Part shown: positions 1-64,000 of the stretch, piece after piece
How positions within the stretch are numbered: position 1 is the first letter of the stretch
How the letters are laid out: the number at the start of each line of letters is the position of its first letter
From: Psychroserpens damuponensis
Lineage (GTDB): Bacteria > Bacteroidota > Bacteroidia > Flavobacteriales > Flavobacteriaceae
Length of the DNA stretch: 64,000 bases
Direction of reading: 5' to 3'
Assembly (NCBI RefSeq): GCF_000826655.1
Contig: NZ_JXJO01000018.1
Location: 1-64,000, forward strand
Translations under genes and position numbers: made by a program
Notes under the pieces: generated by a model
Told to the model about the DNA's origin: nothing
Databases searched by the model: none
Seen by the model: the letters and a program-made list of their open reading frames with translations, nothing else

Positions 1-3000
1 TATCAAATGTTGGTCCTGTCGTTAAGGTTAATACAGTTCCATCTGCATCGGTTAAGGTATCCGTTATCGTTACACCATCGAGAACCACATCTCCTGTATT
101 CTCAACTGTAATTATATAATTGATTGTATCGCCTGCTGCTAATATGCCATCTCCATTATCAGTAATTGATGCACTTTTCTCTGCAATAATACTTGGATTT
201 TCACAAGCATTTACTAATGGATCGGTAGAACTCACATCATTTTGTTGTAATGAATTCATAGCCCCATCTTGTGGCACACCATTAGCATCAACAACATCTC
301 CTAATGAATCATCCGCATCTAAATCTGAAGCAACATAACCGCCATCTCCTTCTAGAGCATCTGGACAACCATCACCATCACTATCTGAGTCCAAATAATC
401 TGGAATACCATCATTATCTGTATCAGGATCTGTGGTTTGAGGGTTAGCAAAATTTGTTGCGCAATCAAATAAAAGACTATGATATCTTACAACATCGACT
501 AATATACCATCAGCTACTACTCCTAATCTAAATGTATAACTAGAAAAATTATTATAATTCGCTTGTATATTTAAAAATGGGTTACTATTAGACGAACCAG
601 GATAATTCACGGTATCTGAGGTTGCTACTAAAAAATCAGATTCTCCTGTTATAGTTAAAGTTGTTGGATCATCCACAACGTAATTAATTGGGAAAGGAAA
701 TCTGTTACGTTCTAATGAATTTGGATTTCCATCCATATCATTAAATCCTACAGTTACCTCAGAAAAAGAAACGGCATTCGTTGTACCAGTCTGGACTAAT
801 TGAATATTGTATTCTACATAACCCTCTTGACCAGGGTTTAATAAATCAATTCCGGTTCCTGGTTTGAAATATTCTGGATTTGAAGTATTATCATCCAATA
901 CATCAACAAAAGCATTTTTGAATTCCACTAAAGTAACTAAAGCATCTACACCTGTTGTGACATTAGCAAATCGGAACACTTCTCCTTCTAACAAGGTATT
1001 AATATTACCATCACCAGTGTCTTCCGTAGGAATAGAACTAAAATCAAAAGTTTCTTCATTACCACAGGCTGGTTGTCCACTGAAGGTTTCACCTCGCTCA
1101 TCAATATCCAAGAGACCATCATTATCATCATCATCATCACAGCCATCAGGAATTAAATCACCATCGGCATCCGATGAATCATCAAATCCCTCACATAAAT
1201 CAGCTGAATTAATTACACCATCACCATCGCAATCATTTGTTGGATAATCAGCACAATTACCTACAACTATTGTTACTGTTGCTGTATCACAGATTGTTGG
1301 ATCTACATCTAAACAAATAGTATACTGTACATTATATGTTCCTGGCAGAGCGCCTGCTGGAACATTTATAGTTCCATCTGTATTGATAGTAACTCCTGTT
1401 AAACCACCATCATCTGAAATACTGATATTATTTGAAATATTGCCGTCGGTTGCGGCTACACCATCGGCTGTATCTGTTCCATTACCGTTATTATCGAAAA
1501 CAGAACCTGTTGAACCTCCTGTTACAGGATTAAAAGCTGTTCCGCTGAAATCATCATTCTCTGCTACAATGGTTGGATCTACTTCAATTGTTACTTCTGC
1601 TGTTGTACAAATTGTTGGATCTACATCTAAACAAATTGTGTATTCTACAGTATACGTATCTGCTGGTGTACCTGCTGGAATATTTATTGTGCCATCTGTA
1701 TTGATAGTAACTCCTGTTAAACCACCATCATCTGAAATACTGATATTATCTGAGATATTACCATCGTTTGCTGCTACGCCATCGGCTGTATCAGTTCCAT
1801 TACCATTATTTGCAAAAACACTTCCGGTGATTCCTCCTGTTTCTGAATCTATTGGTGTTCCGCTGAAATCATCATTCTCTGCTACAATGGTTGGATCTAC
1901 TTCAATTGTTACTTCTGCTGTTGTACAAATTGTTGGATCTACATCTAAACAAATTGTATATTCTACAGTATAAGTATCTGCTGGTGTACCTGCTGGAATA
2001 TTTATTGTTCCATCTGTATTGATAGTAACTCCTGTTAAACCACCATCATCTGAAATACTGATATTATCTGAGATATTACCATCGTTTGCTGCTACGCCAT
2101 CGGCTGTATCAGTTCCATTACCATTATTTGCAAAAACACTTCCGGTGATTCCTCCTGTTTCTGAATCTATTGGTGTTCCGCTGAAATCATCATTCTCTGC
2201 TATAATACAAAGTGAAGTTACAACTTCTGTTATATCTGCACCATTATAATCACAAGAATCACTAGGATCTGTACCATTAGCGACTTCTGTAGCGTTTATA
2301 ACACCATCTCCATCACAGTCAGCTTCATTCCAAGCTGTACTTGGATCTAGAGTTTGACTTGCTAAATTGAAATCACACAAATCCAAAGGATCGGTTGAAT
2401 CTGTAGATTCGGTATCATTCGGAACACCATCACCATCAAAATCAAAAGGTGATGCAGCTGATGGACAACTCGCCCCATCATTTTGAGACGTTGTTGTCCC
2501 ATTAGCTACTAAGTTAGCACAAGGCGTTGCTGTATCATAATTAAGAATTCTATAAATTTCTCCTGTAGTGTTATTTGATATATATAACTCATCATTATTT
2601 ACTCCAAATGCAGCTCCATAACCACCTGTAGGAATTGATCCTCCAGAACATAAATCGATTGTTGATGTTGTTATTGAATTATTTAAAAGGCTAAAATTAT
2701 ATAAAGTATCGTTATGAACTCCATAAAAATTATCTCCGATAATAACTCCATCAGCAGCTCCAAATCCATCTCCTAACAAAGTAGCATTACCTGTTGTTAG
2801 GTCTACACTATGAACTTCTGCTCCATTTGCATTGACTCTACAAATAAGCGCTCCATTTTTTATATCTCCTGCATTATACGAAACACTGTACAATGGTAAA
2901 TTTGTTGTTGCAATATAATATGCAGCTCCTGTTGCATCAATAAGTATCAAATCATTTTTAACCACAGGGTTACCTAATACATCATTTCCTGCTCCAACTG

Positions 3001-4741
3001 CTATAGCATACATAAAACCATCTAGTTCATTATACCCTAACGCATTATATCTAAATCCAGTAGGAACACCTACAGGGTTATAAGAATTACTAGATGGAAT
3101 AAACTCGAATAATTGATCTGTAAGGACTTGATAAAATAATGGATCACAACCAACAGGTACAGGCTCACATGAATCTGGAATACCATCTCCATCAGAATCT
3201 GAAGCAATAGGAAGTGTTATACTTGCTGTTAATCTATTACACTCATCATTAGGATCTGTTCCATCTGATATTTCGTCTGCGTCTGATACTCCATCACCAT
3301 CTGCATCTAGCGCTTCAACCGTTAAAGTCACACAATTTACTTCATCAAAACAAGAGTTATCAACATGACTAACTAAAACACAATACTGTGTTCCATTTAA
3401 TCCAGTTACATCACTTATATTTAATGTAGACGAATTAGTGTTACTATACACTCCACTATCAGAAATAATAGTTCCTCCAGAATTTGGATCGCCCAGATAC
3501 CATTGGTAGGTAATACCTCCATTTGCATTATCAGGTGTACCATAAACTGGAACTCCCGCCACATCATAACCTGTAGCTTCATCTGCAGTTGCAATAACAT
3601 TAAAACTAGCCGGATCACCAGCATTTTCTGTCTGATTAACAGGTGCGGTATCAACAGTAACCTGAACAGCTATAGTGACACCATTGGCTGTAGCCTGAGG
3701 CGTATTTGCCGAAATATCAACATTATTTGCATCTGTAATTGGAACTCCTGATCCATCAACAGTTCCCTCATCACTATCAGCTAAATTATTACTTGAGGTT
3801 AAATCGTCTTCTACAAAATCACCAGCTGCCTCAACTGCATCAGGACAACCATCATTATCACTATCTGTATCTAAATGATTAGGAACACCATCATTATCAT
3901 TATCATAAACATCTGGAATACCATCATTATTATTATCTGCATAACTTGTAGTAGAACCATCACTTGCAATATTATCATCAAATATGTCTAACCAATTAGG
4001 TATATTATCTCCATCTTCATCACCATCAGGGTCATTACTTCCTGCTTCATTAGTATCTAAAATACCATCGTTGTCATCATCGAGATCTTCATCATCAAAT
4101 ACTCCATCACCATCTCCATCTGGTTGTTCAACCGCATTTAACGTTACTGAAATCTGTGTTGACTCCCATCCAGTAGCATTTGCTGGTCCAGGTGCATTAA
4201 GCCCTGGTCTAAATCTTATTGCTTCAGTAGCAGCACTTGCATAAAAACGAAAAATAGTAGTTTCCCATCCATCTCGAGATATCCCTGCTTTTATTTGTAT
4301 TGGGTTTGCTCCAACCTGATATCTAAAGGTGTCATTATATAACTGTGAATAAGCAGCAGACTCCCAAGTACCAGAAAATATTGACAATTCATAAAGTCTA
4401 CCTGGAATCAAACCGGTCATATCAGTACCTACAGTTTCTTCTGTAAAACCTGAACCTAAATCTCTCAGTGACAACCAAGATGTGTGACCATTTGGAGGCA
4501 AAGGTAAAGGTTGATCGTCCCATGTTCCGACTGTAGATGCATTCTGCGCATCTGAAATATCCGGAGTACCTCCAAAATCAACCCAAGCCGTAGGTGCACA
4601 ATCAAAACAATTTTGTGTACCAACTGCATCTGTCGTATTTCCAGTTTGTGGTATCGCTTGCCCAAAGATTGATTGAGACAAAAGAAAAATGCTCAGAAAA
4701 GTTAATAATCGTAATGCCGAGAATCGAGTAAAGATTTTCAT
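1..4741 (-). CDS. Giant secreted repeat protein / adhesin-like (3' end outside window)
   Basis: An open frame runs without a stop from the ATG at 4741 to the window edge, giving at least 1580 residues. Residues 1-28 form a Sec signal peptide (MKIFTRF..., hydrophobic core, FGQA cleavage region). An N-terminal globular part follows. Asp-rich thrombospondin type-3-like calcium repeats (DGDGDGVFDDED, DNDGILDTNE) lie around residues 207-310 and recur later (DSDGDGIPDSCE, DGCPDALEG). Three tandem units of about 106 residues occupy roughly 848-1165; the last visible residues (about 1512-1580) look like a DUF11 domain (AGDTINYIITVENTGD). This architecture is typical of Flavobacteriia surface adhesins secreted by type IX secretion, whose sorting domain is C-terminal and would lie outside the window, so secretion by T9SS is inferred. 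Adhesion or gliding is a guess. Many antisense frames here are shadows of Asp codons. Confidence 0.85.
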   Translation of the reverse strand, partial: MKIFTRFSALRLLTFLSIFLLSQSIFGQAIPQTGNTTDAVGTQNCFDCAPTAWVDFGGTPDISDAQNASTVGTWDDQPLPLPPNGHTSWLSLRDLGSGFTEETVGTDMTGLIPGRLYELSIFSGTWESAAYSQLYNDTFRYQVGANPIQIKAGISRDGWETTIFRFYASAATEAIRFRPGLNAPGPANATGWESTQISVTLNAVEQPDGDGDGVFDDEDLDDDNDGILDTNEAGSNDPDGDEDGDNIPNWLDIFDDNIASDGSTTSYADNNNDGIPDVYDNDNDGVPNHLDTDSDNDGCPDAVEAAGDFVEDDLTSSNNLADSDEGTVDGSGVPITDANNVDISANTPQATANGVTIAVQVTVDTAPVNQTENAGDPASFNVIATADEATGYDVAGVPVYGTPDNANGGITYQWYLGDPNSGGTIISDSGVYSNTNSSTLNISDVTGLNGTQYCVLVSHVDNSCFDEVNCVTLTVEALDADGDGVSDADEISDGTDPNDECNRLTASITLPIASDSDGDGIPDSCEPVPVGCDPLFYQVLTDQLFEFIPSSNSYNPVGVPTGFRYNALGYNELDGFMYAIAVGAGNDVLGNPVVKNDLILIDATGAAYYIATTNLPLYSVSYNAGDIKNGALICRVNANGAEVHSVDLTTGNATLLGDGFGAADGVIIGDNFYGVHNDTLYNFSLLNNSITTSTIDLCSGGSIPTGGYGAAFGVNNDELYISNNTTGEIYRILNYDTATPCANLVANGTTTSQNDGASCPSAASPFDFDGDGVPNDTESTDSTDPLDLCDFNLASQTLDPSTAWNEADCDGDGVINATEVANGTDPSDSCDYNGADITEVVTSLCIIAENDDFSGTPIDSETGGITGSVFANNGNGTDTADGVAANDGNISDNISISDDGGLTGVTINTDGTINIPAGTPADTYTVEYTICLDVDPTICTTAEVTIEVDPTIVAENDDFSGTPIDSETGGITGSVFANNGNGTDTADGVAANDGNISDNISISDDGGLTGVTINTDGTINIPAGTPADTYTVEYTICLDVDPTICTTAEVTIEVDPTIVAENDDFSGTAFNPVTGGSTGSVFDNNGNGTDTADGVAATDGNISNNISISDDGGLTGVTINTDGTINVPAGALPGTYNVQYTICLDVDPTICDTATVTIVVGNCADYPTNDCDGDGVINSADLCEGFDDSSDADGDLIPDGCDDDDDNDGLLDIDERGETFSGQPACGNEETFDFSSIPTEDTGDGNINTLLEGEVFRFANVTTGVDALVTLVEFKNAFVDVLDDNTSNPEYFKPGTGIDLLNPGQEGYVEYNIQLVQTGTTNAVSFSEVTVGFNDMDGNPNSLERNRFPFPINYVVDDPTTLTITGESDFLVATSDTVNYPGSSNSNPFLNIQANYNNFSSYTFRLGVVADGILVDVVRYHSLLFDCATNFANPQTTDPDTDNDGIPDYLDSDSDGDGCPDALEGDGGYVASDLDADDSLGDVVDANGVPQDGAMNSLQQNDVSSTDPLVNACENPSIIAEKSASITDNGDGILAAGDTINYIITVENTGDVVLDGVTITDTLTDADGTVLTLTTGPTFD
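1246..2198 (-). repeat. Three tandem 318-bp coding repeats in the adhesin
   Basis: Units lie at 2198-1881, 1880-1563 and 1562-about 1246 and encode 106 residues each. Each starts AENDDFSGT and ends CTTAEVTIEVDPTIV or a variant. The first two (2198-1563) differ at only a few bases, while the third has diverged (CDTATVTIVVGNC at its end). This pattern indicates recent duplication or homogenisation. The exact 318-bp period keeps the frame. Confidence 0.85.
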
Positions 4742-4831
4742 ATTATCTTAAAGTAAAAATGTTTATATAACTATATATTTTTTTTATTCAATTATAATAG
4801 ATTAACAACATTTTTATCTCAGACAAATAAT

Positions 4832-4839
4832 CAAATGTA
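4832..4839 (-). promoter_or_regulatory. Putative -7 element for the adhesin gene
   Basis: The minus strand reads TACATTTG, a full match to the Bacteroidota TAnnTTTG -7 element. It would give a leader of roughly 85 nt. A TTG at 4854-4856 is only 14 bp upstream, so the -33 element is poor. Confidence 0.4.
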
Positions 4840-4976
4840 AAACTGTTCACCTGCAACTCAGCAGAGTGCGAGTTTAAGGTTACCATTTGAAAATATGTAA
4901 ATTAGACTTTTGCTATTAATCTTAAATCCAAAAATAATATTAATTTTTTGAATTCATATTAAAAGTACAACATTTA

Positions 4977-5014
4977 TTTTATCGATAAAACACACTTAAT
5001 AATCGATAAAACAC
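4977..5014. repeat. Paired ATCGATAAAACAC elements, 21 bp apart
   Basis: The 13-mer ATCGATAAAACAC occurs at 4981 and again at 5002, a spacing of 21 bp or two helical turns. The first copy is the right part of a perfect 14-bp palindrome, TTTTATCGATAAAA (4977-4990). This looks like a paired protein-binding site, but no cognate regulator can be named. Confidence 0.4.
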
Positions 5015-5206
5015 CACGTTAGACTATTGGTTTTAATAAAATAAGGTTTCATGAAAAATTTTATCATATCTATTATTTTAACATTGTTTAATTAAATTAT
5101 TCATAAACAATATTATTTATATTTACCTTACATTTTTTTTGACACAGTTTATTTTTTATAGTCACATTAAAAAACTAGTTATAAATCTTACGATATAATC
5201 TTGTCA

Positions 5207-5239
5207 TTGGTTTTATAAAGTTTAATATAATTATATTTG
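5207..5239 (+). promoter_or_regulatory. Putative prfC promoter
   Basis: TTG at 5207-5209 is followed after 22 bp by TATATTTG at 5232-5239, matching the Bacteroidota TTG/TAnnTTTG consensus. Transcription would start near 5245. The -7 element overlaps the GTG at 5239, which rules that codon out as a start and points to the ATG at 5257. Confidence 0.6.
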
Positions 5240-5256
5240 TGGCTACTAAAATAACT

Positions 5257-6846
5257 ATGAGTTTTAAAAAAGAAATCAATAGACGTCGTACGTTTGGTAT
5301 TATTTCACATCCAGATGCGGGTAAGACAACTTTAACTGAAAAATTACTACTATTTGGTGGTGCTATTCAAGAAGCAGGAGCTGTTAAAAGCAATAAAATA
5401 AAAAAAGGAGCAACTAGTGACTTTATGGAAATAGAGCGTCAGCGTGGGATCTCTGTAGCCACATCTGTACTTGCTTTCGAATATAATGGTATAAAAATTA
5501 ATATTCTGGATACTCCAGGTCATAAAGATTTTGCTGAAGATACTTTTAGAACATTAACTGCTGTAGATAGTGTAATTGTAGTTATAGATGTTGCTAAAGG
5601 TGTAGAGGAACAAACTGAAAAACTTGTTGAAGTTTGTAGAATGCGTAATATACCAATGATTGTTTTTATTAATAAAATGGATCGAGAAGGTAAAGATGCA
5701 TTTGATTTATTAGATGAAATTGAGCAAAAATTAGGTTTAAAAGTTGTCCCTTTAAGTTTTCCAATCGGGATGGGATATGATTTCAAAGGTATTTATAATA
5801 TCTGGGAAAAGAACATCAACCTATTTAGTGGTGATAGTAGAAAAGATATTGAAGAAACAATTGAAATCAATGATTTAACTTCTCTAGAATTAGATAAGCT
5901 TGTTGGAGAAAAAGCTGCACAAACACTTAGAGATGAAATAGAATTGGTTGATGGTATCTATCCTCAATTCGAAAAAGAAGACTATTTAAACGGTGAATTA
6001 CAACCTGTATTTTTTGGTTCGGCTTTAAATAATTTTGGTGTACGTGAATTATTAGATTGTTTTGTTGAAATAGCTCCTAAACCTCGTCCTAAATACAGTG
6101 AAGAACGCTTGGTAGAACCAGAAGAAGAGAAATTTACTGGATTTGTTTTTAAAATTCATGCCAATATGGATCCTAATCATAGAAATAGATTGGCTTTTAT
6201 TAAAATAGTATCGGGTGAGTTTAAAAGAAACACTCAATACCTTCATGTAAGACATAATAAGAAATTAAAATTTTCTAGTCCAAATGCGTTTTTTGCTGAA
6301 AAGAAAGAAATTGTAGACATCTCTTATCCAGGTGATATTGTAGGATTACAAGATACTGGGAATTTTAAAATTGGTGACACTTTAACGGAAGGTGAAATTC
6401 TAAACTATAAAGGTGTACCAAGTTTTTCACCAGAACATTTTAGATATATCAATAATGCTGACCCACTAAAATCTAAACAATTAAACAAAGGAATAGATCA
6501 ATTGATGGATGAAGGCGTTGCTCAATTATTTACTTTAGAACTTAATGGAAGAAAAGTAATTGGAACTGTTGGAGCTCTACAATATGAAGTCATTCAATAT
6601 CGTTTAGAACACGAATATGGAGCTAAATGTATTTATGAAAATCTCAATGTACATAAAGCTTGTTGGATTGAAACAGATAATATAAAAAGTGAAGAATATA
6701 AAGACTTTTTACGAGTTAAACAGCGTTTTTTAGCGAAGGATAAGCGTGGTCAACTTGTGTTTCTAGCAGATTCTCCTTTTTCTTTACAAATGACACAACA
6801 AAAGTATAAAAGTATTACATTTCATAATACTTCAGAATTCGACTAA
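5257..6846 (+). CDS. prfC: Peptide chain release factor 3 (RF3)
   Basis: This is the translational GTPase that removes RF1/RF2 from the ribosome after termination. The 529-residue product shows the G1 loop SHPDAGKTT (17-25), the G3 motif DTPGH (85-89) and the G4 motif NKMD (139-142). EF-G-like domain II and the RF3-specific C-terminal domain follow, and the length is normal for RF3. A GTG at 5239 would add six residues, but it overlaps the putative -7 promoter element. The chosen start gives [13 protein letters not shown], the usual family N-terminus. The gene stands alone, divergent from the adhesin, with a short leader and no Shine-Dalgarno. Confidence 0.95.
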
Positions 6847-7031
6847 CAAACTAAGCCAAACACCATCTATTCAAGCAATTATATCATAAAATTTAATGTA
6901 ATTCATCTAATAATTTTAAATATAATTTGTTTTTTATCGATGATTTATTACTTTTAAACGTAATTTAAATTAGAACAACCTTTTAGGTAACTAAATTTAA
7001 AATAGATTAAAGCCCCAAAATTGATCTACTT

Positions 7032-7259
7032 ATGAAAACAAATCCAAATGTTTTCAGTAATAATGATATTACTGTAACTTACAACCCGTGTCATTGTATA
7101 AACGCTGAGCGTTGTGCAAAAGAACTTTCAAATGTATTTAGACAATCAGTTATTCCTTGGATTGATTTAGAAGGTGCATCCACGAAAAAAATCATAAAAC
7201 AGGTAAAAAAGTGTCCTTCGGGAGCTTTACAATTTCATATAAAACAAGAAGTCGCTTAA
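7032..7259 (+). CDS. Small 4Fe-4S mono-cluster protein (Fer4_19 / YjdI-like)
   Basis: This 75-residue cytoplasmic protein has four cysteines in the order C20-x-C22-x5-C28 ... C61-P. The motifs NPCHCINAERC and KKCPSGAL match the divergent 4Fe-4S mono-cluster family (Fer4_19, E. coli YjdI-like). It probably binds one cluster for electron transfer; the partner is unknown. It lies 185 bp after prfC and about 220 bp before a strong terminator that faces DUF3467, and is probably monocistronic. No clear TAnnTTTG element was found upstream. Confidence 0.8.
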   Translation: MKTNPNVFSNNDITVTYNPCHCINAERCAKELSNVFRQSVIPWIDLEGASTKKIIKQVKKCPSGALQFHIKQEVA

Positions 7260-7478
7260 TTAGATAAGGTGCATTGATTTTACGTGAATTACTAAAATGA
7301 TGTAACCATTTTAAGATAAAACTTAATTTAAAGTGATTTTGAGCCTGTTTTAGACAAATAACAACGAATTGCCTTAGTAATTATTTAATAGAGTTTAAAA
7401 AGCTATTTATGTGATCCATTTATTTTTGAATATTCACAATACTTATTAAATAAATGTTAGCAATAGAAAAAATTTATT

Positions 7479-7520
7479 AAAAAAGCCTTTATCTTAAAAT
7501 TTTAAGATAAAGGCTTTTTT
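7479..7520. terminator. Bidirectional intrinsic terminator
   Basis: A perfect 21-bp inverted repeat has arms 7479-7499 and 7500-7520. It begins with six A and ends with six T, so it reads as a GC-containing hairpin plus T-tract on both strands. It can end both the plus-strand Fe-S protein gene and the minus-strand DUF3467 transcript. Confidence 0.85.
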
Positions 7521-7541
7521 TTTAATTTATATCCAGTTAAT

Positions 7542-7568
7542 AAAATTTAATTGAATTGGAGGTTGCTC
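7542..7568 (-). repeat. Partial duplicate of the DUF3467 3' end
   Basis: On the minus strand, 7568-7542 repeats the gene segment 7675-7649 that encodes EQPPIPLNF. The first 16 bases are identical and about 24 of 27 match. It lies 107 bp downstream and is non-coding now. Confidence 0.5.
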
Positions 7569-7627
7569 TCCAAATAATTTCGAGCAACTAATCAATATTA
7601 AATGTAAAGTTATTTTATATCTAAATT

Positions 7628-7942
7628 TTATGCTTGACCTGTTGGTCCAAAGTTTAAAGGAATTGGAGGTTGCTCGTAATCCTTAATTTCACCATGGGCC
7701 TTTTCAAATCGATTTACATTATCATTTAAGGCTTTTAATAATCGTTTTGCATGTTGTGGTGTTAATATAATTCTAGATTTCACTTTACTCTTAGGAGTTC
7801 CAGGCATGATACTCACGAAATCCACAACAAATTCTGATACTGAATGGTTGATTATAGCCAAATTAGAATACGTTCCTTCAGCTATTTTTTCATCTAATTC
7901 TATGTTTATTCCTGGTTTCTTAGTTTTATTATCTTCTGCCAT
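7628..7942 (-). CDS. DUF3467 domain protein
   Basis: This 104-residue soluble protein matches the DUF3467 family of unknown function. It has the family core (YSNLAIINHSVSEFVVDF, then RIILTPQHAKRLLKALNDN) and an acidic, proline-rich tail (EQPPIPLNFGPTGQA). No signal peptide or membrane segment is seen. It lies directly downstream of rpoC on the same strand, a position common in Bacteroidota, with a terminator (8006-8038) in between, so expression may come from read-through or its own promoter. Function cannot be assigned; the conserved placement hints at a housekeeping role. Confidence 0.8.
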   Translation of the reverse strand: MAEDNKTKKPGINIELDEKIAEGTYSNLAIINHSVSEFVVDFVSIMPGTPKSKVKSRIILTPQHAKRLLKALNDNVNRFEKAHGEIKDYEQPPIPLNFGPTGQA

Positions 7943-8002
7943 AACATGTATTTTTAATATTTCCGTAGAAAAGAAATATGATTTTTAATTTAAATTTTTA
8001 AT

Positions 8003-8038
8003 AAAAAAGCCTTCTAGTAATATATACAAGAAGGCTTT
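8003..8038 (-). terminator. rpoC terminator
   Basis: On the minus strand, AGAAGGCTTT-... stem arms (8038-8029 and 8015-8006, 10 bp, AAAGCCTTCT on plus) are followed by a T-tract (8008-8003). It lies 29 bp after the rpoC stop and ends the rplKAJL-rpoBC transcript. Confidence 0.8.
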
Positions 8039-8066
8039 AATTTTATAGATTCTTGAATTAGAACTA

Positions 8067-11000
8067 CTAGTTATAATTCATCTCTTCTTTTGCTTTCATC
8101 ATTTCATTAAATTCTGCTTTAGAACCTACGATGATGTTGTCAAATTTTCTAACACCTGTTCCTGCTGGGATTCTATGACCAACAATTACATTTTCTTTCA
8201 ATCCTTCAAGATCATCAATCTTACCATTTACAGCTGCTTCGTTTAGAACTTTAGTTGTTTCCTGGAACGATGCTGCCGAGATGAATGACTTCGTTTGTAA
8301 CGATGCTCTTGTAATACCTTGTAAAATTGGAGTTGCAGTTGCTGGTTGTGCATCACGTGCAGTTACCAATGCTTTATCCTCTCTACGAAGTATAGAATTC
8401 TCATCTCTTAATTCTCTAGACGTTAATACTTGACCAAGTTTTAACGTTTGAGAATCACCTAAATCTTCTACAACTTTCAATCCGAAAATTTTATCATTTT
8501 CTTCAATGAAATCTGCTTTATGAACCAATTGATCTTCTAAGAAAATAGTATCACCAGAATCAATGATTCTAACTTTACGCATCATCTGTCTCACAACAAC
8601 CTCAAAATGCTTATCGTTAATCTTCACACCTTGTAAACGATATACTTCTTGTACTTCATTTACTAAATATTGTTGAACAGCGGCTGGGCCTTTAATATTC
8701 AAAATATCATTTGGTGTAATCGAACCATCAGATAAAGGCATACAAGCTTTAACGTAATCATTTTCTTGTACAAGAATTTGATTAGATAATTTCACTAAGT
8801 ATTTCTTAACCTCACCAAGCTTAGACTCAATGATAATCTCACGGTTACCTCTTTTAATTTTTCCGAAGGACACAACACCATCAATCGCACTTACAACAGC
8901 AGGATTAGAAGGGTTACGTGCTTCAAATAATTCTGTTACACGAGGTAAACCACCAGTAATATCACCAGCTTTAGAAGATTTACGTGGGATTTTAACTAAA
9001 ATTTTACCAATTTTAATCTTCTCACCATCATCAATCATAATGTGTGCACCTACTGGTAAGTTATAAGAACGAATTGCTTCACCTTTACCATCTTCAACAA
9101 TAAGAGTAGGAATTAATTTCTTGTTTCTAGACTCAGAGATTACTTTCTCTTGGAATCCTGTTTGTTCATCAATTTCTACTTGGTATGTTACACCTTGTTC
9201 GATGTTTTCATATCTTACTTTACCAGCAAACTCTGAAATAATTACACCGTTATATGGATCCCATTCACAAATTACAGTACCTGTTTTCACTTTATCACCT
9301 GGTTGAACATAGATGAAAGATCCATAAGGAATATTATTTGTACTTAATGTGATACCAGTTTTAGCATCTACTAATTTTAATTCAGAAGTTCTAGATATAA
9401 CAACATCTACATCATTACCTTCTTTATCAGTACTCTTAACGGTTTTAAGATCTTCGATCTCAGCGATACCATCAAATTTAACTGTTAATTTATTTTCTTC
9501 GGAAATGTTACCTGCAACACCACCTACGTGGAATGTACGAAGTGTAAGCTGAGTACCAGGTTCTCCAATTGATTGTGCAGCAACTACACCAACGGCTTCA
9601 CCTCTTTGTACCATTTTACCAGTCGCTAAATTACGACCGTAACATTTAGAACAAATACCTTTTTTAGCCTCACAAGTTAATGCAGAACGTACTTCTACCG
9701 CATCTAAAGGTGATGCTTGAATACGTTTAGCAATATCATCATCAATATGACCACCTGCTTCAACTAATAACTCTTCAGTAATAGGATCATAAACATCATT
9801 TAATGATGTACGACCAACTATTCTAGCCTCAAGAGTTTCTATAATTTCTTCATTTTTCTTTAATGGTTGAACTTCAATACCTCTTAAAGTACCACAATCT
9901 TCAGTATAGATAATAACATCTTGAGATACATCAACTAAACGACGAGTTAAGTAACCTGCATCGGCAGTTTTAAGTGCTGTATCGGCAAGACCTTTACGTG
10001 CACCGTGAGTAGAGATAAAGTAATCTAAAATTGAAAGACCTTCCTTAAAGTTAGAAAGAATTGGGTTTTCAATAATTTCACCACCTCCTGCGTTAGATTT
10101 TTTAGGTTTTGCCATTAATCCACGCATACCTGTTAACTGACGAATCTGTTCTTTAGATCCACGAGCTCCAGAATCAAGCATCATAAACACCGAGTTGAAT
10201 CCTTGTTGGTCTTCACGAATACGCTTCATTGATAATTCTGTCAATTCAGCATTTGTAGACGTCCAGATATCAATTACTTGGTTATAACGTTCGTTATTAG
10301 TAATTAAACCCATGTTATAATTACCCATAATACCATCAACTAAGCCATTAGCTTTATCAATCATACCTTGTTTTTCGGCAGGAATAATAATATCACCTAA
10401 ACTAAATGATAATCCTCCTTGGAATGCGAATTTATATCCTTGAGTTTTAATCTCATCTAAGAAAGAAGCTGTTTCTGGTACACTTGTCTTTTTAAGAATA
10501 CCATGAATAATGTCTCTTAATGATTTTTTTGTTAATACTTCATTAATATAACCTGCAGCAGCTGGTACTTTTTCGTTGAAAAGAACACGACCTACAGTAG
10601 TTTCTATAATTTGCGTAGTTAACTCACCTTCTTCATTAAAATCTTGAGTTCTTACTTTAATACCAGCATTTAATTCTACTTTCTTCTCGTTGTAAGCAAT
10701 TGTTACTTCTTTTGGAGAATAGAATGTTAAGCCTTCACCTTTAACCGTATAATTTTCATCAGTTTTTCTTAGCTTGGTCATATAATATAGACCAAGTACC
10801 ATATCCTGTGAAGGTACTGTTACTGGAGCACCATTTGCTGGATTTAAGATATTGTGAGATGCCAACATTAATAATTGACATTCTAAGATAGCTTCTGGTC
10901 CAAGTGGCAAGTGAACTGCCATTTGATCACCATCAAAATCGGCATTAAATGCAGTACACACTAATGGGTGTAACTGAATTGCTTTTCCTTCAATTAATTT

Positions 11001-12368
11001 TGGTTGGAAAGCTTGAATACCTAGTCTGTGTAATGTAGGAGCACGGTTAAGTAATACAGGATGTCCTTTAAGAACATTCTCTAAGATATCCCAAACAACA
11101 GGCTCTTTTCTATCTATAATTTTCTTTGCAGATTTTACAGTTTTTACAATTCCTCTTTCAATTAGTTTTCTAATGATAAAAGGTTTGTATAATTCTGCTG
11201 CCATATCTTTTGGCAATCCACATTCATATAATTTTAATTCTGGTCCAACAACAATTACAGAACGTGCAGAATAATCAACACGCTTACCAAGTAAGTTTTG
11301 ACGAAAACGTCCTTGCTTACCTTTAAGTGAATCTGATAATGATTTTAATGGTCTATTAGAATCTGTTTTTACTGCAGATGCTTTACGTGTGTTATCAAAG
11401 AGTGAATCTACAGATTCTTGTAACATACGCTTTTCATTACGTAAAATAACTTCTGGCGCTTTGATTTCAACTAAACGCTTTAAACGGTTATTACGAATAA
11501 TAACACGACGATATAAATCATTTAAATCTGAAGTTGCAAAACGGCCACCATCTAAGGGCACTAAAGGTCTTAATTCTGGCGGAATGATTGGAATAGCCTT
11601 CATGATCATCCATTCTGGTCTATTCTCTCTATTTTTATTAGAATCTCTAAACGCTTCAACAACTTGTAAACGTTTTAAGGCTTCAGTTTTACGTTGTTTA
11701 GACGTTTCTGTATTTGCTTTGTGACGTAATTCAAATGATAAATCATCTAAATCAATTCTTGCTAACAAATCAATTAAACATTCAGCTCCCATTTTAGCTA
11801 TAAACTTATTAGGATCAGAATCATCTAAATGTCTGTTTTCTTGTGGAAGACTTTCCATAATGTTTAGATACTCCTCTTCTGTTAAGAAATCGAGTTTCTG
11901 TAATGGATCACCTTCAACATTTTTAGCTAAACCTGGCTGAATTACCACGTAGCGTTCGTAATAGATAATCATATCTAAACGCTTAGAAGGTAAACCAAGT
12001 AAGTAACCAATTTTATTTGGTAACGAACGGAAATACCAGATATGAGCTACTGGCACAACAAGGTTGATGTGTCCTACTCTATCACGACGTACTTTCTTTT
12101 CTGTTACTTCAACACCACAACGATCACAAACAATACCTTTATAACGTATTCTTTTATATTTACCACAAGCACATTCAAAATCCTTTACAGGACCAAAGAT
12201 ACGCTCACAAAATAAACCATCACGTTCTGGTTTATGTGTTCGATAATTAATAGTTTCTGGTTTTAAAACTTCACCACGAGATGCTCCTAAAACAGATTCT
12301 GGTGATGCTAAACCAATAGAAATTTTATTAAATTTCTGTATTGTATTCTTGTCTTGTCTTCTTGCCAT
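8067..12368 (-). CDS. rpoC: DNA-directed RNA polymerase beta' subunit
   Basis: This is the largest polymerase subunit, 1433 residues, the usual size in Bacteroidota. The N-terminal zinc site CACGKYK...CDRCG lies near residues 66-87. The invariant catalytic [12 protein letters not shown] motif, which holds the active-site Mg, is near residue 475. A second Cys cluster ([15 protein letters not shown]) and the trigger-loop region follow. The start sits 122 bp after rpoB in the same transcript. That gap holds a 5-bp CACGA/TCGTG dyad (12419-12439) and one copy of the TTCCGAAG octamer. No broken motif was seen. Confidence 0.98.
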
Positions 12369-12490
12369 TATTTTATGGTTCTAACAATTATTTAATTATT
12401 TTTTTTTAATTGGATGTTCACGATGCAAACTATGTCGTGATTGTATGGCAAACTCACTGGTTGTCCTTACATGGAAAATTTCCGAAGAAA

Positions 12491-15400
12491 TTATTCCTCC
12501 AATCTAATATCTAATCCTAATCCTTTCAATTCGTGCATAAGTACGTTGAAAGATTCAGGTAGTCCTGGCTCTGGCATTGGCTCTCCTTTTACGATTGCTT
12601 CGTAAGTTTTGGCTCTACCGATTACATCATCAGATTTTACTGTTAAGATTTCACGTAATGTTGCTGAAGCTCCATAAGCTTCTAATGCCCAAACTTCCAT
12701 CTCTCCAAAACGCTGACCACCAAATTGTGCTTTACCACCTAAAGGCTGTTGTGTAATTAATGAGTATGGTCCAATTGAACGTGCGTGCATCTTATCATCA
12801 ATCATGTGACCTAACTTAATCATATAAATCACACCTACTGTTGCTGGTTGATCAAAACGATCTCCTGTTCCACCATCATATAAATATGTATGACCAAATC
12901 TTGGTACACCAGCTTCATCTGTAAAACCGTTAATTTGATCTAATGTAGCTCCATCAAAAATTGGTGTTGCATATGTACGACCTAATTTTTGACCAGCCCA
13001 ACCAAGTACAGTTTCATAAATCTGACCAATGTTCATACGTGACGGTACACCAAGTGGATTTAAAACAATATCAACTGGAGTTCCATCTTCTAAGAAAGGC
13101 ATATCTTCTTGACGTACAATACGAGCAACAATACCCTTGTTACCGTGACGTCCTGCCATTTTATCACCAACTTTTAATTTACGTTTTTTAGCAACATAAA
13201 CCTTAGCTAATTTGATAATGCCTGCTGGTAATTCATCTCCTACAGAAATGGTGAACTTCTCACGACGTAATGAACCTTGAAGATCATTTTCTTTAATTTT
13301 ATAGTTGTGAATTAAATCGGCAACTAATGAATTTAAATGATCGTCTGTTGTCCAAGTTCCTGACGTTAAATGTGCATAATCATCAACAGAGTTTAACATT
13401 TTAAGTGTGTATTTCTTTCCCTTCGGAATGATTTCTTCACCTAGATCGTTATAAATACCTTGAGCAGTTTTACCATTTACAAGTGCAAATAATTTTTCAA
13501 CTAAAATAGCTTGTAAATCATCAAATTTCCTGTAATAGATATTTTCTAATGCTTCAATATCTTCTTTATCTTTTGCTCTCTTTCGTTTGTCTTTTATTGC
13601 TCTTGAGAATAATTTTTTCTCAATAACAACACCATGTAATGAAGGAGATGCTTTTAAAGAAGCATCTTTTACATCACCTGCTTTATCACCAAAGATAGCG
13701 CGTAATAATTTTTCTTCTGGTGTAGGATCAGATTCTCCTTTTGGTGTAATTTTACCAATTAAGATATCACCTGGTTTAATCTCTGCACCAATTCTAATCA
13801 TACCATTTTCATCAAGGTCTTTTGTTGCCTCTTCTGAAACGTTAGGAATATCATTAGTTAGCTCTTCATTACCTAGTTTGGTATCTCTTACATCTAATGA
13901 ATACTCATCTATATGAATTGAGGTAAATATATCATCACGAACTACTTTTTCAGAAATAACAATTGCATCCTCAAAGTTGTAACCTTTCCATGGCATAAAT
14001 GCTACTTTCATGTTACGACCTAATGCTAATTCTCCTTTTTCAGTAGCATAACCTTGACAAAGTACTTGACCTTTTTTAACTTTATCTCCTTTCTCAACGA
14101 TTGGCTTTAAGTTAATTGAAGTTCCTTGATTCGTTTTTCTAAATTTAACTAAAGGATATGTTTTTGTATCACTTTCAAAACTTACCATTGCAGCTTCTTC
14201 AGAACGCTCGTACTTTATAGTAATTTCATTGGCATCAACATACTCAACAGTTCCATTTCCTTCGGCATTAATCAATACTCTAGAATCTGAAGCCACTTGA
14301 CGTTCTAATCCTGTACCTACGATTGGTGCTTGCGGACGTAATAAAGGTACTGCTTGACGCATCATGTTAGATCCCATTAATGCACGGTTGGCATCATCAT
14401 GCTCTAAGAACGGAATTAACGATGCCGAAATTGACGCAATTTGGTTTGGTGCAACATCTGTATAATTTACATTAGCTGGATCAATTACCGGGAAATCTCC
14501 TTCTTGACGTGCAATAATCTTATCTTCTAAGATTTTACCATCATCATCAACACGTATATTTGCCTGTGCAATTAACATGTCTTCCTCTTCCTCTGCGCTT
14601 AAATAAGTTGGTGTATTTTTAATATCTACGACTCCATTATCTGATTTTCTATATGGTGTTTCAATGAATCCCATTGAATTTACCTTAGCATATACAGATA
14701 GAGAAGAAATTAATCCAATGTTTGGTCCTTCAGGAGTTTCAATTGGACAAAGTCTTCCGTAGTGCGTATAGTGAACATCACGAACCTCGAAACCTGCTCT
14801 TTCTCTAGATAAACCTCCAGGTCCTAATGCCGATAAACGACGTTTGTGAGTAATCTCGGCTAATGGATTTGTTTGATCCATAAATTGAGATAATTGGTTT
14901 GTTCCGAAGAAAGAATTAATAACAGAAGATAAGGTCTTCGCATTAATTAGATCAATTGGTGTAAACACTTCGTTATCACGAACATTCATACGCTCACGAA
15001 TGGTTCGAGCCATACGTGCTAAACCAACACCAAATTGAGAAGATAATTGCTCACCAACAGTTCTAACACGACGGTTAGATAAGTGATCAATATCATCAAT
15101 CTCTGCTTTAGAATTGATTAACTCAATTAAATATTTAATAATTGTTATGATATCTTCTTTAGTAAGCACTTGCTTATCCATACCAATATCTAACTGTAAT
15201 TTTTTATTCATTCTATAACGACCTACTTCACCTAAAGAGTAACGTTGATCTGAAAAGAATAACTTATCTATAATACCACGTGCTGTTTCCTCATCTGGCG
15301 GCTCAGCATTACGTAATTGTCTATAGATATGTTCAACAGCCTCTTTTTCAGAGTTTGTTGGATCTTTTTGTAATGTATTATGAATAATTGCGTAATCCCC

Positions 15401-16303
15401 TTGTTCAGATGTTTCTTTGTGTAATAAAATTGTCTTTACACCTGCTTCAAGAATTTCTTCAATATTATCTTTATCAATAACTGTATCACGATCTAAAACT
15501 ATTTCGTTACGTTCTATAGATACAACTTCACCTGTATCTTCATCAACGAAATCTTCGTGCCAAGTGTTTAATACACGTGCAGCAAGTTTACGATCTATTA
15601 CTTTTTTAAGTCCAGATTTAGAAACTTTTACTTCTTCAGCAAGGTCAAAAATTTCTAAAATATCTTTATCGCGTTCAAAACCGATGGCTCTGAATAAAGT
15701 AGTAACAGGTAATTTTTTCTTTCTGTCAATGTAAGCATACATTACCTGATTAATATCTGTAGCAAATTCTATCCAAGATCCTTTAAAAGGAATAACTCTT
15801 GCAGAATATAATTTTGTACCATTGGCATGGAATGACTGACTAAAGAATACACCTGGAGATCTATGTAATTGAGAAACAACTACACGCTCTGCTCCATTAA
15901 TACAGAATGTTCCGCTAGGCGTCATATAAGGAATGGTACCTAAATATACATCTTGTACAATTGTTTCAAAGTCTTCATGTTCTGGATCTGTACAGTATAA
16001 TTTAAGACGTGCCTTTAATGGGACACTATAAGTAAGACCTCTTTCGATACATTCTTCAATTGAATATCTAGGTGGATCAATAAAATAATCCAAGAATTCT
16101 AATACGAATTGGTTACGTGTATCTGTAATTGGAAAGTTTTCCATGAAGGTATTATATAAACCTTCATTTCCTCTTTGTTCTGATTTTGTCTCTAACTGGA
16201 AAAAATCCTGGAAGGATTTAATTTGAATATCCAAGAAATCTGGATATTCAGTTCTGTTTATTATGGAAGAGAAATTTAATCTTTCAGCTTTATTTGCTAA
16301 CAT
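12491..16303 (-). CDS. rpoB: DNA-directed RNA polymerase beta subunit
   Basis: This 1270-residue subunit forms the catalytic core with beta'. The rifampicin pocket (around residues 460-520) reads [12 protein letters not shown] ... [13 protein letters not shown], with the usual Asp, His and Ser present, so no classical resistance substitution is visible. Later core motifs [12 protein letters not shown] and GRHGNKG are intact, and the C-terminal clamp contact region is complete. It lies between rplL and rpoC, 125 bp downstream of rplL. That spacer contains a strong hairpin (16369-16406), so expression relative to ribosomal proteins may be set there. Confidence 0.98.
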
Positions 16304-16368
16304 CGATGAACGCGTTTTTGATTAAAAAATTAACTATTTTATTTATGTATCTTTTTAATACACAAAAG

Positions 16369-16406
16369 GGTTTAGGTCATTTCGACTGAATCGAAAGACC
16401 TAAACC
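16369..16406 (-). promoter_or_regulatory. Strong hairpin between rplL and rpoB (attenuator or RNase site)
   Basis: GGTTTAGGTC (16369-16378) pairs perfectly with GACCTAAACC (16397-16406). Inside, after a one-base bulge, TTTCGA (16380-16385) pairs with TCGAAA (16391-16396), leaving a five-base loop. On the transcript only CCTTTTGTG follows, a weak T-tract. Partial termination or RNase cleavage is therefore more likely than full termination. Confidence 0.65.
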
Positions 16407-16428
16407 ATAATTTGTAGGTTTGGTAAGC

Positions 16429-16803
16429 TTACTTAAGCTCAACCTCTGCTCCTGCTTCCTCTAACTGAGATTTAAGGGCTTCAGCTTCATCTTTAGCAAC
16501 ACCTTCTTTGATTGCACTTGGTGCATCATCAACTAAACCTTTTGCTTCTTTTAATCCTAAACCAGTTAATTCTTTAACTAATTTCACAACTGCAAGCTTA
16601 GAACCACCTGCCGCTTTAAGGATTACGTCGAATTCTGATTGCTCTTCAGCAGCTTCTCCGCCACCTGCTCCACCTGCTGCTACTGCTACTGCTGCCGCTG
16701 CTGGTTCGATACCATACTCGTCTTTTAATATTGTTGCTAATTCGTTAACTTCTTTTACTGTTAAGTTAACTAATTGCTCTGCGAAATCTTTTAAATCTGC
16801 CAT
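16429..16803 (-). CDS. rplL: 50S ribosomal protein L7/L12
   Basis: This 124-residue stalk protein recruits translation factors. It shows the N-terminal dimerisation helices ([20 protein letters not shown]), an Ala/Gly hinge (residues about 34-50) and the conserved C-terminal domain ([32 protein letters not shown] region). It lies 59 bp after rplJ in the rplKAJL-rpoBC cluster. The length is normal and the start is unambiguous. Confidence 0.98.
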
Positions 16804-16862
16804 TTTCTACCGTTTTAATAATTTTAATAAAATATAATTTGTTTAAGTGCGTACTTATTTGA

Positions 16863-17384
16863 TTATCCTTCTTTTTCGGATAATGTTTTGATAATACCTG
16901 CTATTGTTCCACCACTAGATTTAAGTGCTGAAATAACATTCTTAGCTGGTGATTGTAATAATCCTACAATATCTCCAATCAATTCTTCTTTCGACTTGAT
17001 ATCAACTAACATGTCTAATTGATCATCACCAATGTAAACTGTTTCTTCAATAAATGCTCCTTTAAGTAAAGGTTTTTCAGCTTTTTTACGGAAGTTTTTG
17101 ATTACTTTGGCTGGAGCGTTTCCAGTTTCAGAATACATTACAGAAGTATTACCTTTTAAAACTGAAGGAAGTTCTCCGAAGTCTCTATCAGAAGCTTCCA
17201 TAGCCTTTGTTAATAATGTATTTTTTACTACGCTTAATTGCACATTTGCTTTATAGCAAGCGCGACGTAGATCTGAAGTGTTACCTGCGTTTAATCCTGA
17301 GATATCTGCTAAATATATATTTGCATTATCTGCCAATTGAGCAGTTAACTCTTCAATTACTTGTGATTTTTCTTCTCTTGTCAT
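16863..17384 (-). CDS. rplJ: 50S ribosomal protein L10
   Basis: L10 anchors the L7/L12 dimers to the ribosome. The 173-residue product begins MTREEKSQVIEELTAQL, has the RNA-binding N-terminal domain (YKANVQLSVVKNTLLTKAM) and ends in the helical L12-binding tail. It follows rplA by only 20 bp, so there is no room for the long L10-binding leader known in E. coli. Autoregulation, if present, must act elsewhere. Confidence 0.97.
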   Translation of the reverse strand: MTREEKSQVIEELTAQLADNANIYLADISGLNAGNTSDLRRACYKANVQLSVVKNTLLTKAMEASDRDFGELPSVLKGNTSVMYSETGNAPAKVIKNFRKKAEKPLLKGAFIEETVYIGDDQLDMLVDIKSKEELIGDIVGLLQSPAKNVISALKSSGGTIAGIIKTLSEKEG

Positions 17385-17404
17385 AATAATAAAGATTTAA
17401 CTAC

Positions 17405-18091
17405 TTATGCGAATTTAACATCAATTGCTATACTAGGACTCATAGTACTAGACATGAATACACTTTTCATGTAAACACCTTTAGCAGCAGTTGGTTTTAA
17501 TTTATTTAAAGTGGTTAACAATTCCATTGCATTCTCTTCAAGTTTATCAGCACTAAATGATGCTTTTCCTATTGGAGCGTGTACAATACCTGTTTTATCA
17601 ACTTTAAAATCAATTTTACCAGCTTTTACTTCTGAAACCGCTTTAGCAACATCCATAGTAACTGTTCCTGTCTTTGGGTTTGGCATAAGTCCTCTTGGAC
17701 CTAACACTCTACCTAAAGGACCTAGTTTACCCATAATAGCTGGCATCGTCACGATAACGTCAACATCTGTCCAACCACCTTTGATTTTTTCTAGATACTC
17801 ATCTAATCCTACGTAATCTGCTCCGGCAGCTTTAGCTTCTTCTTCTTTATCTGGAGTAACCAGTGCAAGAACTTTCATATCCTTACCTGTTCCATGTGGA
17901 AGAGATACAACTCCTCTAACCATTTGGTTAGCTTTACGAGGATCAACTCCAAGTCTTACAGCTAGGTCAACAGAAGCATCAAATTTTGTATACGTAATTT
18001 CTTTTAATAATACTGAAGCTTCTTTAACAGAATATAATTTATTCTTCTCTACTTTAGCTTGAGCGTCTTTTTTGTTTTTTGTAATTGCCAT
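17405..18091 (-). CDS. rplA: 50S ribosomal protein L1
   Basis: L1 (228 residues) binds 23S rRNA at the L1 stalk and helps tRNA exit. Recognisable are the N-terminal [20 protein letters not shown] motif and the central [20 protein letters not shown] segment. The C-terminal part ([17 protein letters not shown]) is also typical. It starts 12 bp after rplK, in the usual rplK-rplA pair. No L1-binding leader structure was identified by eye. Confidence 0.97.
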
Positions 18092-18103
18092 TTCAAAATT
18101 TTT

Positions 18104-18544
18104 TTAGTTTGGTGCTTCTCCACCTTTAACTGTGATTCCCATTGATCTTGCAGTTCCAGCAACCATTTTCATAGCAGATTCGATTTCGAAGGCATTCAAA
18201 TCTACCATCTTATCTTCTGCAATAGCTTTAACTTGATCCCAAGTTACTTTTGCTACTTTTTTTCTGTTTGGTTCACCAGATCCTTTTTTTACTTTGGCCG
18301 CTTCCAATAATTGTACTGCAGCTGGAGGAGTTTTAATTACAAAGTCGAAAGACTTATCTTTATAAACTGAAATCACAACTGGAAGAACTTTACCAGGCTT
18401 ATCCTGAGTTCTAGCGTTGAATTGTTTACAAAATTCCATGATATTAACTCCAGCAGCTCCTAAAGCGGGTCCAACCGGTGGCGACGGATTCGCAGCACCT
18501 CCCCGAACTTGTAACTTAACTACTTTACCTAATTCTTTTGCCAT
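18104..18544 (-). CDS. rplK: 50S ribosomal protein L11
   Basis: This 146-residue protein of the GTPase-associated centre has the N-terminal proline-rich [21 protein letters not shown] motif region and the 23S rRNA-binding C-terminal domain ([16 protein letters not shown]). It follows nusG by 73 bp on the same strand and leads the rplKA-rplJL block. Length is normal. Confidence 0.97.
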
Positions 18545-18617
18545 TTTTAAATTTTTAGTTTTGTATTTCTTTTAATGTGGAAGCAAAAAGATATACTTTC
18601 TATATATGTAACAATTA

Positions 18618-19175
18618 TTATACTTTATCTACTTGCATATAACTTAGTTCTAATGGTGTTTTTCTTCCGAAAATCTTAACCATCACCTCTAGCTTACGCT
18701 TATCTTCATTAATTTTTTCAACCGTACCATCAAAACCATTAAAAGGACCATCAATTACTTTAACTGTTTCTCCAATAGTATATGGTATTGCAATATTAGA
18801 ATCGGCTTCTACAGATAACTCATCTACTTTACCTAACATTCTATTCACCTCTGATTGCCTCAATGGCACTGGTTCTCCTCCTTTAGTTTCACCTAGAAAA
18901 CCAATAACATTAGTTATAGATTTTATAATATGCGGAATCTCTCCACTTAAGTTTGCCTGAATCATAATATAACCCGGAAAATACGTACGCTCTTTATGTA
19001 TTTTTTTTCCATTACGAATTTGGATAACTTTTTCAGTAGGAACTAAAACCTGATCAACAAAATCCTCTAAACCTAATCTAGAAATCTCATTTTCTATATA
19101 GGTTTTAATTTTGTTTTCCTGACCACTTACAGCTCTAACAACATACCACTTTTTACTTACATTAGTTTCAGACAT
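18618..19175 (-). CDS. nusG: Transcription termination/antitermination protein NusG
   Basis: NusG (185 residues) binds RNA polymerase and links it to the ribosome or Rho. The N-terminal NGN domain starts KKWYVVRAVSGQENKIK. The C-terminal KOW motif reads VKVIDGPFNGFDGTVEKI (about residues 133-150). The short linker and absence of an insert are typical for the phylum. It lies 17 bp after secE, as in most bacteria. Confidence 0.96.
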   Translation of the reverse strand: MSETNVSKKWYVVRAVSGQENKIKTYIENEISRLGLEDFVDQVLVPTEKVIQIRNGKKIHKERTYFPGYIMIQANLSGEIPHIIKSITNVIGFLGETKGGEPVPLRQSEVNRMLGKVDELSVEADSNIAIPYTIGETVKVIDGPFNGFDGTVEKINEDKRKLEVMVKIFGRKTPLELSYMQVDKV

Positions 19176-19192
19176 TATCTCTGTTATTTTAG

Positions 19193-19384
19193 TTACATTA
19201 AATTAAAATAAGCCTTAATCACTTTACTAAAAACAGTATCAATTCCCCAAATAGCTAATGAGAAAATGATTGAAAATACAGCCACCAAAACAGTTAAACT
19301 TTGAGCTTCCGAAAATGTAGGCCAAGAAACATTATTTCTTAACTCATCAAAAGATTCTTTTATATAATTTACAATTCCTGCCAT
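19193..19384 (-). CDS. secE: Preprotein translocase subunit SecE
   Basis: This short form of SecE (63 residues) clamps SecY in the inner membrane. It has the amphipathic segment YIKESFDELRNNVSWPT and one transmembrane helix (about residues 30-52, LTVLVAVFSIIFSLAIWGI). It lies between tRNA-Trp and nusG, the standard arrangement in Bacteroidota. Confidence 0.93.
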   Translation of the reverse strand: MAGIVNYIKESFDELRNNVSWPTFSEAQSLTVLVAVFSIIFSLAIWGIDTVFSKVIKAYFNLM

Positions 19385-19489
19385 TTGATTTAGTATTTAT
19401 ACACACCACTTACGTTTTGTGTTAACTTTAATTAAATCGATTTTTTAGTTTTATCTAAGAAATCAAATTTTTGTTTTCTTATTTCTTTG

Positions 19490-19562
19490 CACGGGTTGAG
19501 AGACTCGAACTCCCGACACCTGGTTTTGGAGACCAGTGCTCTACCAACTGAGCTAAACCCGT
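19490..19562 (-). tRNA. tRNA-Trp (CCA)
   Basis: This 73-nt cloverleaf has acceptor arms ACGGGTT and AACCCGT and an anticodon stem CTGGT/ACCAG with loop CTCCAAA, so the anticodon is CCA. The T-arm carries GTTCGA. The 3' CCA is not encoded. It lies between tuf and secE. Confidence 0.95.
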
Positions 19563-19573
19563 AAATATAAATC

Positions 19574-19601
19574 AAGGCGTCTTGTAAAAACAAGACACCT
19601 T
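19574..19601 (-). other. Hairpin after tuf
   Basis: An 11-position stem (arms 19574-19584 and 19591-19601, one mismatch, 6-nt loop) lies just after the tuf stop. It is followed by no clear T-run. It may be a processing or partial-termination site that separates tuf from tRNA-Trp and secE. Confidence 0.5.
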
Positions 19602-19625
19602 AATTAATATTTATAATATAAATAT

Positions 19626-20813
19626 TTAGTCTAAAATTTCAGTAACCTGACCTGCACCTACTGTTCTACCTCCTTCACGGATTGCAAAACGTAAACCAAC
19701 GTTCATTGCGATAGGCTGAATCAATTCAACATGAATAGTAAGGTTATCTCCAGGCATTACCATTTCAACTCCATCAGGAAGCGCAATGTTCCCAGTTACA
19801 TCAGTTGTACGTACGTAAAATTGAGGACGGTAGTTATTATGGAATGGCGTATGACGTCCACCTTCTTCTTTCTTAAGAATATAAACCTCAGCTTTAAATT
19901 TAGAGTGTGGCGTTACAGATCCTGGCTTAGTAATTACCATACCTCTTGAAATTTGTGACTTCTCAATACCTCTTAATAAGATACCTGCATTATCACCAGC
20001 TTCACCTCTATCAAGGATTTGACGGAACATTTCAATACCAGTAATAGTAGATGTTAATTTCTCAGCACCCATACCAATAATCTCAACTGGATCACCTGTA
20101 TTAGCAACACCTGTTTCGATACGACCTGTAGCAACAGTACCACGACCAGTAATTGAGAATACATCTTCAATTGGCATTAAGAATGGCTTATCCATATCAC
20201 GAGTTGGCTCTTCAATCCAGTTATCTACAGCTTCCATTAATTCCATCACTGTATCTACCCATTTTTGCTCACCGTTAAGTGCACCTAATGCAGAACCAGC
20301 AATTACAGGACCATTATCTCCATCATACTCATAGAAAGATAATAAATCTCTAATTTCCATATCCACTAACTCAAGTAACTCTTCATCATCAACCATATCC
20401 ACTTTATTCATGAATACTACGATACGTGGAATACCTACCTGACGTCCTAAAAGGATGTGCTCACGTGTTTGTGGCATAGGACCATCTGTTGCAGCTACAA
20501 CTAAAATAGCACCATCCATTTGAGCAGCACCTGTTACCATGTTCTTTACGTAATCGGCGTGACCTGGACAGTCAACGTGAGCGTAATGACGATTTGCAGT
20601 TGCGTATTCAACGTGTGATGTATTAATTGTTATACCTCTTTCTTTTTCTTCAGGAGCGTTATCAATTTGATCGAAATCTTTTGCTTCTGATAAACCTGCA
20701 TCAGCTAATACTTTAGTAATAGCAGCAGTTAAAGTTGTTTTACCGTGATCTACGTGTCCAATAGTACCTATGTTAAGGTGCGGTTTTGAACGATCGAAAG
20801 TTGCCTTTGCCAT
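19626..20813 (-). CDS. tuf: Elongation factor Tu
   Basis: EF-Tu (395 residues) delivers aminoacyl-tRNA to the ribosome. Motifs seen are GHVDHGKTT (19-27), [12 protein letters not shown] and the C-terminal barrel ending [11 protein letters not shown]. The gene sits in the tRNA-Thr-Tyr-Gly-Thr-tuf-Trp-secE-nusG cluster and probably shares the tRNA promoter near 21510. The 61 bp upstream hold no promoter element or Shine-Dalgarno. This is the only tuf copy in the window. Confidence 0.98.
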
Positions 20814-20875
20814 GTTTAATTTATTTTAATCTTAATTATTATTAGTGTTCAATTTATTCTAAATCTAAAAAAAAG

Positions 20876-20947
20876 AGCCAATGACGAGAATTGAACTCGT
20901 GACCTCTTCCTTACCAAGGAAACGCTCTACCCCTGAGCTACACCGGC
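20876..20947 (-). tRNA. tRNA-Thr (GGT)
   Basis: A 72-nt cloverleaf with acceptor GCCGGTG/CATTGGC (two G-T pairs), anticodon loop TTGGTAA (anticodon GGT) and T-loop GTTCAA. CCA is not encoded. It is the last tRNA before tuf. Confidence 0.94.
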
Positions 20948-21015
20948 TTAAATGGTTGTAAGCTAAACAGAAACGTTTACTTAATAACTAGACCAACATA
21001 TGCTGGTCCAGTTAG

Positions 21016-21088
21016 AGCGAGAGACCAGGTTCGAACTGGCGACATTCAGCTTGGAAGGCTGACGCTCTACCAACTGAGCTACTCTCGC
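21016..21088 (-). tRNA. tRNA-Gly (TCC)
   Basis: A 73-nt cloverleaf with acceptor GCGAGAG/CTCTCGC, anticodon stem TCAGC/GCTGA, loop CTTCCAA (anticodon TCC) and T-loop GTTCGA. CCA is not encoded. Confidence 0.95.
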
Positions 21089-21245
21089 ATTTTTTTAACC
21101 GCTTTACCAGTTAAAGGTTTCAATATTTCAAAATCCTACCTATGTTATTTTCAATTACCTCGCTATACTTGGCAACCCTATATTAAACATCAAGAAATAC
21201 TATACTACAAAAAATAAACTTTTGATGATAGTTAAAAAATAATTG

Positions 21246-21327
<82 letters not shown>

Positions 21328-21381
21328 ATTATTAAAGAACTTTTGCTAAAAACAACTTTCGTTTCTTTAGACTTTTTTTAG

Positions 21382-21455
21382 AGCCGATGGAGGGACTCGA
21401 ACCCACGACCTGCTGATTACAAATCAGCTGCTCTAGCCAGCTGAGCTACATCGGC
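21382..21455 (-). tRNA. tRNA-Thr (TGT)
   Basis: A 74-nt cloverleaf with acceptor GCCGATG/CATCGGC, anticodon stem GCTGA/TCAGC and loop TTTGTAA (anticodon TGT). CCA is not encoded. It is the first gene after the cluster promoter. Confidence 0.95.
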
Positions 21456-21478
21456 TTTTAAATAACTTTTATGTTATA

Positions 21479-21504
21479 AAAAAAGCCCGCTATTTCTAAC
21501 GGAC
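21479..21504 (-). terminator. hpf terminator
   Basis: The minus strand reads GTCCG-N10-CGGGC followed by seven T. This is an intrinsic terminator 53 bp after the hpf stop. It overlaps the expected start of the tRNA-tuf transcript. Confidence 0.7.
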
Positions 21505-21506
21505 TG

Positions 21507-21535
21507 CAAATGTAAAGATTTATTTATTTAATCAA
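21507..21535 (-). promoter_or_regulatory. Putative promoter of the tRNA-tuf-secE-nusG transcript
   Basis: On the minus strand TTG (21535-21533), an 18-bp spacer and TACATTTG (21514-21507) match the Bacteroidota consensus. The transcript would begin near 21502, inside the left arm of the hpf terminator hairpin. Confidence 0.6.
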
Positions 21536-21556
21536 AACATTTTTTGAAAAAAATTA

Positions 21557-21859
21557 TCACATATGTGTTCTTATTTTTTCTTTTCGGCGTTTTAACTGCC
21601 TTTCTAGAGAGGAAACAGCCATATCTGTACCCTCTTCAAAAGTTTTACATTGTTTTTTTACAATAAAGCTATCGCCAGGTACTTTTACTCGTGCTTCAAA
21701 AATTTTATTTTCCTTATCACTAGTGTTTTCTACTTTTAAATACACATCAGATTGTATAACTTTATCATAGAACATGTCTAATTTATCCATGCGGTTTTGA
21801 ATAAATTCTATTAGCTTTTTATCTGCATTGAAATTTACAGCTTGCGTGTTTACCTTCAT
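21557..21859 (-). CDS. hpf: Ribosome hibernation promoting factor (HPF/RaiA family)
   Basis: This 100-residue protein matches the short HPF/RaiA family that binds the 30S decoding region and silences ribosomes in stationary phase. The N-terminal strand MKVNTQAVNFNADKKLIEFI and the basic helix SSLERQLKRRKEKI are typical. The C-terminal dimerisation domain of long HPF is absent. It follows the recombinase gene by 27 bp on the same strand and has its own terminator. Confidence 0.9.
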   Translation of the reverse strand: MKVNTQAVNFNADKKLIEFIQNRMDKLDMFYDKVIQSDVYLKVENTSDKENKIFEARVKVPGDSFIVKKQCKTFEEGTDMAVSSLERQLKRRKEKIRTHM

Positions 21860-21886
21860 ATTTGTTCTTTTATAGGTTAGATAATA

Positions 21887-22777
21887 TTATTTTTTACTTC
21901 TTGGATGTGCATTTGAGTACACCTTTTTTAATTCTGCTATACTATTGTGTGTATAGATTTGAGTAGCTGCTAGACTTGAATGCCCAAGAAGTTCTTTAAC
22001 AGCATTTAAATTTGCACCTTGATTGAGTAAATGAGTCGCAAATGAGTGCCTCAATATATGCGGACTACGTTTTACTTTACTAGATACCTTACTAAAGTAA
22101 TCATTTATAATTCTGTAAACAAGAGTTTCATAAATTTTAACCCCTTTTTTTGTTAAAAATAAATAAGAATCATCTACAATCACTTCTAACTGATTTCGCT
22201 TAATTAAATACATATTAATTGTTTGAATCACCGAGTCTAATAAAGGAATTAATCGTTCTTTGTTTCTTTTACCCAATATTTTTAATGTTTTACTAGATAT
22301 ATCGATATCTGAAAGTTTAAGTTGAACGAGTTCAATACGCCTAATTCCTGTAGCATAAAACAATTCAACAATCAATCTATTTCTTAGTCCTTCAAAATCT
22401 GTTTCAGAATGAAGCTTCTCTATAACTTGTTGCATTTCTGTTTCTGAAAAAGGCACTTGGATTTTCTTACTCACTTTTAAAGCTTTATGCTTGTTAAGCG
22501 GATTTACAGTAATGACTTTAGCTTTTAAAAGAAATTTATAGTAGGTATTTAGGGATGATGTTTTTCTATTTATAGTTCTATTGGAAATACCACTTTCAAC
22601 TAAACTTACTATCCAATTTCTTATTTGCTGATAATTTACATTGTCAATGGTATTAGTTTCAAATTCTGTTACTATAAAATTCTGAAAGGTTTCTAAATCA
22701 TTCAAATAGGCTTTTAGCGTTAACTTTGAATAGTTTTTCTCTAGCAAGAGATAGTCTGAAAAGGCTTTAAATGACAT
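21887..22777 (-). CDS. xerC: XerC-type tyrosine recombinase
   Basis: This 296-residue site-specific recombinase has an N-terminal SAM-like core-binding domain (1-100) and a catalytic domain. The visible catalytic residues are R146, K170, H240, R243, H266 and nucleophile Y275 (motifs GIRRIEL, PHILRHSFATHLL, LGHSSLAATQIYTH). Size and its location among housekeeping genes beside hpf and rpsU favour chromosome dimer resolution at dif rather than an element integrase. No attachment site or mobile genes are nearby. A TTCCGAAG octamer lies 10 bp before the start codon. Confidence 0.9.
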   Translation of the reverse strand: MSFKAFSDYLLLEKNYSKLTLKAYLNDLETFQNFIVTEFETNTIDNVNYQQIRNWIVSLVESGISNRTINRKTSSLNTYYKFLLKAKVITVNPLNKHKALKVSKKIQVPFSETEMQQVIEKLHSETDFEGLRNRLIVELFYATGIRRIELVQLKLSDIDISSKTLKILGKRNKERLIPLLDSVIQTINMYLIKRNQLEVIVDDSYLFLTKKGVKIYETLVYRIINDYFSKVSSKVKRSPHILRHSFATHLLNQGANLNAVKELLGHSSLAATQIYTHNSIAELKKVYSNAHPRSKK

Positions 22778-22860
22778 GTTTTAGAATTTCCGAAGTAAAT
22801 AATTGTATGTAATTTTAAAAGTACATCTTTTAATTTCCAATTTCGGTAATAAACAAAAAA

Positions 22861-22884
22861 AATCCTGCTCAAATGAACAGGATT
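22861..22884 (-). terminator. rpsU terminator
   Basis: The arms AATCCTG (22861-22867) and CAGGATT (22878-22884) form a stem with a short inner extension. On the minus strand a T-run (complement of the A-run ending at 22860) follows. It ends rpsU before xerC. Confidence 0.75.
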
Positions 22885-22905
22885 TATATGTAAAAAAGGT
22901 AATAA

Positions 22906-23100
22906 TTAAACTACTTCTTGATCTCTTAGACCTTGAACGTATTGCGCTTTTTGTATCTGTGTTCTACGCGCTATAGAAGGTTTTGTAAATTGTTTACGTT
23001 CTTGCAACTGATTTTTAACCGTTGTTTTGACAAACTTTCGTTTGTAACGTTTTAACGCTCTATCTATATTTTCTCCTTCTTTTACTGGAATTATTAACAT
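22906..23100 (-). CDS. rpsU: 30S ribosomal protein bS21
   Basis: This 64-residue basic protein (MLIIPVKEGENIDRALKRYKR...) binds near the 3' end of 16S rRNA. An in-frame upstream ATG at 23181 is rejected, because the family starts at MLIIPVKE. A strong Shine-Dalgarno (AGGAGG, 23115-23110) stands 9 nt before the ATG at 23100. In Flavobacteriia, bS21 helps hide the anti-Shine-Dalgarno of 16S rRNA, and an SD on rpsU itself is known to allow feedback control. The SD here fits that model. Confidence 0.95.
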   Translation of the reverse strand: MLIIPVKEGENIDRALKRYKRKFVKTTVKNQLQERKQFTKPSIARRTQIQKAQYVQGLRDQEVV

Positions 23101-23109
23101 AGTTCTTAA

Positions 23110-23119
23110 CCTCCTCTCT
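23110..23119 (-). promoter_or_regulatory. Strong Shine-Dalgarno of rpsU
   Basis: The minus strand reads AGAGAGGAGG and then TTAAGAACT before the ATG. AGGAGGT is complementary to the core of the 16S 3' end. The other start regions inspected in the window are AT-rich and lack such a site. Confidence 0.85.
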
Positions 23120-23138
23120 TTTAGATTTTTTAAGGCTG

Positions 23139-23168
23139 CAAATATAAAAACTAATTTAAAATGTCCAA
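23139..23168 (-). promoter_or_regulatory. Putative rpsU promoter
   Basis: TTG (23168-23166), a 19-bp spacer and TATATTTG (23146-23139) on the minus strand match the phylum consensus. The start would be near 23133, giving a leader of about 33 nt that carries the Shine-Dalgarno. Confidence 0.65.
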
Positions 23169-23187
23169 GTAAAAAATTCAAAAAAAA

Positions 23188-23766
23188 TTATGATTTGAAA
23201 TTCAATAAATCATCCAATTCATTAAAAGACTTAATGAACTTTTTAGACTTAAATAGTAGAAATCTATTGCCATCAAATTCATGTTGCTCATTACCAACAA
23301 CATCTTTTAAAAATTTATTTAAATATTTTTTTGTCAGATTGGTTCTATAAAATTCTACATCTATACCTATTATTGGTCTATTTATTATATAATCAATTTG
23401 CATTGCTTTGACATCATAATATTCAGCAACAACAAAAAAATCTAATTTATTGTCAAGACACTCCTCTTGAATAAGATTTAATGGTATACATATATCACTT
23501 TTGCAATTTGGTCCCCAAACATAAAGTAAAGAATATTCATTTTCTGGTAAGCATTTTTTTAAACCTTTACCGTTACTAATATAAATTTTGAATGAATCCT
23601 CAGTTTTTCGCATTTGGCAAAAATCTTCAACATCAATATTTTTAACAAATAATTGAGGATTGATTTTATATGATTTATTGTAATAACCATAAAGCCCCTT
23701 AAAATTACCTTTTATCGAGCAAGAGAAAAAAAAAGCACAAATAAATAATATTAGATTAGATTTCAT
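23188..23766 (-). CDS. Putative lipoprotein of unknown function
   Basis: This 192-residue protein has a short lipoprotein signal (MKSNLILFICAFFFSCSIKG, probable lipid Cys16). I do not recognise the family. The central stretch LLYVWGPNCKSDIC, a strand ending in two cysteines (C-x4-C), followed by a helix and FFVVAEYYD, is reminiscent of thioredoxin-like folds but lacks a CxxC site, so that is only a suggestion. It lies 9 bp after the interrupted lipoprotein gene on the same strand. The two probably form an accessory operon upstream of rpsU. Confidence 0.65.
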   Translation of the reverse strand: MKSNLILFICAFFFSCSIKGNFKGLYGYYNKSYKINPQLFVKNIDVEDFCQMRKTEDSFKIYISNGKGLKKCLPENEYSLLYVWGPNCKSDICIPLNLIQEECLDNKLDFFVVAEYYDVKAMQIDYIINRPIIGIDVEFYRTNLTKKYLNKFLKDVVGNEQHEFDGNRFLLFKSKKFIKSFNELDDLLNFKS

Positions 23767-23775
23767 ATCTCCTTA

Positions 23776-24306
23776 CTAAAATCCTTCTGCATTTAAAATA
23801 TAACCACCATCTGATCCAACACTCGGGTTAAATAAATAAATTCCTTTTAGAATTGATGTTTTAGATTTTACAATATCCTCATCAACATACAGAGTATCAC
23901 CGTTAATTATCGCATCATTCTGCTCTGAAATTGCGGGATTAAGTTCAATTGTAAATGTACCTGTATTAGTTGAAGCATCAATAGAAAACGTCCCATACCT
24001 ACCACTTAAATCTTCTTCATCATCATCACAATCTACGACATCACCCGAAGAAGTATCGATACAACAAAACCAACAATCCTCATAATTACACAACCCCCAA
24101 CTCTTACAGTCTTTGCTTGCCCTTCCCCATTCATCCCAAGTAGCATGATGTATTACAAATTTTATTTTACTAAGTGGATTCAACTCATCTTTAATTTCAG
24201 AATTTTGTGCTTCTTTGTAAATAACATCTGTATCATTTTCTCAAGAAAAGCTTAAGGCAAATATTAGTACTAAAATAATTTTTGATAATTGTTTAATTGT
24301 TTTCAT
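23776..24306 (-). pseudogene. Lipoprotein gene interrupted by TGA at the lipobox cysteine
   Basis: From the ATG at 24306 the frame reads a good signal peptide (MKTIKQLSKIILVLIFALSFS). It then meets TGA (24243-24241) exactly where the lipid-modified Cys is expected, and continues in frame for 154 more codons (ENDTDVIYKEAQ...) to a stop at 23776. A Cys codon (TGT or TGC) differs from TGA by one base. The mature part is Cys-rich (SWGLCNYEDCWFCC) and acidic; family unknown. A TTG at 24183 could start a shorter leaderless product, but the promoter at 24334-24341 fits the 24306 start. Point mutation or sequencing error is more likely than recoding. Confidence 0.7.
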
Positions 24307-24333
24307 TTGAATACAGTTAAACTAATATTATAA

Positions 24334-24360
24334 CAAATATATAGATAATTTTCTATACAA
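24334..24360 (-). promoter_or_regulatory. Putative promoter of the interrupted lipoprotein gene
   Basis: TATATTTG on the minus strand (24341-24334), with a TTG at 24360-24358 (16-bp spacer), predicts a leader of about 22 nt before the ATG at 24306. Confidence 0.5.
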
Positions 24361-24427
24361 TAAAATTATGCAAATCAATTGAATTATTTCCTCATTAAAT
24401 TAATAGGAAATCTATAGTCAATTTAAA

Positions 24428-25855
24428 CTAATCTTTAAACAAAGACGCTCTTTGAGTCAAATCCTGAATCAGTTTTTCATCTTCTTCGCTTTCTAAAAGT
24501 ACATTGTAGTTTTTCCAGAATGCCTTATTATATGGTTTTGGTGAGAAGATGTCCATATCCCATGCGCTATCGAGTTTCATTTTAATGATCTCTTTATCTA
24601 ATATAATTTCAGAAAATAGAATTTCTTGAACTGTATAATAATAGCGTTCTTCTTTATTATAACGTTCCTTTTCTTCATCACTAACTTTTTGATTTGTTTT
24701 AAAACCAACATTGACGAGCTTTGGTGTTTCATAATAAATATAATTAGGATACATTTTATCTTGATACTCCATATACGTCATGACCAATTTGTGATTGATT
24801 TGCGTGTCAAACAAACGCTTACTTCTAACTTTTTGAGCTGGAGATGCTGCTACAAGCTCATACTCAATTTTCTTAATTGCATAATTATCATAGTAAATAT
24901 ACATCCACCCTTGTGCATTATAACCTGCATTAAAAATACCTTTAGTTTCTAGGTCTACAAAATTTGTACTTTCTGAAATTTTAATTTTATAGATCTTTCT
25001 ATCGTTATCTACCAAGATTGTATCTAAATCAAAATGGTGCTTTTCTAAAACATCTTCTCCAAAAAGAGCTTTGGTATCACTAGAATTTCTTAGCAAATTT
25101 AATTTGCCTTGAAATATATTTTGAAGTCCGTTGACTCTAGTATCATTCCATTTTATTGCTTTTTCTAATTGTGCAGTTGATAAATCTCGACGTTTTACAT
25201 CTTTGACTTTTAGTCTGCTTCGTTTCGCATTTTGGTTATTATAAGCCACATAATTAAAAATACTATCTACATCTCTAAGGTCATAACTTTTTCTAACTTG
25301 ATCGACATTGATTTTTAAATAGTCGCTAGAATTGGCTGCAAACCCAGAATCATAAACTGTGATTGCACTTTCAATTAGCCATTTGAATTCGACTTTATTT
25401 CGTTCTTTATGTCTCAAAAAACCTTTTTGAATGTAGGCCGAATCAGGCATGTTTACAGCTAACTTCTCCATAGCTTTTAGTACTATGTCGTTTCCTGTCT
25501 TGGGACGTGTTTCTGCAATGAGAACAATCTCATCAAGTGACGCAACATCTTCTTCGAGGTATATTTCAAAGCTACTATCAAATTCATCAACTGGAATCTT
25601 GTAACTTTTATAACCAATAGATGATATCACTAGAGTATCTTTTACATTTTCCTTCGGAACTTGAAGTGCAAACTTACCATCTGAGTTACTAACCGTACCA
25701 ATTGTTGTATTTTTAATATATATGCTTGCACTTTCTATAGGTGTAAGCATCGAAAAGTCAAGAATTTTATTCTTGACTTCCGTTTGCGCAGATAAACTGA
25801 ATGCAAGAAGCATAACAGCTATTGCTAGAAAATTTTGAATCTGTTTGTTTACCAT
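24428..25855 (-). CDS. CarboxypepD_reg-like domain outer-membrane-associated protein
   Basis: This 475-residue protein starts with a signal peptide (cleavage near LSAQ, residue 24). A CarboxypepD_reg-like beta-sandwich follows (about 27-105, IESASIYIKNTTIGTVSNSDG and SIGYKSYKIP). The rest is a long region of unknown function with many Tyr-rich strands (KEERYYYTVQEILF near the end). The domain usually heads TonB-dependent receptors and related envelope proteins, but no plug or beta-barrel is evident, so this is probably periplasmic or outer-membrane bound. It stands 78 bp after the acyl-CoA dehydrogenase gene on the same strand. The role is unknown. Confidence 0.7.
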   Translation of the reverse strand: MVNKQIQNFLAIAVMLLAFSLSAQTEVKNKILDFSMLTPIESASIYIKNTTIGTVSNSDGKFALQVPKENVKDTLVISSIGYKSYKIPVDEFDSSFEIYLEEDVASLDEIVLIAETRPKTGNDIVLKAMEKLAVNMPDSAYIQKGFLRHKERNKVEFKWLIESAITVYDSGFAANSSDYLKINVDQVRKSYDLRDVDSIFNYVAYNNQNAKRSRLKVKDVKRRDLSTAQLEKAIKWNDTRVNGLQNIFQGKLNLLRNSSDTKALFGEDVLEKHHFDLDTILVDNDRKIYKIKISESTNFVDLETKGIFNAGYNAQGWMYIYYDNYAIKKIEYELVAASPAQKVRSKRLFDTQINHKLVMTYMEYQDKMYPNYIYYETPKLVNVGFKTNQKVSDEEKERYNKEERYYYTVQEILFSEIILDKEIIKMKLDSAWDMDIFSPKPYNKAFWKNYNVLLESEEDEKLIQDLTQRASLFKD

Positions 25856-25933
25856 ACTACGTGTTCTTTAAAATGCGAGGGAACAGTTTGGTTCATCTAT
25901 TGGATACTCCGATATCGCTCGGCAAAAGAAAAA

Positions 25934-27100
25934 TTAAGTTGCTGGTTTATAATCTTTATTATCAATTACCATTTTAGCAATTATTTCTCTTAGAATCTCG
26001 GATGTACCTCCTCCAATTGGTCCCAGTCTACTATCACGCAATAACCTTGCCATTGGATATTCTTCCATATAACCATAGCCTCCTAAAAATTGAAGACATT
26101 GGTAAATTACTTCATCTGCCATTTTGGTAGAACGTAATTTTGAAATGGTAGCTTCTTTTACCACATATTCACCATTATTAAGACGCTCTGCTACAGAGTA
26201 GTTAAACTCTTTACACATAATCATATCGGCATAAGCATCTGCAAAGGCATGTCTTAAGGCTTGAAATTTATCAATAGATTTACCAAATGCTTGACGTTCA
26301 TTCATGTATTTTTGCGCATACTCCAAGGCATATTCTGCTCGAGCATGAGCGTTAATACCCATAATTAAACGCTCTAAAGCAAAGTGTTGCATGATATATG
26401 GAAATCCCTTATTCTCTTCTCCCATTAGGTTAGTTGCAGGAATTACCACATTATCAAATGCGATCTCACCTGTATCTGAGGCTCTCCAACCTAATTTATC
26501 AAGTTTTGTTGCTGAAATACCAGGCGTATCCCGATCCATTATAAAAATACTAATCCCCTTATTACCCAACTCAGGATTTGTTTTTGCACAAACCACTAAA
26601 TAGTCACTATATAAACCATTTGTAATAAATGTTTTTGACCCATTAATAACATAGGTATCTCCTTGTTTAACGGCCGTTGTTCTCATACCTGCGACATCAG
26701 ATCCACCAAAGGGTTCTGTAATACAAAGGCATCCTATCTTTTCTCCAGTAATACTTGCTGTTAAATACTTTTCTTTAATATCATGATCACCTTCTTTATT
26801 AACGTGAGTCATTGCCAAATAAGCATGAGCCCAAATTGCAGCTGCAAATCCACCTGAGTTAATTTTTTGTAATTCTTCAAGTAAAATTACGGTATAAAAG
26901 AGATCGAGATCTAATCCTCCATATGTTTCAGGGTAGGCCAAACCAAAGAAACCCATTTCTCCAAATTTCTCCCAAATAAAACGTTCTATGTGACCTGTTT
27001 CCTCCCACTTTTCTATATGTGGGACAACTTCTTTTTGTAAGAAATCTTTTAAACTTTGTCTAAATAATTCGTGTTCTTCTGTGAAGTATCTATTGCTCAT
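25934..27100 (-). CDS. Acyl-CoA dehydrogenase
   Basis: This 388-residue FAD enzyme oxidises acyl-CoA to the 2,3-enoyl form. The FAD/substrate signature CLCITEPFGGSDVAGM lies near 124-139, and the C-terminal FLGGYGYMEEYPMARL and GGGTSEI motifs are present. The short-chain-type catalytic Glu before GT is Gly here. Instead the isovaleryl/long-chain-type position holds a Glu (ALERLIMG, E243). It therefore probably belongs to the isovaleryl- or long-chain-like subgroup; substrate not provable. It follows the HhH protein by 20 bp. Confidence 0.88.
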   Translation of the reverse strand: MSNRYFTEEHELFRQSLKDFLQKEVVPHIEKWEETGHIERFIWEKFGEMGFFGLAYPETYGGLDLDLFYTVILLEELQKINSGGFAAAIWAHAYLAMTHVNKEGDHDIKEKYLTASITGEKIGCLCITEPFGGSDVAGMRTTAVKQGDTYVINGSKTFITNGLYSDYLVVCAKTNPELGNKGISIFIMDRDTPGISATKLDKLGWRASDTGEIAFDNVVIPATNLMGEENKGFPYIMQHFALERLIMGINAHARAEYALEYAQKYMNERQAFGKSIDKFQALRHAFADAYADMIMCKEFNYSVAERLNNGEYVVKEATISKLRSTKMADEVIYQCLQFLGGYGYMEEYPMARLLRDSRLGPIGGGTSEILREIIAKMVIDNKDYKPAT

Positions 27101-27120
27101 AAAGTGCTATTTTTTTATCT

Positions 27121-27999
27121 TTAATCGATAGACAAATATAACTTAATTATCTCACTTTTTTTGGTTGGGAAACCTTTTACTTTTGACAGTTCATCTAAAG
27201 ACTTAAACCCTTCTCTAAGTGTTCTTTGTTCGATAATATTATGTGCAATCTCGTAATCTATATATTTAATTGTTACTAATTGATCAATTGTAGCATCATT
27301 GATATTAATTTTTGTGATGGGTTTAGACGATTTTACCGTAAAATCATTTAAGACGCGTTCTAAAACTTCTGGTGATAATCCATACACTTCTTGAAGTTGC
27401 ACATCTGCAATAAAATCGCCATATTTTGTTCTATATGCTACGATACGCTCTGATAATTTTTCTCCTATACCATAAACGCGTTTTAATTGCGCAGTTGTGG
27501 CTGTATTTAGATCTTGCTTTTGAGCAAACGTTTTTGGTTTTAAATTATTAGAATAGTTGTTTGTATAATTAGTTTTTGGCTTTGGGTTAGTCACCCATTC
27601 AGGAAATTTAAAATATGGTGATATTTCATCTAAAAGAGAATCTGATACTTTAGTAACCTTTTGAAAGTCTTTTGCACTATTCACCCATTTTTTTGTTTCT
27701 CTAAAGGCGTGAAGCCTATCTATTTCAGCATTTGACATTCCTAAGGTATAGCCTTTAAAATCTGTAATATAATTTGGATTGAATGGAAAAATTACGGGTT
27801 TTGAAGCTTCTAGTTTTGCTATTCTTAAAGAATCTACTTCTGCCTGAAACAAAGCGATTTCTTTTGTATTATCACCAAACTCTTCCGAAGAAAAATCAAT
27901 TAAATAATACGCGCTTTGCATACTAAATATTAAAATTAACAATAAAAAAATCCCACTTCTCTGATGTTTTGTAAACGAAAAGTGGGATAAGAATTTCAT
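27121..27999 (-). CDS. Helix-hairpin-helix (ComEA-like) membrane-anchored protein
   Basis: This 292-residue protein has one N-terminal transmembrane segment (about 14-34, SGIFLLLILIFSMQSAYYLI). It also has ComEA-type helix-hairpin-helix units (AQLKRVYGIGEKLSERIVAYR near 170-190, and a second near 245-280). Such proteins bind double-stranded DNA without sequence preference. A role in DNA uptake is possible but unproven. It lies 9 bp after the symporter gene and 20 bp before the acyl-CoA dehydrogenase, so the three are likely co-transcribed. Confidence 0.8.
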   Translation of the reverse strand: MKFLSHFSFTKHQRSGIFLLLILIFSMQSAYYLIDFSSEEFGDNTKEIALFQAEVDSLRIAKLEASKPVIFPFNPNYITDFKGYTLGMSNAEIDRLHAFRETKKWVNSAKDFQKVTKVSDSLLDEISPYFKFPEWVTNPKPKTNYTNNYSNNLKPKTFAQKQDLNTATTAQLKRVYGIGEKLSERIVAYRTKYGDFIADVQLQEVYGLSPEVLERVLNDFTVKSSKPITKININDATIDQLVTIKYIDYEIAHNIIEQRTLREGFKSLDELSKVKGFPTKKSEIIKLYLSID

Positions 28000-28008
28000 A
28001 TTTATTTA

Positions 28009-29595
28009 TTAAGAATTATTGTCTCTAATCGCAGCCATATATCGATTTAATTCCTGTTTAACTTTTGGTGCAAGTAGGATTAAACCAACCATATTAGGCA
28101 CCATCATCGCAAAAACCATCGCATCAGAGAATCCTATTACAGACCCTAAACTTGCTGCTGCTCCAATAACTACAAACACACAAAAAATTACTTTATAAGT
28201 ATATTCTGCCTTTTTTGACCTTCCAAATAGATAGGTCCATCCTTGAAAACCGTAGTAAGACCATGATATCATAGAACTAAAAGCAAATAGCACTACTGCC
28301 ACTGTTAATACATATGGGAACCATGATATTGATGATTCAAACGCGCTAGAGGTTAATAAAATTGCTTGAGCGTCGTTTGCTGGCGGATTTAAAGGATCTA
28401 CAAAACCAGTTATGATTAATACTAAAGCGGTCATTGTACATACAACTACTGTATCAATAAAAGGCTCTAATAAAGCTACCATACCTTCACTTGCTGCATA
28501 TTTTGTTTTTACTGCTGAATGCGCAATTGATGCCGAACCAATACCTGCTTCATTTGAAAATGCAGCACGTCTAAATCCTTGAATTAATACTCCAATAGCA
28601 CCACCTGCTATTCCTTCGGGACTAAAAGCTCCATTCCAAATAGCTGCAAATGCACCACCAATCATATCAAATTTAGCAAAAATCACAAATAGAGATGCTG
28701 CCACATAGATGACTACCATAAATGGTACAATTTTGTCTGTTACTTTGGCTATTTTTTTGATACCTCCAATAATTACAATACCTACTAATATTGCCATTAC
28801 TAATCCGAATGCCCAACCATATCCATTAAGAAAAGAAGCTTCTCCTCCAGTAATATTTTGAACTAATTGAAAAGCTTGATTAACCTGAAACATATTACCT
28901 CCTCCAAATGAGCCTCCTATGACAAAAATGGCAAATAATGCTGCTAATACTTTACCTAAAACTCCAAGACCTTTTTCTTTAAGACCTTTGGTTAGGTAAT
29001 ACATTGGTCCTCCATAAACGGTACCGTCTTCTGCAATATCTCTATATTTTACACCAAGTGTACATTCTACAAATTTAGATGCCATACCAAGAAAACCCGC
29101 AATAATCATCCAAAATGTAGCTCCTGCTCCACCAACTGAAACAGCAATTGCAACTCCTGCAATGTTACCTAAACCTACTGTTGCAGATAATGCAGCAGTT
29201 AACGCTTGAAAGTGTGATACTTCTCCTTCGTGATTTTCTATAGCAATAGTTTCTATATTGTCACCGCCTGGCGTTGAATCTCCTGCACCAACTAAAGATT
29301 CGTGGTGATCTAATTCATCATATTTTCCTCTTACAATATTAACAGAAGTAAAAAAGCCTCTAAAATTAATAAAGTTAAAATAAATTGTAAAATACATGGC
29401 TCCAATAATTAAAGGAAACAAAACCCAATACACACTCACTGTATCTGTAAACGGAATTTGATAGAAAATGAACTTTACAAACCAACCTGTAGCATCACCA
29501 AATTTTTCATCGATTACCTCATCGATACCTTTGTCTTGCGCAAAAGTTAATAATGGTAAGATGACAGCAAAAATTGAAAGAAGATGTTTCTTCAT
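28009..29595 (-). CDS. Alanine/glycine:cation symporter family transporter
   Basis: This 528-residue inner-membrane protein of the AGCS family imports alanine or glycine with Na+ or H+. It has about ten to eleven hydrophobic helices, with family motifs [17 protein letters not shown] and [20 protein letters not shown]. The N-terminus ([20 protein letters not shown]) looks like a cleavable signal, as in other Bacteroidota members of the family. It is the first gene of the probable symporter-HhH-dehydrogenase operon. Confidence 0.92.
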
Positions 29596-29688
29596 TGTGA
29601 ATATTTTAATTAGTTAGTTATATTGAAAGTGACAAGATGCTAAAAAAATTCGACTTTTTAAAGTATCAGCCATTAAAAGAAAATCTAT

Positions 29689-30708
29689 TTAGCTGATATC
29701 GTATAGCGAATTTAACTTCTGAATTTGCTCTGGTCTACCCAAAACAATAATTTTAGAATTAGCTGCTAATTTTAAATCTGCCTCTGGATTAACAAGATAT
29801 TCACCATCTACATCTTTATAGCCAATAACATTGCATCCTGTTTTTTTCCGAAGGTCTAAATCTCTAATCGTTTTTGTTGCAGAAGAATCATACAACTTCT
29901 CAATTGGGATTTCTTCAATATTGACATTGACCTTCCCAACAATTGATAAATTATCAATAAACTCAATTAAACCAGGCACTACTACTAAAGATGCCATATG
30001 ATCTCCTCCAATTCTATCTGGTAAAATCACATTATTAGCTCCTGCTAATTTTAATTTTTGGTATGACGTTTCTTGAGAAGCGCGACTTATAATATTAAGT
30101 TTATCATTTATTTGTCTAGCAGAAAGCACTACAAATAAATTATCGGCATCATTTGGTAAAGCCGAAATGAGCGTACTTGCGCGTTCAATACCTGCTTGTT
30201 GCAAAATATCATCCTCATTAGCATTACCTAAAACAAAAGGCACCAAATCGCTTTGAGATTTTTCTAAATGCTCTTTATCTTTCTCAATGACTACAAACGA
30301 CTTATTGTAAGCTAACAGTTTTTGTGCGGCTTGTTTTCCGTTTCGTCCATAACCACAAATGATAATATGATCTTTAAAACCGTCAATTTTCTTTTGCATC
30401 TTTCGTTGTTTTAGTTCTTCAAAATTGTTTTTACTTAAAATATATTCTGTAATTACTGTAATAGCATAACCTAAAATAATTACACTTGCTAAAATTAAAA
30501 TTACGGTAAATATTTTGGCACTATCATCTAAAGGTTGCACTTCACCAAAACCAACTGTAGTAATGGTAATTACAGTCATATAAATTGCATCAACCCACGT
30601 GTAATTAGACATGATTTTAAACCCTAAAACACCAACAAGTAATACTAATACCAACAGAAAAACTGCGGTATAAATTTTAACTCTAAAAAATCTTATTAAT
30701 GGATTCAT
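29689..30708 (-). CDS. Potassium channel with TrkA-N regulatory domain
   Basis: This 339-residue protein has two membrane helices (about 12-31 and 62-90) with the K+ selectivity filter TVGFG (51-55) between them. An RCK/TrkA-N Rossmann domain follows (IICGYGRNGKQ, glycines 119, 121, 124) and then a TrkA-C domain at the end (GRPEQIQKL). It forms a ligand-gated K+ channel in the inner membrane; the ligand (nucleotide or ion) cannot be read. It starts 3 bp after the PspC gene and is clearly co-transcribed with it. Confidence 0.92.
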   Translation of the reverse strand: MNPLIRFFRVKIYTAVFLLVLVLLVGVLGFKIMSNYTWVDAIYMTVITITTVGFGEVQPLDDSAKIFTVILILASVIILGYAITVITEYILSKNNFEELKQRKMQKKIDGFKDHIIICGYGRNGKQAAQKLLAYNKSFVVIEKDKEHLEKSQSDLVPFVLGNANEDDILQQAGIERASTLISALPNDADNLFVVLSARQINDKLNIISRASQETSYQKLKLAGANNVILPDRIGGDHMASLVVVPGLIEFIDNLSIVGKVNVNIEEIPIEKLYDSSATKTIRDLDLRKKTGCNVIGYKDVDGEYLVNPEADLKLAANSKIIVLGRPEQIQKLNSLYDIS

Positions 30709-30711
30709 AAA

Positions 30712-30939
30712 TTACAAATCAAATACCGAAGAGCGTTTTGTATAAACAATATCTTTTATTTTAATCCAGAAAGCGAAAAACAAATACAATGCAAATCCAA
30801 AACCTAATGTAGCAAAGGTAAGATACATAAATGAGGTTCTTACAATTTTTGCTCTAATCCCAATACGATCTGCAATACGCTGACATACGTAAAACCCACG
30901 TTTTTGAAAATAGTATAGCATTTGGTAAAATCTATTCAT
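30712..30939 (-). CDS. PspC domain protein
   Basis: This 75-residue protein has the PspC fold: an amphipathic N-terminal part (GFYVCQRIADRIGIRAKIVRT) and one transmembrane helix (about 37-58, MYLTFATLGFGFALYLFFAFW). PspC proteins respond to membrane stress in other bacteria; here it has no PspA/B partners. It sits between DUF2851 and the K+ channel genes on the same strand, 53 bp and 3 bp away. Confidence 0.82.
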   Translation of the reverse strand: MNRFYQMLYYFQKRGFYVCQRIADRIGIRAKIVRTSFMYLTFATLGFGFALYLFFAFWIKIKDIVYTKRSSVFDL

Positions 30940-30992
30940 ACTGCAATTTAAAATTTATTTCTTTTTTTTTAGCTATCTAATGCTATAAACTT

Positions 30993-32273
30993 CTAATGAG
31001 GACTATTAGTTAGTAGAACATTACCAATGGCACATTGTAAACATTTATTTTTATCGCAATATTCGGTTTTTAATTGAATAAAGGCTTGAGATTCTAAAGC
31101 CGATTTTGGCTTGTGTTTTAATTTACTAAATCCATCAACGATTGAGTTTTTTTCGGGTGCTATTGCCATTATAATATCTAAAATAGCCTCATCGTTGGCC
31201 TCTCCATTCTGTTTTGCAAAACAAAATTTAATTGGCAAAATTGTATTAATCAACAATAAATCTACAAAGGTCTTCGTCACTTTTTTAGTAGTTGGTTTTG
31301 ATTCTTTATCAAAGGTGTAGTGCGTATTCCAAAATGGAGAAGTGCTCACTTCAAAAAGCGCATAAATATCCTCAAGGTTTTCTGCGGAAATCACTTTTGA
31401 AAACAACTGTTGCTCTTTATGATATATATTTGCTAATTGTGATAAACGAATCGTTGGAAAATTTGGAGGTCGTAGTCTAAAAAATTGTACGTTGACAACA
31501 CCTTCATTTTCTAACTGAAACTTTTGCCTTAAAAATTTGTATTCTTTTTGAAGCGTGTCATAAAAACTTGTACTTGACTCGTTCTCCAATAATCCTGCCT
31601 GACCAAAAAGCAAGGCTTCCAATTGTACTACATTAGCGCTTGTTTTTCTCACTACTGAAAAGTCTATAGAATTCGACATACTTTCAAATGCCAATCCATT
31701 GACTTTTAAACCGAAGTTTTTTGCAAGTAATTTAAACAATACAGCTTCCCAATCGTTTTTTGAAGCCTTTAATAAGTCTTCGATAGTTTTAGATTTTCGC
31801 TCTAAACGTTCAAAATACAATCGTTCTTGCCAATTTTTTATTGTAAACTCATCAATATCAGGTAAATCCTGCTCACAATTAATCCAAGTATTTGGAGTTG
31901 AAAAGAGTTTATGGTAGCTGTTTAACATTTCCGAAGAAAGAAAACCTTTTAATTCTAAAGTTGGGATGGTTGTATTATCACTTCTAAAAATCTCTGTATC
32001 GTGATCATAAACTACGTGTAAAATCACATTATCATAAGCTGCATCCTGCTCATGACCATGTACAAACCAATCGCTAGATTTAATATGAATTTCAATATTT
32101 CCTGCCCAAAGTTGTTCACCTATTCTCACTTGACCGTTAAAAAAATCTGGACCAGCATTATGATTATGCGTTCCAACATTTACAACTTCCAAACGCTCAT
32201 GTTGCGTGGTTTTTAAATGGAGAACATCAAACTTTTTGTGCAACCATAAATAGTGTAAAAAATCTTCTTGCAT
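30993..32273 (-). CDS. DUF2851 family protein
   Basis: This 426-residue cytoplasmic protein belongs to the Bacteroidota DUF2851 family of unknown function. Family features are the N-terminal MQEDFLHYLWLHKKFD, the segment NAGPDFFNGQVRIG and a C-terminal cluster CDKNKCLQCAIGN that could bind a metal. A longer in-frame start at 32348 would overlap the divergent gene at 32331. The ATG at 32273 gives the family N-terminus and was chosen. It heads the DUF2851-PspC-channel run. Confidence 0.85.
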   Translation of the reverse strand: MQEDFLHYLWLHKKFDVLHLKTTQHERLEVVNVGTHNHNAGPDFFNGQVRIGEQLWAGNIEIHIKSSDWFVHGHEQDAAYDNVILHVVYDHDTEIFRSDNTTIPTLELKGFLSSEMLNSYHKLFSTPNTWINCEQDLPDIDEFTIKNWQERLYFERLERKSKTIEDLLKASKNDWEAVLFKLLAKNFGLKVNGLAFESMSNSIDFSVVRKTSANVVQLEALLFGQAGLLENESSTSFYDTLQKEYKFLRQKFQLENEGVVNVQFFRLRPPNFPTIRLSQLANIYHKEQQLFSKVISAENLEDIYALFEVSTSPFWNTHYTFDKESKPTTKKVTKTFVDLLLINTILPIKFCFAKQNGEANDEAILDIIMAIAPEKNSIVDGFSKLKHKPKSALESQAFIQLKTEYCDKNKCLQCAIGNVLLTNSPH

Positions 32274-32330
32274 TTTTAAATGTATGAATTCTAATTTTTT
32301 ATACTCAATTTTATTTCGTTTTTTTAGATT

Positions 32331-32798
32331 ATGGATATTTCTAAACATTTAGCAACACATTTAAGAGGTGTGTTTTTTGGCGGTAATTGGACGAGTGTTA
32401 ACCTTAAAGATCAATTGACAACTACCTCATGGGAAGATGCCAATTTTAAGGTCAAAAACGCAAACACGATACTAGCGCTCACCTTTCATATTGGGTATTA
32501 CATCACAGGTGTGTTAGAAGTTTTTAAAGGCAAACCATTAGAAATTAAGGACAAATACAGTTATGATCATTCTAAAATTACGTGTGATGAGGATTGGAAA
32601 GCACATTGCAATTCTATTTTAAATGCTGCGGAAATGTTATCACAACACATTGAAGCCTTAAAAGAAGATACGGTTTGGAGCGATTTTGAAGATGCTAAAT
32701 ACGGAAACTATTATAGTAATATAGCCGGAATTATTGAGCATACACATTATCATTTGGGACAGATTGTTTTGGTAAAGAAGATATTGAGAGCTCATTAG
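32331..32798 (+). CDS. DinB-like four-helix protein
   Basis: This 155-residue protein looks like the DinB/DUF1572 four-helix superfamily. The histidines expected for the metal site are present (LTFHIGYY near 50 and EHTHYHLGQ near 139-146). Members are metal-dependent thiol transferases or of unknown role. It is divergent from DUF2851 with a 57-bp gap and stands alone on the plus strand. The exact reaction is unknown. Confidence 0.7.
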   Translation: MDISKHLATHLRGVFFGGNWTSVNLKDQLTTTSWEDANFKVKNANTILALTFHIGYYITGVLEVFKGKPLEIKDKYSYDHSKITCDEDWKAHCNSILNAAEMLSQHIEALKEDTVWSDFEDAKYGNYYSNIAGIIEHTHYHLGQIVLVKKILRAH

Positions 32799-32854
32799 TT
32801 AAAAATCTTCTTAAACGTTTGCAATCAAGTTATTAAGATGTAGATGAATCTTTA

Positions 32855-33628
32855 TCAAAAAAACTCACGATACTGCATAACCCTAAAATCAAATGTATTA
32901 AAGTTTGGATTACTGGCTTTAAGTTGTTTGTATAATGGATTTCTACTAATTGATATGTTTGCAGCGCCTGATGCAGATATTAATGAGATAGTATTTATTG
33001 TTCTTTTACCATTGTGAGCAGCGTGCCACGATTGATGCGCCTTACTATTGTTTTTAGTTTTGTTTTGAGATGTTTCGCTGTGCTCTGAATGCCTAGTACA
33101 CTCTGAATGACATTGGGTAGGATTGCTCATCAACTCAAACTTATGAACTCTTGGAGTTTCGTTTGAGACCAGTTTTAATTTTAAGCTGTAATCCTTTATA
33201 TGTTTTCTAAAAAAATATTCTGGTCCATTTTTACTATTGCCTCCTGTGAAGAGAAGTGTATCAATATTTGGATATTGTTTTAAATACCCTATCACATCTC
33301 TTAGTTTGATGTTTTGCATTCCTATATCTGAAGCATCGATTTTGTTACGTTCTGCGCTGTCTACAATATCACAAACTCCAATTTTGTGTTGAATTAAATA
33401 ATCTTTTCTTTGGTCTATGGCTTCTTGAGAATTATCGTAGCGCAAATCTAAATTATGGATGTGGTCTATAAATTTCCAGAGTGAGTTGTGGTAGCTTCCG
33501 TAGCAAAAATCAACATCTCGCTCCAGTAGATTTCCTGTTGTAAATCTTGGAGGTGGCAAGGTTCCAACAATGAGTTTTGTGGTGTCTTTTTGTATGAAAG
33601 GTTGATATGGATGTTTGTGCAGAAACAT
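32855..33628 (-). CDS. Uracil-DNA glycosylase-superfamily protein with internal insert
   Basis: This 257-residue product resembles the uracil-DNA glycosylase fold: KLIVGTLPPPRF (19-29), DFCYGSYHNSLW, a central LLFTGGNSKN strand, and ISASGAANISIS (217-228) near the end. It should act in base-excision repair; the substrate is unknown. Residues about 168-210 form a low-complexity insert, encoded by DNA that looks like a dispersed Bacteroidota repeat, between two conserved strands. The ATG at 33628 is preferred to 33667 because homologues begin MFLHKHPY-like. It lies 50 bp after yaaA. Confidence 0.7.
   Translation of the reverse strand: MFLHKHPYQPFIQKDTTKLIVGTLPPPRFTTGNLLERDVDFCYGSYHNSLWKFIDHIHNLDLRYDNSQEAIDQRKDYLIQHKIGVCDIVDSAERNKIDASDIGMQNIKLRDVIGYLKQYPNIDTLLFTGGNSKNGPEYFFRKHIKDYSLKLKLVSNETPRVHKFELMSNPTQCHSECTRHSEHSETSQNKTKNNSKAHQSWHAAHNGKRTINTISLISASGAANISISRNPLYKQLKASNPNFNTFDFRVMQYREFF
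33067..33114 (-). repeat. Dispersed-repeat-like insertion inside the glycosylase gene
   Basis: The minus strand reads AATGTCATTCAGAGTG, then GGCATTCAGAGCACAGCGAA and ACATCTC. It has two CATTCAGAG copies and an AGCGAAnnATCTC end. This resembles small intergenic repeats common in Bacteroidota. It is translated in frame as SECTRHSEHSETSQ, and no second copy is in the window. Confidence 0.5.
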
Positions 33629-33678
33629 ATAGTTTAGTTTTCCAATTTCCGAAGAAAAAAGAACCAATAGTCGTGGTG

Positions 33679-34437
33679 TTATCTCGTAAACACCAACTCA
33701 TCATCACTAGATAAATTCTCGGTAAAGCGATAATTATCTAAATTAAAACCTTTGATATCATCTATGGTTTTAGCATTGGTATCAATCACATATCTAGCCA
33801 TTAACCCTCGCGCTAATTTTGAAAAAATAGCTATGGTTTTGTATTGACCATTTTTTAACTCTTGAAACTTAACATTAGTTACAGGTACTTTTAAAGTTTT
33901 GGTATCAATAGCTTTAAAGTACTCGTTACTTGCTAGGTTTAAAAACAACTCATCGTCTTTTAATTCTTCATTTAAGGCCTTTGTGATTTGCTTTTTCCAG
34001 AACTCATAGAGGTTTTTGTTTTTACCTACAGGAAATTTGGTACCCATTTCTAATCTATAAGGTTGAATGAGATCTAGTGGTTTTAAAATTCCGTAGAGAC
34101 CAGAAATAATACGTACAGTATCTTGTGCTGTATCTATTTTCTTGTTTTCAATAGTATAGGCATCTAAACCGCGATACACATCTCCACTAAAAGCATACAT
34201 GGCTGGTCTTGCATTGTCTTTAGTAAATGGTAAGGTCCATTCTTGATTGCGTTCATAATTTAATTGACCTAAGTTATCTGATATTTTCATCAACTTAGAC
34301 AAACTCTTAGCAGACTTCTTTTTTAACAACTTATTAATACGCAACGACGCATCTAAAAAGCTGGCTTCGGTTGATTTTGTTGTTGGTAATTTACTATCGT
34401 AATCTAAAGATTTTGCTGGTGATAAAACGAGTTTCAT
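33679..34437 (-). CDS. yaaA: Peroxide stress protein YaaA (DUF328)
   Basis: This 252-residue protein matches YaaA, which binds DNA and limits free iron during peroxide stress in E. coli. The N-terminus MKLVLSPAKSLDYDSKLP, the central MYAFSGDVYRGLDAYT and RIISGLYGILKPLDLIQPYRLEMGT-region motifs are all present. Length is normal. It precedes the DNA glycosylase by 50 bp, so both may belong to one stress/repair unit. Confidence 0.92.
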   Translation of the reverse strand: MKLVLSPAKSLDYDSKLPTTKSTEASFLDASLRINKLLKKKSAKSLSKLMKISDNLGQLNYERNQEWTLPFTKDNARPAMYAFSGDVYRGLDAYTIENKKIDTAQDTVRIISGLYGILKPLDLIQPYRLEMGTKFPVGKNKNLYEFWKKQITKALNEELKDDELFLNLASNEYFKAIDTKTLKVPVTNVKFQELKNGQYKTIAIFSKLARGLMARYVIDTNAKTIDDIKGFNLDNYRFTENLSSDDELVFTR

Positions 34438-34574
34438 ATCTATTGCCCACTACCATGGGTATTTTATATAAGGTTAAACACATATTTAGATGTAAAGTTA
34501 CAATAGTATACTAGACTTTTCAACTCTAGTACTAAAAGAAAAACTATGAACGAATAGCCTAAATTTATGACAAC

Positions 34575-35954
34575 TTATTTTTCGAAATGCTCTTTTAAAA
34601 CCTCCCACTCAAAATTGAGATAGAACTTACTTCTTGCATCTAATGGGTTTGTTGAGTTTTTAAGAATTTCTAATTTATCTGCAATGAGTTGTTCATTAAT
34701 TTTCACATCTCTTACTAAACTATTGTGTTGGGTTTCTAGAGAGTCTTTATGCTCTTTATGAACAATATTTGAAAAACCATACAAGTAAAATTTAGTACCC
34801 AAAGCCTTTTGTTGATGATAGAAAAAGATATCTTCATAACCGTAATTTCCGCAGAACTCTTCATCAACACCAGTGGTTTTCATATACACCTTTTTGGTCA
34901 TAAAAAACACATTAACATGCGGTCTAACCGGTTCTAGATTAGAAATGGTATTGAATTTAAATACTGCATTATTAGGCAGCTTATAATCTACAAGCTTACT
35001 TAATAGGTTTTCTGGAAATATAATATCGAGATCTGTAACTATAAATCGTTCTGATTTTGCATATGACACACCAAGATTTCTTGCTCCACCTTGATTCCAC
35101 ATAATATCACTTGTCACTCTAATGAGTGTGTAATTTAAAAAAATATCATCTGGAATTTCTACAGGAATGGGTGAGTGATCATCAACAAACACAAAATGAA
35201 TTTGCTTCAATAAATCTCTACTATAACTACTATAAATCGCTATTAATTCTTGTAAAGGGTTAGATTGATTGTCTTCTAAATACAACTGAACAACATAACT
35301 CAATTTTATAGCGTTAGAATCGTCTTTTTCGTTTTGAGTTTTATCAATAAATTCCTTCTGATTTTCATTACTAATAAACTTCTCGCTATCCCATAACGAA
35401 ATGTCTGCATTATGAAATCCAAATTGTCCATTCCAAGGTTTGTTTTCTACACTAAATTTTTGTGCAATTTCTTTTGGTGCAAAAGTTATGCCTTGCGCTT
35501 CTAATTCTGGTCTATACGTTTTACAAATTTTGAGGTCTTCAGGGTGATAATCAACAATACGTTTCTCTTCTTTTAAAATGTGAAGTAATCGTTTTGACCT
35601 CAAACTAAATCCGCCATTTCCCATACCCCAAAAACAAGGTGCACCTATATAATCATAATCAAAAAAATTATTTGACCAACGATTTGGGTTTATAACAAAT
35701 CCATCATACTGAAACACCAAAACAAAATCTGTATCAACATATTTATACAGCTCTTTGATCATAAACTCACTGTATGCTTCTATTGACGTTATCTGCGGAA
35801 TTTTAACAACACGACTATCACTAGATTCAAAATGCGTTAGGAGTTTAACAGACTTAAAATTGATAAATGTTTCTGAAATATCTGCTGCACAAATTAATCT
35901 GTTTAAATCAACACAGTCTACTCCTAATAAGGTTACATTTTCTAAGTTAAGCAT
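34575..35954 (-). CDS. Two-domain glycosyltransferase (DUF5672 + GT2-like)
   Basis: This 459-residue protein joins two sugar-transfer modules. Residues about 5-170 match DUF5672, with FQYDGFVINPNRW and GNGGFSLRSKRL. Residues about 215-400 look like a family 2 GT-A enzyme with VDDHSP (258), NQGGARNLG (287-295) and the DxD-like TDLDIIFPE (307). There is no membrane segment or signal. Its ATG overlaps the end of the GT9-like gene by 8 bp, so translation is likely coupled. Acceptor and donor are unknown: the target could be a glycan or a protein. Confidence 0.82.
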   Translation of the reverse strand: MLNLENVTLLGVDCVDLNRLICAADISETFINFKSVKLLTHFESSDSRVVKIPQITSIEAYSEFMIKELYKYVDTDFVLVFQYDGFVINPNRWSNNFFDYDYIGAPCFWGMGNGGFSLRSKRLLHILKEEKRIVDYHPEDLKICKTYRPELEAQGITFAPKEIAQKFSVENKPWNGQFGFHNADISLWDSEKFISNENQKEFIDKTQNEKDDSNAIKLSYVVQLYLEDNQSNPLQELIAIYSSYSRDLLKQIHFVFVDDHSPIPVEIPDDIFLNYTLIRVTSDIMWNQGGARNLGVSYAKSERFIVTDLDIIFPENLLSKLVDYKLPNNAVFKFNTISNLEPVRPHVNVFFMTKKVYMKTTGVDEEFCGNYGYEDIFFYHQQKALGTKFYLYGFSNIVHKEHKDSLETQHNSLVRDVKINEQLIADKLEILKNSTNPLDARSKFYLNFEWEVLKEHFEK

Positions 35955-37131
35955 CGATTTTTGTAGTATTATTAAACTCTAATCTTGGGAAAGGCGCAAA
36001 CACTTGTAATTTAATTAAAGACTGAAATGTCTCGTTAAACTGTAAGGGCATATGCGCTACGGAAATATCTTTTTCGGTTAAATTATTGGCTAAAAATTTT
36101 CGACTCTCAAAATCTTTAATTTCTAGCAAATATTCATTTGCCTTACTCGCAAAAATATAAGAATCATCCTCAATTATAATTTCAAAATCCGGATTTAAAC
36201 AATAAAGATCTGAAGGCGAATTGTATATTTTATGTAACAATTTAAGCAATTGGAAAAACATTTTTTCGGGCTTCACACTATTTAAACATACACGATCTTC
36301 GCAATTAATAATGACATCATAATTACATTTTAGACCACAATTTCCTTTTTTACCCCAAATAAGTTCAACCTTTTTTGAGAAAGCTCCCCAAGATCCTGGT
36401 CCTGTTGGTCCATAGATTGTAAGTATTGGTATATTAAAGGCACCTGCCAAATGCGTGATACCTGCATCGTTTCCTATATGAAATTGTGCTCCTGAAACCT
36501 CATGTGCAACAGCATCTATATCTCCAGTAATTAATTCAACATTAAGATTATCATTTACAAAATAAGCTTCTGGATTGGGATCATCTGGTCCAATAATTAT
36601 TTTAGCAGTATACTCAGGAAATGCGTCATAAATAAGCTCTATCAATTTTGCATAATATGCAATTGGCCATGCTTTCAAAATAAAGCCTGCTCCTGGATGT
36701 ATGGTGTAATATAAATTGGATGCTTTACGTTGTTTAAAAAACGGATAAGGCTTTTTAGATTTTTCTATTTCAGAAAACACAGACACAATACCATCCTTGT
36801 AATGCTCTATTGAATGTTGTTTAACCCTTTTATGTGTATGGTATTTTATTTGCGGCTTCTTCTCTGCAGTATTATTAAATCTAGGATAGTTACCTAGCTC
36901 AATAATTTCCGTATAATTAGATTCATCTACCAAGTTTTCATCAATAACTATGATGCCATTTAAATGGGTCGTAAATAATTTAACAAGTCTAGGTTGAGTA
37001 GCATAAGTAACTTTGTCAAATTTTTGTTTGAGCATGTATAATGACGGTATTGTAAAAAATATATCACCTATACCACCATAACTTTTATATACTAAAATTG
37101 ATGACGTTATATCACTTTTTGAAACGCTCAT
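35947..37131 (-). CDS. Glycosyltransferase family 9-like (heptosyltransferase fold)
   Basis: This 394-residue GT-B enzyme has the family 9 signs: YGGIGDIFFTIPSLYMLK at the N-terminus, HPGAGFILKAWP in the middle and FHIGNDAGITHLAGAF with IYGPTGPGSWG for donor binding. An added Cys-rich stretch (CGLKCNYDVIINCEDRVC) follows, as in other GT9 proteins. A C-terminal part of about 100 residues has no match I recognise. No clear promoter is seen in the 147 bp upstream, which hold a 17-bp hairpin, so it may be read from the small DDGYY gene. Confidence 0.85.
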   Translation of the reverse strand: MSVSKSDITSSILVYKSYGGIGDIFFTIPSLYMLKQKFDKVTYATQPRLVKLFTTHLNGIIVIDENLVDESNYTEIIELGNYPRFNNTAEKKPQIKYHTHKRVKQHSIEHYKDGIVSVFSEIEKSKKPYPFFKQRKASNLYYTIHPGAGFILKAWPIAYYAKLIELIYDAFPEYTAKIIIGPDDPNPEAYFVNDNLNVELITGDIDAVAHEVSGAQFHIGNDAGITHLAGAFNIPILTIYGPTGPGSWGAFSKKVELIWGKKGNCGLKCNYDVIINCEDRVCLNSVKPEKMFFQLLKLLHKIYNSPSDLYCLNPDFEIIIEDDSYIFASKANEYLLEIKDFESRKFLANNLTEKDISVAHMPLQFNETFQSLIKLQVFAPFPRLEFNNTTKIDA

Positions 37132-37178
37132 TTTTGATTTTTAGATTATTAAAATAGAAAGAAACTTATATAACATAC

Positions 37179-37227
37179 AAAAGTGTTTTTCAAATCACAT
37201 ACAATAGATCATTTGAAAAACACTTTT
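37179..37227 (-). terminator. 17-bp hairpin between the DDGYY gene and the glycosyltransferases
   Basis: AAAAGTGTTTTTCAAAT (37179-37195) pairs perfectly with 37211-37227 across a 15-nt loop. On the minus strand only CTTTTG follows, so it may be a leaky terminator or an RNA-end stabiliser. On the plus strand a better T-run follows. Confidence 0.55.
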
Positions 37228-37278
37228 TATTTTTTAGAAAACTAATGTTAATTAGTCCACTTGTATCATTTAAAACTA

Positions 37279-37491
37279 CTAGTCTCCGTAGTAACCATCA
37301 TCATAATAACCATCATCGTAATAGCCATCGTCAAAATATCCATCATCGTAATAACCGTCATCGTAATAACCATCATCAAACATAGCATCATCGTCAGATG
37401 AACATGATACTGCTGATATACCAACAATACTAGCTACAGATGTAATTGCTAATGCTTGTCCTGATCTCTTTATAAAGTCTCTTCTTTTCAT
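37279..37491 (-). CDS. Small Tat-type lipoprotein with DDGYY repeats
   Basis: This 70-residue protein has a twin-arginine signal (MKRRDFIKRSG), a hydrophobic core and a lipobox-like end (SAVSC, Cys30). The mature part is SSDDDAMF, then six DDGY[YF] units and YYGD. The repeats use different synonymous codons (TATTAC/TATTAT/TACTAC, GATGAT/GATGAC/GACGAT), so the amino-acid pattern seems maintained rather than produced by recent slippage. A good promoter precedes it. Nothing like an enzyme or fold is visible. It may be a surface or periplasmic anchor, a metal binder, or a substrate modified on Tyr; none is shown. Confidence 0.8.
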   Translation of the reverse strand: MKRRDFIKRSGQALAITSVASIVGISAVSCSSDDDAMFDDGYYDDGYYDDGYFDDGYYDDGYYDDGYYGD

Positions 37492-37513
37492 ATTTTATAC
37501 TAAAATTCTTACT

Positions 37514-37543
37514 CAAAAATAATATTTTTTTTTACGCTACCAA
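37514..37543 (-). promoter_or_regulatory. Putative promoter of the DDGYY gene
   Basis: TTG (37543-37541), a 19-bp spacer and TATTTTTG (37521-37514) on the minus strand fit the consensus. It lies just before and at the stop of rluD and gives a leader near 17 nt. Confidence 0.6.
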
Positions 37544-37546
37544 ATT

Positions 37547-38587
37547 CTAATTTGAATCTTTATGTTTTGCATAATGTCTCCATTTCTCAATACATTGTTG
37601 CATATCATCAGGTATTGGACAATCAAAACTCATGTGCTCACCTGTTTTTGGATGCACAAAACCCAGAGTTCTAGCATGTAAGGCTTGTCGTGGTAATATT
37701 TTAAAACAGTTATCTACAAACTGCTTATACTTTGAAAACGTCGTTCCTTTTAATATACGCTCTCCTCCATAACGCTCGTCATTAAAAAGCGTATGACCAA
37801 TATGCTTCATATGCACACGAATTTGGTGTGTACGTCCAGTTTCTAACTTACATGTTACTAAAGTCACATAGCCCAAACGCTCAACAACTTTATAGTGTGT
37901 TACTGCTGGTTTACCTTTTTCATCTGCTTCGTCGCCTTCAAAAACGGTATTTTGCAATCGGTTTTTGGGATGACGTCCTATATGACCTTCAATAGTTCCT
38001 TCATCTTCATCCATATTTCCCCAAACAATCGCCACATATTCTCGCTCACTAGTTTTATTAAAAAACTGCTTTGAGAGATGCGTCATGGCAAGTTCTGTTT
38101 TAGCAACAACTAACAATCCAGACGTATCTTTATCAATTCTATGAACTAACCCTGGACGCTCACTTGAGTTATTTGGTAAGTTTTCAAAATGAAAAATTAA
38201 GGCATTAATTAAAGTACCAGAATAATTACCATGTCCTGGATGCACGACCATACCTGCAGGTTTATTAAGTACTAATAATTCATCATCCTCATACACTATA
38301 TCTAAAGGAATATCCTCAGGTGTCAATAAATTCTCAAAAGGAGGATGCTCAAAAAGCACACGAATTTTATCAAAAGGCTTTACCTTATAATTTTGCTTAA
38401 CCTGAACATCATTTACATAAATACTACCATCTTTTGCTGCTGCCTGAATTTTATTTCGGGTAGCATTCTCGATGCGATTCATTAAATATTTATCAATGCG
38501 TAATGGTGCTTGTCCTTTATCTGCTATAAAGGAATGATGCTCGTACAAATCGTCATCATCTTTCTCTGTTACTGTGTATTCAGCCAT
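37547..38587 (-). CDS. rluD: 23S rRNA pseudouridine synthase, RluD family
   Basis: This 346-residue enzyme turns uridines of large-subunit rRNA into pseudouridine. It has an N-terminal S4 RNA-binding domain (about 28-85, LRIDKYLMNRIENATRNKIQ) and the RluA-type catalytic domain. GLVHRIDKDTSGLLVV carries catalytic D152. A C-terminal GRTHQIRVHMKHIGH motif follows. It starts 1 bp after the PASTA gene, so both are co-transcribed from the promoter near 39172. RluD versus RluC specificity is inferred from the family only. Confidence 0.9.
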   Translation of the reverse strand: MAEYTVTEKDDDDLYEHHSFIADKGQAPLRIDKYLMNRIENATRNKIQAAAKDGSIYVNDVQVKQNYKVKPFDKIRVLFEHPPFENLLTPEDIPLDIVYEDDELLVLNKPAGMVVHPGHGNYSGTLINALIFHFENLPNNSSERPGLVHRIDKDTSGLLVVAKTELAMTHLSKQFFNKTSEREYVAIVWGNMDEDEGTIEGHIGRHPKNRLQNTVFEGDEADEKGKPAVTHYKVVERLGYVTLVTCKLETGRTHQIRVHMKHIGHTLFNDERYGGERILKGTTFSKYKQFVDNCFKILPRQALHARTLGFVHPKTGEHMSFDCPIPDDMQQCIEKWRHYAKHKDSN

Positions 38588-38588
38588 T

Positions 38589-39149
38589 TTAGTTGGATCC
38601 TCGTTTGCCGTTACCTAAAACAACATCTATTTTTGAAGTTAGCGGAAGCATATCTCCAGCCTTTATAGTTTCTCCTTGGTACTTAATCGCAATCACTTCT
38701 TCCTTACCAATATCATCTACATAAGTAACATTACCTACTTCAAAGCCTAAAGTCTCTAAAGTTGGTTTGGCCTGTCTAAATGTACGACGTACAATATTTG
38801 GTACTGTAACTTTACGATATCCTGACGGATTTAAAGTCAAGTAAATTTTTCTATTTTCTTTAACCTGAGAACCTGCTGTTGGATATTGCTCAATCACAGA
38901 AAACTTAGGATATTTAGGATTATAATTTGCCGAATCTTGAATTTCCATCACCAAATCATTATCGTTTAATTCTATTTTTGCTGTCTCTAAAGACTTACCT
39001 GTTAACTCTGGCACTTTTATAAACTCACCATGATTAGTCGTGCTCTTTAAGTATTGCATTGTTAAAAATACAATAACAGCTAAAGCAATTATTGCTAACC
39101 CTATTTGCTTAAAAAATGTTTTACTCTTGATAAATTGTATGAAACTCAT
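38589..39149 (-). CDS. PASTA domain membrane protein
   Basis: This 186-residue protein has one N-terminal transmembrane helix (about 14-31, IGLAIIALAVIVFLTMQYL) and two PASTA domains outside (about 42-107 and 113-182; e.g. VPELTGKSLETAKIEL, VPNIVRRTFRQAKPTLETLGF). PASTA domains bind peptidoglycan fragments. It lacks a kinase or PBP domain. It is divergent from ddl and beside rluD, a common arrangement in Flavobacteriia. Confidence 0.85.
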   Translation of the reverse strand: MSFIQFIKSKTFFKQIGLAIIALAVIVFLTMQYLKSTTNHGEFIKVPELTGKSLETAKIELNDNDLVMEIQDSANYNPKYPKFSVIEQYPTAGSQVKENRKIYLTLNPSGYRKVTVPNIVRRTFRQAKPTLETLGFEVGNVTYVDDIGKEEVIAIKYQGETIKAGDMLPLTSKIDVVLGNGKRGSN

Positions 39150-39168
39150 GTCATATTTTATTGTACGG

Positions 39169-39176
39169 CAAATATA
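39169..39176 (-). promoter_or_regulatory. Putative -7 element for PASTA-rluD
   Basis: TATATTTG on the minus strand, about 20 bp before the PASTA start codon. No good TTG was found at the -33 distance. Confidence 0.45.
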
Positions 39177-39336
39177 TAAAAATGAAAGGGTTTTTATAAT
39201 GACTTAATTTGGTATTTTAGCTTAACTGAAAATAGTATGTTTTTATTACTATTTTTAGTTAAAATTCTAAATTTACATTTATTTTCTTCGGAAATTGGAT
39301 ACTGAAAAAAAATCAGAACGAAAGTTGAACTAAAAG

Positions 39337-39356
39337 AGATTCCTGCTTTTGCAGGA
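39337..39356. repeat. Small palindrome (REP-like) in the ddl leader
   Basis: TCCTGC-TTTT-GCAGGA (39341-39356), preceded by AGAT, resembles the AGATTCCTGC...GCAGGA palindromic repeats found between genes in Bacteroidota. It ends 6 bp before the ddl start codon. Confidence 0.45.
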
Positions 39357-39362
39357 CATGTT

Positions 39363-40340
39363 ATGAAAAAAAATATTGCTATCATTATGGGTGGATATTC
39401 TAGCGAATATGAAATATCCCTTAAAAGCGGACAAGTGGTTTACGATACCCTTGACAATACTAAGTACAATGCCTATCGTATTCATATCTTTAAAAACAAA
39501 TGGGTGTTTGTTAATGACATGAATGAAGAATTTCCCATTGATAAAAATGATTTCTCTGTCCTAATTAATGAAACCAGAATTCATTTTGATTGCGTTTTTA
39601 ATGCCATACATGGTTCTCCAGGCGAAGATGGTTTTATGCAAGGTTATTTTGAATTGTTAGGTATGCCACATACAAGTTGCAACATGTACCAAGCAGCCTT
39701 AACATTTAATAAACGAGATTGCTTAAGCGCTTTAAAGCCGTACGGAATTAAAACAGCCGAATCTTATTTTGTCAATTTAGGAGACATTATTAACGAGGAC
39801 GCTATTATCGCTAAAGTTGGATTACCTTGTTTTGTTAAAGCCAATCGTGCTGGTAGTAGCTTCGGTATTTCTAAAGTGTATAAAAAAGAAGACCTTCAAA
39901 AAGCACTAGACGTCGCTTTTAAGGAAGATGACGAAGTTATTATAGAGTCATTTCTTGATGGTATTGAAGTTTCGGTAGGTGTCATAAATTACAAAGAAGA
40001 AACCCTTGTTTTACCGCTTACTGAAATCGTTTCAGAAAACGACTTTTTTGATTACGAAGCTAAATACTTAGGAAAATCTCAAGAAATCACACCTGCTAGA
40101 ATTGATGAGGACAAAGCAGAACTCGTAAGAGCACTTGCTAAAAAAGTATATAATGTGCTAAAAATTAAAGGGTTTAGCCGAAGCGAATATATTTTTAAAA
40201 ATGGAGAACCTCACCTTTTAGAAGTCAATACTGTTCCTGGATTAACTGCAGCAAGTATTTTACCTCAACAGGCTCAAAAAGCCGGAATTAGTATGAGCGA
40301 CTTGTTTGAAAATGCAATTGAATCTTCACTCCATAAATAA
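39363..40340 (+). CDS. ddl: D-alanine--D-alanine ligase
   Basis: This cytoplasmic ATP-grasp enzyme (325 residues) makes D-Ala-D-Ala for peptidoglycan. The N-terminal IAIIMGGYSSEYEISLKSG, the FNAIHGSPGEDG motif, the ATP-grasp lysine region (PCFVKANRAGSSFGISKV) and the Mg-binding LLEVNTVPGLTAAS are all present. Length is normal. Its start lies just after a small palindrome that may affect translation. It is followed 29 bp later by coaD, which appears to have its own promoter. Confidence 0.96.
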   Translation: MKKNIAIIMGGYSSEYEISLKSGQVVYDTLDNTKYNAYRIHIFKNKWVFVNDMNEEFPIDKNDFSVLINETRIHFDCVFNAIHGSPGEDGFMQGYFELLGMPHTSCNMYQAALTFNKRDCLSALKPYGIKTAESYFVNLGDIINEDAIIAKVGLPCFVKANRAGSSFGISKVYKKEDLQKALDVAFKEDDEVIIESFLDGIEVSVGVINYKEETLVLPLTEIVSENDFFDYEAKYLGKSQEITPARIDEDKAELVRALAKKVYNVLKIKGFSRSEYIFKNGEPHLLEVNTVPGLTAASILPQQAQKAGISMSDLFENAIESSLHK

Positions 40341-40344
40341 TAAT

Positions 40345-40352
40345 TATCTTTG
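40345..40352 (+). promoter_or_regulatory. Putative -7 element for coaD
   Basis: TATCTTTG lies 17 bp before the coaD ATG. A TTG at 40318-40320 is 24 bp upstream, slightly long for a -33 element. Confidence 0.5.
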
Positions 40353-40369
40353 ATAGCAGAAATCAAACT

Positions 40370-40825
40370 ATGAGACGAGCCATTTTTCCAGGATCATTTG
40401 ATCCCATCACTTTAGGACATTATGATATTATAAAGCGTGGTATAAAACTTTTTGACGAAGTAATCATTGCCATTGGTATTAATGCCGAAAAAAAATACAT
40501 GTTCTCTTTAGAGCAACGTAAACAATACATTGAAGATGCTTTTATAAATGAGCCTAAAATAAAAGTTGTAACCTATAAAGGTTTAACTATTGATTTTTGT
40601 AAAGAAATTGATGCTAATTTTATACTTAGAGGGTTAAGAAATCCAGCCGATTTTGAATTTGAAAAAGCTATTGCTCATACCAATAGAAAATTATCAAAAA
40701 TTGAAACTGTATTTTTATTAACAGCTGCTAAAACGTCTTTCATTTCATCATCTATTGTTAGAGATGTCATTAGAAATGATGGTGACTATACGGTTTTAGT
40801 ACCAGATAGTGTACGCGTTAAATAA
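40370..40825 (+). CDS. coaD: Phosphopantetheine adenylyltransferase
   Basis: CoaD (151 residues) joins ATP and 4'-phosphopantetheine to dephospho-CoA in coenzyme A synthesis. The nucleotidyltransferase signature GSFDPITLGHYDIIKRG holds the (T/H)xGH motif, and RGLRNPADFEFE and the C-terminal TSFISSSIVRD are typical. Its last 8 bases overlap the end of the convergent response-regulator gene. Confidence 0.95.
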   Translation: MRRAIFPGSFDPITLGHYDIIKRGIKLFDEVIIAIGINAEKKYMFSLEQRKQYIEDAFINEPKIKVVTYKGLTIDFCKEIDANFILRGLRNPADFEFEKAIAHTNRKLSKIETVFLLTAAKTSFISSSIVRDVIRNDGDYTVLVPDSVRVK

Positions 40826-41468
40826 GATTATTGCGCTTTGCTTTTTGCACAGCCTCTAACTTATTATGTACTTGAAGTTTTCTATAGATGTTTTCAATAT
40901 GTTTTCTAACGGTTCCTTTAGAAACGATTAGGTTTTCTGCAATTTGAACATAATTAAGTCCCTTACTTAAATGTTCTAAAACTTCGGTTTCTCTATTGGT
41001 TAATTTAATGTCTTCTTTATCTTTTGCATTTTCTATGCTTAATGGGTTACGAAGTAATTTTAACGTTTTAAGTGCTATTGAAGGGTTCATTGCTGCACCA
41101 CCATTTAAGGTTTCTATGATACCGTCATGCAAATCTTTGGCATTAATTTCTTTTAACAAATAACCATCTGCTCCTGCTTTAATCGCATTAAAAATGTTTT
41201 CATCATTATCAAAAACGGTTAACATAATGATTTTTATATGCGGATATTTCTGTTTAATAATAGCTGTAGTTTCAATACCATTGAGAACTGGCATTTCTAT
41301 ATCCATTAAAATCAAATCTATATTATGATTGTTTTCAATTTGTGATAACAAATCTGATCCATTTACAGCTGTAAACTTAATTGCAAAATCATCAAAAAAT
41401 GACAACTTCTCTTTGACAGTATGTATTAAAAATGAATTGTCGTCAACTATAACTATTTTGATTGGCAT
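40818..41468 (-). CDS. LuxR/NarL-type response regulator
   Basis: This 216-residue regulator has a receiver domain with D9/D10 and phospho-acceptor D56 (LILMDIEMPVLNG) and a C-terminal LuxR helix-turn-helix (LTNRETEVLEHLSKGLNYVQ, from about 149, then KGTVRKHIENIYRKL). It is the partner of the TPR histidine kinase just upstream, with a 68-bp gap. That gap holds a dyad ATACG-N8-CGTAT and a possible promoter, suggesting separate, self-controlled expression. The gene end overlaps coaD by 8 bp. Confidence 0.93.
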   Translation of the reverse strand: MPIKIVIVDDNSFLIHTVKEKLSFFDDFAIKFTAVNGSDLLSQIENNHNIDLILMDIEMPVLNGIETTAIIKQKYPHIKIIMLTVFDNDENIFNAIKAGADGYLLKEINAKDLHDGIIETLNGGAAMNPSIALKTLKLLRNPLSIENAKDKEDIKLTNRETEVLEHLSKGLNYVQIAENLIVSKGTVRKHIENIYRKLQVHNKLEAVQKAKRNNLI

Positions 41469-41487
41469 TGGTTTAATATTTAGTACT

Positions 41488-41495
41488 TAAAGGTA
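41488..41495 (-). promoter_or_regulatory. Putative -7 element of the response-regulator gene
   Basis: TACCTTTA on the minus strand matches TAnnTTTG at 7 of 8 positions counted with the free ones. It lies 22 bp downstream of the dyad at 41518-41535 and predicts a short leader of about 14 nt. Confidence 0.4.
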
Positions 41496-41517
41496 TTTGA
41501 TTTAAAATGTGTTTTCT

Positions 41518-41535
41518 ATACGCTATATGTCGTAT
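41518..41535. promoter_or_regulatory. Candidate response-regulator operator (site 1)
   Basis: ATACG-CTATATGT-CGTAT is an 18-bp dyad with 14 symmetric positions. It contains TAC-N10-GTA, the outer geometry of NarL-type 7-2-7 sites. It lies between the kinase stop and the regulator start. The same dyad occurs at 46282-46299. Confidence 0.5.
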
Positions 41536-41536
41536 T

Positions 41537-43486
41537 TTACAAATGATTAATACTTAAAACAACGTGTGTGCCTTTATTTATTTTTGAAGACACATTAATT
41601 TCTGCAGTGATATCATGAGCTCTTTTAGTCATATTATTAATACCATTACCCATTGCTGTGTTTTGCATATCAAAACCTTTACCATCATCGGTGATTTTAA
41701 ATATAAGTGTATTGTTTTCTGTAGAAAAATCAACTGAAATATGTTTTGCTTCGGAATATTTTAAAGCATTATTAATACTTTCCTGAATGATCCGATAGAT
41801 GTTCATGCCTTCAACAGACGAGAACATGTGATCTCCAATTTCCGAAGTATTTGAATTAAAAATAAACGTAACACCATCTGAAGCTAAATCTGCTTTATCG
41901 ATAAAATTTGAAATTCTAGATTGTAAATCTTCTAGAGATATTTTGGTTTTATTCATTGCCCAAATGGTATCTCGCAACTCATAAATTGTGGCTGTAGTGA
42001 ACTCGCTAATGGTTTCTAATTTACTAGTTAATTTTTTATCCTTGATATCAAAACCGTATTTGAGATTGTCAATTGATGAAATTATAAATGTAAGTTGAGC
42101 GCCAATATTATCGTGTAAATCTCGAGAAATTCTTAAGCGTTGTTCTTGTAATATATTTTGAGTTTCAATTTTAAGCAATGCATCTTTAAGTTCGTTTTCT
42201 TTATGTAATTGACGGTTTTTTAACTTTTGTTGGTTATAAAATAAAAACCCAATAAGTCCTAAAATAAGTGTCACACCTATTAAACCATAAATTTGATAAT
42301 CTCGTTGTTGGATGGTTAGTTTATGCTCTGCCAACTCTGCACGTTGCACCAGTATTTCTTTTTCCTTTTTTTGTGTTTCATATTTCACTTCTATGGCTGC
42401 AATAGCTTTAGCATTTTTTTCAGAAAAAATAGAATCTTTAAGTGTTATGTATTGCGCTTTATTTAGTCTTGCTTTGTTAAAATCACCAAGCATATAATAA
42501 CTTTCGGCTGCTGTTAAATGTAAATCTGCCGACATTTGTTGAATTTCAGGAAACTTCTTAACTAGCTCAAATCCCTTTTTAGCATAAATTAGCGCAACTT
42601 CAGGATTCTCTTTTTCATTATATAGGGATGCAATATTATTATATGAGGAGAGTTGACTTTTTTCTTCGGCATCATAATCGTCTGGTTTATCTAACGCTTT
42701 TAAGTAGGTTTTAAGTGCTAAATCTATATTCCCATTTTCATTATAGGCATTGGCTAAGTTGTCTAGTAATTTGTAGTATTCTATTAAATTATTTTTACGA
42801 TTGGCTAAATCAATTCCTCTTATATAAAATGATATGGCTTCATCGATTCTACCTAAATCTTTGAGATTGATTCCTATATTATTTAATGAGGCAACTTGAG
42901 CATTTTCTAGATTATATTTCTCTCTTACTTTTAAGGCTTTATAGTGGTAATCGAGTGCCTTTTCTGAAAGGTTCATTTCTTGGTAAATAAGTCCAATATT
43001 ATTTAAGGATGATCCTGTTGATTTCTCATCATTTAAACTTTCATTCATTTTTAAAGACTGAAAAAAATAGTCTAAAGCCTTATCATAATTGCCACGATTC
43101 CAATTAAACATTCCCAGGTTATTAACGCACATAGATTCAATTTGCGGAAATTCAAATTCTCGACTCATTTTAAGTGCTTTTTCAAAGTAAAATCCAGCAG
43201 AATCAGATTTCCCTGTTACATCCATGTAAATACCATGGGTATTTGTAAGCTCAGTTAAGCCGTAATTAAATTCCGCTTTTTTGGCTAATGCCTTGCCTTC
43301 TTGAATAACTTGTATTGCTTTTTTAGTATCATTAAAAATATAACTAAACCCAATTTTATTATAGAGTCTCAGTTTAGCAGAATCATTTTTAATGGCTTTT
43401 GCAGCAGCATATAAACTATCTAGATTTTGTGCAAATCCAAATGAAGATATAAAACACAGTAATAGGATAAAGAATTGTTTTTTCAT
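41537..43486 (-). CDS. TPR-containing sensor histidine kinase (HisKA_3)
   Basis: This 649-residue sensor has a signal peptide (cleavage near FAQ, residue 20), about six to seven TPR repeats outside (75-350) and a coiled-coil stretch (350-395). One transmembrane helix (399-417) follows, then a HisKA_3 dimerisation helix with H458 (RISRDLHDNIGAQ) and a HATPase domain (about 560-645, DDGKGFDMQN). It is the NarL-type partner of the regulator encoded next. The signal sensed by the TPR region is unknown. No TAnnTTTG element was found directly upstream. Confidence 0.92.
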   Translation of the reverse strand: MKKQFFILLLCFISSFGFAQNLDSLYAAAKAIKNDSAKLRLYNKIGFSYIFNDTKKAIQVIQEGKALAKKAEFNYGLTELTNTHGIYMDVTGKSDSAGFYFEKALKMSREFEFPQIESMCVNNLGMFNWNRGNYDKALDYFFQSLKMNESLNDEKSTGSSLNNIGLIYQEMNLSEKALDYHYKALKVREKYNLENAQVASLNNIGINLKDLGRIDEAISFYIRGIDLANRKNNLIEYYKLLDNLANAYNENGNIDLALKTYLKALDKPDDYDAEEKSQLSSYNNIASLYNEKENPEVALIYAKKGFELVKKFPEIQQMSADLHLTAAESYYMLGDFNKARLNKAQYITLKDSIFSEKNAKAIAAIEVKYETQKKEKEILVQRAELAEHKLTIQQRDYQIYGLIGVTLILGLIGFLFYNQQKLKNRQLHKENELKDALLKIETQNILQEQRLRISRDLHDNIGAQLTFIISSIDNLKYGFDIKDKKLTSKLETISEFTTATIYELRDTIWAMNKTKISLEDLQSRISNFIDKADLASDGVTFIFNSNTSEIGDHMFSSVEGMNIYRIIQESINNALKYSEAKHISVDFSTENNTLIFKITDDGKGFDMQNTAMGNGINNMTKRAHDITAEINVSSKINKGTHVVLSINHL

Positions 43487-43796
43487 TTGTAATTAATTAA
43501 TAGCACTATCAAGATACTATATTTTTAAACTAAATGGAATTCTATTAAGTATTGGAGATGGAAAGATGAGATCAATCACAAATTTTTAATCTCACAATAA
43601 GACAAAAAAAAAGCATCAGATTTAACAGGCCTTTTGGGGACTTTAAATTAACTGACGCTTAATAAAATTGATTAATAGCAAGACGAATATATAACTAATT
43701 ATCAGTTGAATAGGTTTTTTTCGATAAGGTGCAATTAAAAAAGATTAAGCGTAATTCGTTAAAAATCACGCCCAATCATAATCTCAACAACAAGAT
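43487..43796. other. Intergenic region with terminator
   Basis: This 310-bp AT-rich stretch lies between the beta-propeller stop and the kinase start. It holds a terminator hairpin (43604-43659) and otherwise no coding frame, RNA gene or copy of the ATACG dyad. Confidence 0.7.
43604..43659 (-). terminator. Terminator of the beta-propeller operon
   Basis: AGCGTCAG (minus, 43659-43652) pairs with CTGATGCT (43619-43612) with one G-T pair. An inner CC/GG hairpin sits in the loop and nine T follow. It is the 3' end of the lipoprotein/propeller transcript. Confidence 0.65.
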
Positions 43797-45674
43797 TTAT
43801 TTATTTAGATTATATGCATAAATCGTTTTATCATTGACTTTATAATACAAATAACCTCCAAATTCATCTACTTGATATTCTGGTTTTTTATCTTTTAGAA
43901 TGATTTCTTTTTCTATTGCACCAGAATCCTTATTTACTTTTACTAAACCAACACCATCTTGTAATTTAGTTAATATAAACTGAGAATTTTGAGTCGCAGC
44001 AGTGGCTTTAAAACGCTTGAGCATTTCGGCAACCGAAGCTCCAGAAGCTGCAGCCATACCATCTCCTAAATTTGCATAACGTTGACCTGTAGACGTGTAA
44101 TTACCAAGTACATTTCTATTATCATTAGCAACAGCATAAGAACTCGTTGCGGCTGCTGCTGTTGCTACGGCTGTGACTCCTGCTAATATAGCTCCAAAGG
44201 CACTTTTTCCTGGCGCTCTGTGATATTCATGCCACACTTTATCTCCTTTAAAATCTAACATCATTAAATTTTGATCGGAAGTTAAAAGAATACCGCCTGC
44301 TCTCACTTCTACCAAAGTAGGATCTTCTTTACCTTCAAAATCTGACTCTGCTAACAATGTTGATTCACCCGAATCTGCATTAATCGCATATAGTTTGTCA
44401 TCAGCACTTATTAGATAGTTATTATTAGTTTTATCTAAATCTGAACTCACCACATCTGCTCGTTTAAATTTCATGGCTTTTTTCCAAATTTGATCTCCAG
44501 TATCAAGGTTTACAATATTAGCATCTTCCGAAGTAATATAAAGTAGTCCTTGAGGCGTGTGAGCCATGGTTAAAATGTTCTCTCCTGTTTTTAGAGGCTT
44601 TTTAAAGAGTGTGTGTCCTTCATAAGAAATCTTATTGATTCCTCCCTCTTTAATTCCGAAGAGAATACCATCATCCATAATATAAAAGTGTTGCACATAG
44701 CCTTTCGTTTTAGGTGCCTTATCCCAAAGATCTTCACCATTTGAAGCACTAAACATCGTTATTTTAGATTCTGAAGCTGCTCCAAATGTTTTACCACTAC
44801 CAGCAACATCACTAACAACAGCTAAGCCTTGCGGCAAAATTTGAAAATTTGAAACGCTTCCTTTTACTTTACGTTCATCGTCCCACGCTTCGCTACCATT
44901 TGAATTGATTTTATAGATTCTTGTATTTTTACCATTAGATGTTGCTGAAAACGCATAAATATCACTTTCTTGATCATTACTAGTCATCCAGTTAACATTC
45001 TTTACTTTATTATCCCATAATGTTTCTCCTGTTTTAGATTTCGCAATAATACCTTGACTTGTTGGCACTAATAACTGATCTTTTAATAATAAAGGTGTTC
45101 CTGTTATTGCATAATTTTTCATAGTCACTTTACCAGGTGTCATCAAAAAAAATGCGTAATCCTCTTCGCCTGTATTTAAATCATAAACGGCAACTTTGGG
45201 AGTTACACTTTCATGTTTTGCACCTCCTTTTTGAAAACCGCTTACCACCAATTTATTTTGTGGCATCATCACTGTACAAACTGATACACTTTTCCAACCT
45301 TTAGACTCGGTGGTAAATAATATTTTTCCAGACATATAATCAATTACAGCTTTTTTAGAACTAATAGCTGCAAACCCTGTTTGATCAACAATAACATATG
45401 GTGCTTTTGGCACATAAGTGATTTCTTCTGGTTTTACTCGACCGTAATCTGTGAAATTAAATAGTAATTGATCTTCACCTGGTTTTATACCAACTAATCC
45501 ATCATTAGTTGCCACGACCACAGTTCCTCCTTCTGTGATAGTCATTTCGTTTATCTTGGCTCCAAGCTCATAATTATGATCTGGAGTTTCTGCTTTTTGA
45601 GCATTTAGTGTAGTTGCACTCATTACAAATGCAACTATCACTAAGCTCTTTAACTGAATTAATAGCTTTTTCAT
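43797..45674 (-). CDS. Exported PQQ-like beta-propeller protein
   Basis: This 625-residue protein has a signal peptide (cleavage near LNAQ, residue 25). A series of WD/PQQ-type propeller blades follows (repeats such as GETLWDNKV, GEDLWDKAPK, GDQIWKKAM). An Ala/Gly-rich insert around 495-515 (FGAILAGVTAVATAAAATS) interrupts the propeller. No PQQ-enzyme metal residues are obvious, so it may be a binding or scaffold protein rather than a dehydrogenase. It follows the DUF6252-like lipoprotein by 10 bp. The promoter before that gene carries the dyad shared with the response-regulator gene. Confidence 0.78.
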   Translation of the reverse strand: MKKLLIQLKSLVIVAFVMSATTLNAQKAETPDHNYELGAKINEMTITEGGTVVVATNDGLVGIKPGEDQLLFNFTDYGRVKPEEITYVPKAPYVIVDQTGFAAISSKKAVIDYMSGKILFTTESKGWKSVSVCTVMMPQNKLVVSGFQKGGAKHESVTPKVAVYDLNTGEEDYAFFLMTPGKVTMKNYAITGTPLLLKDQLLVPTSQGIIAKSKTGETLWDNKVKNVNWMTSNDQESDIYAFSATSNGKNTRIYKINSNGSEAWDDERKVKGSVSNFQILPQGLAVVSDVAGSGKTFGAASESKITMFSASNGEDLWDKAPKTKGYVQHFYIMDDGILFGIKEGGINKISYEGHTLFKKPLKTGENILTMAHTPQGLLYITSEDANIVNLDTGDQIWKKAMKFKRADVVSSDLDKTNNNYLISADDKLYAINADSGESTLLAESDFEGKEDPTLVEVRAGGILLTSDQNLMMLDFKGDKVWHEYHRAPGKSAFGAILAGVTAVATAAAATSSYAVANDNRNVLGNYTSTGQRYANLGDGMAAASGASVAEMLKRFKATAATQNSQFILTKLQDGVGLVKVNKDSGAIEKEIILKDKKPEYQVDEFGGYLYYKVNDKTIYAYNLNK

Positions 45675-45684
45675 ATGTCGCTTT

Positions 45685-46221
45685 TTAGTTTACAACTTGC
45701 TTGTTTAAATTAAAAGAGCCTTCTGTAATTGTTTTGATTGATTGATCTCCACCTACATTTTTACATGTAAAATTGAATGTCCCTATGACTTTAGAATCTG
45801 TTTCTTCAGAAATATTTAATTCTCCAACCATGGTATCGTCATAAGGCGCTTGCCAAATTTCAGTAGTTGAGTTTTGAGGGTTGTTTAAATCGACATCAGT
45901 TTCGGTATATGATCCTACGTTTGCGATATTTGCGCCTCCTCCAAAAGGATATGCACCCACACCATCATAGCCAAAAATGCTAATAGAAAATGCATTGCCA
46001 TCACTGTTTGATGCAATAATTATTAAATTTTGTCCAGAATTTGCCACTGTAGCCGATGATGAAATTTCCATAGATTGATATGACGCTCCATCAACTTTTG
46101 CTGTTAATGCTCCAGATGGTGCACTTCCTGGTGCTCCTCCATCATCGTCACTAGAACACGACGTTAAACTTAGTAATGTGCCTACCATTACAAATAACAT
46201 AAATTGCTTAAAACTTCTCAT
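45685..46221 (-). CDS. DUF6252-like lipoprotein
   Basis: This 178-residue lipoprotein has the signal MRSFKQFMLFVMVGTLLSLT followed by SCSSDDDGG, with lipid Cys22 and an Asp-rich sorting stretch common for surface lipoproteins in this phylum. The rest is a beta-rich domain (SISIFGYDG, IGTFNFTCKN, ITEGSFNL) resembling DUF6252. It lies 10 bp before the beta-propeller gene and is the first gene of that operon. Possible control by the neighbouring two-component system is suggested by the upstream dyad. Confidence 0.72.
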   Translation of the reverse strand: MRSFKQFMLFVMVGTLLSLTSCSSDDDGGAPGSAPSGALTAKVDGASYQSMEISSSATVANSGQNLIIIASNSDGNAFSISIFGYDGVGAYPFGGGANIANVGSYTETDVDLNNPQNSTTEIWQAPYDDTMVGELNISEETDSKVIGTFNFTCKNVGGDQSIKTITEGSFNLNKQVVN

Positions 46222-46251
46222 TGTTGAATAATTTTGTGATTAATAATGAGA

Positions 46252-46282
46252 CAAAGTTGCGATATATCACAAGGCAAGACAA
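46252..46282 (-). promoter_or_regulatory. Putative promoter of the lipoprotein/propeller operon
   Basis: TTG (46282-46280), a 20-bp spacer and CAACTTTG (46259-46252), a near match to TAnnTTTG. The start would be near 46246. The dyad 46282-46299 touches the -33 element. Confidence 0.45.
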
Positions 46283-46299
46283 TACGACATATGACGTAT
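46282..46299. promoter_or_regulatory. Candidate response-regulator operator (site 2)
   Basis: ATACG-ACATATGA-CGTAT has 16 of 18 symmetric positions and TAC-N10-GTA geometry. Its centre is about 44 bp upstream of the expected transcription start, a position used by activators that touch polymerase. It shares the outer half-sites with 41518-41535. Confidence 0.5.
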
Positions 46300-46351
46300 A
46301 TCAAATTAAATCAAAGACAATGAGCTTATTTTAAACAGTTTACAATAACAT

Positions 46352-47311
46352 TTAAAACGAAATATGAGGATGTTTTGAATTCAACAATTGTATTTTATTA
46401 TCTAATTGTGAAAGAAAATTTTGATGCGCTTTTGATTGTGGATTAAATGGTTTGTGCGATAAACCTTTTTGAATATCCGCAACCAATTTTAATGTGGTTT
46501 TGGTGTCTTCAGACATGTAAACATCTACAAAACGCTCCCAAATGCAAGTAACTGCAGTGGTATTGGGATGCAGCATATCTTCATTATAGAATCTATAATC
46601 TCTTAATTCATCCATCATAATTTCATACGAAGGAAAGTAACCCTCAGCTACGCTTAAAGAACAATCTTTTAAGACATTATGGATAGACGTAATTAAATGC
46701 GATTTACTTTGAGTATTCTCAACAAAACCATCTTTAATATGCCTCACAGGTGATACGGTAAACACAACATTCACATTAGGATTAATGCTTTTTACCAAAC
46801 TTATAATACTCTCTAAAGACTCTGAAATTTCATCTACAGACAACAACTCTTTCAAAAATTTTTTCTGCGGAATTTTATGACAATTAGCCACAAATGCATC
46901 TGTTTCAATAAAACGATATGCCCACGCTGTTCCTAAAGTAATAATGATGTGACTTGCTTCTTGCAAAAACTGATGTGTCCTTTTTATATAAAGGTTCAAA
47001 TTTTGAAGTAGTTCAATTTCCGAAGCACTAGAACATTTAGAATGTGCATCATAACAATGCCATTGCTCGTTATGAAAAAAGATATCATCTTTAGTGTATA
47101 CTTTCTCATTTATAGCGTGAGTAATTAAACGCTCAATCGCCAAAGGATGAAATAAAATTCCGAATGGGTTTTGTAATTTCTGAAATTTAAAATACTCAAA
47201 TTTATCGCCTACGTTTTTAGAAAAACAAGACCCTAACAACAGTACTTTTGAGTTATAATCGATTTGATTATATCTACTTGGTTTTAACTTTAGTTTGGTT
47301 TGTAAATTCAT
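46352..47311 (-). CDS. GSCFA domain protein
   Basis: This 319-residue protein has the name-giving motif LGSCFSKNVGDKF near the N-terminus (residues about 26-38). The GSCFA family belongs to the SGNH/GDSL hydrolase superfamily; a possible C-terminal DxxH pair is seen in YNEDMLHPN. No signal peptide is evident. Substrate is unknown, perhaps an ester on a glycan. It is a single gene between the propeller operon and alaS. Confidence 0.85.
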   Translation of the reverse strand: MNLQTKLKLKPSRYNQIDYNSKVLLLGSCFSKNVGDKFEYFKFQKLQNPFGILFHPLAIERLITHAINEKVYTKDDIFFHNEQWHCYDAHSKCSSASEIELLQNLNLYIKRTHQFLQEASHIIITLGTAWAYRFIETDAFVANCHKIPQKKFLKELLSVDEISESLESIISLVKSINPNVNVVFTVSPVRHIKDGFVENTQSKSHLITSIHNVLKDCSLSVAEGYFPSYEIMMDELRDYRFYNEDMLHPNTTAVTCIWERFVDVYMSEDTKTTLKLVADIQKGLSHKPFNPQSKAHQNFLSQLDNKIQLLNSKHPHISF

Positions 47312-47511
47312 TTCTTTCTTCTCACAAAGGCTTAGAGAGGCATAGCTACACTTAATTAAATACTCGTTCGTTATTACGCATATGTTCTTAATTATATAAC
47401 ACCCAAATCTTTTTTAATTAAAAATTTGATACTAATTCATCAACTTTTGTATTGATTAATGTCCCAACCAATTCAGCTTCGAGCTCTCGCGACTTTGCAA
47501 AAAAAACTTCT

Positions 47512-50124
47512 TTAGCTCAAATATCCTTCACTAGCTTTCAAAGCTGCCTCTATACCATCAGGATTTTTTCCTCCAGCCGTTGCAAAAAATGGTTGGCCAC
47601 CACCACCACCTTGGATGTGTTTCCCTAATTCTCTTACAATGGTTCCTGCATTTAAGTTTTTAGTTGCTACGAGTTCTTTAGAAATGTAACATGATAAAAT
47701 AGCTTTCCCATCATTTTCTGCGCCAAACAGCAAGAATAAGTTATCAAACTGACTTCCTAATTCAAAGCATACATCTTTAATTCCTGCAGCATCTAAATCT
47801 ATTTTTTTAGCCAAAAAGTTTACGCCATTAATTTGAGTGATTTCATTTTTAAGATCACCTTTTATAGATTTTGCTTTATCTTTTAACAAACCTTCAATTT
47901 GCTTTTTAAGCGATGTATTTTCATCTTGTAAGTTTTGCAAAGCTTTCACTGGTTCTTTAGCATTATTAAGCAAATCACGCATTTCAAAATATGCTCTGTT
48001 ATTTTCAAAGTAGAACTCTTTCACAGCATCACTGGTAATAGCTTCAATACGACGAATACCAGATGCTACAGCACCTTCACTAACTATTTTAAAATGCCAT
48101 ATATCACCAGTATTTTTCACATGCGTTCCGCCACACAATTCTATAGATTGTCCAAAACGAACTGCACGAACTGTATCACCATATTTTTCGCCAAATAAAG
48201 CCATTGCTCCTTCGTCTATAGCTTGTTGCATGGGTACGTTACGCTTTTCTTGTAGTGGCAAATTTCCGTAGATACGTCTATTCACAAAATCTTCAACCTC
48301 TCTTAATTCTTCAACAGTTAGCTTAGAAAAATGCGAAAAGTCAAAGCGTAAATATTTAGAATGAACCGCAGATCCTTTTTGCTCTACATGGTCTCCTAGA
48401 ACCTCACGCAATGCTTGATGCAATAAATGTGTAGCTGTATGGTTACTTTCGGTTCTATTACGTTGCTTTTTATCTACAGTAGCTTTAAATACCTCATGGA
48501 CATGTTTTGGTAAATTTTTAGTAAAATGAACCGCTATATTATTTTCTCTCTTAGTATCAATAATATAAACAATATCTCCATGTGCATCTTCCAAATAGCC
48601 TTTATCACCTACTTGTCCGCCACCTTCAGCATAAAAAGGTGTAATATTAAATACAAGTTGGTAGAGTTCGCCATCTTTTTTAGACGTTACTTTTCTATAT
48701 TTTACGAGTTTAACATTAGCTTCTAATGTATCATAACCAATAAATTCTTGCTCTTCATCATCAATTAAGATGGTCCAGTCATCAGATTTTAATTCAGATG
48801 CCTGCTTACCTCTTTGTTGTTGCTCTTTTAGTTTTTTCTCAAATTCTGCATGATTATATGTAAAGCCGTTTTCACGAAGTATCAAATCGGTTAAATCTTC
48901 AGGAAACCCATAAGTATCTTTAAGTTCAAACACTTTAGCTCCAGAAATTTCTTTAACAGGAGCATGTTCAATGATACGATCTAATAAAATTAAACCTTGA
49001 TCTAAGGTTCTTAAAAAAGAGGTTTCTTCTTCTTTAATAACATTTTCTATGAGTTGACGTTGCGCTTTTAACTCTGGAAAAGCATGTCCCATTTGTTTAA
49101 CAAGCACTTCAACCAATCTATAAATAAACGGTTCTTTTTTATCTAAAAATGTAAACCCGTAACGTACTGCACGACGTAAAATTCTACGAATCACATAACC
49201 AGCACCTGTATTACTTGGCAATTGACCATCTGCAATAGAAAATGCGACGGCACGCACATGATCTGAAATCACTCTAATAGCAACATCTACCTTTTCGTTT
49301 TTACCATAATCTTTATCGGTGATGGTTTCTATTTCACGAATAATTGGCGTAAACACGTCTGTATCATAATTAGATTGTACACCTTGCATGACCATACAAA
49401 GTCGTTCAAATCCCATTCCGGTATCAATATGTTTGTCTGGTAAATTCTCTAACGATCCATTTGCTTTACGGTTGTATTGCATAAAAACCAAGTTCCAGAT
49501 TTCTACAACCTGAGGATGATCCATATTTACTAAAGTTTTACCATCGACTTTAGCTTTTTCTTCTGCCGAGCGAATATCGACATGAATTTCACTACACGGT
49601 CCACAAGGGCCTTGATCTCCCATTTCCCAAAAGTTATCCTTTTTGTTACCCATAAGAATTCTATCTTCGGAAATGTAACCTTTCCAGAAATCGTAGGCTT
49701 CTTGATCCATTGGGATACCGTCTTCCTTATCACCTTCAAAAACGGTAACATAAAGAATGTCTTTATCAATGTTTAATTTTTCGGTCAATAATTCCCAAGC
49801 CCAAGCAATCGCTTCTTTCTTAAAATAATCACCAAAACTCCAATTTCCTAACATTTCAAAAAGTGTATGATGATAAGTATCATAACCCACTTCTTCCAAA
49901 TCGTTATGTTTACCAGAGACACGCAAGCATTTTTGTGAATCAGTAAGACGATTATTTTTAGGCTGCGCATTTCCGAGGAAATACTCTTTAAAAGGTGCCA
50001 TACCAGAATTAACAAACATCAACGTTGGATCGTCTTTTAAAACCATTGGTGCAGATGGCACGATGCTATGCTTCTTTTCTTCGAAGAAGTTTAAAAATGT
50101 ATTTCGGATGTCTTGAGACTTCAT
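47512..50124 (-). CDS. alaS: Alanyl-tRNA synthetase
   Basis: AlaS charges tRNA-Ala. The 870-residue product has the class II catalytic core ([29 protein letters not shown]), the editing domain with the zinc motif [10 protein letters not shown] and CGGTHV, and the C-terminal C-Ala domain ([14 protein letters not shown]). An in-frame ATG at 50160 is passed over because homologues begin MKSQDIR. It lies 200 bp from GSCFA and faces a plus-strand operon. Confidence 0.97.
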
Positions 50125-50268
50125 GCGCTTAGTATTATTATTTTTAGTCAGTTGCCACATAAAACACGACTACAATAATAATCTACTTGATTATAATTAT
50201 CGTTAGAGGTTTCATGCGCTATGATAAACGTTGTTCCTATTAATATTCGATAAATAAGAAACAATTTA

Positions 50269-50276
50269 TATATTTG
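50269..50276 (+). promoter_or_regulatory. Putative -7 element of the M23-MerR-LemA-TPM operon
   Basis: TATATTTG, full match to TAnnTTTG, gives a leader of about 40 nt before the ATG at 50321. No TTG lies at the right distance. Confidence 0.45.
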
Positions 50277-50320
50277 TGTTACGTTCTATTTCGTCTTGCA
50301 AAAATAGAATTTTTTAAGAT

Positions 50321-51292
50321 ATGTCTAAAGTAAAATATCATTACGATCCTGAAACACTTTCTTACCGCAAAATAGAGCGTAAGAAAGGCAAAACTATTAC
50401 CTACGGATTTATATTTTTATTAGCCGCTGCACTTTTTGGGTTTTTATTTGTTTTTATTGCCAGTCAATACATTCAATCACCTAGAGAACGTGCTCTTAAA
50501 CGCGAGTTGGCTAACATGGAATTACAATACGAACTTTTAAACAAACGTGTTGATGATGCCTTTGCTGCTCTAGAAAGTGTAGAAGAACGTGACAACTCTA
50601 TTTATAGATTATATTTTGAATCTAACCCTATCCCAGACGAACAACGTCGAGCAGGTTTTGGAGGTGTTAATCGTTATAAAAAATATGAAGGTTACGACAA
50701 CTCTAAACTTATTATAGAGAGTAATAAACGTTTAGATAAACTTCAAAAAGCTGTGGTGGTACAATCACGATCATTAGACGAAATTGCAGTATTAGCTGCA
50801 GATAAAGAAAAGTTTTTGGCGTCCATACCAGCAATTCAACCTGTGAGAAATAAAGATTTAAAACGTATGGCTTCTGGCTATGGTTATAGAACAGATCCAT
50901 TTACGAAGGTGAGAAAATTTCATTTTGGTATGGATTTTACTGCACCTCGAGGCACACCTGTTTACGCAACTGGTGACGGTGTTGTAAAACGAGCAGATAA
51001 TAACGCTACAGGCTATGGTAATCATATAAGAATAGATCATGGCTACGGTTATGTCTCTTTATACGCACATTTATACCAGTATAAAGTTCGTGCCAATCAA
51101 AAAGTAAAACGTGGCGACCTTATTGGCTACGTTGGTAGTACAGGACGATCTGAAGCACCTCATCTTCATTATGAAGTATTTAAAGATGAAGAACGCATCA
51201 ATCCTATTAATTTTTACTACGGAAATTTAACTGCAGAAGAATATGCACGTTTATTACAAAAAGCTTCGTTAGAAAATCAATCTTTAGACTAA
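50321..51292 (+). CDS. M23 family metallopeptidase (membrane anchored)
   Basis: This 323-residue protein probably cuts or trims peptidoglycan. It has one transmembrane helix (about 28-49), a coiled-coil stalk (58-165) and a C-terminal LytM domain. The zinc residues expected for the family are present: H201 and D205 (HFGMDF), H250 and H283 (HLHYEV). It is the first gene of a tight plus-strand run (gaps of 0-12 bp) with MerR, LemA and two TPM genes. Confidence 0.92.
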   Translation: MSKVKYHYDPETLSYRKIERKKGKTITYGFIFLLAAALFGFLFVFIASQYIQSPRERALKRELANMELQYELLNKRVDDAFAALESVEERDNSIYRLYFESNPIPDEQRRAGFGGVNRYKKYEGYDNSKLIIESNKRLDKLQKAVVVQSRSLDEIAVLAADKEKFLASIPAIQPVRNKDLKRMASGYGYRTDPFTKVRKFHFGMDFTAPRGTPVYATGDGVVKRADNNATGYGNHIRIDHGYGYVSLYAHLYQYKVRANQKVKRGDLIGYVGSTGRSEAPHLHYEVFKDEERINPINFYYGNLTAEEYARLLQKASLENQSLD

Positions 51293-51296
51293 AACT

Positions 51297-51626
51297 ATGC
51301 ACATAAATCTTCCAGAAAAGCGCTATTATGGCATTGGTGAGGTCGCTAAAGCTTTTGATGTAAACACCTCTTTAATTAGATTTTGGGAAAAAGAATTTGA
51401 TGTCCTCAAGCCCAAAAAAAATGCAAAAGGTAATCGTAAGTTCACACCAGAAGATATTAAGAATCTTAAATTCATTTACCATTTAGTAAAAGAACGCGGT
51501 TTTACCTTAGAAGGCGCAAAAACACATTTAAAAGAAGGTAAAAAACAAGCGCTCGATACATTTGAGATTATAGAAAAGCTAGAAGGTATCAAAGCACAAC
51601 TTAACAAAATTAAATCACAACTTTAA
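51297..51626 (+). CDS. MerR family transcriptional regulator
   Basis: This 109-residue protein has a MerR winged helix at the N-terminus (YYGIGEVAKAFDVNTSLIRFWEKEF region, residues about 9-35) and a C-terminal coiled coil (LEGIKAQLNKIKSQL). It has no effector-binding domain or cysteine site. It starts 4 bp after the M23 gene. A role in controlling envelope genes is inferred from context only. Confidence 0.88.
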   Translation: MHINLPEKRYYGIGEVAKAFDVNTSLIRFWEKEFDVLKPKKNAKGNRKFTPEDIKNLKFIYHLVKERGFTLEGAKTHLKEGKKQALDTFEIIEKLEGIKAQLNKIKSQL

Positions 51627-51638
51627 AACTCTATTATT

Positions 51639-52241
51639 ATGAAAAAATGGCTCATTCCTGTAATTATCATAGCTCTATTAATAATTGCTGGTTATTCTTG
51701 GGGAAAAGGATTTAACAACACTGCGGTTCAACTTAATGAAAACGTAAGCGAAGCATGGGGAAATGTCCAAACTTCATATCAAAGACGAAATGACCTTATT
51801 GGTAATTTAGTAAATACTGTTAAAGGCGCTGCCGATTTTGAACGTAACACGCTTACAGATGTCATTGAAGCTAGAGCAAAAGCAACCTCTATAAACATTG
51901 ACCCATCTAATGTAACACCAGAACAATTAGCCCAATACAATCAAGTACAAGGCGGACTTAGTGGCGCTTTAAAAAGTTTATTGGTCACTGTTGAGCGTTA
52001 TCCTGATTTAAAATCAAATCAAAACTTTTTGAAACTTCAAGATGAGTTAACAAGTACCGAAAACACTATTCAAACAGCTCGTACACGTTATAATGAAGCT
52101 ATAAAACCCTATAATATTCACGTTAAAGAATTTCCAAATTCTTTATTAGCTGGGTTTTTAGATTTTGACCCTAAGCCCTATTTTGATGCAGAGGCTGGAG
52201 CAGAAAAACCAGTTGATGTAGAATTTGATTTTAGCAAATAA
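51639..52241 (+). CDS. LemA family protein
   Basis: This 200-residue protein has an N-terminal signal anchor (LIPVIIIALLIIAGYSWGKG) and the LemA core of long helices (NVQTSYQRRNDLIGNLVNTV, and the NLKSNQNFLKLQDEL-type motif). LemA proteins are conserved next to TPM-domain proteins; their role in the envelope is unclear. It is 2 bp before the first TPM gene. Confidence 0.93.
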   Translation: MKKWLIPVIIIALLIIAGYSWGKGFNNTAVQLNENVSEAWGNVQTSYQRRNDLIGNLVNTVKGAADFERNTLTDVIEARAKATSINIDPSNVTPEQLAQYNQVQGGLSGALKSLLVTVERYPDLKSNQNFLKLQDELTSTENTIQTARTRYNEAIKPYNIHVKEFPNSLLAGFLDFDPKPYFDAEAGAEKPVDVEFDFSK

Positions 52242-52243
52242 TC

Positions 52244-52681
52244 ATGTCTAAAGTTGAAGACTTTCTAACTGCAGAAGAAGAGCAAGCTATCATTGATGCT
52301 ATACGTGATGCAGAGAAAAACACATCTGGCGAAATTCGTGTACATATAGAACGAGATACTACCCTTGATGCTTTTGATCGTGCCATGGAAGTATTTCATT
52401 ACTTAAAAATGGACAATACCAAACAGCAAAATGGTGTCCTTATTTATGTTGCTGTAGATGCTAAAACTTTTGTGATTTATGGTGATAAAGGCATCAATGA
52501 AGTGGTGCCTCCTAATTTTTGGGACAGCACAAAAAATGTCATGCAAACTCATTTTAAAGCGCATAGATTTAAACAAGGCTTAATTGAAGGTATTTTAAAA
52601 GCTGGCAAGCAACTAGAAACACATTTCCCGTGGATGCATGGCGATATAAATGAATTACCAAACGAGATTTCTAAAGGATAG
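52244..52681 (+). CDS. TPM domain protein (cytoplasmic form)
   Basis: This 145-residue protein has a TPM domain (EEEQAIIDAIRDAEKNTSGEI, then GVLIYVAVDAKTFVIYGDKG) without signal or membrane segment. It lies between LemA and the second TPM gene, with no gap to the latter (the stop is followed at once by its ATG). The pair is typical for the phylum. The biochemical role is not established; TPM domains are also called phosphatase-like. Confidence 0.85.
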   Translation: MSKVEDFLTAEEEQAIIDAIRDAEKNTSGEIRVHIERDTTLDAFDRAMEVFHYLKMDNTKQQNGVLIYVAVDAKTFVIYGDKGINEVVPPNFWDSTKNVMQTHFKAHRFKQGLIEGILKAGKQLETHFPWMHGDINELPNEISKG

Positions 52682-53542
52682 ATGAGTATGCAATATTCAA
52701 TTGGCAGTAAATCAAACGTATTAAAGTACGTCATTTCGTTATGCATTTTCATGCTATGTATGTTACAAACTGTACATGCTCAATTTAACATTCCTCCTGT
52801 TCCTAAAGAACAAACAAGTGTTTATGATTATGCTGGATTGTTATCATCTTCAGAAAAAAACAGTTTAGAACAAAAACTTATTCGCTATTCTGACACCACC
52901 TCAACACAAATTGTTGTAGCTATTATAGCTTCACTTAAAGGTGAAAACATTGGGCTTCTAACACCAAAATGGGCTCACGAATGGGGAATTGGTCAAGCCA
53001 AAGAAGATAATGGTGTATTTATACTTTTAGCTGAAAATGATCGTGAAATTTGGATTTCTCCTGGCTATGGCGTTGAAGACAAATTAACTGCTGGAATTGT
53101 TGGTGAAATAACAAGAAACGTAATTATACCAGAATTTAAAAGAGGTGATTATTATCAAGGATTAAATAAAGGCTCTGATGCTATTTTTCAACGATTAAAT
53201 GGAACATATCAAGGCACAAGACAGTCCAACTCTGGAGATGAATTTCCCGTGGTATTTTTCATCATTTTATTTATCATCTTTATTATATTCATTATCACAA
53301 TTTCTAAAAACCGAAGAGGTGGAGGAAATAATGGCAGTGGTGGCAATAGAACTAATGGCACCAGTATTTTGGATGCTATCATCTTGAGTAATATGGGACG
53401 TGGCAGCTATGGTGGCAGCAATAGATCTAGTGGTGGACTTTTTGGAGGTGGATCATCTGGAGGCAGCTTTGGTGGTGGCGGTTTTGGCGGTGGCTTTGGA
53501 GGCGGTGGATTCTCTGGAGGTGGTGCTGGTGGAAGTTGGTAG
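52682..53542 (+). CDS. Exported TPM domain protein with Gly-rich tail
   Basis: This 286-residue protein has a signal peptide (cleavage near VHAQ, residue 34) and a TPM domain (about 40-165, TSVYDYAGLLSSSEKNSLEQ, EIWISPGYGVED). One transmembrane helix follows (about 189-208). A Gly/Ser/Asn-rich tail ends GGGFSGGGAGGSW, as in other members. It ends the M23-MerR-LemA-TPM-TPM run. It probably works with LemA in the envelope. Confidence 0.9.
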   Translation: MSMQYSIGSKSNVLKYVISLCIFMLCMLQTVHAQFNIPPVPKEQTSVYDYAGLLSSSEKNSLEQKLIRYSDTTSTQIVVAIIASLKGENIGLLTPKWAHEWGIGQAKEDNGVFILLAENDREIWISPGYGVEDKLTAGIVGEITRNVIIPEFKRGDYYQGLNKGSDAIFQRLNGTYQGTRQSNSGDEFPVVFFIILFIIFIIFIITISKNRRGGGNNGSGGNRTNGTSILDAIILSNMGRGSYGGSNRSSGGLFGGGSSGGSFGGGGFGGGFGGGGFSGGGAGGSW

Positions 53543-53849
53543 ATTTAGCCTTTAGAAATGTAAACTTAAATTGTAGCTCTACCAAAGATGACAACGAAGT
53601 TGGCTGTTCTTTTTTATTCATTTTAGTCGCTTTACAATCTTGTGAACAGAATTTAACTTACAATGATTTTATTAAAGATGAATTTATGGCTTCTTCGTCT
53701 GCTTATCTTTGCGTTGACTGAACAACTATTAGAACGACATACAAGCAAATTAATTTTGACCCAAAAATCCCTAGAAGCTTACTAACCGCAGAATATCGAC
53801 TGATACAGTTTTTACAATTATTAACGATTCACTAACTGCTCACTATATA
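53543..53849. other. Intergenic region with possible decayed coding fragments
   Basis: This 307-bp stretch follows the TPM operon. A plus-strand frame contains FLFILVALQSCEQN, like a lipoprotein signal, ended by a stop at 53721. An overlapping frame continues as ALTEQLLERHTSKLIL to a stop near 53790. No intact gene can be supported. No terminator hairpin was recognised. Confidence 0.35.
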
Positions 53850-56630
53850 TTAATCTATAAAAAACATATCGCCATTTCCGGTTTCTCCTTTTGAGCCAAG
53901 ACTATTAAATTTCCAACTAAAACTCAACATAAAGTATTGTTCTAATACGGTACTTTGCCTGTCTTCAATATAATTTTGTGTGGCTAAACGTCTTGCATTG
54001 GTGTTTTGATTAAGTAAATCATATACCTTTAATGTTAAAACGGCCTTATCATTTAAGAACGAATAAGCCAAAGTAGAGTTCCAAAACCAAGCACTCTTTT
54101 GAAAACCTGCAGCAACATTAGGATTATAAGAATAGTCGACATTGTTGGTCCATTCAAAATCTTTAGGAAGAAAAGTTGTGAAGTTTAAATCTAAATCATG
54201 TCTAGCAAAATTTACGTCTTCAAAAGTATCAATGTCATACGTGTTTTTTGAGAATGTTAGTCTGTAGCGTGGTCTTAATTCTAAAACTTTATTCCAGGTA
54301 AACCTTAAACCAAGGCTTGGTGTTAATGATGTAACATTACTTTTATATTGCACGTCATTATTAAAATTTACATTTTGATTTAAGCTAGCAGACATACCAA
54401 TGTCAAACTTTATAGACCTAATAGAATCGGTTTTAACGGTTTTGCTATAATTAATATTTCCGTAGACATTATAATTCCCATTTACGTTAGCATAGGTTGT
54501 AGTTCGCTTTAATGTTTCTGGGTCAATAGTTGTTCTAGACACCACAGCATTATTGTTTAAATTGACGCTTGCATAACTATAAATTCCTGTTTTTTTCTGA
54601 AAATCGAAAGCATTATATCCCAAATATAAACGATGACTATTGGTTGGCTCTAAATTTGGGTTACCTGTTATGGTATTTAATGGGTTAGAAACGTTTTGAA
54701 ACGGTTGTAATTGGGTTAAACTTGGAGGTCTATTATTTAATGAATAACCTGTATACATTGACGATTTTTCACTAAATCTGTAATTAAAATAGGAGCGCAA
54801 TTCAAGGGCTTGAAACTTGCGCTTAATGTCTAATTCTGGTCTTAAAAAGTCTTTATTTTCTAAAGTTCTAAACACATAACGCGTAGTAAAACTAGTAGAC
54901 CATTTCTCTTTACGGTAAGACAGTTTTAGGGATGGTGTATTTTCTTGATTTAAGTATTCAAAATCTGTACTTAGATCAAGGTTGAAGTCATCATATTGAT
55001 TGGTGGTTTGGTTGCGATCAAACGTACTGCGTAAATTGGTACGATTCTCATCTCTAAACCGATATTCAAAATCTAAGAATAATTCTTTTGCTATTATAGG
55101 TAAGCGATACGTTGTAGAAGCCCTAAAATTTCGATTTTTATTTTCAGAATCTGTGAATTGATCTCTAATGACATCATCATCTTCGGCATTGAAAAAGTTA
55201 GTTTCTGAGGTTAAAAAATCTTCAGATTCATTGGTATTGTATTCTGTATTAATTTCAAATTTTAAAAAGGCTCCTTTGTTTCCAAAACGTTTGGTAATTT
55301 CTAATTCATTTCCAAAATTCTTTGCATCACGTTCTGAAAATGTTCCTGTTGTAGATTGATTGGTTAATTCATTGGCTTCATTACGCGTGTTTTCATCTTC
55401 GGAAAAAACACGTTTTGATGTTGACCATTTTATCGAGGGATTGATATTAATTAAAAAGGTGGAATCAATTTCGATATCAAAACCCATATTAGCGCTATGA
55501 TTACTGCCATCACTTACAGATTTTGATCGCGAATCTGAAAAATATCTAGAATCTGGCAAAATATTTTCACGTTGTGTAATGGTTTCGTTATCTGAGTTAC
55601 TTCCGGAGAAAAAATAATCGGCATTGATGTCTACCTTATCACTAAGTACATCGGCATAATTTGCACCAACATTTTGTGATGTGGTGATGCCTTCGCCATT
55701 TCCAAATGATCTACCGTCTATGGTAAATGCTCCACTACTGTTCATAGTCATGCTATAACCACCACCAAACATTTTTTGAATTTCACCAAAACTAAAACCT
55801 GGTGAGTTGGTATTGTTTCCTCCTGCAAGCACACTAACGCGTTGATCATTATCAAAAAAGTTAACCATACCTGCAAATTCGTAACGCTCATCGGTACCTG
55901 CACCTCCAGATACTCGACCAAAAACGCCTTTATTATTTTCCTCTTTAATGGTAAGGTTTATGGTTTTATTTTCGGTATCACCTTCTTCGCCAGAAAATGC
56001 TTCAGACTTCGTTTTAGTATCTGTAATTTGTACTTTTTCTATAATATCTTTAGTTAAATTACGTGTTGTAATGGTTGGATCGTCACCAAAAAAAGGCTTA
56101 CCATTAACTAGTATTTTACTAACATCTTTACCATTTACGGTAATTTTTCCGGCTTCATCAACCTCTACTCCTGGCAGTTGTTTGAGTAATTCTTCAACGT
56201 TGGCATCTTTTTTAGTTTTAAAAGATTTTACATTAAACTCAAGTGTATCTTTTTTGATTGTAATTGGCGCTCTAGATTTTATAATCACTTCATCTAAAGC
56301 ATTACTAATTCCTAATGCTATGGTGCCAATATCAATAACCTCCTTATTAATGGTTAGTTGTTTGAAATAGGTTTGATACCCAACATAATCTATATATAAA
56401 TTGAGTGTTTCATCATAAGTTTCATCTGTAATTTCAAAAAGTCCATCTTTATCAGAAATTGTATAGGTGACTAAGCTACTATCCTTCACACGTTCTAAAT
56501 AAATGGTTGCAGCTTCTAAGGGTTGTTTATTATCTTCGGAAATGATCTTACCCGAAATTTTAAATGATTTTGATTGAGAGAATGAGATTGCGACACTAAA
56601 TAGTGCAATGAAAAAGCATAATTTCTTCAT
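53850..56630 (-). CDS. Outer-membrane beta-barrel receptor (CarboxypepD_reg, plug, OMP_b-brl_3)
   Basis: This 926-residue protein has a signal peptide (cleavage near SFSQS, residue 19) and a carboxypeptidase-regulatory-like domain (about 22-110). A plug-like domain follows (about 120-220, VEELLKQLPGVEVDEAGKI), then a long outer-membrane barrel with many aromatic strands ending MLSFSWKFNSLG. This is the TonB-receptor-like OMP_b-brl_3 layout. The substrate is unknown. It may share the Xre regulator upstream, but a 99-bp gap with a small ACGAA/TTCGT dyad separates them. Confidence 0.85.
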   Translation of the reverse strand: MKKLCFFIALFSVAISFSQSKSFKISGKIISEDNKQPLEAATIYLERVKDSSLVTYTISDKDGLFEITDETYDETLNLYIDYVGYQTYFKQLTINKEVIDIGTIALGISNALDEVIIKSRAPITIKKDTLEFNVKSFKTKKDANVEELLKQLPGVEVDEAGKITVNGKDVSKILVNGKPFFGDDPTITTRNLTKDIIEKVQITDTKTKSEAFSGEEGDTENKTINLTIKEENNKGVFGRVSGGAGTDERYEFAGMVNFFDNDQRVSVLAGGNNTNSPGFSFGEIQKMFGGGYSMTMNSSGAFTIDGRSFGNGEGITTSQNVGANYADVLSDKVDINADYFFSGSNSDNETITQRENILPDSRYFSDSRSKSVSDGSNHSANMGFDIEIDSTFLININPSIKWSTSKRVFSEDENTRNEANELTNQSTTGTFSERDAKNFGNELEITKRFGNKGAFLKFEINTEYNTNESEDFLTSETNFFNAEDDDVIRDQFTDSENKNRNFRASTTYRLPIIAKELFLDFEYRFRDENRTNLRSTFDRNQTTNQYDDFNLDLSTDFEYLNQENTPSLKLSYRKEKWSTSFTTRYVFRTLENKDFLRPELDIKRKFQALELRSYFNYRFSEKSSMYTGYSLNNRPPSLTQLQPFQNVSNPLNTITGNPNLEPTNSHRLYLGYNAFDFQKKTGIYSYASVNLNNNAVVSRTTIDPETLKRTTTYANVNGNYNVYGNINYSKTVKTDSIRSIKFDIGMSASLNQNVNFNNDVQYKSNVTSLTPSLGLRFTWNKVLELRPRYRLTFSKNTYDIDTFEDVNFARHDLDLNFTTFLPKDFEWTNNVDYSYNPNVAAGFQKSAWFWNSTLAYSFLNDKAVLTLKVYDLLNQNTNARRLATQNYIEDRQSTVLEQYFMLSFSWKFNSLGSKGETGNGDMFFID

Positions 56631-56729
56631 GTGATTGGCTGATTGATTGATGGTTAACTTGTATATCTACAAAAACGAATATACTTTAGTTTTCGTATGA
56701 AATTTCTTAAAATTTTTATAAAACTTGAT

Positions 56730-56930
56730 TTATTCTCCTTCTTCTAAAAAAAAGAGGTCTTCTACAGATAGCTTAAAAAGTTGAGCAATTTTTATAGCGA
56801 GTAATGCAGATGGCACATATTTTCCTTTTTCGATAGCATTTATAGATTGTCTACTTACACCTATTTTTTCTGCTAAATCTCCTTGCGTAAAGTTATGTCT
56901 TGCTCGTTCTATTTTAATATTGTTTTTCAT
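56730..56930 (-). CDS. Xre/Cro-type helix-turn-helix regulator
   Basis: This 66-residue protein is a single HTH_3 domain: ARHNFTQGDLAEKIGVSRQS, INAIEKGKYVPSALLALKIA-like, then an acidic end. It lies 3 bp after a small membrane-protein gene and is surely in the same operon, an arrangement common in this phylum. Two GTAAA-N6-TTTAC dyads before the operon are good candidates for its own operator. Confidence 0.9.
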   Translation of the reverse strand: MKNNIKIERARHNFTQGDLAEKIGVSRQSINAIEKGKYVPSALLAIKIAQLFKLSVEDLFFLEEGE

Positions 56931-56933
56931 TAT

Positions 56934-57398
56934 CTAAGCTCTTGCTTTTAAGAAATTAAACCTAATGATAAAAAACAATAATGGTGTAAACATATTATAA
57001 ACTAATACATCAAAAAATGTAAATTCATAAATAAAAATTATGGCAAACATCAATATGATATAATTAACAACAATTGCCCAAACTAAAGAATCTGTTCTTA
57101 TTTTATAAATAAATTCATCTTCTATCTTCTCTTTTGAAAAACCAACTAATAAGCCTCCAATAATGATTATTAAAGCAATAAGTTCATCGACGATACTGTT
57201 TTCCATAATTTTAAAAAATCCTCCACCACTAGAAAACACATCATTATCGCTATATATTGAAAACACATCTATTGTTAAAATATCCAATTCAAACCCTGTA
57301 GTGGTTAAACAAATTCCTGTTATGACTCCAAAACTTAATAATATCCAACCTGGCACTTTAAACTTGTTTGATAATAAATAATTTGATTTCATAACCAT
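56934..57398 (-). CDS. Small membrane protein paired with Xre regulator
   Basis: This 154-residue protein has four hydrophobic segments (about 17-34, 73-88, 104-125, 128-147) and a cytosolic loop SKEKIEDEFIYKIRTDSLVW, resembling DUF-type partners of Xre regulators. Function is unknown. The start may be M1 (57398) or M3 (57392). The operon promoter (TACTTTTG, 57425-57418) overlaps the first operator dyad, so repression by the encoded regulator is likely. Confidence 0.75.
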   Translation of the reverse strand: MVMKSNYLLSNKFKVPGWILLSFGVITGICLTTTGFELDILTIDVFSIYSDNDVFSSGGGFFKIMENSIVDELIALIIIIGGLLVGFSKEKIEDEFIYKIRTDSLVWAIVVNYIILMFAIIFIYEFTFFDVLVYNMFTPLLFFIIRFNFLKARA

Positions 57399-57417
57399 GT
57401 ATATAATTAGTTCGTTT

Positions 57418-57459
57418 CAAAAGTAAACAATAATTTACAAAAAGTAAACTAAACTTTAC
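57418..57459. promoter_or_regulatory. Promoter and double operator of the Xre operon
   Basis: Two identical dyads, GTAAA-CAATAA-TTTAC (57423-57438) and GTAAA-CTAAAC-TTTAC (57444-57459), have centres 21 bp apart. The minus-strand -7 element TACTTTTG (57425-57418) overlaps the first. This is the geometry of a self-repressing small regulator. Confidence 0.6.
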
Positions 57460-57593
57460 ATTTTGTATAATATAATTGCTATTCTCATTTAAGTATTAGT
57501 AGATATATGGTTCACATGTTGTAGAGCAATAATCTAAAAGCACATTAAAAAAAGGTATGTTTGGCTATGTTTTGCGAATGTTATAATAAAAAA

Positions 57594-57620
57594 ACATCCA
57601 ACAGTTGAACTATTGGATGT
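57594..57620 (-). terminator. der terminator
   Basis: ACATCCAA (57594-57601) pairs with TTGGATGT (57613-57620), with an inner AGT/ACT extension. On the minus strand a T-run follows (A-run 57587-57594 on plus). Confidence 0.75.
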
Positions 57621-57664
57621 GGCACATTTCCGAAGAAAATAAATTTATTTTTTGGTGTTTATGA

Positions 57665-58972
57665 TTATTTTTTACGCATGTATATGCTAATTGGCACACC
57701 TTTAAAATCAAACAATTCGCGTAGATTATTCTCTAAAAATCGCTTGTAAGGTTCTCTCACATATTGTGGTAAATTACAAAAGAATGCGAACTGCGGTTGC
57801 GGTGTTGGCAATTGCATGATGTATTTAATCTTTACGAATTTACCTTTATAAGCAGGTGGCGGATAATTCTCAATCACTGGTAACAAGACCTCGTTAAGTT
57901 TACTCGTTTTAATTTTCTTGGTTCTATTTTGGTAAACCTCAACAGCTGTTTCTATAGCTTTATAAATTCGTTGTTTGTTTAATACTGAAATGAACACAAT
58001 TGGTACATCTGTAAAAGGTTCCATTTCTTGCCTGATGACCTTTTCAAATTGTTTCATGGTTTGGGTTTCTTTTTCAATCAAATCCCATTTATTAACCAAT
58101 ATTACAATTCCTTTACGGTTACGTTGTGCTAACCAGAATATATTTTGCACTTGTCCATCAAAACCACGAGTTGCATCTAAAACGACGAGACACACATCAC
58201 AATGTTCAATTGCTCGAACACTACGCATAACAGAATAGAATTCTAAATCTTCTTTTACTTTAGATTTACGTCTAATTCCTGCTGTATCTACTAGATTAAA
58301 CTCAAAGCCAAAGCGGTTATATTTTGTATCTATAGAATCTCTTGTAGTACCTGCCACATCTGTAACGATGTAACGATCTTCACCAATTAGTGCATTAATA
58401 AATGACGATTTACCAGCGTTTGGACGACCAACTACTGCAAATCTTGGTAATTCATCTTGCTCTTCTTCCTCTTCTATTTCTGGTAGCGCATCAACAAGAG
58501 CGTCTAATAAATCTCCTGTTCCACTACCATTTATACTTGCAATGGTGAAATATTCTCCAAGACCTAGTGAATAGAATTCTACTGCGTCTTCTGCTCTTTT
58601 ATTATTATCAACTTTATTTACTGCTAAAAACACAGGCTTATCCACTTTACGTAATAATCTCGCAACGTCTTCATCCATGCCTGTGACACCAGTTTCAACA
58701 TCTACCATGAAGATGATAGCATCTGCTTCTTGAATTGCCAATTCTACTTGTTTATCTATTTCGGCTTCAAAAACATCGTCACTACCTTTGACGTATCCTC
58801 CTGTGTCTATTAAAGAGAATTCTTTGCCGTTCCAATCACTTTTTCCATAGTGTCTATCTCTGGTAACACCACTTACGGCATCAACAATAGCTTCTCTACG
58901 TTGAATTAAACGGTTAAAAAAAGTCGATTTACCAACATTTGGACGACCGACTATTGCAACTATACTTCCCAT
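57665..58972 (-). CDS. der: Ribosome-assembly GTPase Der (EngA)
   Basis: Der (435 residues) has two tandem G domains and a C-terminal KH-like domain, and acts in 50S subunit assembly. Domain 1 has [12 protein letters not shown] and DTGGY; domain 2 has [23 protein letters not shown] and NKWD. The C-terminal [21 protein letters not shown] matches the KH part. It is transcribed from a -7 element at 59016-59023 (TATCTTTG). Confidence 0.96.
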
Positions 58973-59015
58973 AACTTCTTTATTTTATATGCATTACATA
59001 TCCTGTAAGCGGTTG

Positions 59016-59023
59016 CAAAGATA
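59016..59023 (-). promoter_or_regulatory. Putative -7 element for der
   Basis: TATCTTTG on the minus strand, giving a leader of about 38 nt. No suitable -33 TTG was seen. Confidence 0.4.
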
Positions 59024-59121
59024 GACAATATGTTGGATGTGCTATTGTTTTTAGTTAAAATACTATTTAAATTGAATCTTGAAATTAAAAATAGTAATTT
59101 AAACGTCTATTAAACATTATA

Positions 59122-59637
59122 ATGTCTACCACTAACGATATCGTATTAAGGCCACGTTTTAAATTTAACATTGCAGAAAACAACACCTCTGTTTTAAACA
59201 TTTTTGACGATTTAAAAACTAGTCAAAAAGAGTTTATTGTATCGTGTATTGATGAACATGTTTTTATTAAAATCCCAAAAGTTAAACAGCATTTTTGGTC
59301 GCCTCAACTTCATTTAGAAATTAATGATAATACCTCTCAAGGCAGTACTATTTATGGATTATTTGGACCTAACCCTACCGTTTGGACGCTCTTTATGTTT
59401 TTCCATTTTATAGTTGCTGGATTATTTATTGGGTTTGCAATTTGGGCTTATGTGAATTGGAATTTAGGGCACGACTACGCCATACAATTATTTATAACGC
59501 TTTTTACAGTCGTTATTTGGTTTGCGCTGTATTTTGGTGGACGAATGGGTAAAAAAACCGGAATGGCGCAAATGCATGACTTACATCATTTTATGCGTGA
59601 TGCCTTGAGAGAGCATGGCATTCATACTGACGAATAA
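59122..59637 (+). CDS. Two-helix membrane protein of unknown function
   Basis: This 171-residue protein has a soluble N-terminal half (1-90) with beta strands. Two transmembrane helices follow (about 94-113 and 120-140, TVWTLFMFFHFIVAGLFIGF and FITLFTVVIWFALYFGG). The short His-rich tail is HDLHHFMRDALREHGIH. I do not recognise a named family. It lies between the divergent der gene and convergent era. Its tail could bind metal, but that is a guess. Confidence 0.7.
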   Translation: MSTTNDIVLRPRFKFNIAENNTSVLNIFDDLKTSQKEFIVSCIDEHVFIKIPKVKQHFWSPQLHLEINDNTSQGSTIYGLFGPNPTVWTLFMFFHFIVAGLFIGFAIWAYVNWNLGHDYAIQLFITLFTVVIWFALYFGGRMGKKTGMAQMHDLHHFMRDALREHGIHTDE

Positions 59638-59753
59638 GTGATTCTATACAGAAAATAAAAAGGAGCTTTCTAAAATAAATTGACTTGAGACTTGAGCATA
59701 GATCATGTTAATAGACCAAGACCTAAGTATATAATTGCTCTGAACACACAAAC

Positions 59754-60635
59754 TTACTGGTTATACCCAAAGCGTTTCAATTGCCTTTGATTGCTTCTCC
59801 AATTCTTGTTCACTTTTACGTATAATTCTAGATGGACTTGCTTTCCGAAGAACTTCTCTAAATCCTTACGAGATTCCATACCTACACGTTTTAGAGCGCT
59901 ACCCTTATGGCCAATAATGATGCCTTTTTGAGTCTCACGTTCTACCATGATTACAGATCGCATTCTAATAATATTATCTTCTTCAAAAAACTCTTCGGTA
60001 TCGATTTCTACAGCGTAAGGAATTTCCTTTTTATAATGCATTAAGATTTTCTCTCTAATGGTTTCATTTACGAAAAAGCGCTCTGGTTTATCTGTTAATT
60101 GATCTTTAGGATAAAAGGCTGGAGACATTGGAAGTAATTCTATTATTCTACCAAATACTTCTTTAACATTAAAACCTTCTAATGCCGAAATTGGAAATAT
60201 TTCTGCATTAGGCACTTTACTAGACCATAACGCAACTTGTGATTCTAATTGAGCTTGATCTGATTTATCAATTTTATTTAACAATAGTAAAACAGGAATT
60301 TTGGAGTTTGTAATTTTATTAAAAAACGCTTCGTCTTTTAATTCTTGCTCACCTATTTCTACCATGTAAATTAAAACATCGGCATCATCAAAAGCAGATT
60401 TTACAAAATCCATCATTGATGCTTGAAGTTCATAAGCTGGTTTAATAATACCTGGAGTATCACTTAGTATTACTTGAAAATCCTCACCGTTTACAATACC
60501 TAAAATACGATGTCTTGTTGTTTGTGCCTTAGATGTAATAATTGATAATTTCTCACCAATAAACGCATTCATTAAGGTAGACTTACCAACATTTGGGTTA
60601 CCAATAATATTTACAAAACCTGCTTTATGACTCAT
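59754..60635 (-). CDS. era: GTPase Era
   Basis: Era (293 residues) binds the 3' end of 16S rRNA and acts in 30S assembly. It has an N-terminal G domain (GNPNVGKSTL, DTPGI, NKID) and a C-terminal KH domain (GIIIGHKGSALKRVGMESRKDLE). Length is normal. A -7 element TATCTTTG (60664-60657) lies 22 bp upstream. In Flavobacteriia, whose anti-Shine-Dalgarno region is protected by proteins, Era contacts the same rRNA end. Confidence 0.96.
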   Translation of the reverse strand: MSHKAGFVNIIGNPNVGKSTLMNAFIGEKLSIITSKAQTTRHRILGIVNGEDFQVILSDTPGIIKPAYELQASMMDFVKSAFDDADVLIYMVEIGEQELKDEAFFNKITNSKIPVLLLLNKIDKSDQAQLESQVALWSSKVPNAEIFPISALEGFNVKEVFGRIIELLPMSPAFYPKDQLTDKPERFFVNETIREKILMHYKKEIPYAVEIDTEEFFEEDNIIRMRSVIMVERETQKGIIIGHKGSALKRVGMESRKDLEKFFGKQVHLELYVKVNKNWRSNQRQLKRFGYNQ

Positions 60636-60656
60636 TATAATTGCTTTAATAGACTA

Positions 60657-60664
60657 CAAAGATA
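60657..60664 (-). promoter_or_regulatory. Putative -7 element for era
   Basis: TATCTTTG on the minus strand sits in the 32-bp gap between the yihY stop and the era start, predicting a leader of about 17 nt. Confidence 0.45.
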
Positions 60665-60667
60665 AAC

Positions 60668-61579
60668 CTATTTATCTTCTTTTTCGATAAGGTCGGCAAT
60701 CTTGTTATGATATGAATGAGAATCATGTCCATATTTTATAGAGTATTGCCTTGTAAATTCAGCTCCAAAAAAGAATATTAAGCAAGAATAAGACACCCAA
60801 AGTAAAACCAGTACAATACTTCCTGCTGCGCCATAGGTTGATGCTGGATTAGATTTTCCGAAGTAAAGACCTAGAAGAAACTCTCCAAAAACAAACAAAA
60901 CAGCTGTTAAGATTGCACCAATCCATACGGTTTTCCATCTCACTTTTGTATCTGGCATATAACGAAACATCAAAGCAAAAAGTGTTGATATAATTGAAAT
61001 TGAAATGATAAAATTAATACTGTAAACCACATATAATACAATATCTGGGAATGAATTTTGAATGGCTTTTGTTAATGCAGAAATCACTGTAGTAAAAACA
61101 AAACTGATTAATAATAAAAACCCAACGGCTAAAATAAAAGCAAAGCTTCTAGCACGATCTGTTATTATTTTTTTAAAACTAAATTTCGATATTTTATCTA
61201 CTTTCCAAATGGTATTTAAAGAAATTTGCAATTGATAAAACACACCTGTGGCACCAAATAGAATAGTAGCAACACCTATAATTGTTGATATAATACTACT
61301 TTCTGTATCTAAGGTTTGTGACACTATAGTTTTAATAGTTTCGGCAGATTCACTTCCTAAAACTGAAGCTATTTTACTTGTTAATCGACCTTGCACAATC
61401 TCACGTCCCCAAATACTACCAACTACATTTATAATTATAATTAACAGTCCAGGCAACGATAAAACCGCATAATAAGCAACAACTGCACTCATTCTCCAAG
61501 GATCATTTAAGTTCCATGATTTATAGGTGTCAATTAATAATCTAGGAAGATCTTTTATCTTAAATTTTGAAGTCGCCAT
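60668..61579 (-). CDS. YihY/BrkB family membrane protein
   Basis: This 303-residue inner-membrane protein has about six helices and the family motifs MSAVVAYYAVLSLPGLLIII, GATGVFYQLQISLNTIW and VLLWVSYSCLIFFFGAEFT region. YihY proteins are often called ribonuclease BN by error; their role is unclear. It precedes era by 32 bp and the two may be partly co-transcribed. Confidence 0.88.
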   Translation of the reverse strand: MATSKFKIKDLPRLLIDTYKSWNLNDPWRMSAVVAYYAVLSLPGLLIIIINVVGSIWGREIVQGRLTSKIASVLGSESAETIKTIVSQTLDTESSIISTIIGVATILFGATGVFYQLQISLNTIWKVDKISKFSFKKIITDRARSFAFILAVGFLLLISFVFTTVISALTKAIQNSFPDIVLYVVYSINFIISISIISTLFALMFRYMPDTKVRWKTVWIGAILTAVLFVFGEFLLGLYFGKSNPASTYGAAGSIVLVLLWVSYSCLIFFFGAEFTRQYSIKYGHDSHSYHNKIADLIEKEDK

Positions 61580-61711
61580 ACCTTACATATTGAGGTGATA
61601 AGATTACTAAAAAAAGAATAAGGTCATTTGCTCAAAGGCGATTATTATTATTCCATTTAAAATTAAAACAAAAAATAGCTGGTTTAGCTTCGGAAATGAA
61701 ACGTCACCAAA

Positions 61712-62170
61712 TTATGATCGAGGTTTCGCAATACCTCTATCGTACATTACTATACTTCCTGCTACGGAAACATTAAGACTCAACTCCGATTTAAATTTAA
61801 TCAAAAAATGGCTTTTATCAATAGCTTGCGAAGTGAGCCCATGATCTTCTGCTCCTAATAAATAGACACAACGTCTTGGATGGTGAAAAGTTTCTAAATC
61901 TTCGGCTTTATCGGTTAATTCTACACCTACAATCCTGGCACCTTTAGGAAGGTTTTTAAAAAAATCTTCAAATGTATCATAGTGAAAATAAGGCATAGAC
62001 TTTACAGCGTTATGCGTGTCACTAGCTTGCTTAGCATATCTATTTCCGATGGTAAAAATAAAACTCGCACCTAAGTTTTGTGCAGAGCGCCAAAGTACGC
62101 CAAGATTTTCTGGAGTTTTTCCGTTTTGAATTCCTATTCCGAAGAACTCATTTTCGAAGTTATTAATCAT
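61712..62170 (-). CDS. TrmH/SpoU family RNA methyltransferase
   Basis: This 152-residue SPOUT enzyme methylates RNA with SAM. The three knot motifs are present: motif 1 NLGVLWRSAQNLGASF (21-36), motif 2 YLLGAEDHGL and motif 3 LSLNVSVAGSIVMYD. It lacks extra RNA-binding domains, as in TrmL-type enzymes. It probably acts on tRNA wobble ribose, but the target is unproven. It lies 24 bp after the EamA transporter gene, and a TTCCGAAG octamer lies just after its stop. Confidence 0.85.
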   Translation of the reverse strand: MINNFENEFFGIGIQNGKTPENLGVLWRSAQNLGASFIFTIGNRYAKQASDTHNAVKSMPYFHYDTFEDFFKNLPKGARIVGVELTDKAEDLETFHHPRRCVYLLGAEDHGLTSQAIDKSHFLIKFKSELSLNVSVAGSIVMYDRGIAKPRS

Positions 62171-62194
62171 AACAACAAAAATAGTAATTAGAGG

Positions 62195-63025
62195 TTAACG
62201 CTTAACTACAAAATTTAAAATTAGTCCTGTTAATATTAATAGAATACCCAATAAAGCCACTAAAGTATAGGTTTCATTTAACCAAATTGCACCAATAATC
62301 ATGGTAAAAATCACTTCAATATATTTAAGTGGTGCGACTTGGTTAATTTCTGTCGTTTGAAAAGCTTTCGTCATGTATAATTGTCCGAAATAGCCGTAAA
62401 CACCAAGACTTAATAACAATAACCATTCTAAACCTATAGGGTTTGTCCAATCATTAATACTTAAAACTCCACCAATTATTGCCGAAATAATCATAAAATA
62501 ATTAATGATGACTACGGGATGATCGCTATCACCAATTTTTCTAATAAATATGTATACTAATCCAGTAAATATGGCTGATGCAATGGCAAAAATTAAACCA
62601 ATATTATTTATTTGATTGTCAAAACCTTTTAAAAGTACAACGCCAAAAAAAGCAATTCCAAAACAAAACCATTGTAAATGTTTGATCTTTTCTTTTAATA
62701 AAAACAATGCAAAACATGCGGCAAATATGGGTGAAATATACCTAATAGAAACAGCAGAACCCATTGAGAGATGTTTTATAGACATAAAAAATAAGGTCAT
62801 GGCTATACAACCTACTACACCTCTAGAAACAAGCAGTACTTTTTTATTCCCTGAAAATGATATTTTGTTTTTTATTAAAAAGGGAATTGTAAATAACAAT
62901 GTACCAATAGATCTAAAAAACACAATTTGATATACGTTAAAGTAGCCTAGTTTTTTTACAAAAACATTTAGCAGTGCGAAAGCCAAAGCACTAATAGACA
63001 TGTATATGATAGCTTTTTTGTACAT
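62195..63025 (-). CDS. EamA/DMT family transporter
   Basis: This 276-residue inner-membrane protein has ten predicted helices in two EamA repeats (ALAFALLNVFVKKLGYFNVY near the start; LGVYGYFGQLYMTKAFQTTE in the second). The substrate of these drug/metabolite transporters cannot be read. It starts 18 bp after the truncated LacI-type gene, so it may be co-transcribed with that gene and the aldolase. Confidence 0.88.
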   Translation of the reverse strand: MYKKAIIYMSISALAFALLNVFVKKLGYFNVYQIVFFRSIGTLLFTIPFLIKNKISFSGNKKVLLVSRGVVGCIAMTLFFMSIKHLSMGSAVSIRYISPIFAACFALFLLKEKIKHLQWFCFGIAFFGVVLLKGFDNQINNIGLIFAIASAIFTGLVYIFIRKIGDSDHPVVIINYFMIISAIIGGVLSINDWTNPIGLEWLLLLSLGVYGYFGQLYMTKAFQTTEINQVAPLKYIEVIFTMIIGAIWLNETYTLVALLGILLILTGLILNFVVKR

Positions 63026-63043
63026 ACAATAACGTATTAAAAG

Positions 63044-63571
63044 CTAACTAATTAATTGTTTTAAAGACTTTTTAAAACTTATAATTACTTGCTCTTTAAG
63101 TCCTTTTTTATTTTGTAGATTAGAAATGTCAATATACTCAATTGGTAATTGATTATTGATAAAAATTGATGCGTTATCTTGTTTAAAATTTGAAATCATG
63201 ATGGCAGCATCAACACTGCCATCATTTATATTTTTTAAGCATTGTTCTTCTTGTTCTTCAGAAGAAAAAGATTGAAAAACAAGCAATCTATAACCTTGTT
63301 TAAAAGACATTTTTTGTATGTCTGAAATAATACCACCATAACAAGCGTCTGCTATTTCTGGAACAATAATCGCAAAAGTTCTGGTTCGCTGTTTTCTAAG
63401 AGATAACGCAGAAAAATTAGGCACATAATTATGTTCTATGGCTATATTTTTTATAATCTCTTTAGTTTTAGAGCTAATATCACTCTTACCATTTAAAGCT
63501 TTAGAAACTGTTGAGACAGAGTATCCAGATAATATAGATATACTTTTAAGAGTTATAGTTGATTGATACAT
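63044..63571 (-). CDS. Truncated LacI-type regulator
   Basis: This 175-residue product has a full LacI DNA-binding domain (ITLKSISILSGYSVSTVSKA, LNGKSDISSKTKEIIKNIA, then NYVPNFSALSLRKQRT). Only the first half of the periplasmic-binding-like effector domain follows (TFAIIVPEIADACYGGII, FQSFSSEEQEEQ). Normal members have about 330-345 residues. The frame ends in a Lys-rich tail unlike the family. It is likely a shortened regulator or pseudogene. It follows the KDPG aldolase gene by 8 bp, which suggests a sugar-acid operon. Confidence 0.75.
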   Translation of the reverse strand: MYQSTITLKSISILSGYSVSTVSKALNGKSDISSKTKEIIKNIAIEHNYVPNFSALSLRKQRTRTFAIIVPEIADACYGGIISDIQKMSFKQGYRLLVFQSFSSEEQEEQCLKNINDGSVDAAIMISNFKQDNASIFINNQLPIEYIDISNLQNKKGLKEQVIISFKKSLKQLIS

Positions 63572-63579
63572 TAACTATA

Positions 63580-64000
63580 TTATTTTCTTAAATCAGAGAT
63601 TATTGCTAATGCATTTTTAGTATCTGATTCTATTTTAGCTAGATCATAATTACCATCTGCATCTTTTGCAATAAGCTTAGATCCCATACCAACACAAGTT
63701 ACTCCTGCTTTGAACCAGCCTTCTAAATTTTCTTTGGTTGGAGAAACGCCTCCTGTAGGCATAACGCTTGTCCAAGGTTGAGGACCACGAATTGCTTTAA
63801 CAAAATCAGGACCATAGATACCACCTGGAAATAATTTTACAACCTCACAACCAAGTTCTTCAGCACGACAAATTTCACTTAAAGAACCACAACCTGGAGA
63901 CCAAGCTACTTTACGTCTATTACATACTATTGCAATGTCTTCTCTTAAAACAGGAGTTACAATAAAGTTGGCTCCTAATGCCATGAAGCGAGATGCAGAC
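63580..64000 (-). CDS. KDPG / 4-hydroxy-2-oxoglutarate aldolase (5' end outside window)
   Basis: The class I aldolase that splits 2-keto-3-deoxy-6-phosphogluconate into pyruvate and glyceraldehyde-3-phosphate. The frame is open through the window end: SASRF precedes MALGANFIVTPVL, the family sequence, so the ATG at 63984 is internal. The Schiff-base lysine motif VKLFPGG and the phosphate-binding TGGVSPTKENLEGW are present. It is the start of an Entner-Doudoroff or uronate-type cluster that continues outside. Confidence 0.9.
   Translation of the reverse strand, partial: SASRFMALGANFIVTPVLREDIAIVCNRRKVAWSPGCGSLSEICRAEELGCEVVKLFPGGIYGPDFVKAIRGPQPWTSVMPTGGVSPTKENLEGWFKAGVTCVGMGSKLIAKDADGNYDLAKIESDTKNALAIISDLRK

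Follow-up and report, generated by a model that had tools for sequence, protein, structure and literature searches.

According to the NarL consensus, the binding site has outer TAC...GTA bases and a half-site TACYYMT. VraR/LiaR-type regulators belong to Gram-positive cell-wall systems, in which operator and accessory proteins differ. At ogt derivatives NarL acts from −44.5, and one site immediately upstream of the promoter element can be enough (PMC7419079, available parts). Within the Bacteroidota, FimS/FimR of Porphyromonas gingivalis pairs a periplasmic sensor kinase of the TPR type with a response regulator (RR) that binds target promoters and activates them; the available parts of the two papers describing it (PMC1974823, PMC11053733) contain no FimR operator motif, and those of PMC10197871 deal with other regulators. 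Bacteroidota genomes encode many candidate LuxR-type response regulators, and in the literature searched, some of it available in part, we found no defined operator for any of them.

The system analysed here lies in a 64,000-nucleotide stretch of the Psychroserpens damuponensis genome (the window). It resembles NarX/NarL of Escherichia coli in RR family and in having inverted 7-bp halves 2 bp apart, whereas its half-site is TACGnCA, its promoters are of the Bacteroidota −7/−33 kind and its sensor is a TPR kinase. With FimS/FimR it shares the phylum and a TPR-type sensor kinase. However, FimR controls fimbriae, and the kinase described here is weakly FimS-like. We consider that the dyads described below are most probably operators of the adjacent NarL/LuxR-type RR, which would activate its own gene and the exported-protein operon. 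No description of this operon, of its dyad or of the sister motif discussed below was recognised in the literature searched, in which subscription journals are poorly covered, so that this absence is weak evidence.

The response regulator and its gene block

The RR (216 aa; 40818..41468, minus strand) contains receiver (PF00072, E 1.3e-24) and GerE/LuxR helix-turn-helix (PF00196, E 2e-16) domains, which place it in the NarL/FixJ family, and is the predicted dyad binder. Its phosphorylation residues D56, T84 and K106 are invariant among 12 orthologs, in which the second helix of the helix-turn-helix is mostly invariant and the DNA-binding helix T[VI]RKH[IV]ENIYxKLQV is kept. VraR and NarL are among its nearest solved structures, VraR being the best sequence match, and the score against the curated NarL model is 127.7 bits, below the ortholog cut-off of 250. 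Upstream lies the TPR sensor histidine kinase gene (649 aa; 41537..43486, minus strand), whose product carries TPR_12, HisKA_3 and HATPase_c domains. It thus combines, as FimS does, a TPR sensor with histidine kinase domains, yet scores 82.7 bits against a FimS cut-off of 600.

Two further genes on the same strand complete the block. The first encodes a BamB-like propeller protein (625 aa; 43797..45674; PQQ_2, PF13360, E 2.8e-17) whose export is read from its N-terminal sequence; it scores 37.1 bits against the BamB equivalog cut-off of 285.2 and, unlike BamB, is placed in a signalling operon. The second encodes a lipoprotein-like DUF6252 protein (178 aa; 45685..46221; PF19765, E 8.8e-10). Its structure model has a mean pLDDT of 84 and found no match in the PDB at E 0.001 or better. 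The order lipoprotein-propeller-kinase-RR is conserved. The first-pass annotation had proposed that the regulator controls its own gene and a neighbouring operon; dyads are indeed conserved at both promoters, but since the exported-protein genes and the kinase/RR pair form one conserved block, the proposal becomes that of a single module regulating itself, not of a regulator acting on an unrelated neighbour.

Dyads and promoter spacing

Exact copies of ATACG-N8-CGTAT occur at 46282..46299 (minus-strand letters ATACGTCATATGTCGTAT), upstream of the lipoprotein gene, and at 41518..41535 (minus-strand letters ATACGACATATAGCGTAT); as reported from the first reading, there is no third in the window. 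Both have the NarL-type 7-2-7 architecture, with inverted 7-bp halves, a 2-bp gap and outer TAC...GTA, and both are predicted RR operators at −52 to −35. Their inner 8-mers are similar, 16 of 18 bases agreeing after one site is reversed, and the RR-side copy shows two inner deviations from the symmetric form. The latter site had been described as lying before the response regulator. It does precede the RR start, but it is operon-internal, between that start and the kinase stop codon, one base after which it begins. The chance expectation given earlier (about 0.07 copies at one-third GC) was reproduced at 0.067 copies for a GC content of 32.8%, and dinucleotide shuffles of the window contained at least one exact dyad in 10 of 300 cases and at least two in none. 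With up to two mismatches the window holds 30 dyads against 18.9 expected, a number reached in 3 of 100 shuffles; this excess is small, and meaning is therefore attached to the exact dyad only.

Each dyad is followed on the minus strand by a −7 element, CAACTTTG (46252..46259) on the lipoprotein side and TACCTTTA (41488..41495) on the RR side, with transcription starts predicted at about 46247 and 41483. The −7 box occupies −12 to −5 (PMC9723704, available parts). The earlier observation that exactly 22 bp separate dyad and −7 element in both promoters, read in the same direction, holds. On the lipoprotein side a TTG (46280..46282, minus strand), read from the sequence as a predicted −33 element, overlaps the last dyad base. 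The NarL analogy drawn in the first-pass annotation from TAC-N10-GTA dyads likewise extends to geometry (7-bp halves, 2 bp apart) and position (centre at about −43.5).

In the window and its relatives taken together, all 25 sites found downstream of the neighbouring GSCFA gene have a full match to [TC]AnnTTT[GA], a pattern set after inspection of CAACTTTG and TACCTTTA, at 22 bp from the dyad. TG directly follows the dyad in 24 of the 25, and CA replaces TA in the −7 box in 24. Such sub-standard boxes fit activation. Spacing on the RR side is less strict, since of 23 scored sites 14 have the box (5/6 or better) at 22 bp and 9 have it at 21 bp. A further set of 80 RR relatives, picked by protein with the motif not a criterion, yielded 82 exact dyads, spread over 51 loci, and no copy of the reversed pattern; 29 of the 80 loci lack an exact dyad. 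Full −7 matches in this set numbered 48 at 22 bp. Other offsets averaged 0.6 matches and never exceeded 3, and of 3200 random positions 10 matched; 35 of the 82 dyads are without a full match at 22 bp. The position is thus fixed and abuts the promoter, as in class II-like activation, and is looser on the RR side.

The same arrangement bears on the possibility that the RR binds the dyads yet represses, its dimer blocking polymerase at −33 in negative autoregulation. Autorepression is common among regulators and the dyad touches the −33 TTG, but the site ends at −35 and does not cover −33 to −7, the GSCFA-side spacing does not vary by a single base pair, as expected for polymerase contact, and the −7 boxes are sub-standard. 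NarL, moreover, is an activator when bound to a 7-2-7 site at −44.5 (PMC7419079, available parts), and we regard repression as unlikely.

Activation by the RR would begin with an envelope signal sensed by the TPR kinase, which may then phosphorylate the regulator. An RR dimer is predicted to bind ATACGnCA-ww-TGnCGTAT with one subunit on each 7-bp half, its centre at about −43.5 and its edge abutting the −33 element, where it could contact RNA polymerase at a sub-standard sigma-A promoter; the signal, the binding, its phosphorylation dependence and the ensuing activation are all predictions from sequence. The targets would be the lipoprotein-propeller-kinase-RR operon and the internal RR promoter, closing a positive feedback loop in which the two exported proteins, possibly accessory sensors, would rise as well.

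Conservation and association with the regulator

The regulon was to be rejected if close relatives lacked the dyad upstream of their orthologous operons, and the comparison showed no such loss. In 20 operon-bearing relatives, a comparison that left the arms free, the exact dyad lies upstream of the lipoprotein gene in 18, with 9 of 10 arm bases kept in the other two, and upstream of the RR gene in 16; flanking bases diverge and the dyad is retained at both promoters. In the wider survey, where the search pattern dictated the arms, 25 of the 30 regions that follow the GSCFA gene contain it, and 24 of 41 RR genes have it no more than 220 bp upstream, the window's own included in both counts; it is lacking at 17 of the 41. 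The RR promoter itself therefore does not carry this feedback in every case. The commonest form is ATACGnCA-ww-TGnCGTAT, in NarL-like 7-2-7 geometry. Of 33 distinct sites, 16 have the complete CAwwTG core; cores near other RR orthologs are less symmetric (for example TACGTAATTCnTCGTA). The arrangement of dyad and spacing recurs in many relatives across the phylum.

Of 26 genomes that carry the RR, 19 have the motif, versus 3 of the 71 that do not; within the genus the counts are 15 of 16 and 0 of 7. The reversed pattern occurs in 4 of 97. Since the motif came from these very operons, the association chiefly says that RR-less genomes lack it, and its significance is inflated by shared ancestry. 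Kinase matches at E 1e-60 or better are found in 26 of the 97 genomes, its own included, and the propeller-protein match is absent from six of the seven RR-less genus members and reduced to a 48-aa stretch in one. Dyad, exact 22-bp spacing and RR go together, in the genus and well beyond, and the proposal of an RR regulon, made from sequence, is well supported.

A different, perhaps paralogous, LuxR-type regulator could instead bind the dyads. A second such regulator in the same genome adjoins dyads with the same outer bases and 22-bp spacing. Furthermore, three genomes have the motif without a close RR ortholog: in G042 it lies inside an ORF, while in G070 and G081, which have no RR match at E 1e-60, it is promoter-like. 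Against this, G070 has a 45%-identical RR, and the CAwwTG core tracks the RR in the genus as counted above, whereas 21 of the 23 genus members, some of them RR-less, carry the AGnnCT core. Binding by a paralogue is accordingly judged improbable. A role of the inverted repeat as an RNA hairpin, such as a terminator after the kinase gene, is suggested by its start just behind the kinase stop codon and is scarcely credible: both dyads lie upstream of predicted start sites, the same element also precedes the lipoprotein gene, and among 16 distinct CAwwTG sites positions 6 and 13 can pair in 4, which does not exceed the shuffled mean of 4.9, so that hairpin pairing was rejected. Chance resemblance has a negligible probability; the two window copies alone are suggestive, short of conclusive given the roughly 0.07 expected, but conservation of dyad and spacing in other genomes refutes it.

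Sister motif and further sites

A sister motif, ATACGTAG-nn-CTACGTAT, also with 22-bp spacing, lies upstream of tandem candidate small RNAs that adjoin another LuxR-type regulator. It is somewhat probable that Bacteroidota share a promoter grammar for NarL-type regulators, in which a 7-2-7 dyad with outer ATACG...CGTAT stands exactly 22 bp before the −7 box (centre at about −43.5), inner bases (CAwwTG, AGnnCT, TATAAATA and others) distinguish paralogous regulators, and one paralogue in the genus drives tandem structured small RNAs. If so, the regulons of many orphan LuxR-type two-component systems would be readable from sequence, and the paralogue/small-RNA circuit would resemble GacA-Rsm in logic, with unrelated parts. 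Motif and exact spacing would permit direct target prediction, and they already give a concrete predicted regulon for a TPR kinase/LuxR regulator pair that is widely conserved but uncharacterised, and for its two exported partners; they might also serve as a design rule for inducible promoters in marine flavobacteria. Of the 21 loci, 6 were scanned with Rfam models, which found nothing over the small RNA candidates. Four weak hits in the scanned loci lie outside the candidates and below the gathering score.

The 3.95-Mb genome contains six exact dyads, two in the window, two in C2, one in C35 and one, inside an ORF, in C77. With a −7 box required, only the two window sites match at 0 or 1 mismatch; up to three mismatches gave 18 and 19 matches against 12 and 22 for the reversed control, and with frequencies so similar no further own-genome target is claimed. 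The window also holds two 1-mismatch copies. That at 56681, upstream of an outer-membrane beta-barrel gene, lacks a −7 box at 22 bp, and that at 30875 was assessed by reading the sequence alone; both were left out of the counts. The xerD gene was set aside as a target: its own-genome copy has another neighbour and no dyad within the 320 bp inspected, and in relatives the offset of the −7-like box on the xerD side is loose (about 20–22). An exact CAwwTG dyad is nevertheless present upstream of xerD in 10 relatives. In nine the dyad is flanked on its other side by an outer-membrane-protein-like gene, and in the tenth the contig is too short to show the neighbour.

The dyad in the operon and among relatives

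The minus-strand operon runs from a DUF6252 lipoprotein-like gene (45685–46221) through a BamB-like propeller gene (43797–45674) and a TPR sensor histidine kinase gene (41537–43486) to a NarL/LuxR-type response regulator (RR) gene (40818–41468). In the window, its first and last genes are each preceded by the dyad ATACG-N8-CGTAT (46282–46299 and 41518–41535, respectively), 22 bp from a -7 box. This shared dyad with its fixed spacing at both promoters had been described in the first-pass annotation, and the observation is confirmed, being exact in the window sequence. Two exact copies in 64 kb, against 0.067 expected and with two copies in 0 of 300 shuffles, are unlikely yet possible, and the claim therefore needed testing in other genomes. 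The RR gene overlaps tail-to-tail by 8 bp (window 40818–40825) with an opposite-strand gene at 40370–40825, which we take to be coaD-like.

Among 97 genomes, P. damuponensis included, searches at E 1e-60 or better found the kinase in 26 and the RR in the same 26. Operon regions were compared for all 25 relatives having both proteins (20 first, then five). Gene order (alaS - GSCFA - lipoprotein - propeller - kinase(s) - RR) is widely conserved among them, with losses: a propeller or lipoprotein match is absent from some relatives, and one propeller gene matches only piecewise. The dyad stands before the orthologous operons of most relatives. In the first 20, the lipoprotein-side copy is exact in 18 and retains 9/10 arm bases in two, while the RR-side copy is exact in 16, retains 9/10 arm bases in two and 8/10 in one, and is missing in one. 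In the further five, a lipoprotein-side dyad is found in one (G050), a propeller-side dyad in two (G056 and G034) and an RR-side dyad in two (G050 and G087); neither dyad was found in G095, for which little DNA upstream of the kinase was covered. The most frequent form is ATACGnCA-ww-TGnCGTAT, two inverted 7-bp halves with a 2-bp gap.

The window has one TPR kinase ahead of its RR, whereas many relatives (loci L053, L057–L065 and L068) have a tandem pair of paralogs there, still with a single RR. In L057 (~10750–11100), the propeller gene matches in short pieces only and looks decayed, yet the dyad, lipoprotein, kinases and RR are retained.

Spacing and promoter architecture

Spacing was surveyed in the window as well as in these and further genomes: the dyad is present at 24 of 41 RR genes and in 25 of 30 regions on the downstream side of GSCFA. 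All 25 GSCFA-side dyads have a full match to [TC]AnnTTT[GA], a -7 form picked after inspection of the window's two boxes, at exactly 22 bp. The gene behind is mostly the lipoprotein, in some cases the propeller or another gene. RR-side spacing is looser, at 22 bp in 14/23 and 21 bp in 9/23 (-7 box 5/6 or better).

The comparison was extended to loci around the best 80 of 576 candidate RR relatives, from named genomes of which several overlap those already described. Exact dyads number 82 and are spread over 51 of these loci, which contain no copy of the reversed control pattern. At 22 bp there are 48 full -7 matches, whereas other offsets from 5 to 42 average 0.6 and never exceed 3, and random positions give 10/3200. 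Of the 82 dyads, 47 have a full -7 match at 22 bp; they are distributed over 38 loci, including those of Pelobium, Taibaiella, a Saprospiraceae and a Prolixibacteraceae bacterium, and the remaining 35 dyads have no such match. When 395 genomes of the order were searched independently of the RR, the offset is 22 bp in 32 of the 150 matches listed, 21 bp in 14, and every other offset occurs 9 times or fewer; the 21-bp peak looks to be mostly one conserved coding gene. An RR relative (63–80% identical) lies within ~8 kb of a listed dyad in 9 of 16 genomes from this search and is lacking there in seven.

The commonest dyad form shares its 7-2-7 geometry with NarL operators, for which two inverted 7-bp halves 2 bp apart are known (PMC7419079, in excerpt). 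If the -7 box occupies -12 to -5, as placed in an excerpt of PMC9723704, the dyad would span -52 to -35, centred at -43.5 and adjoining the -33 element. In 24/25 GSCFA-side sites, the bases after the dyad are TG, making TTG at -33, and the -7 box starts with CA instead of TA in 24/25; this conserved CA would fit a promoter needing help. The RR-side window dyad is followed by AG, not TG. On the best reading, RR binding at the dyad would lead to class II-like activation with positive feedback; repression by the RR would be a less likely alternative. The TPR region of the kinase and the operon's two exported proteins suggest that the signal acting through such an activator would come from the envelope. 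FimS of Porphyromonas, also a TPR kinase, is a distant parallel.

Association with the response regulator

The pattern TACGnCAwwTGnCGTA occurs in 19/26 genomes with the RR versus 3/71 without (p=1e-11). Since the motif was taken from these same operons and the species share ancestry, what the association chiefly shows is that the motif is no general promoter element. Within the genus the counts are 15/16 with the RR versus 0/7 without; the reversed pattern is found in 4/97 genomes. No propeller match was found in six of the seven RR-less genus members, and only a 48-aa stretch in the other. Three genomes have the motif without a close RR ortholog: in G042 it lies inside an ORF, and in G070 and G081 it is 22 bp from a -7-like box. 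G070 holds an RR 45% identical to that of the window, which is NarL/VraR-like by sequence with conserved phosphorylation residues. The annotation's proposal that the RR would activate its own gene and the exported-protein operon, with the dyad as probable operator, is well supported by comparison. As a regulator-operator pair it varies a known kind of arrangement; what appears to be new, within the literature searched, is the exactness of the spacing throughout the phylum, together with the sister motif linked to candidate small RNAs.

Relatives also carry 22-bp sites away from the operon and the RR gene, and these lie largely before genes with exported-protein-like N-termini, as read from sequence. 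An exact CAwwTG dyad is found upstream of xerD in 10 relatives (L075, L078–L081, L087, L088 and L093–L095), in nine of them between xerD and an outer-membrane-protein-like gene. No dyad was seen at xerD in P. damuponensis, where the neighbour gene differs, and its genome has no additional site above background.

A sister motif and candidate small RNAs

On contig C2 of P. damuponensis, two further exact dyads, ATACGTAGAACTACGTAT (region L001:1180–1810), are located downstream of the gene for a second LuxR-type regulator, 22 bp before a -7-like box that is followed by terminator-like hairpins read from the sequence. The pattern ATACGTAGnnCTACGTAT with downstream TTTG occurs in 21 of the 23 genus members and in 22/97 genomes overall, its reversed control in 0/97. 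Tandem ATACGTAG-nn-CTACGTAT dyads are present in genus loci (L001 and L310–L329), in most cases with 22 bp between the dyad and a downstream -7-like box, and 20 of the 21 genus loci carrying the sister motif have an ortholog of the second regulator. The ~70-nt RNAs predicted behind the sister dyads are candidate small RNAs with terminator hairpins. By pattern search the first (GCTATTAATCAATTT...) is found in 19 of 21 loci and the second in 13; of the 13 base pairs in the first candidate's 3′ hairpin, four are changed on both sides among the 19 sequences. No Rfam family covers the candidates in the six loci scanned.

Another inner variant, ATACGTATAAATACGTAT, and near forms occur at several sites per genome in two genomes of the order search, 22 bp before a TAnnTTTG box in 7/10 listed matches in G246 and 4/10 in G121, possibly reflecting a third regulator with the same promoter grammar. 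On contig C35 of P. damuponensis (L005:880–1660, minus strand), the dyad ATACGTAGTCTTACGTAT precedes the gene for a small, putatively secreted peptide, whose predicted transcript would open with TTGCTATTAATCAATTT in almost the form seen in the candidate small RNA.
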